From contig CANCXL010000013.1 of NCBI GenBank assembly GCA_947381905.1, positions 1 to 45,714 on the forward strand: a stretch of DNA of 45,714 nucleotides, in the 5' to 3' direction. The translations under genes and the position numbers were made by a program. Positions 1 through 45,714 of this stretch are shown piece by piece. How positions within the stretch are numbered: position 1 is the first letter of the stretch; the number at the start of each line of letters is the position of its first letter. The stretch comes from an uncultured Clostridiaceae bacterium. GTDB lineage: Bacteria > Bacillota > Clostridia > TANB77 > CAG-465. The notes under the pieces are model-generated. The model was not told the DNA's origin. It saw nothing but the letters and a program-made list of their open reading frames with translations, and searched no databases.

Positions 1-14
1 TGAGGAGCCAATAC

Positions 15-41
15 AGACTAGGTTTTTTCCTAGTCTTTTTT
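15..41 (+). terminator. Intrinsic terminator of an upstream gene
   Basis: An 8-bp perfect stem (agactagg with cctagtct) around a six-T loop is followed by a run of Ts. It closes a transcription unit that lies outside the window to the left. Confidence 0.85.
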
Positions 42-42
42 G

Positions 43-71
43 TTTACTTTTTGTATTTTTTTAGGTATAAT
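43..71 (+). promoter_or_regulatory. SigA-type promoter of the 51-aa ORF
   Basis: TTTACT at 43-48, a 17-bp spacer and TATAAT at 66-71. The -10 is consensus and the -35 matches at 4 of 6. It directly follows the terminator and precedes the Shine-Dalgarno site at 84-89. Confidence 0.6.
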
Positions 72-95
72 TACTATATGTTTGAGGAGAATAAT

Positions 96-251
96 ATGGA
101 ACTTAATGATTTTTTTAACAAAATAAATAAAAATGTAAAGAATGATAATAAAAAAGACTTTATTAAAGGATTACAATCTAATGTTGTAAATAAGAGAAAA
201 TCGCTAGATCACTTTAATGAACTAGTTGCAAATAAGAGTAAGAAAGAGTAA
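96..251 (+). CDS. Small hypothetical protein (51 aa)
   Basis: Function not recognised. The frame is open further upstream, but the ATG at 96 is chosen because GAGGAG lies 7 nt before it and the promoter -10 lies inside the longer frame. The product is small, very hydrophilic and rich in Lys, Asn and Asp, with no membrane segment or cysteine. It looks like a helical cytosolic or nucleic-acid-associated peptide, but nothing specific supports that. It is a single-gene unit with its own promoter; the next gene has a separate one. Confidence 0.55.
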   Translation: MELNDFFNKINKNVKNDNKKDFIKGLQSNVVNKRKSLDHFNELVANKSKKE

Positions 252-257
252 TAAAAC

Positions 258-286
258 TTGATTTTACATGTATATAATAGTATAAT
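258..286 (+). promoter_or_regulatory. SigA-type promoter of the HAD-family gene
   Basis: TTGATT at 258-263, exactly 17 bp, TATAAT at 281-286. Transcription should begin near 293, just before the Shine-Dalgarno GAGGTG at 303-308. Confidence 0.75.
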
Positions 287-313
287 TACCTCAAAATAAA
301 GTGAGGTGATTCT

Positions 314-787
314 ATGAATATATTATTTCTAGATGTTGAGGGAGTTTTAAATTCTCATTATTATTTATGCAAAAGATATGAAGAAAAGGCAAGAAAAACT
401 TTAACTCGAGAAGAATTTTTTGATCCAGAATGCATGAAAATACTAAAAGAAATTGTTACCATATTTAATTTATATATTGTTATAACATCTTCATGGAAGA
501 TTGCTGAATATAATATATTAAAAAATGTGTTTAGCAGTTATGGTATGGACATTTATGATAGAACTAATAATTATGGAGATATGAGAGGTCATGAAATTAT
601 AGATTGGTTAGATAAGTATCAAAATGAGGTTGAGAACTACGTTATTTTAGATGATGATATATTTAAGGATTATGAAACTACAGGTGTTATATCTCATTTA
701 GTAAAAACGAGTTTTAATTCAAAACATGCTCTTGAAATTAAGCATATTAATGAAGTAGAAAGAGTCTTAAAAGAAACTAGATTTTAG
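314..787 (+). CDS. HAD-like protein of the SAK (RNA-repair-associated) type
   Basis: This 157-aa protein has the layout of the small cap-less HAD family often called HAD_SAK. Motif I is FLDVEGVLN (residues 5-13), motif II ITSSW (57-61), an RGHEIIDWL helix follows (91-99), and the acidic motif ILDDD lies at 111-115. Known members are predicted phosphohydrolases or polynucleotide phosphatases; the substrate here is unknown. The second motif-I aspartate, normally the general acid/base, is Glu9 (DVE instead of DxD), which may alter or slow catalysis. GAGGTG precedes the ATG at good spacing. It is monocistronic: its own promoter lies upstream and a terminator overlaps its stop codon. Confidence 0.7.
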   Translation: MNILFLDVEGVLNSHYYLCKRYEEKARKTLTREEFFDPECMKILKEIVTIFNLYIVITSSWKIAEYNILKNVFSSYGMDIYDRTNNYGDMRGHEIIDWLDKYQNEVENYVILDDDIFKDYETTGVISHLVKTSFNSKHALEIKHINEVERVLKETRF

Positions 788-798
788 TTTCTTTTTTT
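769..798 (+). terminator. Intrinsic terminator overlapping the stop codon
   Basis: A 10-bp stem (aaaagaaact with agtttctttt) and 7-nt loop, the descending arm running into a T tract. The ascending arm lies in the last codons of the HAD gene and the TAG is inside the hairpin. It is AT-rich, so probably moderate in strength. Confidence 0.65.
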
Positions 799-811
799 GT
801 TTCATAATTAG

Positions 812-840
812 TTGACATAAGCGTATATTAGTGCTATAAT
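812..840 (+). promoter_or_regulatory. Perfect-consensus SigA promoter
   Basis: TTGACA (812-817), a 17-bp spacer and TATAAT (835-840) match the vegetative sigma consensus at every hexamer position. A start near 847 gives a leader of about 95 nt before the 165-aa gene. High expression is inferred from the match to consensus. Confidence 0.85.
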
Positions 841-846
841 TATTAT

Positions 847-941
847 AGGTAATTATTTGTGATTGCCCGTCTAATTAGGTGGGTAGTTGTCACTACCCAT
901 TGTTTATAGACAAATTTAAATAATAGAAGGAGGAATCAAAC
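847..941 (+). promoter_or_regulatory. Structured 5' leader of the 165-aa gene
   Basis: A compact hairpin (tgggtag at 880-886 with ctaccca at 893-899) sits inside outer pairings tcta/taga (870-873 with 907-910) and atttg/caaat (855-859 with 911-915). A competing helix is possible: attgccc (862-868) can pair with gggtagt (881-887) using two G-U pairs, which would break the central hairpin. The Shine-Dalgarno AAGGAGGA (927-934) lies outside the stems. I do not recognise a known riboswitch class. Confidence 0.4.
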
Positions 942-1439
942 ATGGGTATGATTCAAAAAGGAAAAAATATTGTAAAGAAAGGTGCTGCTAAGTATTACGA
1001 TTTTATGTACAAAGATGAAACTTTGGATAAGAAAAAAGATAAACTTAACATGCAAGCGATTGTTGAAGAAAAAAAGGAAAAGAAACATAAGGTTTCTATC
1101 AAAAACTTTATCTCAAGAGATAAAGTAGGCGAAGAAGTAAATGATACAAGAGAAGTTTTCTTCAAAGGGGAAGAATATTACTACGCAAATATAATTGATA
1201 TTAATCAATTAAGAGATGCAGAGGTTAAGAAATATTCTAAGCCATTAATGGGTCGCGACATTCTTACAAGAGATTTTAAAGGCACTCCACTATATATTGA
1301 AAGTAATGAAAATTATTTAAGAATAAGAGATGCTTTTAGAGTTCAAAAAGAAAACCAAGATGAAGATGAAAGATTTGTATATTTGGTAACAGATTATGAA
1401 GATTTTGTTATTCGTTTTGAAGTAGAAATTCGTTTCTAA
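942..1439 (+). CDS. Conserved-looking hypothetical protein (165 aa)
   Basis: Not recognised. The N-terminal 70 residues are strongly basic and probably helical, with many Lys pairs. The C-terminal half (about 70-165) is a mixed alpha/beta-looking domain with motifs such as KGEEYYYANIIDIN and LVTDYEDFVIRFEVEIRF. There is no signal peptide, membrane helix or cysteine, so a cytosolic, perhaps nucleic-acid-bound protein is plausible but unproven. AAGGAGGA 7 nt before the ATG is a very strong ribosome binding site. With a perfect promoter and a structured leader, this looks like one of the best-expressed single genes here. Confidence 0.6.
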   Translation: MGMIQKGKNIVKKGAAKYYDFMYKDETLDKKKDKLNMQAIVEEKKEKKHKVSIKNFISRDKVGEEVNDTREVFFKGEEYYYANIIDINQLRDAEVKKYSKPLMGRDILTRDFKGTPLYIESNENYLRIRDAFRVQKENQDEDERFVYLVTDYEDFVIRFEVEIRF

Positions 1440-1443
1440 TAAA

Positions 1444-1475
1444 GAAAGGGGTATATATTTATACTCCTTTTTATT
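1444..1475 (+). terminator. Intrinsic terminator after the 165-aa gene
   Basis: A 10-bp stem with one G-U pair (aaggggtata at 1446-1455 with tatactcctt at 1460-1469), 4-nt loop, then Ts. It begins a few bases after the stop codon. Confidence 0.75.
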
Positions 1476-1519
1476 TTAACTATAATTAATAAAATTCATA
1501 TAATACAATAGGTGATTAT

Positions 1520-1753
1520 ATGAATTTTATTATTTTTATTATATCAATAATTGGAATAATGTGTATTTGCTTTACAGTAAATAATGTTAAATATATTAAT
1601 TGTGATTGTATAGAAAAAGAAGAAAACAAATTAGAAATTGTATTAACATGTTATAATGTGGATAATGTTAAAAGAGATGATGTAATTAGTGACATTTTAA
1701 CAGGAAATTATAATGATATATTAGATATTGTAGATAATATTCGAATAAATTGA
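1520..1753 (+). CDS. Small single-pass membrane protein (77 aa)
   Basis: Function not recognised. Residues 2-20 form one very hydrophobic segment (Ile/Phe-rich, no charge), followed by an acidic soluble tail of about 55 residues containing three cysteines. It is probably membrane-anchored with the tail on one face; orientation cannot be assigned. AGGTGA lies 4 nt before the ATG. A possible promoter (TTAACT at 1476, 17 bp, TATAAT at 1499) would leave almost no leader. Its TGA lies inside the -35 element of the ruvA promoter. Confidence 0.5.
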   Translation: MNFIIFIISIIGIMCICFTVNNVKYINCDCIEKEENKLEIVLTCYNVDNVKRDDVISDILTGNYNDILDIVDNIRIN

Positions 1754-1778
1754 CTTTAAAAATCTTTTTGTGTAAAAT
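1750..1778 (+). promoter_or_regulatory. Promoter of ruvA
   Basis: TTGACT (1750-1755), 17 bp, TAAAAT (1773-1778). It overlaps the stop codon of the preceding gene. The predicted start near 1785 coincides with the Shine-Dalgarno GAGGTG, so the leader would be only 10-15 nt. I see no LexA-type GAAC-N4-GTTC site nearby. Confidence 0.6.
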
Positions 1779-1797
1779 ATATCTGAGGTGATTATTT

Positions 1798-2391
1798 ATG
1801 TATGCTTTTTTCTATGGAAAAATAGATAGTATAGGTACAGATAAAGTAATATTAGATGTAAATAATATTGGTTATGAAATAAACATGCCAGAATCAGATA
1901 TATTAAGTTTAAATGTAGGAGATAATATTAAAATATATACATACCTTCATGTTCGTGAAGATGATATGAGGCTTTTTGGATTTAAAACTAATGAAGGGTT
2001 GGAATTTTTTAAAAAATTAATTACTGTAAGTGGAGTAGGACCAAAAGTTGCTATTGGAATAATATCTAATGTGGATACTGAAAGTTTATGTGTATCTATT
2101 GCAACAGAAAATGTTACAGCTTTAAAATCTGTACCAGGTATTGGACCTAAGATGGCTCAAAAAATAATATTTGAACTAAAAGACAAAGTTCTAAAAGAAC
2201 AAACTGAAAAGATTAACAATATGAAAGTAAAAGAAACTAATAATAAAAATGTTGAAGAAGCTATGACTGCATTAGAAGTACTAGGCTATACAAATAAGCA
2301 AATTAAGGAGATAATTTGTAAATTAGATTTAGAAAATGATAGTGTTGAAACAATAATTCGTAAAGTACTCAAAGAAATGCAAAACTTTTAA
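1798..2391 (+). CDS. ruvA: Holliday junction branch migration protein RuvA
   Basis: RuvA tetramers bind the four-way DNA junction and load the RuvB motor during recombination repair. The 197-aa length is normal. An OB-fold N-terminal domain spans about 1-65, with LHVREDDMRLFGF at its end. Two helix-hairpin-helix motifs follow (VSGVGPKVA near 78 and VPGIGPKMAQ near 113). The C-terminal RuvB-contacting domain covers about 150-197 (ALEVLGYTNKQI). ruvB, usually directly downstream, is absent: an ABC transporter gene of the division machinery follows instead. GAGGTG precedes the ATG. Confidence 0.97.
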   Translation: MYAFFYGKIDSIGTDKVILDVNNIGYEINMPESDILSLNVGDNIKIYTYLHVREDDMRLFGFKTNEGLEFFKKLITVSGVGPKVAIGIISNVDTESLCVSIATENVTALKSVPGIGPKMAQKIIFELKDKVLKEQTEKINNMKVKETNNKNVEEAMTALEVLGYTNKQIKEIICKLDLENDSVETIIRKVLKEMQNF

Positions 2392-2398
2392 CTCAAGG

Positions 2399-2427
2399 TA
2401 GACAATTATTTTCTTTTATGATAATAT
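2399..2427 (+). promoter_or_regulatory. Probable promoter of the ftsEX operon
   Basis: TAGACA (2399-2404), 17 bp, TAATAT (2422-2427); GATAAT overlaps at 2420. Both hexamers depart from consensus, so read-through from ruvA may also contribute. Confidence 0.4.
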
Positions 2428-2468
2428 TAAATTGGAAGAGTATATAGATATATGAAAGGAAATGACCA

Positions 2469-3143
2469 ATGATAGAATTTGTAAATCTTGTTAAAAAATA
2501 CGATCATGGTATTACTGCCATAGATAATGTTAATTTGAAAATAGACAAAGGAGAATTTGCTTTTTTAGTTGGACCGTCAGGATCTGGTAAATCTACTTTT
2601 TTAAGATTGTTAATAAAAGAAGAAGAACCAACTTCTGGTAAAATTTTAGTTGATGGTAAAGATATTACTAGAATTAAAAAGAAAGAAATTCCATATTTAA
2701 GAAGAAAGATTGGATTTGTATTTCAGGACTTTAGACTTCTTTATGACAGAACAGTTGAAGAAAATATAGTATTTGCATTAAGAATAGTAGAGGCATCTGA
2801 AAGAGACATTAAAATGCAATTAAAATCTGTATTGCAAATGGTTGGTCTGACAGGAAAAGAAAAATTTTATCCTAATCAGCTGTCTGGTGGAGAACAACAA
2901 AGAGTTGCACTAGCTCGTGCTCTTGCAACAAAGCCACCAATATTAATTGCTGATGAACCAACAGGAAATCTAGACCCCGTTACTGCTGAAGAAATATTTA
3001 AGACTCTACTTGAAATTAACTCTAGAGGTACTACAATACTTGTAGTAACACATGCAAAAGATATAGTAGATAAATTAAATAAGAGAGTTATAGCTCTTGA
3101 TCATGGTAAAGTAGTAAAAGATGAAGCGAGAGGGGTGTACTAA
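2469..3143 (+). CDS. ftsE: Cell division ATP-binding protein FtsE
   Basis: Cytoplasmic ATPase of the FtsEX complex, which does not transport but transmits division signals to extracellular peptidoglycan hydrolases. All ABC motifs are intact: Walker A GPSGSGKST (35-43), Q-loop in VFQDFRLL (83-90), signature LSGGEQQ (137-143), Walker B ILIADEPTGNLD (157-168) and H-loop His194. The 224-aa length is typical. ftsX starts 2 nt after its stop, so the two are translationally coupled. An AAAGGA site precedes the ATG. Confidence 0.97.
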   Translation: MIEFVNLVKKYDHGITAIDNVNLKIDKGEFAFLVGPSGSGKSTFLRLLIKEEEPTSGKILVDGKDITRIKKKEIPYLRRKIGFVFQDFRLLYDRTVEENIVFALRIVEASERDIKMQLKSVLQMVGLTGKEKFYPNQLSGGEQQRVALARALATKPPILIADEPTGNLDPVTAEEIFKTLLEINSRGTTILVVTHAKDIVDKLNKRVIALDHGKVVKDEARGVY

Positions 3144-3145
3144 AG

Positions 3146-4033
3146 ATGACAACAAATACTTATTTAATAAAAGAAGGATATGATAATTTAAATAAGCATG
3201 GTTCAAAGACAATATCAACAATGCTAATTATATGTGCAACAATGCTTATAGTTGGAATATTTATAATAATACTACAAAATGTAAACTCAAATGTTGAGAC
3301 TTTAAGATTAGAACAAGGGTTACAAGCTTTTATTGAAGATAGAGCTACAGATGAAGATATAGCGTATATGGAAGATGAAGTTAGACTTGTTGAAGGTGTA
3401 TCCGAAGTTCAATATATGAATAAATCTGAAGCATATGAAGATGCAAAAGAGCAATTTAAAGATCAGGACTATTTTTTAGATGGACTTGAAAATTTAGATA
3501 TTTTTCCAGCTTCATTTATAGTTAAGTTTAATAATATTGAAGAAGCAGATACTATTAAAACTGCGGTAGAAAAAATTGACGGAATTTATAAAGTAAAATA
3601 TAATGCTGATACAATCGAAGCGGTTATTTCTATCTCTAAAGTGGCAAATTATTTTTTACTTGGCGTTGGCGCAGTTTTACTTGTAGTAAGTATATTTATA
3701 ATATCTAATACAATTAAGCTTGCAGTTTATTCAAATAAAAGAGAAATTTTCATTATGAGATATATAGGTGCAACAAATAGCTTTATTGTTAAACCTTTTA
3801 TTGTTGAGGGAGTTATTATGGGAATAGTTTCTGCACTTATTTCATTTATAATTATATCTATTGTATATGTGTATATATATGTAGCTTTAAATTCTAGCTA
3901 TGCATTAGGTGTATTTAAATTTATACCTTATTCTACAATATGGTATCAAATTCTTGGAGTATACATAGTACTTGGAATATTCATAGGAATATTTGGTAGT
4001 GCAGTGTCATTAAAAAAATACTTAAAAGCATAG
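3146..4033 (+). CDS. ftsX: Cell division membrane protein FtsX
   Basis: Membrane partner of FtsE. The topology is standard for the family: one N-terminal transmembrane helix (about 22-44), a large extracellular domain (45-165) that in Gram-positives contacts PcsB or CwlO, and three C-terminal helices (about 168-190, 217-243, 268-288). The cytoplasmic segment KREIFIMRYIGATNSFI after the second helix is characteristic of FtsX. Its ribosome binding site lies in the end of ftsE (GAGAGGGG). Two candidate hydrolase partners follow directly. Confidence 0.96.
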   Translation: MTTNTYLIKEGYDNLNKHGSKTISTMLIICATMLIVGIFIIILQNVNSNVETLRLEQGLQAFIEDRATDEDIAYMEDEVRLVEGVSEVQYMNKSEAYEDAKEQFKDQDYFLDGLENLDIFPASFIVKFNNIEEADTIKTAVEKIDGIYKVKYNADTIEAVISISKVANYFLLGVGAVLLVVSIFIISNTIKLAVYSNKREIFIMRYIGATNSFIVKPFIVEGVIMGIVSALISFIIISIVYVYIYVALNSSYALGVFKFIPYSTIWYQILGVYIVLGIFIGIFGSAVSLKKYLKA

Positions 4034-4043
4034 GAGGGATAAA

Positions 4044-5267
4044 GTGAGAAAGATTAAAAAAATAATATCAGCCAGTTTATGTGCAATTTGTTTAGCTAAT
4101 CTTTCAGGAAATATATTTGCAGCAGATACAATATCTAAATATGAAGAACAATTAGAAGCAGTAAAACAAGAGCAATTAGAAAATGCAGCAAAACTTTCAG
4201 GTGCTGAAAAAGAACTTGCATTATATGCATATGATGTAGCAGAAATAGATAGTGAAGTATTAAAATATGCTAAAAATCTAAATAATATTGAAAATGATAT
4301 AAAAGAAGTTGAGGACACACTTGAAGAGTTGGACGAGAAACTAAAGACAGCTAGCGAAAATTATAGTATAGTAAACAGTACATATGCAAATAGATTAAGA
4401 CAAATATATGAAAATGGAATACCTAGTATATTTGAATTAATTATAACTTCTAATGGATTTACAGACTTATTAGTAAAATTAAATTTATATAGTATGATAT
4501 TAGATCATGATAAAACTCTTATGAATAGTTATCAAGATAAGCAAAATTATATGAATTATATAAAAGGTGATATAGATTTAAAGGCTAAACAGCTAGAAGC
4601 ACTTAAGGAAGGCATTGAGGAAGTTAGAGAAGATCTTGAGAAAAAAAGAGAAGAAAAAGAAAATAAGATGAATGCATTAAAAAGTGAAATAACAAGTTTA
4701 GAAAATGCATCAAAATTATTAGTAGATAAAAGGAAGCAAGCTATTTCAGATATAGATAGTGAAGTGGCAAAAGTAATAAAAGAAGTTGCAGATCAACAAA
4801 AGAATGGTACAAATAGTACTTTTACTGGAACTGAATTTGCATATCCAACACCGGGATTTACTATAATAACAACAAGTTTTGGTGAGGTATATAATTTGGT
4901 TGATCCAGCAGGTAGTGCACATACTGGTTCGGATATTGCAGGAGCAGGAATTAACTGCTCACCAATATATGCAATACAATCTGGAACTGTTGTTACATCT
5001 GGATATAGTAATTATGGATATGGAAATTATGTAATAATTAATCATGGTGAATGTACAGATAATGGAAATACATATATATCATTATATGGTCACTGTAGTT
5101 CACTTGTAGCAAGAGAAGGACAAGAAGTAAAAAAAGGAGATTTAATAGGATATGTTGGAACAACTGGAAATTCTACTGGCCCACACTTACATTTAGAGGT
5201 AAGAGAAAATGGACAAAGAGTAGATCCACTTAAGTTTTTCCCAAGCATATCATTTACAATATATTAA
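4044..5267 (+). CDS. PcsB/CwlO-like coiled-coil M23 peptidoglycan hydrolase, copy 1
   Basis: Secreted murein hydrolase, probably activated by FtsEX. The gene starts at a GTG with GGAGGG 5 nt upstream, 10 nt after ftsX. The signal peptide (about 1-27) ends with FAAD. A long coiled coil runs from about 28 to 245 and contains the segment IYENGIPSIFELI. The C-terminal LytM/M23 domain (about 266-400) keeps the zinc and catalytic residues: His293 and Asp297 (HTGSD), His350 (YGH), His381 and His383 (HLH). Unlike EnvC it is therefore predicted to be an active endopeptidase. A close paralogue follows 17 nt later. Confidence 0.9.
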   Translation: MRKIKKIISASLCAICLANLSGNIFAADTISKYEEQLEAVKQEQLENAAKLSGAEKELALYAYDVAEIDSEVLKYAKNLNNIENDIKEVEDTLEELDEKLKTASENYSIVNSTYANRLRQIYENGIPSIFELIITSNGFTDLLVKLNLYSMILDHDKTLMNSYQDKQNYMNYIKGDIDLKAKQLEALKEGIEEVREDLEKKREEKENKMNALKSEITSLENASKLLVDKRKQAISDIDSEVAKVIKEVADQQKNGTNSTFTGTEFAYPTPGFTIITTSFGEVYNLVDPAGSAHTGSDIAGAGINCSPIYAIQSGTVVTSGYSNYGYGNYVIINHGECTDNGNTYISLYGHCSSLVAREGQEVKKGDLIGYVGTTGNSTGPHLHLEVRENGQRVDPLKFFPSISFTIY

Positions 5268-5284
5268 TAAGGGGGAAGATATAA

Positions 5285-6523
5285 ATGAAAAGAGGACTAA
5301 AAGTGCATAAAGCCTTAATTGCTTTTAGTGCTATTTCTATAAGTTTTAGTCTTAATACATTCTGTCTTGCAGATGCAGTGTCTGATGCTAGGAATGAGTT
5401 AAATAGTATAAAAAATCAAATAGATTCAAATAAATCTCAGATTACAGCAGTTGAAAATGAAGTACAGGGGTATTTAGATGAGATTGCAGTTTTAGATTCT
5501 GAAATTGCAACATATACTGAAAAACTTGACGGATTACAATCAGAAATTAATACAATAAATGGACAAGTTGAGCAATATCAATTAAATCTACAGAATTCAG
5601 CACAATTATATAATAGTGCAGAAGATGTATATACGACAAGACTTAGAACTATATATGAAAATGGTATGCCTAGTGTCTTTGAAATACTTGTATCGTCAGA
5701 CGGAATTGGAGATTTCTTTTCAAAGCTTAGTGTATATACAAGTATATTAGAATATGATCAATCCTTAATTGGCAATATGAAATCACAAAAAGAATATGTA
5801 GAATATTTAAAAAGTGGTATTGAGGAAGGAAAACTTGCAGTAGAACAATTAAGTTATGATGTTGAAAAATCCACAAAGGAACTTGAAGGAGTAAAAAGTC
5901 AAAAACAAGTAAAAGTTAATAATCTTAACTCATCAAAAACAAAATTACTTGCTGCATCTAAAATACTTTTAGATGAACAAGAAAAGGCAGAAGCAAATTT
6001 ACAAGCTGAGATAGCAAAAGCTCAAGCATCTGTTGGACCAAACAATAAATATTTTTCAGGAGTATTTGTTTGGCCAACAACAAGTTCATATATAACAGCA
6101 CATTTTGGATGGTATAGTCCAGGAGGATATAGTTCATGGCATTCTGGTACAGATATAGGAGTAGCAAGAGGAACCCAAGTATTTGCTGCTGCATCTGGTA
6201 CAGTAATACGTGCTATAACTGTTACAAGTGATCCAAATGGTCCATATACTGCCGCAGGATATAAAGATCATTCATTTTCTGCTTCAAATGGATATGGGTA
6301 TGGAAACTATGTAATGATAGATAATGGCGTTGATGGAAATGGAAACAGGCTATATACATTATATGGACATTTATCTAGTGTAAATGTAAGTCAAGGACAA
6401 ACTGTATCACAAGGGCAAGTTATAGGATACAGTGGTAATACTGGTAATTCTTATGGTGCACATTTACACTTTGAAGTGAGAGTAAATAGTACTGCTGTCA
6501 ATCCAATGTCATACTTTAATTAA
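5285..6523 (+). CDS. PcsB/CwlO-like coiled-coil M23 peptidoglycan hydrolase, copy 2
   Basis: Paralogue of the preceding gene with the same layout: signal peptide (about 1-30, CLADA cleavage region), coiled coil (about 32-250) with IYENGMPSVFEIL, and a C-terminal M23 domain. Active-site residues His286 and Asp290 (HSGTD), His362 (YGH), His393 and His395 (HLH) are all present. It differs from copy 1 by an insertion of about 20 residues in the M23 domain before GYGYGNYV. GGGGGA precedes the ATG. Head-to-tail arrangement after ftsEX suggests tandem duplication, with both products competing for or sharing FtsX. Confidence 0.9.
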   Translation: MKRGLKVHKALIAFSAISISFSLNTFCLADAVSDARNELNSIKNQIDSNKSQITAVENEVQGYLDEIAVLDSEIATYTEKLDGLQSEINTINGQVEQYQLNLQNSAQLYNSAEDVYTTRLRTIYENGMPSVFEILVSSDGIGDFFSKLSVYTSILEYDQSLIGNMKSQKEYVEYLKSGIEEGKLAVEQLSYDVEKSTKELEGVKSQKQVKVNNLNSSKTKLLAASKILLDEQEKAEANLQAEIAKAQASVGPNNKYFSGVFVWPTTSSYITAHFGWYSPGGYSSWHSGTDIGVARGTQVFAAASGTVIRAITVTSDPNGPYTAAGYKDHSFSASNGYGYGNYVMIDNGVDGNGNRLYTLYGHLSSVNVSQGQTVSQGQVIGYSGNTGNSYGAHLHFEVRVNSTAVNPMSYFN

Positions 6524-6641
6524 AAAAATGTTACAATTGTGTTAAAGTATAGACAAAGTGATATATTTATGATAAAGTTTTAAACGAAGATATTAACGGC
6601 TTTTTTATGTTAAAGACAAGATATCGTAGGGGGTTAATAAT

Positions 6642-7187
6642 ATGGGAGCACAAATAGTTAATAAATTTCTTAAAGTAATCGGATTTAGTGGAAATGAAGA
6701 ACCAGAATATACAGATGAATATGAGTCAGGTTACGCAGAAGATGGAGATTATACAGAAGAAATAGAAAATGAAGAACAAGATATGTATTCACAACAAGCT
6801 GGGGCAAGACGCGCTAGAGCTTCAGTAAGAGAGGTAGAAGATTCTCAAAATAGATCTACAAAAGTAATTTCAGTAAACAATGGTATGAGTTCATCAAAAA
6901 TGGTTATTACTCAACCAACTTGTTATAATGATGTTGAAGAAGTAGGTACTTATTTAAAAAATAAAAAATCTGTTATAATTAATTTGGAAAATGTCGGCAA
7001 AGAAGATGCAAGACGTGTTTTAGATTTCTTAAGTGGAGCTACATTTATGATTGAAGGTAATATACAAAAAGTATCAAGTTTAATTTACTTAATGACTCCA
7101 AGAACTGTTGAAATCCAAAATGATTTAGAAAACGCACAAATTAATAAACAACAAGAACAAAGACAATCTTTTTCTTGGCTTAAATAA
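6642..7187 (+). CDS. sepF: Cell division protein SepF
   Basis: SepF anchors FtsZ to the membrane and arranges protofilaments. The 181-aa protein has an N-terminal amphipathic segment (MGAQIVNKFLKVIGF, membrane anchor), an acidic low-complexity linker (about 20-85) and the SepF core (about 86-168; QPTCYNDVEEVGTYL, VIINLENV, RRVLDFLSGATF). TAGGGGG precedes the ATG. A weak promoter (TAGACA at 6550, TAAAGT at 6573) is possible in the 118-nt gap. The ylmG and ylmH genes that often sit between sepF and divIVA are missing. Confidence 0.95.
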   Translation: MGAQIVNKFLKVIGFSGNEEPEYTDEYESGYAEDGDYTEEIENEEQDMYSQQAGARRARASVREVEDSQNRSTKVISVNNGMSSSKMVITQPTCYNDVEEVGTYLKNKKSVIINLENVGKEDARRVLDFLSGATFMIEGNIQKVSSLIYLMTPRTVEIQNDLENAQINKQQEQRQSFSWLK

Positions 7188-7198
7188 TTAGTGGCATA

Positions 7199-7221
7199 AG
7201 CAGGTCTTTGGACCTGTTTTT
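7199..7221 (+). terminator. Terminator between sepF and divIVA
   Basis: Perfect 6-bp GC-rich stem (caggtc with gacctg), tetraloop tttg and five Ts. I see no good promoter between it and divIVA, so it probably lowers rather than blocks divIVA transcription. Confidence 0.7.
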
Positions 7222-7244
7222 ATATTATAGGGGGTTGAATTATT

Positions 7245-7691
7245 ATGCTAACACCAATAGATATAGATAATAAAGTATTTAAAAAAGCTAAAATAGGCGG
7301 ATACGATATAAAGGACGTAGAAGATTTTCTTGTTTTAGTTATGAATGATTATGAAAAACTATACAGAGAAAATAATGAACTTAGAGGACAAGTTCAAGCA
7401 TTGCAACAATCTGTAGATAATTTTACAGCACTAGAAGCTGGAATAGATAAAACAGTTGAAAAGGCTCAGACAGAGGCAGATAGTATTAAACTAGAAGCTC
7501 AAAAACAAGCTGAAACTATAAAAACATCTGCAGAAGAGAATGCACAAAAAAGATTAGAGGACTTGCAAAGACAAATAATAAAAGCAGAAGTAGATATTGA
7601 AACAAAGAAAAATCAAATGAGAATATATAAGATTAAGGTTGCCTCAATGCTTGAAGCACAACTTAAGATTTTAAATGATGAAGAGGAATAA
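7245..7691 (+). CDS. divIVA: DivIVA-domain protein
   Basis: DivIVA family proteins bind curved membrane at poles and septa and recruit division or growth factors. The N-terminal domain is clear: LTPIDIDNKVFKKAKIGGYD (2-21) followed by VEDFLVLVMNDYEKL. Residues 35-145 are a continuous coiled coil. At 148 aa it is short, lacking a long C-terminal tail. TAGGGGG lies upstream of the ATG. It sits after sepF as in many Bacillota. A terminator overlaps its stop codon. Confidence 0.93.
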   Translation: MLTPIDIDNKVFKKAKIGGYDIKDVEDFLVLVMNDYEKLYRENNELRGQVQALQQSVDNFTALEAGIDKTVEKAQTEADSIKLEAQKQAETIKTSAEENAQKRLEDLQRQIIKAEVDIETKKNQMRIYKIKVASMLEAQLKILNDEEE

Positions 7692-7708
7692 TATTTCTCT
7701 TCTTTTTT
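7680..7708 (+). terminator. Intrinsic terminator overlapping the divIVA stop codon
   Basis: gaagag (7680-7685) pairs with ctcttc (7697-7702), extended by A-T and G-U pairs, then six Ts. The TAA lies in the loop. Confidence 0.7.
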
Positions 7709-7738
7709 ATGTAAAACTTTAAAGTTATTCTTATAGAG

Positions 7739-7767
7739 TTGAAAAAGTAAAATAAATGTGTTAAAAT
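7739..7767 (+). promoter_or_regulatory. Promoter of prfA
   Basis: TTGAAA (7739-7744), 17 bp, TAAAAT (7762-7767). Transcription would start near 7774, giving a leader of about 32 nt. Confidence 0.65.
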
Positions 7768-7805
7768 ATTATAGTAATTTTTATCGTATAGAATGGAGAG
7801 ATAAA

Positions 7806-8867
7806 ATGTTTGAAAAACTAGAAGAATTATATAAAAAATATTTAGAACTAACAGATTTAATTTCTGATCCAGAAGTAATAGCAGATCAAGCAAGCTGGAG
7901 AAAATATATGAAAGAACAATCTAGCATGAAAGATGTTGTAGATAAATATTTAGAATATAAAAAAGTTGTAGAGGATATGGAAAGTGCAAAAGAAATGCTT
8001 GAAGATCCAGACTTAAAAGATATAGCAGAAGAAGAATACTATGGATGCAAAGAAAAATTACCATCTTTAGAAGAAGAACTTAAAATATTACTTTTACCAA
8101 AGGATGAAAATGATGATAGCAACGTAATCATTGAAATCAGAGGTGGTGCTGGTGGGGAAGAAGCAGCATTATTTGCATATAATTTATATAGAATGTATAC
8201 AATGTATGCAGAACTTAAAAGATGGCAAGTTGAAGTTATAGATTTAAATGAAACCGAAATTGGTGGAGTAAAAGAAATTTCATTTATGATAAAAGGAAAA
8301 GGTGCATATAGTAGATTAAAATTTGAAAGCGGTGTACATAGGGTTCAACGTGTACCTGAAACTGAAGCAAGTGGTAGAATTCATACATCAACAGCAACTG
8401 TTGCAGTTCTTCCTGAAGTTGAAGATGTAGAGGTAGAAATAAATCAAAATGATTTAAGAATAGATACATATAGAGCAAGTGGAGCTGGTGGACAACACGT
8501 AAATAAAACTTCATCTGCAATTAGAATTACGCACATTCCAACAGGAATTGTTGTATCTTGCCAAAATGAAAGATCACAGCTTCAAAACAAAGAAACAGCT
8601 ATGAAAATGCTCCGTTCAAAATTATATGAAAAACAAGTAGAAGAACGTGATAGCGAAAGAATAAATACAAGAAGACTACAAGTTGGTAGTGGCGCAAGAA
8701 GTGAAAAGATTAGAACATATAATTATCCACAAAGTAGAGTAACTGATCACAGAATTAACTATACTATATATCAATTAGAGACTTTCTTAAATGGTGGTAT
8801 AGATGAGATGGTTGAAGCATTAATTGCAGCCGACAGAGCAGATAGATTAAAAGAAGGAAATATATAG
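7806..8867 (+). CDS. prfA: Peptide chain release factor 1 (RF1)
   Basis: RF1 reads UAA and UAG stop codons and triggers release of the peptide. The ATG at 7806 is chosen because GGAGAG lies 5 nt before it and the frame upstream overlaps the promoter; this gives the normal 353 aa. The stop-codon recognition tripeptide lies at 184-186 as PET (RF1-type PxT) in [14 protein letters not shown]. The catalytic GGQ is at 228-230. prmC, the methyltransferase acting on this Gln and often adjacent, is not in the window. The gene is monocistronic, with its own promoter and terminator. Confidence 0.97.
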
Positions 8868-8873
8868 AAATAT

Positions 8874-8908
8874 GAAGAGCTTAAATTTAAAAATTTAAGC
8901 TCTTTTAT
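8874..8908 (+). terminator. Intrinsic terminator of prfA
   Basis: A near-perfect 28-nt palindrome (arms agagcttaaattt and aaatttaagctct) followed by tttt. It separates prfA from the rpoBC promoter. Confidence 0.85.
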
Positions 8909-8943
8909 AATTTATGGAAATTTTAAAAAATGGCTTTTTTTAA

Positions 8944-8972
8944 TTGACACAAAAATATTAATATGATATAAT
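8944..8972 (+). promoter_or_regulatory. Perfect-consensus promoter of rpoB-rpoC
   Basis: TTGACA (8944-8949), 17 bp, TATAAT (8967-8972), with an extended -10 TG at 8964-8965. All recognised elements are consensus, fitting the high demand for RNA polymerase subunits. Confidence 0.9.
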
Positions 8973-8978
8973 AAGACA

Positions 8979-9167
8979 AATGTTATTTCTAATTGAAATT
9001 ACTATGTAAACTAGAATGAAAAGGAAGGTTGCAATAGTTGAAAAAAGTTATAAAAAATAGTTAATAAAAAGGTATATGAAAATAATCAAATTAGTTTAGA
9101 ATTTTAAAATTTATGTAAACTAGTTTGAATTTTTGTTGCCTTTTTAAGCGCAGTTGGGGGTATGGAA
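8979..9167 (+). promoter_or_regulatory. rpoB 5' leader with repeats and a long AU-rich hairpin
   Basis: The leader of about 185 nt holds no ORF. A 13-bp hairpin with one G-U pair forms from tcaaattagttta (9086-9098) and taaactagtttga (9116-9128). The 12-mer tatgtaaactag occurs twice, at 9003-9014 and 9112-9123; the second copy overlaps the descending arm, so the first copy could compete for pairing. T-rich sequence follows the hairpin (9124-9145). rplJ/rplL do not precede rpoB here, so this is not the classical L10 leader position. Confidence 0.4.
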
Positions 9168-12100
9168 ATGAGTCAAGTTCATGAAGTAAAAAATGGAAAA
9201 GCAACAAGAATGAGCTTTTCAGGTATCAAGGAAGTTATTGATTTACCAGACTTAATTGATATTCAAAAACAATCTTATGAATGGTTTTTAAAATCTGGAC
9301 TTAAAGATGTTTTATCTGATGCTTCACCTATAAGCGATTTTTCAGGTAATTTATTACTTGAATTTGTTGATTATAGACTAGAAGATGAAACAAAGTACAC
9401 AATTGAAGAAGCTAAAGCTAGAAATACTAGTTATTCTTCAAGATTACAAGTACAAGTTCGTTTAATTAACCGTGAAACTGGAGAAATTAAAGAACAAGAA
9501 ATATTCTTATGTGATTTACCAGTAATGACAGATAGTGGTACATTCTTAATTAATGGTGCAGAAAGAGTTGTTATCTCACAACTTGTAAGATCACCTGGTG
9601 TTTATTTTGATGCACAAAGAGATAAAACAGGTAAGTTCTTATATTCTGGTACTATTATGCCAATTCGTGGTACATGGATAGAATTAGAATCTGATTCTTC
9701 AGATGTTTATTCTGCAAGAGTAGATAGAACAAGAAAAGTTCCTATTACTACATTAATTAGAGCTTTAGGTATTGAAACAGATCAACAAATAATAGATTTA
9801 TTTGAAGATGATTTAATAACTGAAAATCTATATAAAGATATGGCTAAAACTCAAGGTGAAGCTTTACTTGAAATATATAAAAAAATTAGACCTAATGAGC
9901 CACTTCACGTTGATACAGCAAAATCTTTATTATTTGGATTACTATTCGAACCTAGAAGATATGATTTAGCTAGAGTAGGAAGATATAAATATAATAAAAA
10001 ATTAAGCATTGCTGAAAGAACAGTAGGAGAAATTGCTGCTGAAAATGTAATTAATGAAGACGGAGAAATTTTAGTTTCTGCTGGAGAAGTTATTACAGAA
10101 GAAGCTGCTCAAAAAATTAAACATTCTGGAATCAATGTTGTATACATTACAAAAGATGATAAGAGAATAAAAATAATTGGAAATAACACAGTAGATATAT
10201 CTAAATATTTAGGTATTGAAATAGATAAAGATGTAATTAAAGAAGAAGTTTATTTACCAGCATTAAAAGAATTACTAGAAAAAGTTGGAACAGACGATGA
10301 AAAAGAACTTAAAAAACAAATCAAATTAAATAGAGAAAAACTAGTTGTTAAATGCGCTACATTAGATGATATAATGGCATCAATTAACTACTTTATGAAT
10401 TTAAGATTTGGTTTAGGTTCAACTGATGATATTGACCATTTAGGAAATAGACGTGTAAGATGTGTTGGTGAATTATTACAAAATCAATTTAGAATTGGTC
10501 TTGCAAGACTTGAAAGAGTTGTTCGTGAGAGAATGGCAACTCAAGATCTAGATGTTGCTACACCACAAACTTTAATTAACATTAAACCAGTTGTTGGTGC
10601 TTTAAGAGAATTCTTTGGAAGTTCACAACTTTCTCAATTTATGGATCAAATTAATCCACTTGCAGAATTAACACATAAAAGAAGAATTTCTGCATTAGGA
10701 CCAGGTGGTCTATCTAGAGAAAGAGCTGGATTTGAAGTGCGTGACGTTCATCATACACATTATGGAAGATTATGTCCTATCGAGTCTCCTGAAGGTCCAA
10801 ACATTGGTCTTATTTCTTCATTATCTACATTTGCTAAAATAAATAGATATGGTTTTGTTGAAACTCCATATAGAATTGTAGATAAAGCTACTGGTGTTGT
10901 TACAAACGAAATTAGATATATGACTGCAGACGAAGAAGATAAATATATTGTTGCACAAGCAAATGAACCATTAGATGCAGATAATAAATTTGTAAACAAG
11001 AGAATAAAAGTTAGATTTAGAGATTTAATTGAAGAAGTTGAAGCAGAAAATGTTGATCTTATGGATGTATCTCCAAAACAACTTGTATCTGTTGCTACAG
11101 CAATGATTCCTTTCCTTGAAAGTGATGATGCCCACAGAGCACTTATGGGTGCAAACATGCAACGTCAAGCTGTTCCACTTATTCAAACAGATAGCCCAAT
11201 AGTTGGTACTGGTATTGAGTATAAAGCAGCAGTTGACTCTGGTATTGTTATTGTTGCTAAAAATGATGGTGTTGTATCTTTCGTAAGCGCAGATAAAATT
11301 GTTATCGAAACAAAAGCAGGAAAAGATGAATACAATTTAATAAAATATCAAAGATCAAATGCTGGTACTTGTATCATGCAAAAACCTATTGTAAGAAAAG
11401 GTGAAAAAATTAAAAAGGGAGAAGTTATCGCTGATGGTCCTTCTACTCAAAATGGTGAAATGGCACTAGGTAAAAACTTACTTATTGGTTTCATGACATG
11501 GGAAGGATATAACTATGAGGATGCCATCTTAATTTCAGAAGATTTAGTAAAAGATGATGTATTAACTTCTATTCATATCGAAGATTATGATTGTGAAGCA
11601 AGAGATACAAAACTTGGACCTGAAGAAATTACTAAAGATATTCCTCAAGTTGGTGAGGCTGCACTTAAAAACTTAGATGAAAATGGTATTATACGTATCG
11701 GTGCCGAAGTTGTTCCAGGAGATATCTTAGTTGGTAAAGTTACACCAAAAGGTGAAACAGAACTTACTGCTGAAGAAAAACTTTTAAGAGCAATATTTGG
11801 TGAAAAGGCAAGAGAAGTTAGAGATACTTCTTTAAGAGTTCCACATGGTGAAGCTGGTACAGTTGTTGATGTAAAAATATTTACAAGAGACAATTGTGAT
11901 GAGTTGGCAGCAGGAGTTCATAAAGTTGTAAGAATATATATAGCTCAAAAGAGAAAAATATCAGTTGGAGATAAAATGGCTGGTCGTCATGGTAATAAAG
12001 GTTGTATTTCTCGTATTTTACCAAGAGAAGATATGCCATTCTTACCAGATGGTACTCCATTACAAGTATTATTAAACCCACTTGGTATTCCATCTCGTAT

Positions 12101-12833
12101 GAATGTTGGTCAGGTTCTTGAAGTTCATTTAGGATATATTGCTAAATTATATGGATGGAAAATTGCTACACCAGTATTTGATGGAGCAAAAGAAGCTGAA
12201 ATAAGAGCATTATTTGAATCTAAAGGACTAGATCCAAATGGTAAATTCTTAGTTCGTGATGGTAGAACAGGTGAACCATTTGATAGAGAAGTTACAGTAG
12301 GTATTATGTATATGCTTAAACTATATCACATGGTTGAAGACAAAATACATGCTCGTTCAATTGGACCTTATTCATTAGTAACACAACAACCTCTAGGAGG
12401 TAAAGCTCAATTTGGTGGACAAAGATTTGGTGAAATGGAAGTTTGGGCTCTTGAAGCATATGGTGCTTCTTATATACTACAAGAAATTTTAACAGTTAAA
12501 TCTGATGATATTGTAGGTCGTTTAAAAACATATGAAGCAATTGTTAAAGGTGAAAGTATACCAAAACCTGGAATACCAGAATCATTTAGAGTTTTAACAA
12601 AAGAATTACAAAGCTTAGCATTAGACTTAAAACTATATAAACAAGATGAACAAGTTGAAATTAAAGAATCTATTGAGGAAGACAATGATGCATATACTCC
12701 ATCAGAAGAAATGATGAATAGCCTATCATCTGAAGAAGATTTAGGAATGTCTATTGAAGAAGATGGAGAATTAACAAATGAAGAACTTAATTTAGGAGTT
12801 TCTGAAGAAGAAAGTTACTCTGATGATGAATAA
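9168..12833 (+). CDS. rpoB: DNA-directed RNA polymerase subunit beta
   Basis: Catalytic core subunit. Two in-frame ATGs exist (9162 and 9168); 9168 is preferred because TTGGGGGT ends 7 nt before it but only 1-2 nt before the first. Length is 1221 aa. The rifampicin pocket (about 485-515) reads [20 protein letters not shown]; the residues equivalent to E. coli D516, H526 and S531 are unchanged, so wild-type sensitivity is predicted. [11 protein letters not shown] (about 933) and [17 protein letters not shown] mark the active-centre region. The C-terminal 50 residues are strongly acidic. rpoC follows after 26 nt. Confidence 0.98.
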
Positions 12834-12859
12834 TATATAGGTGTAAGGGGGATTATAAA

Positions 12860-15800
12860 ATGCAAGATATGGATAATTTTGATAGAATAAGTATCGGTCT
12901 TGCTTCTCCAGAAAAAATTAGAGAATGGTCTAAAGGAGAAGTAAAAAAACCAGAAACTATCAATTATAGAACACTTAAACCAGAAAGAGACGGACTATTT
13001 TGTGAAAAGATTTTTGGACCTACTAAGGACTGGGAATGTTACTGTGGTAAGTACAAAAAAGTAAGATATAAAGGAATAATTTGTGATAGATGTGGCGTTG
13101 AAGTAACTAAGAAAAAAGTTAGACGTGAAAGAATGGGGCATATTGAACTTGCATGCCCTGTATCACACATCTGGTTCTTTAAGGGAATACCTGGAAGAAT
13201 GAGTACATTATTAGATATATCTCCAAAAGCATTAGAAAAAGTTCTATACTATGCATCATATATAGTATTAGATGCAAAAGATACAGCATTTAAAGTATGT
13301 GATATTTTAAATGAAAAAGAATATAGAGAAGCAATAGAAAAATATGGCCCAGATTCTTTAAGAGTTGGTATGGGCGCAGAAGCTGTAAAAGAGTTATTAG
13401 CTAAAGTAGATCTAAAAAAGGTTGAAAAAGAGTTAAGAAAAGAACTTGAAAAAGCTACTGGTGCAAAAAGACAAAAAATAATTAAAAGATTAGATACAGT
13501 TGAAGCTTTCGTTACATCTGGAAATAAACCAGAATGGATGATTTTAGAAGCATTACCTGTAATTCCACCAGATTTAAGACCTATGGTTCAACTTGATGGT
13601 GGTAGATTTGCTACTTCTGACTTAAATGATTTATACAGAAGAGTTATTAACAGAAATAATAGATTAAAGAAATTACTTGAACTTGAAGCTCCTGATATCA
13701 TTGTAAGAAATGAAAAAAGAATGCTACAAGAATCAGTTGATGCTTTAATAGACAATGGTAGACGTGGTAGACCTATAACAGGTGCAGGTGGAAGAGCATT
13801 AAAATCTTTATCTGACATGTTAAAAGGAAAACAAGGTAGATTTAGACAAAACTTACTTGGTAAAAGAGTTGATTATTCTGGACGTTCAGTTATTGTTGTT
13901 GGACCAGAACTTAAAATTCATCAATGTGGTTTACCAAGAGAAATGGCTTTAGAGCTATTTAAACCTTTTGTTATGAAAGAACTTGTTGCAAGAGGAATTG
14001 CAAACAATATTAAAAATGCAAAATCTTTAGTTGAAAAAACAAGCGTAGATGTATGGGATGTATTAGAGGATGTTATTAAAGATAGACCTGTAATGCTAAA
14101 CCGTGCTCCTACATTACATAGACTTGGAATTCAAGCATTTGAACCAGTACTAGTTGAAGGAAGAGCTATTAAACTTCATCCATTAGTTTGTACTGCGTTT
14201 AATGCAGACTTTGATGGTGACCAAATGGCAGTACACGTTCCATTATCACCAGAAGCTGTTGCAGAAGCAAAATTATTAATGCTTGCTTCAAACAACTTAT
14301 TAAAACTTCAAGATGGTAAACCAGTAGCAGTTCCATCACAAGATATGATTCTTGGAAGCTACTATTTAACAGTAGATGTTGAAGGTGAACCAGGAGAAGG
14401 GAAAGTATTCTCAAGTGAAGATGAAGCTTTAATGGCATATGATCAAGGAATCGTAGGAATTCACTCTGCAATAAAAGTTAGAGTAACAAGAAAAGTAGAT
14501 GGAGAAGATATGACTGGAATTATTGATGCTACACCAGGTAGATTAATATTTAATAGTTATATTCCTCAAGATCTTGGATTTGTTGATAGATCACAACCAG
14601 GAAACGAATTAAAACTTGAAATAGATTTCCCAGTTAGAAAGAAAGAATTAGGAGTTATAGTAGACAAATGTATCGCAAAACATGGTATATCTGATACTGC
14701 TGTAGTTCTAGATGATATTAAAGCAAATGGATACAAATATTCAACAAGAGCTGCTGTAACAGTTTCTGTTGCTGATATGGAAGTTCCTGAAGCAAAAGCA
14801 GGTATTCTTGCAGATGCAGAAGCAAAAGTTGAAGGAATACGTAAAAACTTTAAACGTGGTCTTATAACTGATGAAGAAAGATATAATGAAACAATTAAAG
14901 TTTGGTCAAAAGCTACAGACGATATTCAAGCTGCAGTTATGAGCAATCCAAATAAACTAAATCCAATACAAATGATGGCACATACTGGTGCCAGAGGTAA
15001 CCCAACACAGATTAGACAATTAACTGGTATCCGTGGACTTATGGCTGATACAGAAGGTAAAACAGTTGAAATACCTATAAAATCATGCTTTAAAGATGGT
15101 CTTGATGTACTTGAATTCTTTATTTCATCTCATGGTGCTAGAAAAGGTCTTGCAGATACTGCGTTAAGAACAGCTGACTCTGGTTACTTAACAAGAAGAC
15201 TTGTTGATGTTAACCAAGAGGTTATTGTAATGGAAGATGATTGTGGAACTCATGATGGATTAATGGTTCAAACTATTAAAGAATCAGGAGAAGCAATTGA
15301 AAAACTTGAAGAAAGAATGGAAGGAAGATATCTTGCACAAGATATTTGCGATCAAAATGGAGATATTATTGTTCCAAATGGTACATATGTAACAGATAAG
15401 ATTGCTAAGATTATAGTAGACACTGGAATTGAATCAGTAAAAATTAGATCTGCTCTTACATGTGAGTCTGTCAGAGGAGTTTGTGCTAAATGTTATGGTA
15501 AAAACCTTGCAACTGGTGAACCAATTTCTGTTGGAGAAGCAATTGGTATAATTGCTGCACAATCTATCGGTGAACCAGGTACACAGTTAACAATGAGAAC
15601 ATTCCACCAAGGTGGTGTTGCAGGTACTGATATTACTCAAGGTCTTCCTAGAGTTGAAGAACTATTCGAAGCCAGAAAACCAAAGGGTGTTGCTATGGTA
15701 TCTGAAATTGCTGGTACAGTATCTATAGGAGATCATGGAAATAACAAAGAAGTTACAGTTACAACTGACGAAAAAACAGCAGAAAAATATTTAATTCCTT

Positions 15801-16465
15801 ATGGTGCAAGACTTGCAGTAACAGATGGTCAACAAATTGAAGCTGGTGACAGACTTACTGAAGGTTCTCTTGATCCACATGATATTATACGTATCAAAGG
15901 AGAAGTTGCTGTTCAAAATTACTTAATTGAAGAAGTTCAAAAAGTATATAGAACACAAGGTGTTAATATTGATGATAAACATATAGAAATTGTTGCTCGT
16001 CAAATGTTAAGAAAAATATATGTTAAAGATGCTGGAGATACAGATTTAATTGCTGCATCAACAGTAGATATGACAGAGTTTAATAAAGCAAATAGAGAAG
16101 CTAAAGCTCAAGGAAAGAAAGTTGCTACTGGTAAAAAAGTATTACTTGGTATTACAAAAGTTGCATTACTTACAGATTCATTCTTATCTGCTGCATCATT
16201 CCAAGAGACAGCTAGAGTATTAACAGATGCTGCTATTAAAGGTAAAGTAGATAAACTACAAGGATTAAAGGAAAATGTTATTATTGGACGTTTAATTCCT
16301 GCAGGTACTGGTATAGTAAATGTAGAAAATATTGATATAGTTACAGAGGATGAGTTAAATCAAGAATCTCAACCAGAAATAGATGAAGAAACTATGAAAA
16401 AGGCAATAAAATCTGATTCTAGTGAAGATATGGTTTATCCACAAAATTCTAATGTAAATGAATAA
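12860..16465 (+). CDS. rpoC: DNA-directed RNA polymerase subunit beta'
   Basis: Carries the catalytic magnesium site. The N-terminal zinc ribbon has Cys pairs CYC (about 60-62) and CDRC (about 75-78). The active-site loop [12 protein letters not shown] lies near 448-459. The bridge/trigger region contains [17 protein letters not shown] (from about 711). The second zinc site uses Cys at about 794 and the [11 protein letters not shown] cluster (about 868-878). The length of 1201 aa is usual for Clostridia without large insertions. AAGGGGGAT precedes the ATG. It shares the rpoB promoter and ends at a strong terminator. Confidence 0.98.
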
Positions 16466-16468
16466 TAT

Positions 16469-16506
16469 TAAAAAGAGTGCATATGTATATATGTACTCTT
16501 TTTTTC
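16469..16506 (+). terminator. Intrinsic terminator of rpoBC
   Basis: An 11-bp stem with one G-U pair (agagtgcatat with atatgtactct), extended by A-T pairs, then more than seven Ts. Confidence 0.85.
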
Positions 16507-16535
16507 TTGCAAATAAGAGAATTTTAATATAGAAT
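16507..16535 (+). promoter_or_regulatory. Promoter of the transglutaminase-like gene
   Basis: TTGCAA (16507-16512), 17 bp, TAGAAT (16530-16535), immediately after the rpoC terminator. Confidence 0.6.
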
Positions 16536-16559
16536 TATAATTATAAAGGAGAAAACGTG

Positions 16560-17741
16560 ATGAAGACTACATTTAAACTAGCTTGTAATTTTATAGTAAC
16601 AATTATTTTTGTAATACTTATGATATATGTATCTTTTTTTACTGATATACCAAGAAAGACAGGAAATATTATTAGGCAGAAATTAGAAGAGCGAGAATAT
16701 AAATTTGAACAGTATTCTTCCAATTTTAATATAAACAAACTTACTACTAATACTTGTACATATTATTATTCAAAATTAACAGATGATCAAAAAAAGATAT
16801 ATGAATCTATTGCAAATGGAGTAAAGAATTTTCAATCAGAGTTTGTAATAAGGGATTATAATGCTGGTTATAAGGAAGAATTTGCAAGTGAAGTAAATAT
16901 TGCTATAGAATCATTTATTAATGACCATCCAGAGGTATTTTATTTAAAATCACAGTATTCTTCATATATTGTTGAAAGTTTTAATGGAAACATTGGATAT
17001 GTTAAAATAAATTATACAGATGATGTTGATGTGATAAATGAAAAAATTGATGCGATGGATAAGAAAATAACAGAATATACAGACGGATTAGAGAATAAAA
17101 CTGAGTTTGAAAAAGAGTTGCTAATTCATGACAAATTAGCAAATAATGTAAAATACTCAAAGGATGAAGAATTACCAAGACAATATCATACAGCCGAGGG
17201 AGCTCTACTTGATGGTATAGGAGTTTGTGACAGTTTTTCTAAAGCACTACAGCTTTTATATGATAGAATTGGGATTGATAGTATAATTGTTTTAGGTACA
17301 CTTGACGGAAGTCCACACGCATGGAATCTCGTAAAAATAGATAATGGATGGTATCATGTGGATTTAACATCTTCACATTCTATATATGATGAAACAGGAA
17401 TTATAAATCATGCATATTTTAATTTAACAACACAAAATATGAAAAAAATTGCGACCCTTGATGATGAGGAAATAATACCAACTACTGATTCGGATAAATA
17501 TAATTTTTATGTGTATAATGAATTAGTAATAAAAGAGAATGATAATTTAGATGAAAGATTAAGTGATATTACAGATAGAAATAAAGGTGTAAATTATATT
17601 GAATTTTATTTAGAAGGTGTTGTTGGTAATAAAATTTCTGATATTTTAGTATCTTTAAAAGGTATTGACAAATCTTTCGTAAATGGATCTAAAATGTATT
17701 ATTATAATATACAAAATGCTATAATAATACCAAAAAATTAG
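16560..17741 (+). CDS. Membrane-anchored transglutaminase-like cysteine protease-fold protein
   Basis: GTG (16557) and ATG (16560) are adjacent in frame; the ATG is preferred because AAGGAG lies 8 nt before it. The product is 393 aa. One N-terminal membrane helix (about 5-28) acts as signal anchor. A helical region follows, then a transglutaminase-like core (about 185-285) with the triad Cys223 (GVCDSF), His253 (SPHAWN) and Asp268 (YHVDLT). All three residues are present, so activity is plausible as an extracytoplasmic peptidase or amidotransferase on wall proteins. The C-terminal 100 residues are unassigned. It precedes a surface vWA protein with a separate promoter. Confidence 0.8.
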   Translation: MKTTFKLACNFIVTIIFVILMIYVSFFTDIPRKTGNIIRQKLEEREYKFEQYSSNFNINKLTTNTCTYYYSKLTDDQKKIYESIANGVKNFQSEFVIRDYNAGYKEEFASEVNIAIESFINDHPEVFYLKSQYSSYIVESFNGNIGYVKINYTDDVDVINEKIDAMDKKITEYTDGLENKTEFEKELLIHDKLANNVKYSKDEELPRQYHTAEGALLDGIGVCDSFSKALQLLYDRIGIDSIIVLGTLDGSPHAWNLVKIDNGWYHVDLTSSHSIYDETGIINHAYFNLTTQNMKKIATLDDEEIIPTTDSDKYNFYVYNELVIKENDNLDERLSDITDRNKGVNYIEFYLEGVVGNKISDILVSLKGIDKSFVNGSKMYYYNIQNAIIIPKN

Positions 17742-17770
17742 TTGATTTAAGTTTTTATATAAGATATAAT
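17742..17770 (+). promoter_or_regulatory. Promoter of the vWA protein gene
   Basis: TTGATT (17742-17747), 17 bp, TATAAT (17765-17770), starting at the base after the upstream stop codon. Confidence 0.75.
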
Positions 17771-17806
17771 ATTTATGTATATAATAAACTAAGGAGAAGG
17801 GATAAT

Positions 17807-20305
17807 ATGGATAATTTAAAAGATTTTTTTCTAGATTTTAGGGATGATACTTTAGACTTTATAGATGATCATAGAAAAGGGCTAATAATTACAAGTTTTT
17901 TGGCAGTTTTGATTTTAATTGGACTAATGATAGTTTTAATTATGTTTACACCAGAAAAAATTGTTATTTCTAGTGCAGATCAAGAACTTGGAAATATTAT
18001 TGGAACTAAAGCAAGAGTATTAGAATTTAAAGCGGTAGCAAATAAGAACGGAAAAGATATTGAATCTACTTTTGAATGGAAAGTAGATGGTGGTAGAGTT
18101 GAAATTGATGAAGCTGGAATAGCAACATGGATACTTCCTACTGACCCAGGAGTATATTCTATTACTGCAAGCAATGAAGAAGCGACTGCTACTAAAAAAA
18201 TAACTGTGATAGGAAATGAGCTTTCATCATTATATGAAGATAGCGACTACAAAATTTTACTACAAGATACAGATGGTGATGGTCTTACAGACTTATATGA
18301 AGCATCAATTAGTAGAACAAGTCAGACTGAAAAAGATACAGATGGTGATGGTCTAAATGATGGTGACGAAATAATAATGGGTCTAAATCCAACAGAGGAA
18401 GATTCTAAAGGTGATGGAGTTAAAGATGGACAAAGAGTGCTAGAATATACATATAAGAATAACGGAATAACACTTGAAATGAAGGGAAAAGGTAACTTTA
18501 CTAGATCATCAGTAGATAAATATGATACAGAAACATTATCTAATGTTACTTCGGTTTTAGATGGAGTATATTCTATATATACTGAAGCCACTTTAACTAG
18601 TGCTAAAGTAACAATATCATATGATAGTGAAAAAGTTTCAAGTAAAAAAATGTCTGAATCATCTTTGGCTGTTTATTTATTAAATGATACAAATAATACA
18701 TTTAACAAAATAAAGACTAACGTTGATACATCAAAGAAAACACTTACTTTTGAAACAGACACATTAGGTAAATACTTCATAGCAGATTCTTCTAAACTTA
18801 CATCTAATTTATCTACAGAATTAGTGTTTCTTTTAGATAATTCTGGATCAATGTTTTCTAAAGATGAATATGCAAAGAGCGAAGAAAATGATGTAGAGTT
18901 TAAAAGAGTAGATGTTGTAAGTGATATTGTAGATAGATTACAAGGAAATTATAGGTTTGGGATAGGTAAATTTACATACGAATATAAAGAGTTAGCAAAA
19001 CTTACAACAGATAAAGCAACAATTAAAAACAGAGTAAATACAATAAAAACAGAATCTGAAAACTTCTCAGGAACATATATTGGTGCAGCTCTAGAAGGTG
19101 GACTTAAACAGTTTACAGAAGGAGAAGAAGGAAATAGAAGATATGTTGTACTATTATCAGATGGTATAGATACATCTGACAATGAAAATTATAATGATAA
19201 ACTTCTTGAAGAGCAAATTGAGGTAGCAAAACAAAAAAAAGTTAAAGTATATACAATAGGACTTGGAAATACAATTGACGAGGAAAATCTTCAAAATATT
19301 GCTAAACAAACTAATGGAAAATATTATTTTGCAGCAACAGCAAATGATTTAGAAAATGCATTTGATCTTATATATGCAGAATTAAATTATAATTTATATG
19401 ATTCAAATAATGATAAAATAGATGATAGCATAATTATAGCTGATTCTGGATTTTCTGTTGAAAGAGATGGATTTTCATTTTCTAACTTCTCAAATTCACA
19501 ATCAGAAGTGGGATACGGATATGGAATGGTGTTATTTTCTAAATTATTCTATGAAAATAAATTACCAAAGGAATTAGGAGCTAAAAAAATAGTTTTAAAT
19601 TCTGGAACTACAGTAGAAGCACCAAGTGCACAACCAGATTCTATAAAAATTGAAGGAAATGCCTTAAGACCTTTTGTACCAGTTACACTAGAGAAATTAT
19701 CTAATTTACCAACAAACTTCTGGTCTCCTAGTGTTCAAAATGGTTCGTTATTAATTAATTCTAAATATAAGCAAGAGCTTCAAGCTTTAGGATTTACTAC
19801 ATATGGAGTAGAATATGACAATAAAGAATCAGGATTTAAACAATATGAATCAGTAAAATTTGAAATGAAACATGTTTTAGACGAAGAACCTACAATTGAA
19901 TTAGAAGATGACGATATAGAATTATTTAAAACACTTTCAAGATTAGATATAACAAAATATAGAGATGAAAAATTTAATTTCTATGATAACAATGACAATG
20001 CTTTTGAAAAATTGACTACTACATTAAATTCTGGAAGTCCTGTTATGATCAGAATAAATGATGATTATACAGTTCTTGCGACAAAAATGTTAGTAGATTC
20101 TGTAAATACTAATAAATATAAAATAGAGGTATATGATCCAAACTATGCAGGAATAAAAAAATACATAGAAGTCGAAAGATATAAATTCTCAGATATAGCA
20201 GAAATATCTAAAGTTATTACAGATAAGTTTGAATATAAATTCAAATATCAAGGAACAAGTGTTGGAATATGCTTAAGTTTCCCAAATGTTGAGGAAAATG
20301 ATTAA
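17807..20305 (+). CDS. Membrane-anchored von Willebrand factor A surface protein
   Basis: This 832-aa protein has an N-terminal cytoplasmic acidic segment and one membrane helix (about 25-47). An Ig-like domain follows (about 52-135), then three calcium-binding DxDGDG-type repeats (DTDGDGLTD 154-162, DTDGDGLND 177-185, DSKGDGVKD 199-207). A vWA domain (about 335-535) has a MIDAS-like DNSGS at 344-348, a conserved Thr in SGTYIGAAL and LLSDGIDTSD. The C-terminal part (about 560-832) is unassigned; its segment GSPVMIRINDDYTVLATKM to VYDPN recalls papain-like C39 folds but lacks a catalytic Cys. No LPXTG motif is seen. An adhesion or complex-assembly role on the surface is inferred. Confidence 0.8.
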   Translation: MDNLKDFFLDFRDDTLDFIDDHRKGLIITSFLAVLILIGLMIVLIMFTPEKIVISSADQELGNIIGTKARVLEFKAVANKNGKDIESTFEWKVDGGRVEIDEAGIATWILPTDPGVYSITASNEEATATKKITVIGNELSSLYEDSDYKILLQDTDGDGLTDLYEASISRTSQTEKDTDGDGLNDGDEIIMGLNPTEEDSKGDGVKDGQRVLEYTYKNNGITLEMKGKGNFTRSSVDKYDTETLSNVTSVLDGVYSIYTEATLTSAKVTISYDSEKVSSKKMSESSLAVYLLNDTNNTFNKIKTNVDTSKKTLTFETDTLGKYFIADSSKLTSNLSTELVFLLDNSGSMFSKDEYAKSEENDVEFKRVDVVSDIVDRLQGNYRFGIGKFTYEYKELAKLTTDKATIKNRVNTIKTESENFSGTYIGAALEGGLKQFTEGEEGNRRYVVLLSDGIDTSDNENYNDKLLEEQIEVAKQKKVKVYTIGLGNTIDEENLQNIAKQTNGKYYFAATANDLENAFDLIYAELNYNLYDSNNDKIDDSIIIADSGFSVERDGFSFSNFSNSQSEVGYGYGMVLFSKLFYENKLPKELGAKKIVLNSGTTVEAPSAQPDSIKIEGNALRPFVPVTLEKLSNLPTNFWSPSVQNGSLLINSKYKQELQALGFTTYGVEYDNKESGFKQYESVKFEMKHVLDEEPTIELEDDDIELFKTLSRLDITKYRDEKFNFYDNNDNAFEKLTTTLNSGSPVMIRINDDYTVLATKMLVDSVNTNKYKIEVYDPNYAGIKKYIEVERYKFSDIAEISKVITDKFEYKFKYQGTSVGICLSFPNVEEND

Positions 20306-20317
20306 TAATATATAAAT

Positions 20318-20351
20318 GAAAAAAGTAAACACATATTGTGTTTACTTTTTC
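20318..20351 (+). terminator. Intrinsic terminator after the vWA gene
   Basis: A 14-bp stem (aaaaagtaaacaca with tgtgtttacttttt) and a 3-nt loop, with Ts on both strands, so it may work in both directions. Confidence 0.85.
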
Positions 20352-20419
20352 TATTTAAATTATAGTTTATAAAATGAGATTTATTCTGGTCAAAAATTAT
20401 GTAACATTTCTCTAAATCA

Positions 20420-20448
20420 TTGACTTTTATTCTAACTTTTAGTATAAT
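20420..20448 (+). promoter_or_regulatory. Promoter of the str operon (rpsL)
   Basis: TTGACT (20420-20425), 17 bp, TATAAT (20443-20448). A start near 20455 gives a leader of about 50 nt. Confidence 0.8.
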
Positions 20449-20451
20449 ATT

Positions 20452-20483
20452 TAACGTACTAATGTAATTATACATTAGCGTTA
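20452..20483 (+). promoter_or_regulatory. Hairpin in the rpsL leader
   Basis: ctaatgta (20459-20466) pairs with tacattag (20471-20478) around loop atta. taacg/cgtta (20452-20456 with 20479-20483) extends it below a 2-nt bulge. The hairpin sits at the 5' end of the transcript, 6 nt before the Shine-Dalgarno. It may stabilise the mRNA or bind a ribosomal protein. Confidence 0.4.
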
Positions 20484-20503
20484 TAAGAAAGGGGTGAATT
20501 TAA

Positions 20504-20920
20504 GTGCCTACATTTAACCAATTAGTTAGAAAAGGAAGAGAGAATAAAACAACAAAATCTAAATCTCCAGCTTTACAAAGAGGTTATAACTCAAGAAAGA
20601 AAGCTGCAACAAATCAATCTTCTCCACAAAAGAGAGGTGTTTGTACAGTTGTTAAAACTCAAACTCCAAAAAAACCAAACTCTGCTTTAAGAAAAGTTGC
20701 CAGAGTAAGACTAACAAATACAATGGAAGTTACAGCATACATTCCAGGAATTGGTCACAACCTACAAGAACACAGTGTTGTTTTAATTAGAGGTGGAAGA
20801 GTAAAAGACCTACCAGGTGTACGTTATCACATTGTAAGAGGTGTACTTGATACAGCAGGTGTTGCTGATAGAGTACAAGCTAAATCAAAATATGGTGCAA
20901 AAAGAGCAAAGAAAAAATAA
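20504..20920 (+). CDS. rpsL: 30S ribosomal protein S12
   Basis: Decoding-centre protein of the small subunit. GTG start with AAGGGGTG 8 nt upstream; 138 aa. [11 protein letters not shown] at the N-terminus and the loops [12 protein letters not shown] and [12 protein letters not shown] are conserved. The lysines whose mutation gives streptomycin resistance (in PKKPNS and RVKDLP) are wild type. First gene of rpsL-rpsG-fusA, but split from rpoBC by two surface-protein genes. Confidence 0.98.
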
Positions 20921-21509
<589 letters not shown>

Positions 21510-21548
21510 TATAAATATTATAATTAATAGAAGGGAGGCTAATTTTTT

Positions 21549-23633
21549 ATGGCTGGAAGAGAATATCCTCTTGAGAGGACTAGAAATATCGGTATCATGG
21601 CTCACATAGATGCTGGTAAAACAACAACAACAGAAAGAATCCTGTTCTATACAGGTAAAACTCATAAAATTGGTGAAGTTCACGAAGGAGAAGCAACAAT
21701 GGATTGGATGGCTCAAGAACAAGAAAGAGGTATCACAATTACATCTGCTGCTACAACTTGCTTCTGGAAAAATAATAGAATAAATATTATTGATACTCCA
21801 GGACACGTTGACTTTACAATTGAAGTACAAAGATCACTTAGAGTACTTGATGGTGCAGTAACAGTACTTGCTGCAAAAGGTGGTGTACAACCACAAACTG
21901 AAACTGTTTGGAGACAAGCAGATAAATACATGGTACCAAGAATGGTATATGTAAATAAAATGGATGTTACAGGAGCAGATTTTATGCTTTGTGTAGACCA
22001 ATTAAGAAATAGATTAAAAGCTAACGCAATTCCAATTGCTTTACCAATAGGTAAAGAAGACTACTTTAGAGGAATTGTTGACCTAGTAAAAATGAAAGCT
22101 TATGTTCATTATGATGAGTTAGGTCAAGATGTTAGAGTAGAAGAAATTCCAGAAGATATGAAAGCTGATGCAGAAAAATACAGAACAGAATTACTTGAGC
22201 ATTTAGCTGAAATTGATGATGAATTAATGGAAAAATATTTAGGTGGAGAAGAATTCACAGAAGAAGAAATTAAAGCTGCTATTAGAAAATCTACTATAGC
22301 TAATACTTTAGTTCCTGTAACTTGTGGAAGTTCTTATAAAAATAAAGGTGTACAAGAATTACTAGATGATATAGTAGAATATATGCCTTCTCCAATAGAT
22401 ATACCACATATTAAAGGTGTTCTTGAAGATGGAACAGAAGCTGAAAGAAAATCTTCTGATGAAGAACCATTTGCAGCTCTTGCTTTCAAAATCATGACTG
22501 ACCCATATGTTGGTAAATTAACTTTCTTTAGAGTATATTCAGGAACTCTTGAAAAAGGTTCTTATGTTTTAAATGCTACTAAAGGTAAAAAAGAAAGAAT
22601 TGGTAGACTTATTCAAATGCACTCAAACAATAGACAAGATATAGACAAAGTATATTCTGGAGATATTGCTTGTGCAGTTGGTTTAAAAGATGTTTCAACA
22701 GGTGATTCATTAACAGATGAACAACACCCAATAGTTCTAGAATCTATAGAATTCCCAGAACCAGTTATAGACATTTCTATCGAACCAAAAACAAAAGCTG
22801 ACCAAGAAAAAATGGCTATCGCTCTTCAAAAACTTGCTGAAGAAGATCCATCATTTAAAACTTATACAAACCAAGAAACTGGTCAAACTATCATCGCTGG
22901 TATGGGTGAATTACACTTAGATATCATCGTAGATAGATTAAGAAGAGAATTTAATGTTGATGCAAATGTTGGTAAACCACAAGTTGCATATAAAGAAACA
23001 ATTAAAAATGCCGTTAAGGTTGAAGGTAAGTTCATCAGACAATCTGGTGGTAAAGGACAATATGGTCATGTATGGCTAGAAGTTGAACCAAATGAATCAG
23101 GAAAAGGATATTCATTTGAATCTAAAATCGTTGGTGGTGTTGTTCCTAAAGAATACGTTAAACCAGTTGATGAAGGTGTTCAAGATGCTATGAAAGCTGG
23201 TATACTTGCTGGTTACCCAGTAGTAGATGTTAAAGTTGCATTAGTAGATGGTTCTTACCACGAAGTAGACTCATCTGAAGCAGCTTTCCATATCGCTGGT
23301 TCTATGGCATTTAAAGAAGCATGTAAACAAGGTAAAGCAGTTCTACTTGAGCCTATAATGAAAGTAGATATTGTTGTTCCAGAAGAATACATGGGAGACG
23401 TTATTGGTGACGTTAACTCAAGACGTGGTAAAATGGAAGGTATGGATACTGAACAAGGTACAACTACTATTCACTCATTTATACCATTATCTGAAATGTT
23501 CGGATATGCTACAGATTTAAGATCTAAAACTCAAGGTAGAGGAACATATTCAATGGAACCTTGTAGATATGAAGAAGTACCAAAATCAGTACTTGAAACT
23601 ATAGTTGCTCAAAGAAATAAAAAAGAGGACTAA
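21549..23633 (+). CDS. fusA: Elongation factor G
   Basis: GTPase that drives ribosomal translocation. 694 aa, full length. The GTPase motifs are G1 AHIDAGKTT (18-26), the RGITI switch region, G3 DTPGHVDF and G4 NKMD. Domain IV ([12 protein letters not shown]) and the C-terminal domain V are complete. GGGAGG lies upstream of the ATG. Fourth gene of the classical str order, with a long spacer to tuf. Confidence 0.98.
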
Positions 23634-23657
23634 TAGTAATTTGTAAAATAAGTTAAT

Positions 23658-23692
23658 TACACTTTTTCTATTGCAAAAATAGAAAAAGTGTA
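23658..23692 (+). other. 14-bp hairpin in the fusA-tuf spacer overlapping the tuf promoter
   Basis: tacactttttctat (23658-23671) pairs with atagaaaaagtgta (23679-23692). There is no T tract after it on either strand, so it is not a standard terminator. The tuf -35 hexamer lies at the loop and the -10 directly after the stem. It may protect the 3' end of the fusA mRNA. Confidence 0.55.
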
Positions 23693-23699
23693 GTAAAAT
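23671..23699 (+). promoter_or_regulatory. Internal promoter of tuf
   Basis: TTGCAA (23671-23676), 17 bp, TAAAAT (23694-23699). It would give tuf an independent transcript, as found for tuf in many bacteria. Downstream, aattgatgcac/gtgcacattagtt (23706-23734) forms a second hairpin in the leader. Confidence 0.55.
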
Positions 23700-23759
23700 A
23701 ACTATAATTGATGCACTATGCGTGCACATTAGTTGAAAAATTTAAGGAGGAATTTTAAA

Positions 23760-24962
23760 ATGGCAAAAGCTAAGTTTGAAAGAACTAAACCACACGTTAA
23801 CATTGGTACAATCGGACATGTTGACCATGGTAAAACTACTTTAACAGCTGCAATCACTAAATATTGTAGCTTAACTGGCGGAGCTGAATTCAGAGCATAC
23901 GATCAAATCGATGGAGCTCCTGAAGAAAGACAAAGAGGTATCACTATCTCTACAGCTCACGTTGAATATGAAACTGCAAACAGACACTATGCACACGTTG
24001 ACTGTCCAGGACACGCTGACTATGTTAAAAACATGATCACTGGTGCTGCACAAATGGATGGTGCTATCCTAGTTGTTTCTGCAGCTGATGGCCCTATGCC
24101 ACAAACTAGAGAACACATCCTACTTGCAAGACAAGTTGGTGTTCCTTACATCGTTGTATTTATGAATAAATGCGATATGGTAGACGATCCAGAATTATTA
24201 GAATTAGTTGAAATGGATATCAGAGATTTATTATCTAAATATGATTTCCCAGGAGACGATACTCCAATAATCAAAGGATCTGCTCTTAAAGTATTAGAAT
24301 CTACATCTACAGATCCAAATGCAGAAGAATATGCTTGCATTAAAGAATTATTAGATACAGTTGATTCTTATATTCCAAATCCACAAAGAGAAACAGAAAA
24401 ACCTTTCTTAATGCCAGTTGAAGATGTATTCACTATCACAGGTAGAGGTACAGTTGCAACAGGAAGAATTGAAAGAGGTGTTTTAAAAACTGGTGAAGAA
24501 GTTGAAATCGTTGGACTTTCTGATGAAATTAAGAAAACAGTTGTAACTGGTATCGAAATGTTCAGAAAATCTCTAGATTCTTGTGAAGCTGGAGACAACG
24601 CTGGTGTACTTCTAAGAGGAATTCAAAGAAGTGAAATTGAAAGAGGTCAAGTTATTGCTAAACCTGGTTCAATTCACCCACACACTGAATTCTCAGCAGA
24701 AGTTTATATCCTAACTAAAGAAGAAGGTGGAAGACATACTCCATTCTTTAACGGATACAGACCACAATTCTACTTCAGAACAACTGACGTTACAGGAGTT
24801 ATTGAATTACCTGCAGGAACAGAAATGGTAATGCCTGGTGATAACGTAACTATGGAAATTAAACTTATCACTCCAATCGCTATAGAAAAAGGATTAAAAT
24901 TCGCTATTCGTGAAGGTGGTAAAACAGTTGGTGCTGGATCAGTATCAGATATTAAAGAATAA
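23760..24962 (+). CDS. tuf: Elongation factor Tu
   Basis: Delivers aminoacyl-tRNA to the ribosome. The ATG at 23760 follows AAGGAGG and gives the usual 400 aa starting [13 protein letters not shown]. GTPase motifs: GHVDHGKTT (19-27), [17 protein letters not shown]. Domains II and III are complete ([35 protein letters not shown]). The gene ends at a strong terminator. Whether the genome has a second tuf copy cannot be told from this window. Confidence 0.98.
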
Positions 24963-24980
24963 TTTTATTCTTTGTATATA

Positions 24981-25011
24981 GAAAACTACGTGCAATGCAC
25001 GTAGTTTTTTT
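24981..25011 (+). terminator. Intrinsic terminator of tuf
   Basis: A 12-bp perfect stem (aaaactacgtgc with gcacgtagtttt), 3-nt loop and eight Ts. One of the strongest in the window. Confidence 0.93.
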
Positions 25012-25105
25012 TATATTTTATCTAGATGATACATACTATATTATTGTATACTGTAACATTCTAATATAATATTATATAAATTTAGCTAAAATGCATAATT
25101 TTTCC

Positions 25106-25134
25106 TTGACATTATTGCATATTTATTAGATAAT
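25106..25134 (+). promoter_or_regulatory. Promoter of acpP
   Basis: TTGACA (25106-25111), 17 bp, GATAAT (25129-25134). It leaves a leader of about 65 nt. I see no FapR-like palindrome. Confidence 0.75.
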
Positions 25135-25207
25135 TAAGTTATGTTTAGAATATTTTTGTGTGAGCAATCATATAAAGTGTAAAAGAAATCTTGAGGAGGT
25201 GTATAAA

Positions 25208-25444
25208 ATGGATACAGTTTTAGAAAAAGTAAAAGAAGTTATTAGCGAGCAACTAGGAGTAGACGATACAGATTCAATTACTACTGAAACTACTTTTATT
25301 GATGACTTAGGAGCTGATTCACTTGATATTGTTGAATTAATTATGGCTTTAGAAGAAGAATTTGATATGGAAATTCCAGAAGAAGAAGCTGAAAAAATAA
25401 CTTCAGTTGGAGATGTCGTTACATACATTGAAAACAATCAATAA
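25208..25444 (+). CDS. acpP: Acyl carrier protein
   Basis: Carries fatty-acyl intermediates on phosphopantetheine. The ATG at 25208 follows GAGGAGGTG and gives the standard 78 aa. The attachment site is Ser38 in [15 protein letters not shown]. The protein is strongly acidic, as expected. It has its own promoter and terminator; no fab genes are next to it. rnc downstream is a common arrangement in Bacillota. Confidence 0.96.
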
Positions 25445-25456
25445 TTAAAATAAATT

Positions 25457-25487
25457 GTACCTTAGAGTAACTAAGGTGCTTTTTTTA
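25457..25487 (+). terminator. Intrinsic terminator of acpP
   Basis: A 9-bp stem with one G-U pair (gtaccttag with ctaaggtgc), 5-nt loop and seven Ts. Confidence 0.88.
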
Positions 25488-25516
25488 TTGAAATTTTGCA
25501 AATACTAATATATAAT
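25488..25516 (+). promoter_or_regulatory. Promoter of the rnc-to-transketolase operon
   Basis: TTGAAA (25488-25493), 17 bp, TATAAT (25511-25516), directly after the acpP terminator. It appears to drive seven tightly spaced genes ending at 30825. Confidence 0.72.
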
Positions 25517-25534
25517 TAGTATGGAGGTAGAAAA

Positions 25535-26248
25535 ATGGATGAAGATAAAATATTAAGATTTGAAGCAAAGCTAAATTATATTTTTAATGATATTAAGTTA
25601 TTAAAAATGGCATTAACACATAAGTCATATGCTTATGAGCAAGTAAATCCTAATTATGATATGTATAATGAAAGAATTGAGTTTTTAGGAGATGCAATAC
25701 TTGAACATATTATTTCAGATTTATTATTTTCTCAAGTGCCAGAACTTGCAGAAGGTGAGATGACAAAAAAGAGAGCAGCAATAGTTTGTGAAGCATCACT
25801 AAGTAGTGCATTAAAAAGAATTGGGGGACATGAGTATATATATCTTGGTAAATGTGAACAGAATTCAAACGGTAAATTAAAGGATGCGATTGTAGCAGAT
25901 GCATTTGAAGCAGTGCTAGGCGCAATATATCTAGATGGTGGTTATGATATAGCAAGAGATATATGCTTAGAGTTATTAGACAAAGAAATTAAGACTGTTT
26001 TATCTGGTGGTACATTAAATACAGATTATAAAACACAACTACAAGAAATATTACAAAAAAATGGTACTGTAAAAATAGAATACAGATTGCAAAAAGAAGA
26101 AGGACCAGAACATGATAAGCTTTTTACTATAGATTTGTATTTTAATGGAGATAAAATTGGTCAAGGACAAGGAAGAAGTAAAAAGCAAGCAGAGCAAGAG
26201 GCAGCGCATCAAGCAATATTAAATGGGGGAGAATTATTTGGAGCTTAA
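25535..26248 (+). CDS. rnc: Ribonuclease III
   Basis: Cleaves double-stranded RNA in rRNA maturation and mRNA decay. 237 aa. The catalytic signature NERIEFLGDAIL (45-56) holds Glu49 and Asp53; the second metal pair is Asp122 and Glu125 (ADAFEAVLGAIYLDGG). The C-terminal dsRNA-binding domain covers about 165-233 and ends GRSKKQAEQEAAHQAIL. GGAGGT precedes the ATG. The next gene's start lies inside the 3' end of this one. Confidence 0.97.
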   Translation: MDEDKILRFEAKLNYIFNDIKLLKMALTHKSYAYEQVNPNYDMYNERIEFLGDAILEHIISDLLFSQVPELAEGEMTKKRAAIVCEASLSSALKRIGGHEYIYLGKCEQNSNGKLKDAIVADAFEAVLGAIYLDGGYDIARDICLELLDKEIKTVLSGGTLNTDYKTQLQEILQKNGTVKIEYRLQKEEGPEHDKLFTIDLYFNGDKIGQGQGRSKKQAEQEAAHQAILNGGELFGA

Positions 26249-27266
26249 TTTAGATTTAAGTAGAGAATTAGTTAATTTTGAAAATAAAGAAAAGCAATAT
26301 ACAATACCAATATTTATCCCACATAAAGGCTGTCCTAATAGCTGTGTTTTTTGTAATCAAAAGAAAATAAGCGGACAAACAAAAGATGTAACAGTAGAAG
26401 ATGTAGATAATATAATAAAAGAATATTTAAATTATTATGATAAAACAGACAAAAAGATTGAAGTTGCATTTTTTGGTGGAAGTTTTACAGGAATAGATAA
26501 AAAGTTACAAGAAGCATATTTAAAAGTTGCATATAAATATATTGAGTCAAAACATATAGATAGTATAAGGATTTCAACAAGACCAGATTATATAAATGAC
26601 GAAATACTTAAGCTTTTATCTAAATATAGAGTAGAAACTATAGAACTTGGAGTTCAGTCAATGGATAAAGATGTCTTAAATGCCTCTAAAAGAGGTCACA
26701 GTGATAAAGACGTAATATATGCATCTAACCTAATAAATAAGTATAATATTAGACTTGGACATCAAGTTATGATTGGTTTACCAGAAAGTAATTTACAAAA
26801 AGAAGTATATACAATAAAAGAATGCTTAAAGCTCAAACCAAAACAACTTAGAATATACCCTGTATATGTAATAGATGAGAGTGAGCTATATAATATGTAT
26901 GAAAAAAATATATATGTTCCATTAACAATAAAAGATGCTGTTAAAAGGTGTATTGCAGTTATACATGAATGCCAAAAAGAAGATGTGTCAATAATTAGAC
27001 TAGGATTACAATCTACAGATGAAATTACATGCAATAATTCTAAAATTGTTGGACCAATTAGTGACAACTTAGCCGAATATGTAATAGCAGGAATTATAAG
27101 AGAGAAGATAGATAAAATATTGGATGAAATAAATATAGAGGGCAAAGAATTGATAATTCATGTTTTACCTAAATATATTTCTACAACTATTGGACCAAAG
27201 AAAATAAATAAGATTTATTTTGAAAATAAATATAATATAAAATTTAAAGTAAAAGGGGAAATTTAA
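26238..27266 (+). CDS. Elp3-like radical SAM protein
   Basis: Radical SAM enzyme with the 4Fe-4S motif GCPNSCVFC (Cys32, Cys36, Cys39) and a following FFGGSFTGID segment. Proteins of this type, related to the Elp3/YhcC group, are commonly encoded beside rnc in Clostridia; the substrate, possibly tRNA, is not settled. An ATG at 26223 opens the frame but has no ribosome site. The TTG at 26238, 6 nt after GGGGGAG, is the better start (342 aa) and overlaps rnc by 11 nt. This implies translational coupling. Confidence 0.8.
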   Translation: MELNLDLSRELVNFENKEKQYTIPIFIPHKGCPNSCVFCNQKKISGQTKDVTVEDVDNIIKEYLNYYDKTDKKIEVAFFGGSFTGIDKKLQEAYLKVAYKYIESKHIDSIRISTRPDYINDEILKLLSKYRVETIELGVQSMDKDVLNASKRGHSDKDVIYASNLINKYNIRLGHQVMIGLPESNLQKEVYTIKECLKLKPKQLRIYPVYVIDESELYNMYEKNIYVPLTIKDAVKRCIAVIHECQKEDVSIIRLGLQSTDEITCNNSKIVGPISDNLAEYVIAGIIREKIDKILDEINIEGKELIIHVLPKYISTTIGPKKINKIYFENKYNIKFKVKGEI

Positions 27267-27730
27267 TGAAGAAAGTTATTTTTGCAGCAAGTTCAGGTGG
27301 ACATTTAACAGAGCTTCTAAAGGTACAAGAATTATTTAAAGAGTACAATTATATACTAGTAACAGAAAAAACAGATGTTACTAAAGAGTTGGATAGTAAA
27401 TACAATATGAAATATGTTAAATATGGACCATGTAAAAATAAGTTCAAGTATATTTGGACAATTATTACAAATATCTTTAGAACAATATATATAGTTGCAC
27501 GATTTAGACCAGATACTATTGTTTCAACTGGTGCTCAAATAGGAGGATTTTTTTGCTATGTAGGGAAATTCTTTGGAGCAAAAGTAATTTATATAGAAAC
27601 AATGGCAAAAATAAAAGAACTATCTGGAACTGGAAATAATGTATATAAAATAGCAGATAAATTCTATGTCCAGTGGAAAAATCTTGAAGAAAAATATGAT
27701 AAAGCAGAGTACATAGGAAGGTTGATATAA
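27266..27730 (+). CDS. Alg14/PssD-like glycosyltransferase membrane subunit
   Basis: This 154-aa protein matches the N-terminal half of a GT28-type glycosyltransferase as found in Alg14, PssD and Cps14F. ASSGGHLTELLKV (8-20) is the nucleotide-sugar-fold signature, a membrane-associating helix lies near 70-85, and STGAQIGGFFCYV follows. Such proteins anchor and activate an Alg13/PssE-type catalytic partner, here encoded next. Its start overlaps the preceding stop by one base (TAATG). No other polysaccharide genes are nearby. Confidence 0.85.
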   Translation: MKKVIFAASSGGHLTELLKVQELFKEYNYILVTEKTDVTKELDSKYNMKYVKYGPCKNKFKYIWTIITNIFRTIYIVARFRPDTIVSTGAQIGGFFCYVGKFFGAKVIYIETMAKIKELSGTGNNVYKIADKFYVQWKNLEEKYDKAEYIGRLI

Positions 27731-28201
27731 ATGATATTGGTAACAGTTGGAACACAAAAGCAATCTTTTAATAGATTATTTGAACTAGTAAAAAAGAGTA
27801 AAGAGTTAAAAAAAGAAGAGGAAATTATTGTACAAAAAGGTTATACAGAATGTAATAATAGTAAAAGAATACATACTTTTGATTTTATATCCTTAGATGA
27901 TATGGAAAAATATATATCTGATGCAGATTTAATTATATCTCACGGAGGCGTAGGAACCATTTTTTCTGCTATAAAGAAAGGGAAAAAAGTTATTGCTGTT
28001 CCTAGACTTCAAAAGTATGGTGAACATATTAACGATCATCAAATTGAAATATGTGAGGCGTTAGAACAAGAAGGATACATACTATATTATAAAGATGGTA
28101 TTGATACATTAGATGATTTAATAAGGAAAATTAATAAAACAGAATTTAAAAAATATGATTCAGATAATAACTATATTGATAAATTAAGAAAAGAAATATA
28201 G
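27731..28201 (+). CDS. Alg13/PssE-like glycosyltransferase catalytic subunit
   Basis: 156-aa partner of the preceding protein, equivalent to the C-terminal donor-binding half of MurG-like enzymes. MILVTVGTQKQSFNRLF at the N-terminus and ADLIISHGGVGTIFSAI (about 74-90) with VPRLQKYGEHINDHQ (about 97-111) are diagnostic. Sugar donor and lipid acceptor cannot be read from sequence. The ATG directly follows the partner's stop, so 1:1 production is likely. The pair may glycosylate a lipid carrier for an envelope polymer encoded elsewhere. Confidence 0.86.
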   Translation: MILVTVGTQKQSFNRLFELVKKSKELKKEEEIIVQKGYTECNNSKRIHTFDFISLDDMEKYISDADLIISHGGVGTIFSAIKKGKKVIAVPRLQKYGEHINDHQIEICEALEQEGYILYYKDGIDTLDDLIRKINKTEFKKYDSDNNYIDKLRKEI

Positions 28202-28211
28202 GAGGGATATA

Positions 28212-29012
28212 ATGAATACAGAGCAGTTACAACAAAAATCAAAAGAGATTAGAAAAGATATTATTAATATGATATATAATGCAAAATCCGGTCATCCAGG
28301 GGGCTCATTATCATGTACAGATATATTAGTTGCGTTATTTCATAAAGAAATGAATTTAGGGCTAGATGAAAATGGTAATCGTATAGACAAATTTATACTT
28401 TCTAAAGGACATTGCGCACCAGCATATTATGCTGTTTTATCTAGTGTTGGTTTCATACCACATGAAGATTTAGATTCTTTAAGAAAAATAGATAGTTATT
28501 TAGAAGGACATCCTACAAATAAGATAAATGGGGTAGATGTATCAAGCGGATCTTTAGGTCAAGGATTATCTGTTGCAAATGGTATGGCAATAGCTAAAAA
28601 GCTAGATAACTCTCAAGGAAGAGTATATTGTGTTCTTGGAGATGGAGAAATTGAAGAAGGACAAATATGGGAAGCATGTATGACCGCAAATAAGTATAAG
28701 TTAGATAATTTAGTGGCTATTGTGGATTATAATGGATTACAAATTGATGGAAACATAGAGGATGTAAAAGGCTTAGATAAAATTAAAGAAAAGTTTGAAG
28801 CATTTGGATGGTATGCTCAAGAGATTAATGGACACGATTTTCATGAGATTATATCTGCAATAGATAATACAAAGAAATCAAAAAGACCTAATGTCATTAT
28901 TGCGAAAACTATAAAAGGAAAGGGAGTATCTTTTATGGAAAATAAAGCAGGTTGGCATGGCAAGGCACCAAATGAAGAAGAATATAATATTGCAATCAAA
29001 GAGCTGTCATAA
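28212..29012 (+). CDS. Transketolase, N-terminal (ThDP-binding) subunit
   Basis: The 266-aa half enzyme binds thiamine diphosphate for C2 transfer in the pentose phosphate pathway. GHPGGSLSCTDIL (about 26-38), KGHCAPAYYA and the ThDP motif GDGEIEEGQIWEA with a terminal N (VDYNG) are intact. Split transketolases are common in Clostridia, the other half being supplied by a second gene. Here that gene is separated by an unrelated ORF. GGAGGG precedes the ATG. Confidence 0.95.
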   Translation: MNTEQLQQKSKEIRKDIINMIYNAKSGHPGGSLSCTDILVALFHKEMNLGLDENGNRIDKFILSKGHCAPAYYAVLSSVGFIPHEDLDSLRKIDSYLEGHPTNKINGVDVSSGSLGQGLSVANGMAIAKKLDNSQGRVYCVLGDGEIEEGQIWEACMTANKYKLDNLVAIVDYNGLQIDGNIEDVKGLDKIKEKFEAFGWYAQEINGHDFHEIISAIDNTKKSKRPNVIIAKTIKGKGVSFMENKAGWHGKAPNEEEYNIAIKELS

Positions 29013-29032
29013 TTGATAATAGGAGGAATGAT

Positions 29033-29920
29033 ATGGAAAATCTTTCTAAAAAAGATATTACATATAGATTAGAAAATATTAAAACTAAAGCTATTAAAAT
29101 TACTGAAAAGATAGAAAAGAATAATAAGGAGTTTGAAAGTAAATATAGCTTTGCTAAAAATATTGGTATAAAAGTTGAGGACTTGAATTCATGTACAGAT
29201 ATTGTATTAGAAGAGTTAAATAAATATATAAAGAAAGCAGATAATTTAATTTCTGCATTTAGCTTAGTAGATGAGGATGATGAAGAAAAATATAAACTTT
29301 TAAATAATATGTTATATTTAGATGATATAAAATTAAAAAATATAAATGAACTTGCAAATGAAAATGATGAGCTAAAAACTAAAGAATATCTAAAATTAAT
29401 TTCAAATAAAGCTAATGACTTAATAAGGGAAGAAGAAATAAATAGTATAGATAATATGATATCTAAAATAGCAAAAATAAATTTTATAGAAAAAATAACA
29501 GGAAGAGCCAAGATAAAAAGAGCTATGCTTGAAAATTATTCGTTAAAAAGAGTTGAAACTATGAATAAAAGGTATATACCAGATAATAAAAGCTTATATG
29601 AAATAGTAAGTATTACGAATAATTGTGGATACAAATCTAGTCAGATTGATAGCTTTATAAAAAGCATTGTTGAGGAGTTCTCTTTAGACGGTTTAGAAAA
29701 TAATTCATTAGCATTAATAGATAATAAATCAAAAATTCCTTTATTTTTTAATAAAGATATATTTAGTAGAATTAATTCTGAAAATTCACAGATGTTAGAT
29801 AGAATAAATAATAAAAAAGAAAGTAAAGAAAAGATATCAGAATTTAAGATGTATAATGATATGCTAGTTAATGATGTTAACACATTAGAACTTTTAGATT
29901 TTGAAGAAGAGGTGGTATGA
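29033..29920 (+). CDS. Hypothetical coiled-coil protein between transketolase halves
   Basis: Not recognised. 295 aa, Lys/Glu/Asp/Asn-rich and predicted mostly helical, with coiled coils at about 1-75 and 90-150. There is no signal peptide, membrane span or known catalytic motif; the Cys at about 55 and 199 are not arranged as a metal site. GGAGGA precedes the ATG, and the stop overlaps the start of the transketolase C gene, so it is an established cistron of the operon. A structural or regulatory link to transketolase is possible, but nothing in its sequence shows it. Confidence 0.6.
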   Translation: MENLSKKDITYRLENIKTKAIKITEKIEKNNKEFESKYSFAKNIGIKVEDLNSCTDIVLEELNKYIKKADNLISAFSLVDEDDEEKYKLLNNMLYLDDIKLKNINELANENDELKTKEYLKLISNKANDLIREEEINSIDNMISKIAKINFIEKITGRAKIKRAMLENYSLKRVETMNKRYIPDNKSLYEIVSITNNCGYKSSQIDSFIKSIVEEFSLDGLENNSLALIDNKSKIPLFFNKDIFSRINSENSQMLDRINNKKESKEKISEFKMYNDMLVNDVNTLELLDFEEEVV

Positions 29921-30825
29921 TGAATTCAACTAGAAAAGCGTATGGAGAGTTTTTAAGTGAATATGGTAATAATGAAAATGTAGTTGTTCTTGATGCGGAT
30001 TTAGCAGGTGCAACAAAAACTGACATGTTTATGAAGAAGTTTCCTATAAGACACATTGATGTTGGAATAGCAGAGCAGGATTTAGTAGGAACAGCTTGTG
30101 GCTTGGCATTAAGTGGTAAGATTGTTTTTGCTTCAACGTTTGCAATGTTTATGGCAGGAAGAGCATATGATCAAATCAGAAATACTGCGGCATATTCGCA
30201 TGTAAATGTAAATTTATGTGCAACTCATGCAGGAGTGATGGTTGGTGAAGATGGACCAACACATCAATGCATAGAAGATATTGCGCTTATGAACGTTATT
30301 CCTACAATGAAAGTATTAGCTCCAGCAGATGATGTTAGCACAAAAAAGATATTAGAGCTTTGTACAAAAGAAGATGGACCAAAATATATTAGACTTGGTA
30401 GAAGCGATGTTGAAGATGTGTATAACTCTGACTCAAAATTTGAAATTGGTGGATCTAATGTTTTTGGAAATGGAATAGATGGCACTATATATACATATGG
30501 TTCAACTTTACAAATTGCTTTAAAGGCTAAAGAAATGTTAAAAGCAAATGGGATTGATGTAAGAGTGGTAGATTTGTATAGTATAAAACCAGTAGACAGA
30601 AGTGTTATAATAAAATGTGCTAAAGAGACAGAAAAACTAGTATCTATGGAGGATCATAGTATCATTGGAGGTATCGGTAGCATAGTTTCAAATGTACTAT
30701 GTGAAGAATATCCTAAAAAACTAGAAAAAATTGGAATAAATGATACTTTTGGAAAATCTGGAAATTGGAAAGATGTATACAAATATTTTGGACTTACAGA
30801 GGATAATATAATAAGTAAATTTTAA
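29920..30825 (+). CDS. Transketolase, C-terminal (pyrimidine-binding) subunit
   Basis: Second half of the split transketolase. The Glu that activates thiamine is in DVGIAEQDLVGTACGLA (about 47-63); THAGVMVGEDGPTHQ and SMEDHSIIGGIGS are typical. ATGs at 29917 and 29920 are consecutive; the second has better spacing to GAGGTG and gives a 1-nt overlap with the previous stop. About 301 aa. It ends the operon at a hairpin terminator. Confidence 0.95.
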   Translation: MNSTRKAYGEFLSEYGNNENVVVLDADLAGATKTDMFMKKFPIRHIDVGIAEQDLVGTACGLALSGKIVFASTFAMFMAGRAYDQIRNTAAYSHVNVNLCATHAGVMVGEDGPTHQCIEDIALMNVIPTMKVLAPADDVSTKKILELCTKEDGPKYIRLGRSDVEDVYNSDSKFEIGGSNVFGNGIDGTIYTYGSTLQIALKAKEMLKANGIDVRVVDLYSIKPVDRSVIIKCAKETEKLVSMEDHSIIGGIGSIVSNVLCEEYPKKLEKIGINDTFGKSGNWKDVYKYFGLTEDNIISKF

Positions 30826-30831
30826 AAGGGA

Positions 30832-30868
30832 AAAGGTAGTTGCTATTTTTGTGGCAACTACCTTTATA
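30832..30868 (+). terminator. Terminator of the rnc-to-transketolase operon
   Basis: A 12-bp stem (aaaggtagttgc with gcaactaccttt) and 10-nt loop; the T tract is short. Confidence 0.75.
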
Positions 30869-30968
30869 TATTTGAAGCTATATTATTAAACATATTATTT
30901 AAAATAGTAATGGAGAATACGAAATATCATCTGATGATTTTGTTGTAAGTATATATAATAACTTTTTC

Positions 30969-30997
30969 TTGATAATTAACAGCTTTTATTATATAAT
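30969..30997 (+). promoter_or_regulatory. Promoter of the rarA operon
   Basis: TTGATA (30969-30974), 17 bp, TATAAT (30992-30997). The 100 nt upstream of it (30869-30968) show no gene. Confidence 0.78.
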
Positions 30998-31032
30998 CAT
31001 AATGAGAAAATGTATACTTATTGAGGTGAAAT

Positions 31033-32292
31033 ATGGAACCACTTGCATATAGAATGAAACCTACAAAACTCGAAGATTTTTTTGGACAAGAAGATATTGT
31101 GGGTAAAGATAAATTATTGTATAGATTAATAAAGGCAGACAAATTAACGTCAGCAATATTTTGGGGACCACCAGGATGTGGAAAAACATCTCTTGCAAGA
31201 GTTATTGCAAGTAGTACAAAAAATAAATTTGTTACTTTAAATGCCACAACATCAGGGGTTGCAGATATTAAAGCTGTAGTTGACGAAGCACAAAATATTT
31301 TTACAAATCCTACAGGTAAAGTGATTTTATTTATTGATGAAATACATAGGTTTAATAAATTACAGCAGGATGCATTATTACCTCATGTAGAAAAAGGAAC
31401 AGTTATATTAATTGGAGCAACAACAGAAAATCCATATTTTTCTGTAAATAAGGCTTTAATATCTAGATCTACTATATTTAAATTTAAAGAATTACAAGAT
31501 GAGGATGTAATAAATATTCTTAAAAATTGTGTTAAAGATACTGAAAATGGACTAGGAAGCTACAATTTAAATATAAGTGATGATGCATTACAATATATTG
31601 CTATGTGTTCTAACGGAGATGTAAGAACAGCACTTAATGCATTAGAACTTGCAGTCCTTACAACTCAAATGGATGAAAATGGAAAAATAACTATTAATAA
31701 AGATATAGCAATAAACTGCGTACAACAAAAGAAAGCTGTATATGATAAAACAAACGATTCACATTATGATGTTATATCTGCTTTTATTAAATCTATGAGA
31801 GGTTCTGATCCGGATGCGACATTACATTATTTGGCAAGAATGTTGGATGCTGGTGAAGATCCAATGTTTATTGCAAGAAGAATTGTAATACAGTCTTCTG
31901 AAGATGTCGGTTTGGCAAATAGCGATGCACTTAAAGTTGCTGTTGCAGCAATGAATGCAGTTCATCAGATAGGCATGCCTGAAGCTAAAATAATCCTTGC
32001 ACAAGCAGCGCTTACCGTAGCCTTAAGCCCAAAATCTAACACATCATATAGAGGAATTAATAAAGCTATGGAAGATGTTAGAACGAAAGATGTTGGACAA
32101 GTTCCGATGCATATTAGAAATGCTACAGCAAGTGGAATGGAAGATTTTGGTTATGGTCAAGGGTATAAATATCCACATGATTATGATCATGGAAAGGTTG
32201 AACAACAATATTTGCCAGATAAACTAATTAATGAAAAATATTATGAGCCAAGGGAATGGGAGAATTTTTATGAAGAAGAGGAACAAAAATAA
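31033..32292 (+). CDS. rarA: Replication-associated recombination protein RarA (MgsA)
   Basis: AAA+ ATPase related to clamp-loader subunits and RuvB, acting at stalled replication forks. 419 aa. Walker A is GPPGCGKTS (45-53) and Walker B ILFIDEIHRFNKLQQDALLP; sensor 1 is GATTENP and the arginine finger lies in ALISRS. The C-terminal tetramerisation region (about 250-400) includes GSDPDATLHYLARML and SKSNTS-like SPKSNTSYRGI. GAGGTG precedes the ATG. Its end overlaps the next gene by 23 nt. Confidence 0.95.
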   Translation: MEPLAYRMKPTKLEDFFGQEDIVGKDKLLYRLIKADKLTSAIFWGPPGCGKTSLARVIASSTKNKFVTLNATTSGVADIKAVVDEAQNIFTNPTGKVILFIDEIHRFNKLQQDALLPHVEKGTVILIGATTENPYFSVNKALISRSTIFKFKELQDEDVINILKNCVKDTENGLGSYNLNISDDALQYIAMCSNGDVRTALNALELAVLTTQMDENGKITINKDIAINCVQQKKAVYDKTNDSHYDVISAFIKSMRGSDPDATLHYLARMLDAGEDPMFIARRIVIQSSEDVGLANSDALKVAVAAMNAVHQIGMPEAKIILAQAALTVALSPKSNTSYRGINKAMEDVRTKDVGQVPMHIRNATASGMEDFGYGQGYKYPHDYDHGKVEQQYLPDKLINEKYYEPREWENFYEEEEQK

Positions 32293-33583
32293 AAATTCGT
32301 CTATATTTTTAGAAGAGGAAAATATCGAAGAGAATAGTCTTGAAAGAGATATATCACAAAGCATAAACATAGTAAATAGAAATAGAGAAGAATTAGAAAG
32401 TCAAAGAAAAAATAGGATTAACAAGTTTGAAAGAACAGCAGGTGGACAACTTATTGAAAGACCTAAGCATAGATACAATGTTAATTTTAAAGTTATAGTT
32501 ACAATATGTATAATTGTAATTATACTTGTATGGATATTATATGATTTTGGACCATACTATGGTATTCATATTAAACCTATAGATACAGATATAAATTCAA
32601 GTAAGATAGAGCTTGTAAGTAAAGAAAGTGATGTTTATGGAGAATATAATAACGAACTATTTGTATATTCTAATAATTGTATAACTACGTATAACGAAAG
32701 TTCTAAAGTTACATGGAGTTATACATTTTCAGAAAGTTTTACTCCAAGCATATATGTTTCTGGAAGGTATTTACTAGTTACAAATGATTCGACTGGTATG
32801 ACATATTTATTTGAAGGTCATAATGAAATCTTAAATGAAAAGATTGATGGAAAGATAAAAAAAGCATTTTTAGATAAATATGGTAATATTGCCATTGAGT
32901 ACTCTGCTAATTCAGGATATAATAATATAATTTCTGTATTTAATAAAAAGGGAGATAATACATATAATATATTTTTAAATCAGGATACTATAATTGACTT
33001 AAAACTTTTAGACAGTGCACAAAGAATTGTTGTTTGCGAAGCTGTTACTAATTCATCTACAATAGGAATAAAGTTTAAAGAGATAGATATATCTAAAAAT
33101 GAGAATGAAAGAATAAAAGATGTAATATCACTTGATAATCAGTTTGTATATAATTTTATGATTCAAGGTAGAGATATATATGCTTTACTAGATAACAAAA
33201 TAGTAAAGATAAATATTAATACGGGAAATACCACTGAACTTAAAAAGTTTGATAGTACACAATTAATATTTGTAGCATTAAATGATGATTATTATACAGT
33301 GGTAGAAAGAGATGCAACTCAAGAGGTATATAATGTTCAAAATATTGGATATTCTGGTAATATAGTATCTACTTCAAAGCTAGAGGCTTTACCAAAAAAT
33401 ATGATAAGCACAGATATAGTAAATTACTATATTTATCAAGATAATGTTAAAATATTAAATAAATGGGGAGTAGATTTAGGAGAAAGAAAAATTAATTTTA
33501 CTCCTAAAAAATGTGTAACTTTCAATAACAGTAAAAGTTTAGCATTAATATACACAAATAAAATATATATAATTAATTTATAG
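32270..33583 (+). CDS. Membrane-anchored predicted beta-propeller protein (DUF5711-like)
   Basis: 437 aa. A polar, charged cytoplasmic N-terminus (1-70) precedes one membrane helix (about 73-91). The extracellular part of about 340 residues has repeating beta-rich blocks with aromatic/Gly endings, suggesting a beta-propeller. It resembles proteins annotated as DUF5711 in Clostridia, assigned from memory of layout and position next to cvpA. The ATG at 32270 is preferred because GGGAG lies 7 nt upstream; the frame is open earlier inside rarA. It is coupled to cvpA (12-nt gap). Function unknown. Confidence 0.65.
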   Translation: MKKRNKNKNSSIFLEEENIEENSLERDISQSINIVNRNREELESQRKNRINKFERTAGGQLIERPKHRYNVNFKVIVTICIIVIILVWILYDFGPYYGIHIKPIDTDINSSKIELVSKESDVYGEYNNELFVYSNNCITTYNESSKVTWSYTFSESFTPSIYVSGRYLLVTNDSTGMTYLFEGHNEILNEKIDGKIKKAFLDKYGNIAIEYSANSGYNNIISVFNKKGDNTYNIFLNQDTIIDLKLLDSAQRIVVCEAVTNSSTIGIKFKEIDISKNENERIKDVISLDNQFVYNFMIQGRDIYALLDNKIVKININTGNTTELKKFDSTQLIFVALNDDYYTVVERDATQEVYNVQNIGYSGNIVSTSKLEALPKNMISTDIVNYYIYQDNVKILNKWGVDLGERKINFTPKKCVTFNNSKSLALIYTNKIYIINL

Positions 33584-33595
33584 GAGGAAATAAAT

Positions 33596-34225
33596 ATGTT
33601 AATAGTAGATATAGTATTAATATTATTGATAGCCTTAGGAGCCTTTAGAGGACACAAAAAAGGCTTAGTTGGAGTAGTTGTTGGATTTGCTGCACTGTTA
33701 CTATCAATTATATTAGCTTTTGCGTTTCAATCTATAGTTGCAGACGCATTATATGATTTGGGTCTTGGTTCTACAGTCAAAGATATGGCTCAAACAAATA
33801 TTCAAAAAATGTTAGATAATGGTGAAAATGTTGAAAATAGTTTATATAGTACTATAATATCAACCACTATAACAGATGAAAATGTTTCAGCAGCAGCTGA
33901 GGCCGTATCTAGATTTGTAATGAAGGGCTTAAGTTTTGTGGCAATATTTATAATAGTAAGAATTATTTGCTATATACTACAGATGGTATTAAACCTTGTA
34001 TTTAATTTGCCAATTTTAAGTTCTATAAATAGCATGGGAGGAACTGCTGTAGGAATTATTTCTGTATTAATAAAAGTATGGATATTGCTTGCAATTATAT
34101 CATTTATTGTTCCATTACCAATGTTTGAAGGTATAGGAAATTATATTGATAGAACAATATTAGTTAAATTATTGTATAATAATAATTTACTTGTTACTAT
34201 AATAAAACTAGGATTAAAAATATAA
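33596..34225 (+). CDS. cvpA: CvpA family membrane protein
   Basis: 209 aa with four predicted membrane helices (about 2-18, 24-46, 103-127, 150-175). FRGHKKGLVGVVVGFAALLLS after the first helix is the CvpA family hallmark. Family members are linked to colicin V export and envelope homeostasis, but the mechanism is not settled. GGAGGA precedes the ATG. Last gene of the rarA unit; a 34-nt perfect inverted repeat follows. Confidence 0.85.
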   Translation: MLIVDIVLILLIALGAFRGHKKGLVGVVVGFAALLLSIILAFAFQSIVADALYDLGLGSTVKDMAQTNIQKMLDNGENVENSLYSTIISTTITDENVSAAAEAVSRFVMKGLSFVAIFIIVRIICYILQMVLNLVFNLPILSSINSMGGTAVGIISVLIKVWILLAIISFIVPLPMFEGIGNYIDRTILVKLLYNNNLLVTIIKLGLKI

Positions 34226-34242
34226 TTGGTAATTTTTACACT

Positions 34243-34276
34243 AAATTAGAAGTTATGATTTCATAACTTCTAATTT
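34243..34276. repeat. 34-nt perfect inverted repeat after cvpA
   Basis: Arms aaattagaagttatga and tcataacttctaattt are fully complementary with only tt between. Neither strand has a T tract after the stem, so it is not a typical intrinsic terminator. It may be an RNA-stabilising hairpin or a protein-binding palindrome. Confidence 0.7.
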
Positions 34277-34339
34277 GCGTTATAGGCAAAAAAACATTTT
34301 CTAACAATTATTTATAAAAAAATTGGTAAAGGAGGATGC

Positions 34340-34906
34340 ATGAAAATTTTTTTGAATAAATATAAAACATATATAATAATAGTAATAGTTTTAGTATTAT
34401 CTATAGCATCGATTGTCATAGATAATATTAATAACAAATCAAAAATAGTAATAAATGGAAATGAACTTGAAAAAAATAAAGTTAGCGGTAAAATTGCTGT
34501 ATATATATCAGGAGAAGTTAAAAATCCTGGAGTGTATTATTTAGAAGAAAATCAAAGACTAAATGATTTAATTGAACTATGTGGTGGCTTTACTAAAGAG
34601 GCAGATATTTCAGATTTAAATTTGGCTGAAATATTAAACGATACAGATAAAATAGATGTTCCAAAAATAATTACGGAAATTGAATATGAAAACGAAGTCG
34701 TTTCAAAAGACAATGAATTGTTAAACATAAATATTGCTACAAAGGATGAACTAAAGGGGCTAAATGGAATAGGAGATACATTAGCAAACAATATTATTGA
34801 GTATAGAAAGAATAATAAATTTAATTCGATAGAGGACATTTTAAATGTAAATGGAATAGGTGAATCGAAATATAACAATATAAAAGAATATATATGTGTA
34901 AAATAA
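34340..34906 (+). CDS. comEA: ComEA-like DNA-binding protein
   Basis: Membrane-anchored DNA receptor of the competence uptake machinery type. 188 aa: N-terminal membrane anchor (about 9-28), SLBB domain (about 50-108; AVYISGEVKNPGVYYL), acidic linker, and a C-terminal double helix-hairpin-helix domain (about 128-186; NINIATKDELKGLNGIGDTL and ILNVNGIGESK). AAAGGAGG precedes the ATG. comEC and comEB are not adjacent, so an active uptake system cannot be concluded. No clear promoter is seen in the 114-nt gap upstream. Confidence 0.9.
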   Translation: MKIFLNKYKTYIIIVIVLVLSIASIVIDNINNKSKIVINGNELEKNKVSGKIAVYISGEVKNPGVYYLEENQRLNDLIELCGGFTKEADISDLNLAEILNDTDKIDVPKIITEIEYENEVVSKDNELLNINIATKDELKGLNGIGDTLANNIIEYRKNNKFNSIEDILNVNGIGESKYNNIKEYICVK

Positions 34907-34921
34907 AATAAATATAATAAT

Positions 34922-35458
34922 ATGAGAATGTATATTTATATAGACAAAGACATAATAAAATGTTTAGCTCCTAAAATATCTAATATTTCCTTTGATATAG
35001 ATTTTTTTGAATATTCTGAAAAAAGAGGTTATACAACTAATAATACAACGTGTATAAGACCAGATATTGAAAAGGAAGGGAAAAAAGAAGGTTGTGGAAA
35101 TTATAGGAAAAGATTAGGTGTAAGTGAAGATTTAGGGGTTCTTTGTAATACGGAAATAGTAAAAAGATATATTAATATAGAAGATGTTTCTAGTATTAAA
35201 AACAATAATTTTTATTATAATATTGTTGAAAACATAAAAACGGATAAAAGAATTAAAAATATAAATGGAATGATATCTCAAATTAATGATGGTAGTTTTT
35301 TGATAGGAGATAATAAGTTTTTAATAGCATCTGAAGGTCAAGAAAGACTTATAGAACTATATAACAATTCGTGCAGTATAGCATGTCTTGGATACAAAAT
35401 AAATTGCTTAAATTCTACAAATGATGTGTTTAAAACTATAGCTGTATTTATAGAATAA
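34922..35458 (+). CDS. Hypothetical protein without a visible Shine-Dalgarno site
   Basis: Not recognised. 178 aa (176 if the second ATG, at 34928, is used), with no membrane segment or signal peptide. It starts MRMYIYIDKDII and contains six cysteines. It lies 15 nt after comEA, but the sequence before both ATGs is purely A/T with no ribosome binding site, unlike almost every other gene here. It may be poorly translated or reinitiated from comEA, or a decaying gene, although its frame is intact and its C-terminal half looks well folded. Its 3' end meets the terminator of the convergent HD-GYP gene. Confidence 0.5.
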   Translation: MRMYIYIDKDIIKCLAPKISNISFDIDFFEYSEKRGYTTNNTTCIRPDIEKEGKKEGCGNYRKRLGVSEDLGVLCNTEIVKRYINIEDVSSIKNNNFYYNIVENIKTDKRIKNINGMISQINDGSFLIGDNKFLIASEGQERLIELYNNSCSIACLGYKINCLNSTNDVFKTIAVFIE

Positions 35459-35489
35459 AAAGTTCTAAATAGCGTCGCCATTTAGAACT
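35456..35489 (-). terminator. Terminator of the HD-GYP gene
   Basis: Stem agttctaaat/atttagaact, 10 bp, with a 9-nt loop. The T tract lies on the minus-strand side (plus-strand ataaaaa), so it terminates the minus-strand gene and overlaps that gene's TAG. Confidence 0.75.
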
Positions 35490-36504
35490 AAAATTCTGTA
35501 TAAATTTTTTCTATATATCCAATGTTATTTTCTACCATTGAAATAAATTTAGGGGCAAGATCTGGATCAAATTGAGTTCCAGCGCCTTTTTGTATTTCTG
35601 ATAGGGCAAATTCGATAGAAGCACCTTCCTTATATGTTCTTTTGGATACTATTGCATCAAAACAATCACATATTGATAAGATTCTTGCAAGAAAAGGAAT
35701 TTGTCTACCAGCAATTCCTGTAGGATATCCTTTACCATCATATCTTTCATGATGATAGTACATTATTGGATATATATCTTTGTATATATCAGATACAGAG
35801 AAGATATTTGCAGCAATTACCGGATGAGTTTTAATTACAGTATATTCGTCATCAGTAAGTCTAGTAGTTTTTAGAAGAATATTATCTGGTATTCCTATTT
35901 TTCCAATGTCGTGAAATGCCGCAGCTATCTGTAAATCTGATATTTGATTTTTATCTAATTTTAAGTATTTAGAAAACACATCTGCAAGAAGTGTTACTCT
36001 TCTTGAATGTTCTTCAGTATAATGATCTTTTGCTCCAACAGTTTGTAATAAGATTTTTGCAAAATCTACTAAATAATGTTCTAAAGTAGAATTCATAGCT
36101 TTTATTTTATTGATTTGTTCAATATATTTTATACCACTTTGTATAAGCATAATTAAATTATCAAATCTGTTACTTTTTTCATAGTATGCTTGAATATCTA
36201 ATTTTTGCATAACTTCAATTGAAGGTGCTAGATCTTTATGAATAGACATTAGAATAATATATATTTCTTTATTAAATTCTCTGACTGTTTCTACAATTTT
36301 ATCGCCTTTTACTGGTGTCATCAAATAATTTACGATTAAAATATCATAAGTATTATTTTTTAGTTCCTCTATAGCAGATAGAGGTTCAGTATATGTTTTG
36401 ACAAAATGTCCATATCGTCTAAGTACAACAGAAAGGACATCCATCATATTTACATCATCATCGATAACTAGTATTCTGGCGTTAACTAATTTATCGTTAT
36501 TCAT
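35488..36504 (-). CDS. HD-GYP protein with a degenerate receiver domain
   Basis: 338 aa. A response-regulator receiver (about 9-125) precedes an HD-GYP domain (about 150-335), a family that hydrolyses cyclic di-GMP. HD-GYP motifs are canonical: HDIGKIGIPDNIL (His198, Asp199) and HHERYDGKGYPTG (251-263). In the receiver the acidic cluster DDD (15-17), Ser87 and Lys110 are kept, but the phospho-acceptor Asp is replaced by Asn59 (ILIVNYLMTP). It is thus predicted not to be phosphorylated in the usual way. AAAGGTGA precedes the ATG. No histidine kinase gene is adjacent. Confidence 0.88.
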   Translation of the reverse strand: MNNDKLVNARILVIDDDVNMMDVLSVVLRRYGHFVKTYTEPLSAIEELKNNTYDILIVNYLMTPVKGDKIVETVREFNKEIYIILMSIHKDLAPSIEVMQKLDIQAYYEKSNRFDNLIMLIQSGIKYIEQINKIKAMNSTLEHYLVDFAKILLQTVGAKDHYTEEHSRRVTLLADVFSKYLKLDKNQISDLQIAAAFHDIGKIGIPDNILLKTTRLTDDEYTVIKTHPVIAANIFSVSDIYKDIYPIMYYHHERYDGKGYPTGIAGRQIPFLARILSICDCFDAIVSKRTYKEGASIEFALSEIQKGAGTQFDPDLAPKFISMVENNIGYIEKIYTEF

Positions 36505-36523
36505 ATATATTCACCTTTGCAAT

Positions 36524-36552
36524 AGTATATCAAAATATAATAAAATAATCAA
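36524..36552 (-). promoter_or_regulatory. Promoter of the HD-GYP gene (minus strand)
   Basis: Read on the minus strand: TTGATT (36552-36547), 17 bp, TATACT (36529-36524). Confidence 0.65.
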
Positions 36553-36610
36553 GAAAAACTGTCTTATGGTACAATTTATACACATTTTTTTATAAATTGT
36601 ATAAAATCTA

Positions 36611-36639
36611 TTGACAAAGCAGTAAAATAACATTATACT
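36611..36639 (+). promoter_or_regulatory. Orphan plus-strand promoter
   Basis: TTGACA (36611-36616), 17 bp, TATACT (36634-36639): as good as promoters of known genes here. No plus-strand gene follows for over 1 kb; mecA lies downstream on the opposite strand. It could drive a small RNA. Confidence 0.5.
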
Positions 36640-36876
36640 AGATATGCTTTTTATTAAGCTTATGTTAAGTGAATATATTTAAACTTATTCCAAAAAATAT
36701 ATTTGTATATATTTTTTCAATCAGATTTTTATTTTTAAATGTCGAATTTTATCTTATTATTTGTTCTGTTAGATATAAATAAAACCAAACCAAATCAAAT
36801 TATATTTTTAGTCTATTTAATCTGAGAATATCTAACTTCATATAAATATAAAACATTATTATTATTCGTATTAAAT
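36640..36876. other. Gene-free AT-rich stretch, possible small RNA
   Basis: No ORF with a ribosome site was found on either strand. The stretch is very AT-rich, with runs of A and T. A plus-strand transcript from 36646 would run about 250 nt to the hairpin at 36885-36904, which on this strand has only a weak T tail. Confidence 0.35.
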
Positions 36877-36905
36877 ATAAAAAAAATTCAGGATAACCTG
36901 AATTA
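36877..36905 (-). terminator. Terminator of mecA
   Basis: Stem aattcagg/cctgaatt (36885-36892 with 36897-36904) with loop ataa. On the minus strand it is followed by a long T tract (plus-strand run of As). It overlaps the mecA stop codon. Confidence 0.8.
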
Positions 36906-37493
36906 TATTTTAATTAGCTTTTGTAAAGCTCTATTTGAAACAACAACTATACTTTTTTCTATGATTGTATTGTAAAAAAGATCATAACTAAAGTATCTAG
37001 AACAATATTCACTTAGCATAACATATGTTTTGATAAATTTTTTATTTTTAATTGCTGTTTCACTAAATAATATGAAATATTTATTTTCGTATTTATATAA
37101 TGTATTTTGACCAAAGAAAAGATTTTCATTTTTAGCTTTTTGGCAGAAATCTAATATTACATCAATAGAAGAAAACTCATATAGTCGTGAGTCTATCTTA
37201 TAAAGCTGGGGAGTTTCCTTTTTTGTGTAATTGTTTAAGTCTGGTAAATCATCTGTTCTAGTGATAGTCAAAATAAAAGTATTAGTGTTATCTGAACTTG
37301 CTTCAATAAAAAGTTGAGAGTCTTCTAATTCAAATTCCTCATCAAGATTAGACTCTTCAATTAAACTCGTAAATAATTTTTTAGCTGCACTGTTATTTTT
37401 TTCTATATCATATAAAGTTATATTTCTCATTTCTAACTCTTCAAAAGATAAAATTATCTTTACTTTATTTTCATTAATTTTTTCTACTTTCAT
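36903..37493 (-). CDS. mecA: MecA-like adaptor protein
   Basis: Adaptor that delivers substrates to the ClpC-ClpP protease; in Bacillus it targets ComK. 196 aa. The N-terminal domain MKVEKINENKVKIILSFEEL (1-20) is the MecA substrate-binding fold. A charged linker with LDEEFELEDSQLFIEA follows, and the C-terminal ClpC-binding domain (about 110-196) has DVILDFCQKAKN and LYKYENKYFILF. GGAGGAC lies upstream of the ATG. It is a single gene divergent from rpsF, with its own promoter and terminator. Confidence 0.88.
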   Translation of the reverse strand: MKVEKINENKVKIILSFEELEMRNITLYDIEKNNSAAKKLFTSLIEESNLDEEFELEDSQLFIEASSDNTNTFILTITRTDDLPDLNNYTKKETPQLYKIDSRLYEFSSIDVILDFCQKAKNENLFFGQNTLYKYENKYFILFSETAIKNKKFIKTYVMLSEYCSRYFSYDLFYNTIIEKSIVVVSNRALQKLIKI

Positions 37494-37537
37494 ATTATCA
37501 GTCCTCCAAATAAGATGGCTATATTTTAATAATATGT

Positions 37538-37566
37538 ATTATATAATCAATGAGTTACAATGTCAA
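37538..37566 (-). promoter_or_regulatory. Perfect-consensus promoter of mecA (minus strand)
   Basis: On the minus strand: TTGACA (37566-37561), 17 bp, TATAAT (37543-37538). A palindrome ctcaaa-c-tttgag (37580-37592) lies between it and the divergent rpsF promoter. Confidence 0.82.
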
Positions 37567-37610
37567 TATAAATTCTATACTCAAACTTTGAGGTAATCAG
37601 TAAATAAATG

Positions 37611-37639
37611 TTGCAAATTACATAAAAATGTGTTATAAT
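37611..37639 (+). promoter_or_regulatory. Promoter of rpsF-ssb-rpsR
   Basis: TTGCAA (37611-37616), 17 bp, TATAAT (37634-37639) with an extended -10 TG at 37631-37632. Confidence 0.8.
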
Positions 37640-37645
37640 GCTACA

Positions 37646-37705
37646 TGTAAAATTCCTTACTATGTATATACATAGTCTGATGTCCACGAGGAGGTGAGTA
37701 AAGTC
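37646..37705 (+). promoter_or_regulatory. rpsF leader with hairpin, possible S6:S18 autoregulation site
   Basis: An 18-nt palindrome (actatgtat with atacatagt, near 37659-37676) precedes CTGATGTCCACGAGG and the Shine-Dalgarno. In many bacteria the S6:S18 complex binds its own leader at this place. Position and a hairpin fit, but I cannot confirm the conserved bulge. Confidence 0.35.
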
Positions 37706-37990
37706 ATGAATAGATATGAATCAGTTATAATACTTTCAGCTAATGCATCTGAAGAAGCTATGGCTGCTTTTGGTGAAAAAATGAAAGAATTAATTTCAGC
37801 TAATGGCGAGCTTACTAATGTAGAGGAATGGGGTAAGAAAACTTTTGCTTATGAAATTAAAAAGCAAAAAGAAGGTTTCTACACATTATTTACATTTAGT
37901 GCAAAACCAGAATTTATTGCTGAACTTGATAGAGTTCTAAGACTAGATGAAATCGTTTTAAAACACATGGTAGTTAGCTTAGAAGACTAA
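37706..37990 (+). CDS. rpsF: 30S ribosomal protein S6
   Basis: Binds S18 and the central domain of 16S rRNA. The ATG at 37706 is used (94 aa, starting MNRYESVIILSA); an in-frame GTG at 37694 lies inside the Shine-Dalgarno GAGGAGGTG. The sequence EEWGKKTFAYEIKKQKEGFY is typical. Order rpsF-ssb-rpsR is the standard one in Bacillota; the gap to ssb is 17 nt. Confidence 0.97.
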   Translation: MNRYESVIILSANASEEAMAAFGEKMKELISANGELTNVEEWGKKTFAYEIKKQKEGFYTLFTFSAKPEFIAELDRVLRLDEIVLKHMVVSLED

Positions 37991-38007
37991 TATAGGAGGT
38001 ATGCGAA

Positions 38008-38415
38008 ATGAATAAATTTCAATTTATGGGAAGATTAACAAGAGATCCTGAAGCCAGAGTATTACCAAATAGTAGTACACAAGTAACAACCTTTTCTCTT
38101 GCAGTAAACAGAAGATTTGCTGATGCAAATGGAGAAAGAAAAACAGATTTCTTTAATCTAACAGCTTTCGGTAAACTTGCAGATTTTTGTGCTAAGTATT
38201 ACAGAAAAGGACAACAAGTGTTAGTCGAAGGAAGAATCCAAAACAGATCATGGGACGATCAAAATGGTCAAAAAAGATATGCAACAGACTTTATAGTTGA
38301 AAATGCATATTTTGCAGATTCAAGAAGAGATCAAGATATGTCTGCTGGAGTACCTTCATCTAGTATGGATGGTGAATTTATTACTGTTGATGATACAGAT
38401 GATTTACCATTTTAA
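38008..38415 (+). CDS. ssb: Single-stranded DNA-binding protein
   Basis: Protects ssDNA in replication and recruits partners through its tail. 135 aa. The OB fold covers about 1-105 (MNKFQFMGRLTRDPEAR, DFFNLTAFGKLADFC, GQQVLVEGRIQNRSW). The flexible linker is very short. The acidic tip DDTDDLPF is intact. AGGAGG precedes the ATG. Cotranscribed with rpsF and rpsR. Confidence 0.97.
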   Translation: MNKFQFMGRLTRDPEARVLPNSSTQVTTFSLAVNRRFADANGERKTDFFNLTAFGKLADFCAKYYRKGQQVLVEGRIQNRSWDDQNGQKRYATDFIVENAYFADSRRDQDMSAGVPSSSMDGEFITVDDTDDLPF

Positions 38416-38446
38416 TTTAAATTAGTTGATAGGAGGAAAATTTAAA

Positions 38447-38704
38447 ATGGCTGATAATAAAAAAAGAGGCGCAAGAAACGACAAACCATATAGAAGACCT
38501 AGAAAAAAAGTTTGCGTATTTTGTGCAGATAAAGTAGAAGACATCGATTATAAAGATGCAGAAAAATTAAGAAAATATGTTAGCGATAAAGGTAAAATTC
38601 TACCAAGAAGAGTAACTGGATGTTGCGCTAAACACCAAAGAAAAGTAACTGTAGCCGTTAAAAGAGCTAGAACAATAGCTTTATTACCATATACAGTAAA
38701 ATAA
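38447..38704 (+). CDS. rpsR: 30S ribosomal protein S18 (zinc-binding C+ type)
   Basis: Partner of S6 on the 30S platform. The ATG at 38447 follows AGGAGG and gives 85 aa. Cys23 and Cys26 (VCVFC) with Cys59/60 and His63 (TGCCAKHQ) suggest the zinc-binding form, often paralleled by a zinc-free copy elsewhere in a genome. The C-terminus [13 protein letters not shown] is conserved. The operon ends at the following terminator. Confidence 0.96.
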
Positions 38705-38708
38705 TAAC

Positions 38709-38741
38709 AAAGCAACCAGATAAAAATCTGGTTGCTTTTTA
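38709..38741 (+). terminator. Terminator of rpsF-ssb-rpsR
   Basis: A 12-bp perfect stem (aaagcaaccaga with tctggttgcttt), 6-nt loop, then Ts. Confidence 0.92.
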
Positions 38742-38745
38742 CTTC

Positions 38746-38774
38746 TTGATTATTTTGTCTTTATGTGATACTAT
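38746..38774 (+). promoter_or_regulatory. Promoter of the 155-aa two-TM protein gene
   Basis: TTGATT (38746-38751), 17 bp, TACTAT (38769-38774) with an extended -10 TG at 38766-38767. Confidence 0.6.
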
Positions 38775-38798
38775 CATGTAAAATTAGAGGTGTAATAT

Positions 38799-39266
38799 AT
38801 GGAAAAAATAATAGAAATTACTTTGACAGATAAAGAGGATTTTTTGGATAAATATAATAAAAAGAAAGTTACAAATGAAATTGTAGACTATATTATTAGG
38901 CAATCAATGTATGTTACAAAAACAGATAAAGTAAAAATAATTATAAATAAGAAATGTAGAATCGAGCAAAATTGCATTCAAATGATAAAGGATGCATTAA
39001 ATGAAGAGTATAATAATAGTATGAAGTTGCATCACAGCATTGACATAAAGCAAACTTTCTTAGTGTTGCTTGGTATTATTGCTCTTATTTTATATTCTAT
39101 AACAAAAGATGAAATAATCTGGGGAGAATTATTTTTAATTGCTGGCTGGGTAGGAATATGGGAAGCGATGGATTTAGAATTATTTGATGATGCTTGTGAA
39201 AGAAGAAAAAGAAAAACTTTAAAGAAATTATTATCAAGTGAGATAATAGAAAACGATATTTTATAA
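38799..39266 (+). CDS. Hypothetical two-TM membrane protein (155 aa)
   Basis: Family not recognised. An N-terminal soluble domain (about 1-80; basic/acidic mix, YNKKKVTNEIVDYIIRQS) precedes two membrane helices (about 84-101 and 105-122) and an acidic/basic C-terminal tail (MDLELFDDACERRKRKT). Both termini are probably cytoplasmic. AGAGGTG lies upstream of the ATG. It sits between a ribosomal operon and the spore gene yabG with its own promoter, so sporulation relevance is possible but unproven. Confidence 0.55.
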   Translation: MEKIIEITLTDKEDFLDKYNKKKVTNEIVDYIIRQSMYVTKTDKVKIIINKKCRIEQNCIQMIKDALNEEYNNSMKLHHSIDIKQTFLVLLGIIALILYSITKDEIIWGELFLIAGWVGIWEAMDLELFDDACERRKRKTLKKLLSSEIIENDIL

Positions 39267-39276
39267 ACTATAAATC

Positions 39277-39303
39277 ACTAATAAATATTATTTACATATA
39301 ATA
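39277..39303 (+). promoter_or_regulatory. Candidate SigK promoter of yabG
   Basis: CATATAATA (39295-39303) fits the SigK -10 consensus CATANNNTA, with AC at 39277-39278, 16 nt upstream, matching the minimal SigK -35. No SigA -35 is present at 17 bp. In Bacillus yabG is SigK-dependent. The expected start almost touches the Shine-Dalgarno, giving a leader of about 11 nt. Confidence 0.45.
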
Positions 39304-39319
39304 TTTTGAGGTGATTTTT

Positions 39320-40186
39320 TTGTCTAATTTTAAAATAGGAGATATAGTAGCAAGAAAGTCATATAATTATGATGTGTTATTTAGAATTAAGTATATTCAT
39401 CCAAATGGAATGGTAGATTTGGTTGGAATTACTGTAAGAATAATAGCAGACGCAGAAGAATATGATTTAAAGCTCATTACAAAACAAGAATTGGATGCAA
39501 GATTAAAAAATATAGAAAATTCTAGGAAAATGAAGATGGATAGGTCGTATAATAATTTAAAAAATAAAAGCTATAAGTTTAAGTATTATAGGGAACCTAA
39601 TCCTTATAATGTTTATCAAAAAGATAAAATAATGAATATGCCAGCTAGAATAATACATATAGACGGAGACCCAGATTACTGTATACAAAGCAAAAACTTA
39701 TATAAAAAAATGGGAGTAAACTCATATATATTTAATATAGAAGAAAAAGAACAGTATAGACAAGTACTACCTCTTTTGCAAAAATATCGACCACAGTTGC
39801 TGGTTTTAACAGGACATGATGCGTTTATAAAAAGAAGGAATGATATATATAATGTTGACAATTATAAAAATTCAAAGTATTTTATTCAAGCGGTGCTAGA
39901 AGCAAGAAAATATGAACATAATTTAGACGATTTAGTAATATTTGCTGGGGCGTGTCAGAGCTATTATGAGGCAATAATATCTGCGGGGGCAAATTTTGCT
40001 AGTGCACCTAAAAGGGTACTCATAGATATGACAGATCCTATGATTGTGGCAGAAAATGTTGCATTTACTCCAGTAAATGAATATGTGTCATTAGAAAATA
40101 TAATATCAAACACAAGAGAGGGAATACAAGGAATTGGTGGCATACAAACTAGAGGCCAACTTAGATATAGTATTCCAGGAATGTAA
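39320..40186 (+). CDS. yabG: Sporulation-specific coat protease YabG
   Basis: Cysteine-type peptidase that processes spore-coat proteins late in sporulation. A frame-opening GTG (39311) lies inside the Shine-Dalgarno GAGGTG, so the TTG at 39320 (6 nt after it) is the likely start, giving 288 aa beginning SNFKIGDIVARKSYN. Conserved blocks are IIHIDGDPDYC, LLVLTGHDAF and VIFAGACQSYYEAI, the last two holding likely catalytic His and Cys. Its presence indicates a spore-forming organism. It ends at a bidirectional terminator shared with rpsT. Confidence 0.93.
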   Translation: MSNFKIGDIVARKSYNYDVLFRIKYIHPNGMVDLVGITVRIIADAEEYDLKLITKQELDARLKNIENSRKMKMDRSYNNLKNKSYKFKYYREPNPYNVYQKDKIMNMPARIIHIDGDPDYCIQSKNLYKKMGVNSYIFNIEEKEQYRQVLPLLQKYRPQLLVLTGHDAFIKRRNDIYNVDNYKNSKYFIQAVLEARKYEHNLDDLVIFAGACQSYYEAIISAGANFASAPKRVLIDMTDPMIVAENVAFTPVNEYVSLENIISNTREGIQGIGGIQTRGQLRYSIPGM

Positions 40187-40187
40187 A

Positions 40188-40215
40188 AAAAGAAGCCTTA
40201 AAAAAGGCTTCTTAT
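40188..40215. terminator. Bidirectional terminator between yabG and rpsT
   Basis: Stem aagaagcctt/aaggcttctt (40190-40199 with 40204-40213) with loop aaaa. On the minus strand seven Ts follow (strong, for rpsT); on the plus strand the tail is cttattt (weaker, for yabG). Confidence 0.85.
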
Positions 40216-40228
40216 TTATCTAAATTAA

Positions 40229-40483
40229 TTATTTGTTAAGCATTTTAGCTAAGCTAGCTTTTTTTCTAGATGCAGTGTTTTTTGCAAGAACACCTTTAGT
40301 CCAAGCTTTGTCTATTTTGCTAACAGCTTCATTAAATAATTCTTCTTTGTTGCTTGCATTTTCTTTAACAGCAGCTTCGAATGCTTTAACAGCTTCTTTA
40401 TAAGCTTTTTTAGTAGCTCTGTTTTGAAGAGTTTTTGCTTCGATAACTTTTACTCTTTTTTTAGCTGATTTAATATTTGGCAT
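40229..40483 (-). CDS. rpsT: 30S ribosomal protein S20
   Basis: Helical protein binding the 5' domain of 16S rRNA. 84 aa, starting MPNIKSAKKRVKVIEAKTLQ, with lysine-rich helices and C-terminal SRKKASLAKMLNK. AAGGAGGTG precedes the ATG. Single-gene unit with its own promoter downstream of folC. Confidence 0.97.
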   Translation of the reverse strand: MPNIKSAKKRVKVIEAKTLQNRATKKAYKEAVKAFEAAVKENASNKEELFNEAVSKIDKAWTKGVLAKNTASRKKASLAKMLNK

Positions 40484-40526
40484 TAAATTGCACCTCCTTA
40501 TGTGTACGTTAACAATTTACTTAAAC

Positions 40527-40555
40527 ATTCTAACATAAATAAGAATAAAAATCAA
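40527..40555 (-). promoter_or_regulatory. Promoter of rpsT (minus strand)
   Basis: On the minus strand: TTGATT (40555-40550), 17 bp, TAGAAT (40532-40527). It lies just past the folC stop; no strong folC terminator precedes it, so read-through is possible. Confidence 0.65.
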
Positions 40556-40581
40556 GACATTTGTCTAAAAATAATGAAAAA

Positions 40582-41862
40582 CTATTCTTCTGTTAACATA
40601 TTTCTATATTCAGAAGCTAAATAAAGAGAACCAGTTATAAGTATTAAATCTGTATTTTCTTTTTTTATTAAGTAATCATATGCATCTTTTAAAGAAGAAA
40701 AAGATGTGGCATTAATATTTAACTTTTTAGACATTGATATTAGTTTTTTATTATCAACTGAATCCTTATATGTATTATTATATTCTACAAATAAGATTTC
40801 CTGAAAATATGAAGAGATTTCGTTTATAAAACTTTCGTAATCTTTACCTTGTGTAAAAGACATTATTGCATAGTTTTTCTTACCTTTATATTCATGTAAA
40901 AATTCTTTTAGTGCTTTTGCACCAGCAATATTGTGAGATCCATCTAAAAATACAGCTGGAGAGTCGTTTAATTTTTCAAGCCTTGCAGGAAAGTTTGTTT
41001 CAAATATTCCAGTGTTTATAGCAGAAAATGGTATTTTATATCCTAGATTTATAAGTACATTTGATGCGAGTATTACCATTAGCGCATTATATATTTGGTA
41101 TTCGCCAATTAAATTAAGTTTATAATATGTTCCTTTATAACTAAAGTAATTGATGCTATGATTGCTTTTTACTATGTCTAATAATTTTAAACTAGGAACA
41201 TATAGCTTATTATTATTTTTTAAACAATATTGTCTGATTGTTTCTAATACTTCTTTGGTTTGTTTTGGATATGTAATTGTTATTTTATTTTTTTTAATTA
41301 TTCCACATTTTTCACTAGCTATTTCTTTTAATGTATTGCCTAAAAAATTACAATGATCATAGTCAATTAAAGTTATTATAGAAATAATAGTGTTTGTAAT
41401 AATGTTAGTCGGATCAAGTCTTCCTCCCATTCCTACTTCTAAGCAAACTATATCGCAATTGTTTTCTTTAAAATATAAAAATGCTATTGCGGTTATTATT
41501 TCAAATCCAATTGGTGCATCACCATCTTTTTCCATTTCATTTATTATTGGATCTAATTTTTTTATATATTTTTCTAAATCTGCGTTAGATATAAATTCGT
41601 TGTTAATTTGTATTCTTTCATTAAAAGATATTATGTATGGTGAAATATATTTTCCAACTTTATATCCACTGGATTTTAGTACGTTGGCAAGCATAGTAGT
41701 TGTTGAACCTTTACCATTAGTACCCGCAATATGGATAAATTTCAAACTATCTTGTGGACACTCTAATTTTTTCATTAGTTTTTCCATACGAGAAGTATCT
41801 TTAACATCTTTTATTGAGTTTCTCTTTTTATATATGTAAGTAATAATTTCTTCATTTGTCAT
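40582..41862 (-). CDS. folC: Folylpolyglutamate synthase / dihydrofolate synthase
   Basis: Adds glutamates to folates (and possibly joins dihydropteroate to glutamate). 426 aa. ATP site IAGTNGKGSTTTML (about 44-57), SPYIISFNERIQIN, LEVGMGGRLDPTN and the late SHNIAGAKAL motif place it in the Mur-ligase-like FolC family. GGAGGT precedes the ATG. It follows the nucleotide kinase gene by 35 nt on the same strand, so a thymidylate/folate unit is likely, since methylene-folate feeds thymidylate synthesis. Confidence 0.95.
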   Translation of the reverse strand: MTNEEIITYIYKKRNSIKDVKDTSRMEKLMKKLECPQDSLKFIHIAGTNGKGSTTTMLANVLKSSGYKVGKYISPYIISFNERIQINNEFISNADLEKYIKKLDPIINEMEKDGDAPIGFEIITAIAFLYFKENNCDIVCLEVGMGGRLDPTNIITNTIISIITLIDYDHCNFLGNTLKEIASEKCGIIKKNKITITYPKQTKEVLETIRQYCLKNNNKLYVPSLKLLDIVKSNHSINYFSYKGTYYKLNLIGEYQIYNALMVILASNVLINLGYKIPFSAINTGIFETNFPARLEKLNDSPAVFLDGSHNIAGAKALKEFLHEYKGKKNYAIMSFTQGKDYESFINEISSYFQEILFVEYNNTYKDSVDNKKLISMSKKLNINATSFSSLKDAYDYLIKKENTDLILITGSLYLASEYRNMLTEE

Positions 41863-41897
41863 AATTAACCTCCGTGTAAAACTAAGATGGGTAAATA

Positions 41898-42473
41898 TTA
41901 AAAGTTAAGTATGTCCTTTATTTTAGATTTTAACTCTTGTTCATTGCAATCATTAGATACTTTGAACACTTTTATATTTGGATAATTAGATGAAATTTCA
42001 TCTGCCATCTTAAGATATTGATTTTGTTGATTTATACTGCTTTCAATAGTAAATTTAGCATAATCTAGTACAGCTTTACCGTCTCTTGATAAACGATTTG
42101 CAAATAAATCAGTATTTTCAAGATACAAAGTAATGTAATATATATCAAAATCAAGTTTGCTAAATTTTTCTAGCAAGTCTTCATATACATCCGAAAATTT
42201 ATACTGCTTAAAATCTAGTCTGCAATAAATTTCTTCTGTGAAAAATGTTCTATCAAAAACTAAATTTATACTTTTGTTTTCCATTCTTTTTATATAATCA
42301 AGCAAATCTACATACATATCTTTTGCTTTTTCTTTTCCAGATGGAGTGCTATCGGATGTACCACATAGCCTATATAAGTTAGTGTATTTTAGCCCATGAC
42401 GAATAAAATCTGTTACTGTTGTTTTTCCGGCACCTTGAGGGCCTTCAACTATAATTAATTTTGAGTTTGCCAT
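41898..42473 (-). CDS. P-loop deoxynucleoside / thymidylate kinase-like protein
   Basis: 191 aa with Walker A GPQGAGKTT (11-19), a DR motif in NLVFDRTFFTEE (near 75-86) and a LID-like RLSRDGKAVLD. The overall pattern resembles thymidylate or deoxynucleoside kinases, but it is not a standard Tmk. An in-frame GTG precedes; the ATG at 42473 is preferred because AAGGTG lies 7 nt upstream. It starts just after the ThyX-like gene, suggesting shared work in dTMP metabolism. The exact substrate is unknown. Confidence 0.7.
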   Translation of the reverse strand: MANSKLIIVEGPQGAGKTTVTDFIRHGLKYTNLYRLCGTSDSTPSGKEKAKDMYVDLLDYIKRMENKSINLVFDRTFFTEEIYCRLDFKQYKFSDVYEDLLEKFSKLDFDIYYITLYLENTDLFANRLSRDGKAVLDYAKFTIESSINQQNQYLKMADEISSNYPNIKVFKVSNDCNEQELKSKIKDILNF

Positions 42474-42483
42474 TTTTATCACC

Positions 42484-43140
42484 TTAACCTTCTCTTGGAG
42501 TAGTGATTAATTCACTATATGGAAATTCTTTTTCTATAAATTTACAAAAATCTCTAAATTCTCTTTGTTTATGATTTCTTCTTGCTCTATAAACATTTCT
42601 CATTATTTCATAATTTCCAGTCCATGTAGATTTAAAGTTATAACTTTGTGGTGAGTCAAAGACAATTTCTCTCCATAAAGACATGGCTTCTTCCATTTTA
42701 CCATCAGTTTTTAATTGTTGAAATTCAGCAATTCTTTTATTTAAATCTTCAATAACATATTTTCTAAATGGAGTAATATTTATATTTCCTTGTTCATCGT
42801 CTAAGCTAAAATCGTCAAAAGTTAGTAGTCGTGTACCAAGTTTATGCATTCTGCTTGTGCTATTTCTTACTGTAGCAACTTTATATGTGTCAAAATCCCA
42901 CCACCAAGACATTGGAGCAGTTATGTCCATTGATACAAATATTTGTCTTAAAAATTTAGAATGATCAGATCCTGACTTAGTCAATTTTAATGCTAATGCT
43001 AGATCTTTTTCACCTACTACGTATTTTCCTGTTTCTTTATCATAATAACTATCACTTTTATCCCAAGATTCTAAAGGGTTACGCATTCCCCTTAATGCAC
43101 CTTCAAAATTTAAGACTTCTAAATTTTCTACTTTTATCAT
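42484..43140 (-). CDS. Divergent ThyX-like (FAD-dependent thymidylate synthase family) protein
   Basis: 218 aa. The region ITAPMSWWWDFDTYK (73-87) followed by VATVRNSTSRMHKLG aligns without gaps to the ThyX core, and the C-terminal RARRNHKQREFRDFCKFI (186-203) resembles the ThyX end. The signature RHRx7S is altered: RHR becomes Thr85-Tyr86-Lys87 and the Ser position is Thr95, while Arg97 is kept. It may be a ThyX relative with changed chemistry. GGGAGG precedes the ATG at 43140; a longer frame exists upstream. First gene of a unit with a nucleotide kinase and folC. Confidence 0.55.
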   Translation of the reverse strand: MIKVENLEVLNFEGALRGMRNPLESWDKSDSYYDKETGKYVVGEKDLALALKLTKSGSDHSKFLRQIFVSMDITAPMSWWWDFDTYKVATVRNSTSRMHKLGTRLLTFDDFSLDDEQGNINITPFRKYVIEDLNKRIAEFQQLKTDGKMEEAMSLWREIVFDSPQSYNFKSTWTGNYEIMRNVYRARRNHKQREFRDFCKFIEKEFPYSELITTPREG

Positions 43141-43165
43141 ATTTCTACCTCCCAAAGTTATCAAT

Positions 43166-43194
43166 ATAATACATCAAAACGTTAAAATATTCAA
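43166..43194 (-). promoter_or_regulatory. Promoter of the ThyX-like/kinase/folC unit (minus strand)
   Basis: On the minus strand: TTGAAT (43194-43189), 17 bp, TATTAT (43171-43166). Confidence 0.6.
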
Positions 43195-43354
43195 CGATAT
43201 AAGCAAAAGTAAAAATAATGTAATAATGGGTTGGACATGGCATATATTTTTATGTAAAAGTAACAGTAGGTGTGGCTTAAATATACTAAAATGGGGATAA
43301 TTTTAATATGTGTAAATAAAATGAAATCTTTTTACATAATTTTCTTAAAAAAGC
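43195..43354. other. Intergenic stretch with no recognised feature
   Basis: Between the divergent ThyX-like and rpsJ promoters. AT-rich; no ORF with a ribosome site, RNA gene or clear hairpin was found on either strand. Confidence 0.4.
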
Positions 43355-43383
43355 TTGCAATTTTTCTACTCATAATGTATAAT
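43355..43383 (+). promoter_or_regulatory. Promoter of the S10 operon
   Basis: TTGCAA (43355-43360), 17 bp, TATAAT (43378-43383). A start near 43390 leaves a leader of about 217 nt before rpsJ. Confidence 0.82.
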
Positions 43384-43389
43384 ATTGAT

Positions 43390-43606
43390 GTTGATTTGCG
43401 TTGAAGTAGAATGTGGCTACCCAGAGAGGTAGGGAACTTCTATGGAGCATGTCTGATTTTAAATCGGGCGGCAAGTATAGATTAACGTGTATTTGCCAAA
43501 TTCCTACATGTGTAGAATTTGGTTTTAATATATGTAAAATATGAAACACACGGGGTGGTGTAAAACTTGTCAAACCGGCAAACTATAGAAAAGGAGTGTT
43601 TTACAT
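43390..43606 (+). promoter_or_regulatory. Long structured leader of the S10 operon
   Basis: Several helices are visible. gaagt/acttc (43403-43407 with 43436-43440) encloses hairpin ctacc/ggtag (near 43417-43431). ggcaagta pairs with tatttgcc (43470-43477 with 43490-43497, one G-U). A terminator-like hairpin follows: ccaaattcctac (43496-43507) with gtagaatttgg (43512-43522), one bulge, then tttt. The last two share bases 43496-43497. Finally atatgtaaaa (43530-43539) can pair with ttttacatat (43599-43608), which covers the rpsJ start codon. This suggests attenuation and/or translational control, probably by a ribosomal protein. Confidence 0.5.
43496..43526 (+). terminator. Candidate attenuator hairpin in the S10 leader
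   Basis: An 11-bp stem with one bulged C, tetraloop atgt, then tttt aatat. It has the form of a weak intrinsic terminator about 80 nt before the first gene of the operon. Confidence 0.45.
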
Positions 43607-43924
43607 ATGTCAAAAGAACAAACTAAAAAAATGAGAATAAGACTTAAAGCTTATGATCATGTTGTACTTGAACAAGCTGCAACAAAAATTGTTGAAGTAG
43701 CTAGAAAAACTGGATCTGAAGTATCAGGACCAATTCCACTACCTACTGAAAAAGAAATCATTACAATATTACGTTCTCCACACAAACATAAAGATTCTAG
43801 AGAACAATTTGAAATGAGAACTCACAAAAGAGTTATAGATGTTCTTGCACCTAACCAAGCAACTGTTGACGCATTAATGTCAATTGATATGCCAGCTGGT
43901 GTAGATATCGAAGTTAAATTATAA
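43607..43924 (+). CDS. rpsJ: 30S ribosomal protein S10
   Basis: Small-subunit head protein, also the NusE antitermination factor. 105 aa. [20 protein letters not shown] at the N-terminus and [19 protein letters not shown] are conserved. AAGGAG lies 10 nt before the ATG and may be masked by the leader helix over the start codon. First gene of the S10 operon. Confidence 0.98.
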
Positions 43925-44037
43925 TAGACTTCTTAAAGTTTTGATGGGTCAACCTAAAACGATAGGCAATGACATACCCTGACATTAAAATTAATATTGA
44001 AGTTTAAACAGAGTAAATTAAAGGGAGGAAATCAAAA
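43925..44037 (+). promoter_or_regulatory. Structured rpsJ-rplC spacer
   Basis: This 113-nt spacer is longer than usual in the operon. acttc/gaagt (43928-43932 with 43999-44003) closes it. ttttgat/attaaaa (43939-43945 with 43984-43990, one G-U) follows. Inside, gtca/tgac (43948-43951 with 43970-43973) and cct/agg (43953-43955 with 43964-43966) form a hairpin with loop aaaacgat. Possible L3 or L4 control element; inference only. Confidence 0.4.
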
Positions 44038-44664
44038 ATGGTTAAAGAAATTTACGGAACAAAAGTTGGTATGACTCAAATTTTTGATGAAAATGGAGTA
44101 GCTATACCAGTTACAGCTATCGAAGCTAAACCTTTAACAGTAGTTGCTAAAAAAACTGCAGATAAAGATGGATACAATGCAATTGTAGTTAGCTTTGGAG
44201 ATGTTAAAGAAAAAAATGCAAACAAACCTCACAAAGGAATATTTGCAAAAGCAGGTGTTGAAATTCAAAAATACCTAAGAGAAATTAAAGTTGAAAATGT
44301 AGATGAATATGAAATTGGAAGCAAAATCACTGTTGATGCTTTTACAACTGAAGACAATGTAGATGTACAAGGAACTTCAAAAGGTAAAGGATTCCAAGGT
44401 GTTATCAAGAGACATGGACAACACAGAGGACCTATGGGACATGGTTCTATGTATCACAGAAGACCAGGTTCAATGGGATCTACAACAACTCCAGGTAGAG
44501 TATTTAAAGGTAAAAAATTACCAGGACACATGGGAAGTAAAACTTCTACAATTTTAAACTTAGAAGTTGTTAAAGTTGACGCTGACAAAAATGTTATTTT
44601 AGTAAAAGGTTCTATTCCAGGAGCTAAAAAAGCTGTTGTTAGAGTAAGAAAAAGTGTAAAGTAG
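44038..44664 (+). CDS. rplC: 50S ribosomal protein L3
   Basis: Early assembly protein near the peptidyl transferase centre. 208 aa, with [18 protein letters not shown] at the N-terminus, [12 protein letters not shown], and the central loop [18 protein letters not shown] with [21 protein letters not shown] precedes the ATG. rplD follows after 19 nt. Confidence 0.98.
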
Positions 44665-44683
44665 TAGGAAGGAGGAGAAATAA

Positions 44684-45304
44684 ATGCTAAAAGTTGACGT
44701 TTTAAATATGGATGGTAAAAAAGTAGAAGACATCGAGTTAAACGAAAATGTATTTGGTATTGAAGTAAATGAAGTTGCTGTACATGCTGCACTTGTAAAC
44801 TTCCAAGCTAACCAAAGACAAGGAACTCAATCTACTAAAACAAGATCTGAAGTAAGTGGTGGCGGAAGAAAGCCATGGAAACAAAAAGGAACTGGTAGAG
44901 CTAGACAAGGATCTATAAGAGCTCCACAATGGATTAAAGGTGGTATTGCTTTAGGACCAAAACCTAGATCATACAGATATACAATTCCTAAGAAAGTTAA
45001 ACAACTTGCATTCAAATCTGTACTTACTTCTAAAGTACAAGAAGGAAAACTAGTTGTAGTTGATAAAATAGAACTTAACGAAATTAAAACAAAAAATATG
45101 GTTAATGTTCTTACAAATCTAAAAGTAAACAATGCATTAGTTATGCTTGATGAAAAGAACTTAAATGTTCAAGCATCAGCTAGAAACATTGAAAATGTAA
45201 AAACTACTTTAGTAAACACTATGAATATATTTGATTTATTAAAATATGATTCATTAGTAGTAACTAAAGATGCTGTTAAGAAATTAGAGGAGGTGTACGC
45301 ATAA
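44684..45304 (+). CDS. rplD: 50S ribosomal protein L4
   Basis: Lines the exit tunnel; in E. coli it also autoregulates the S10 operon. 206 aa. The tunnel loop RSEVSGGGRKPWKQKGTGRA and RQGSIRAPQWIKGG are intact, so no macrolide-resistance-type change is evident there. GGAGGAG precedes the ATG. Its stop overlaps the start of rplW by 1 nt (TAATG). Confidence 0.98.
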   Translation: MLKVDVLNMDGKKVEDIELNENVFGIEVNEVAVHAALVNFQANQRQGTQSTKTRSEVSGGGRKPWKQKGTGRARQGSIRAPQWIKGGIALGPKPRSYRYTIPKKVKQLAFKSVLTSKVQEGKLVVVDKIELNEIKTKNMVNVLTNLKVNNALVMLDEKNLNVQASARNIENVKTTLVNTMNIFDLLKYDSLVVTKDAVKKLEEVYA

Positions 45305-45666
45305 TGAGACACGCAGAAGACGTTATAATTAAACCTATAATGACTGAAAAAAGTTATAGTGAAATTGCAAACGGAAAATATACTTTTGAAGTTGCTTTAA
45401 ATTCTTCAAAAGTTGAAATAAAAAATGCAGTTGAAGAACTATTCGGAGTTAAAGTATTAAAAGTAAATACTTTAAGATATGACGGAAAAGCTAAAAGAGT
45501 TGGAGTACACCAAGGGGTAACTAAAGCTTGGAAAAAAGCTATAGTAAGTATTGATACTAACCCAGCAGATGTTAAATATCTTGCAAAAGGTGGAAAAGAA
45601 ACTAAAGTTAACAAAAAATACAAAACTGAAATCGAAGAAATTAGTTCAGCATTTGGAAATAACTAG
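45304..45666 (+). CDS. rplW: 50S ribosomal protein L23
   Basis: Tunnel-exit protein that docks trigger factor and SRP. 120 aa, slightly long owing to a C-terminal extension after the usual core (EDVIIKPIMTEKSYSEIANG, TFEVALNSSKVEIKNAVE). GAGGAGGTG within rplD serves as its ribosome site. Confidence 0.97.
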   Translation: MRHAEDVIIKPIMTEKSYSEIANGKYTFEVALNSSKVEIKNAVEELFGVKVLKVNTLRYDGKAKRVGVHQGVTKAWKKAIVSIDTNPADVKYLAKGGKETKVNKKYKTEIEEISSAFGNN

Positions 45667-45679
45667 GAGGGAATAAAAA

Positions 45680-45714
45680 ATGGGAATAAAATCATTTAAA
45701 CCTGTTACTCCATC
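45680..45714 (+). CDS. rplB: 50S ribosomal protein L2 (5' end only)
   Basis: Cut by the window edge after 11 complete codons. The start MGIKSFKPVTP matches L2, the next gene in the S10 operon. AGGAGGGA lies 8-9 nt before the ATG. Confidence 0.93.
   Translation, partial: MGIKSFKPVTP

Follow-up and report, generated by a model that had tools for sequence, protein, structure and literature searches.

Enzymes of the ThyX type, the flavin-dependent thymidylate synthases (EC 2.1.1.148), are defined by the signature RHRx7S; they bind FAD and form homotetramers with shared active sites. Since humans lack ThyX, it is being explored as an antibacterial target. ThyA makes dihydrofolate and needs DHFR, whereas ThyX does not, and genomes with thyX are often without folA, according to passages in PMC9931769 and PMC1971073. 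Within the ThyX active site, R78 is directed towards N1/C2=O of the reduced flavin, whose anionic form it is reported to stabilise (PMC11940539), and R174 activates dUMP with the assistance of S88 and Y91 (PMC11940539 and PMC8316439; role of R174, PMC8316439). PolB, a UMP/dUMP methylase of the ThyX type from polyoxin synthesis (PDB 4p5a, 4p5b), serves antibiotic synthesis beside a second thyX, as stated in part of PMC5954106.

The window (the whole stretch of DNA that was analysed, 45,714 nucleotides) contains an open reading frame on the minus strand, with its ATG at 43140 and its stop codon ending at 42484, that encodes a protein of 218 aa, P0001, similar in size to ThyX. A sequence-only reading of the same DNA had placed the gene correctly at 42484-43140, leaving the strand unsaid, and had named the neighbouring nucleotide kinase and folC rightly, with their thymidylate context. 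Genomes with this gene are called carriers below.

40229-40483, minus strand: rpsT (ribosomal protein S20), which bounds the thymidylate-synthase slot on one side, from the ORF and gene order
40582-41862, minus strand: folC (folylpolyglutamate synthase), an ORF; of the 12 other carriers in the comparison, 11 have it beside the P0001 gene
41898-42482, minus strand: P-loop (deoxy)nucleotide kinase-like gene, directly downstream of the P0001 gene; GTG start at 42482, ATG at 42473 possible
42484-43140, minus strand: P0001, predicted ThyX-fold protein of PHROG 6721 and proposed thymidylate synthase, 218 aa, from the translation, the PHROG match and an AlphaFold model
43148-43153, minus strand: GGGAGG, putative ribosome-binding site of the P0001 gene read in the sequence, 7 bases upstream of the ATG
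43607-43924, plus strand: rpsJ (ribosomal protein S10), the other border of the slot, divergent, from the ORF and gene order
44038-44664, after rpsJ on the same divergent side: rplC, an ORF
44684-45304, after rplC: rplD, an ORF

The names folC, rpsT, rpsJ, rplC, rplD and kinase were assigned from the translations. A 291-aa protein within the ribosomal-protein region (39311-40186) appears to resemble the sporulation peptidase YabG. The kinase-like gene matched the NCBIfam dTMP kinase model at E 1e-4, below the cut-off, and Pfam dNK and Thymidylate_kin weakly; that it encodes a dNMP/dTMP kinase is a guess.

The predicted fold and the active-site residues of P0001

Profile searches placed P0001 in PHROG family 6721 (E 9e-64), annotated as 'unknown function', and returned no match in NCBIfam. 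Against Pfam Thy1 (PF02511) it scored 12.5 bits (E 0.13), short of the gathering cut-off of 24.8 bits, and the Pfam search gave no match to the ThyA family (PF00303). Two orthologues scored 20.1 and 21.1 bits against Thy1 in the genome search, also under the cut-off; the sub-threshold Thy1 matches in the carriers G001 and G015 are P0001 orthologues themselves. When the 104 members of a diverse family alignment were scanned singly, all matched PHROG 6721, and 24 matched Thy1 at E<=1 (best 3e-5), the runner-up Pfam family being matched by only 5. Kinship with COPI_C (E 0.051) or Hsp104 (E 0.12) was backed neither by the fold nor by the relatives. A family profile searched against PDB sequences found nothing at E<=10. 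Alignment of the family to ThyX with hhalign reached E 0.037 over residues 157-189 only, and comparison with ThyX alignments over the full length was not significant.

Sequence similarity to ThyX is therefore weak, but kinship with ThyX is settled by the predicted fold. An AlphaFold model of the P0001 monomer built with 104 sequences had a pLDDT of 93.7 and a pTM of 0.86, confidence being lowest at residues 81-100, the active-site stretch. Its best structural match (Foldseek, VIA-align) was ThyX of H. pylori, with Z 14.9, 17% identity and a deviation of 2.5 A across 188 residues. ThyX and PolB made up the whole of the 47 top PDB entries (Z 14.9 to 11.1; PolB at Z 12.5), and the first unrelated entry had Z 5.7. 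The structural matches of P0001, which is proposed to make the same product as ThyA, are ThyX; ThyA did not appear among the matches listed. A model of the more distant branch B (first sequence from L140; branches defined below) gave a ThyX-type match at Z 13.5 and the next unrelated one at 4.2. Structure prediction and superposition thus bear out the ThyX-like character first proposed from the sequence, and no fold unlike ThyX appeared among the 47 top entries. On the predicted fold, P0001 represents a sister family of ThyX that lies outside the usual definition of ThyX, both by motif and by Pfam cut-off.

The 104-row alignment was divided at 33% identity to P0001 into branch A (63 proteins) and branch B (41 proteins). 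Three groups of codons correspond to the active-site positions considered here.

42880-42888, minus strand: codons of T85-Y86-K87, which align with ThyX R78-H79-R80; branch B has R-Y-H at these positions
42844-42861, minus strand: codons of S94-x-S96-x-M98-H99, near-invariant family signature in the active-site loop region, from the 104-row alignment
42571-42582, minus strand: codons of R187 to H190, with R187 as the counterpart of ThyX R174, which activates dUMP, from the alignment and hhalign

Residues 85-87 of P0001 read T-Y-K where ThyX has RHR, as the sequence-only reading had it, and the rest of the protein contains no RHR. This rewriting is kept in nearly all of branch A, in which positions 82-87 read E/D-x-D-T-Y-K (T85 in 61/63, Y86 in 63/63 and K87 in 62/63). 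In branch B the same positions read Q-x-x-R-Y-H (Q82 in 30/41, R85 and Y86 each in 41/41 and H87 in 33/41), and there is no gap between the branches at 82-87, which supports the register with R78-H79-R80. Branch B looks as if it keeps Q75 and R78 of ThyX, as Q82 and R85; branch A is without the R78 arginine. The presence of R85 throughout branch B, and of Q82 in most of it, argues for continuity of the family with ThyX.

The signature loop that follows is close to invariant (S94 in 104/104 proteins; S96, M98 and H99 each in 103/104), whereas position 95 is variable in the family (C, T or Q). The string TYKx7T reported earlier is literally right, with T95 in P0001, but the accompanying view that the ThyX serine has become this threonine is doubtful: since position 95 varies and S94 and S96 are fixed, the equivalent of ThyX S88 is probably S94 or S96. 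ThyX has its S88/R90/Y91 loop where the P0001 family has S-x-S-x-M-H, and the latter may do the same job, with H99 possibly replacing Y91. Further downstream, R187 and H190 were found in 104/104 proteins, N176 in 99/104 and Y177 in 103/104. R187 was paired by hhalign, within the segment given above, with a ThyX arginine that is presumably R174 in T. maritima numbering, and N176 is in register with a conserved ThyX asparagine.

An inactive relative had been one of the readings offered for this gene, and the lost RHR signature together with low model confidence at 81-100 could be taken to mean that P0001 is an inactive or regulatory relative of ThyX, carried along with ribosomal-protein and folC genes. 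This is very unlikely indeed. Mean identity to the window copy across the 12 other carriers was 90.8% for P0001, equal in degree to that of ribosomal protein L3 (91.6%), with the kinase at 79.1% and folC at 71.5%; R187 and H190 are invariant; and no other synthase was found in the 13 carriers, save a weak ThyA-like match in one of them (G002).

Distribution of thymidylate synthases and a shared chromosomal slot

Profile searches of the source genome, that of a gut bacterium (1.73 Mb, 97% complete), detected no ThyX, no ThyA and no divergent two-domain ThyX, which answers the earlier question of whether it holds another thyA or thyX. Comparison was extended to related genomes, with the limit that MAGs are incomplete. 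The P0001 gene was found in 13 of 36 genomes of the bacterial family, all 13 in one genus. Full-length ThyA or ThyX was present in 0/13 carriers vs 19/23 other genomes of the family, ThyA in 9 and ThyX in 10, a decayed ThyX copy in G031, which has ThyA, being left out of the latter class. The only overlap was the 27.5-bit ThyA-like stretch in carrier G002. Within the genus, ThyA or ThyX occurred in 0/13 carriers vs 11/15 non-carriers (Fisher 7e-5, relatedness ignored), the weak G002 match and a thyA fragment at a contig edge in G018 being taken as absent. The G002 stretch is a 248-aa protein (L303:7092-7838), perhaps phage-borne.

At the level of the order (288 genomes, a set inferred to be G000-G291 minus four under 90% completeness), ThyA or ThyX was found in 2/13 carriers vs 255/275 non-carriers. 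Seven ThyA matches below 100 bits (G002, G096, G114, G144, G157, G207 and G289) were not counted as ThyA; six of these genomes have ThyX, so that only G002 is affected and its inclusion would make 3/13. The two exceptions, G149 and G190, have copies that are 42% and 39% identical and lie outside the slot described below, the one between topoisomerase II and DNA ligase genes, the other on a 5.3 kb contig with a phage-type exonuclease and a repressor. None of the three synthases was found in 20/275 non-carriers, among them G003, G008 and G014 of the genus, so either the absence of ThyA and ThyX is survivable or the searches miss something. In G014 (99% complete, 10 contigs) thymidine kinase was not found either.

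A hidden divergent ThyX in the carriers was considered and rejected, a profile of six two-domain ThyX proteins matching 0/13. Two-domain proteins of this kind, of about 380-430 aa, occur in the sister genomes G012, G016, G019, G021, G023 and G027 (L049-L055; e.g. L053:856-2004 and L049:1426-2568). They have an S-A-R-Y loop in the N-terminal half and RHR in the C-terminal half, as if the parts of the active site were divided between two half-domains.

The chromosomal slot from rpsT to rpsJ holds a thymidylate synthase gene of some kind, P0001 counted, in 27/32 genomes; in some of these only one border was seen, either because the contig or the sequence compared stops short or because the second border gene went undetected. 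It is occupied by P0001 in 13/13 carriers, by thyA in 8/9 ThyA genomes (G006, G013, G017, G026, G028, G029, G034 and G035; not G031) and by thyX in 6/10 ThyX genomes (G012, G016, G019, G023, G030 and G033; not G021, G024, G027 and G032). P0001 thus shares its place with both ThyA and ThyX. Sister genomes have thyA-dhfr pairs, whereas no DHFR gene lies beside P0001. The kinase gene adjoins P0001 in 12/13 carriers; it is present in 20/36 genomes of the family and also touches thyA in two of them (G006, G026) and thyX in two more (G016, G030). Altogether, 16 of these 20 genomes have the kinase beside the resident thymidylate synthase, whichever kind that is.

A tree of 24 genomes built from rpsJ, rplC and rplD has labels that fit a single gain of P0001. 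G024 is nested within the carrier clade with support 100/100, and a grouping of the 12 carriers apart from G024 was rejected (p-AU 0.0009). This genome has a canonical ThyX on another contig, and nothing was recognised between its kinase gene and rpsJ. G024 is a reverse swap, in which ThyX lies elsewhere and the P0001 gene was lost. Only about two independent swaps, one either way, therefore underlie the complementarity of P0001 with the known synthases, and the Fisher values (7e-5 and 2e-10) overstate its strength because the genomes were treated as independent when there were about two events. The argument for a role as thymidylate synthase depends chiefly on the shared slot and on the reverse swap.

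As a genomic proxy for the folate product, DHFR was present in 8/9 ThyA genomes, 0/10 ThyX genomes and 2/13 P0001 genomes (G001 and G015); 11/13 carriers thus resemble the DHFR-poor genomes of ThyX. The few bacteria with neither synthase are reported, in a passage of PMC1971073, to have thymidine kinase. Thymidine kinase was found in 9/13 carriers, in which salvage could supply dTMP. The carriers without it are G001 and G010 (96% complete, one of the two with 7% contamination) and the less complete G009 and G022. Pure salvage was rejected as an explanation: thymidine kinase occurs in 30/36 genomes of the family but accompanies synthases of all types, and it is missing from four carriers.

Relatives in phages and plasmids, and the proposed function

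PHROG 6721 is a widespread, unnamed family in phages of anaerobes. One scan of viral contigs confirmed at least 590 stretches with relatives, and a second, including the distant branch, gave 341 that may overlap with those of the first. Relatives occur in phages of Enterocloster, Clostridioides, Fusobacterium and Desulfovibrio and in plasmids of Monoglobus, Selenomonas, Ilyobacter, Cetobacterium and Clostridioides, annotated as 'hypothetical protein' or unannotated. P0001 belongs to the same family as the phage genes but is chromosomal, with one fixed place in a bacterial clade. No description of the family as a thymidylate synthase was found in the literature searched, most subscription papers and preprints lying outside that search.

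Several relatives lie among genes of deoxynucleotide synthesis. In Ilyobacter the family gene directly follows nrdD and nrdG, in Desulfovibrio phage ProddE it is a few genes from nrdD/nrdG, on a Selenomonas plasmid it is near dUTPase and in Enterocloster phage PMBT24 it is near a deoxynucleoside monophosphate kinase. Other relatives have none of these beside them: the genes directly flanking the relative in phage phiCDIF1296T of C. difficile and in Fusobacterium phage Fnu1 are different in type or unrecognised. We compiled 117 neighbours, consisting of 115 direct neighbours on viral contigs and two reductase genes one place further that were added deliberately; one split family gene was left out. 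The commonest Pfam family, by raw counts, was dUTPase (5), followed by the guanylate-kinase type (4), cell-wall hydrolase (4) and dCTP deaminase-like (3). Ribonucleotide reductase accounted for 3, and the deliberately added pair may be among them.

Taken with the slot and the reverse swap, P0001 very probably makes dTMP, as a ThyX-fold thymidylate synthase with a rewritten active site, and the best reading is that it is the sole de novo source of dTMP in the source organism. The family, otherwise a phage gene, would have replaced the ordinary ThyX or ThyA in this lineage. We infer the product, the flavin and folate cofactors, the oligomer, the roles of single residues and that of the kinase as follows. 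P0001 would form an oligomer of the ThyX type with active sites between subunits, in which R187 (ThyX R174) would bind and activate dUMP. Reduced flavin would pass on the methylene group from methylene-tetrahydrofolate and then a hydride, giving dTMP and tetrahydrofolate; with tetrahydrofolate as product, no DHFR recycling would be needed. The place of RHR and the S88/Y91 loop would be taken by Y86 and K87 in branch A and by R85-Y86-H87 in branch B, together with R/K65 and the S-x-S-x-M-H loop. The neighbouring kinase may phosphorylate dTMP or another dNMP.

Phages make modified DNA bases, most of the relatives found are phage genes, and a changed substrate or a part in nucleotide modification had been suggested for P0001 from its sequence. 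Along these lines, P0001 could methylate or hydroxymethylate another uridine or cytidine nucleotide, with dTMP coming from thymidine salvage. The differences from ThyX in RHR and in the loop residues, the occurrence of PolB (Z 12.5) among the structural matches and the thymidine kinase of 9/13 carriers would all agree with this. We consider it improbable, however: a gene in the place that sister genomes give to thyA or thyX can be explained without such a substrate, P0001 was exchanged for ThyX in G024, four carriers are without thymidine kinase, and the dUTPase and dCTP deaminase genes beside the phage relatives lead to dUMP, the substrate of thymidylate synthase. PolB itself differs in setting, having a nucleoside-antibiotic cluster and a second thyX, whereas the window has ribosomal-protein and folate genes and the P0001 genome shows no other synthase. 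An active thymidylate synthase fits the observations better; the inactive, new-substrate and modification readings fit less well.

A flavin- and folate-dependent chemistry like that of ThyX is likely for P0001 but less sure than the dTMP product, because the flavin-holding arginine is gone in branch A; with Thr at the place of R78, use of flavin is not assured. A thymidylate synthase working by other chemistry, with a different carbon donor or reductant or with flavin held differently, is, as to product, a sub-case of the main reading and seems rather unlikely. It would suit the replacement by Thr, in 61/63 branch A proteins, of the residue said in part of PMC11940539 to stabilise flavin, the divergence at H79, R80 and the S88/Y91 loop, and the presence of the family, in anaerobic bacteria and the phages that infect them, close to genes for anaerobic ribonucleotide reductase. 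It accords less well with branch B, which has R85 in 41/41 and Q82 in 30/41, with the invariant R187 (R174), and with the lack of DHFR in most carriers, as ThyX chemistry predicts.

A broader proposal, which we put forward tentatively and hold to be possible but not the likelier outcome, is that PHROG 6721 constitutes a third working kind of thymidylate synthase. It would be derived from ThyX, with a rebuilt flavin/folate site and the S-x-S-x-M-H loop, and would have been spread by phages of anaerobes. On at least one occasion a bacterial clade would have captured it to serve as its only source of dTMP, and it may use non-ThyX carbon transfer. If P0001 is a thymidylate synthase, a large unnamed phage family acquires a function, bacteria seemingly without the enzyme have a means of making T, and the RHR signature by which ThyX is recognised is not required. 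If annotated by the RHR motif or the Pfam cut-off, such organisms would be taken for thymidine auxotrophs. A different active site on the same fold also bears on the generality of ThyX inhibitors, and the family raises the testable question of which residues are truly needed for ThyX chemistry.

Two further arrangements were seen among the relatives. The family member in G149 (L296:3663-10651) directly follows type II topoisomerase genes and is followed by NAD-dependent DNA ligase, and that in Monoglobus (L021:4036-6621) also comes after type II topoisomerase genes, in a dnaN-recF-gyrB run. Four viral contigs (L100:4004-4672, L105:1764-2378, L133:4130-4654 and L139:4001-4651) have the family gene broken into two reading frames, which could reflect stop-codon reassignment, an intron or error.
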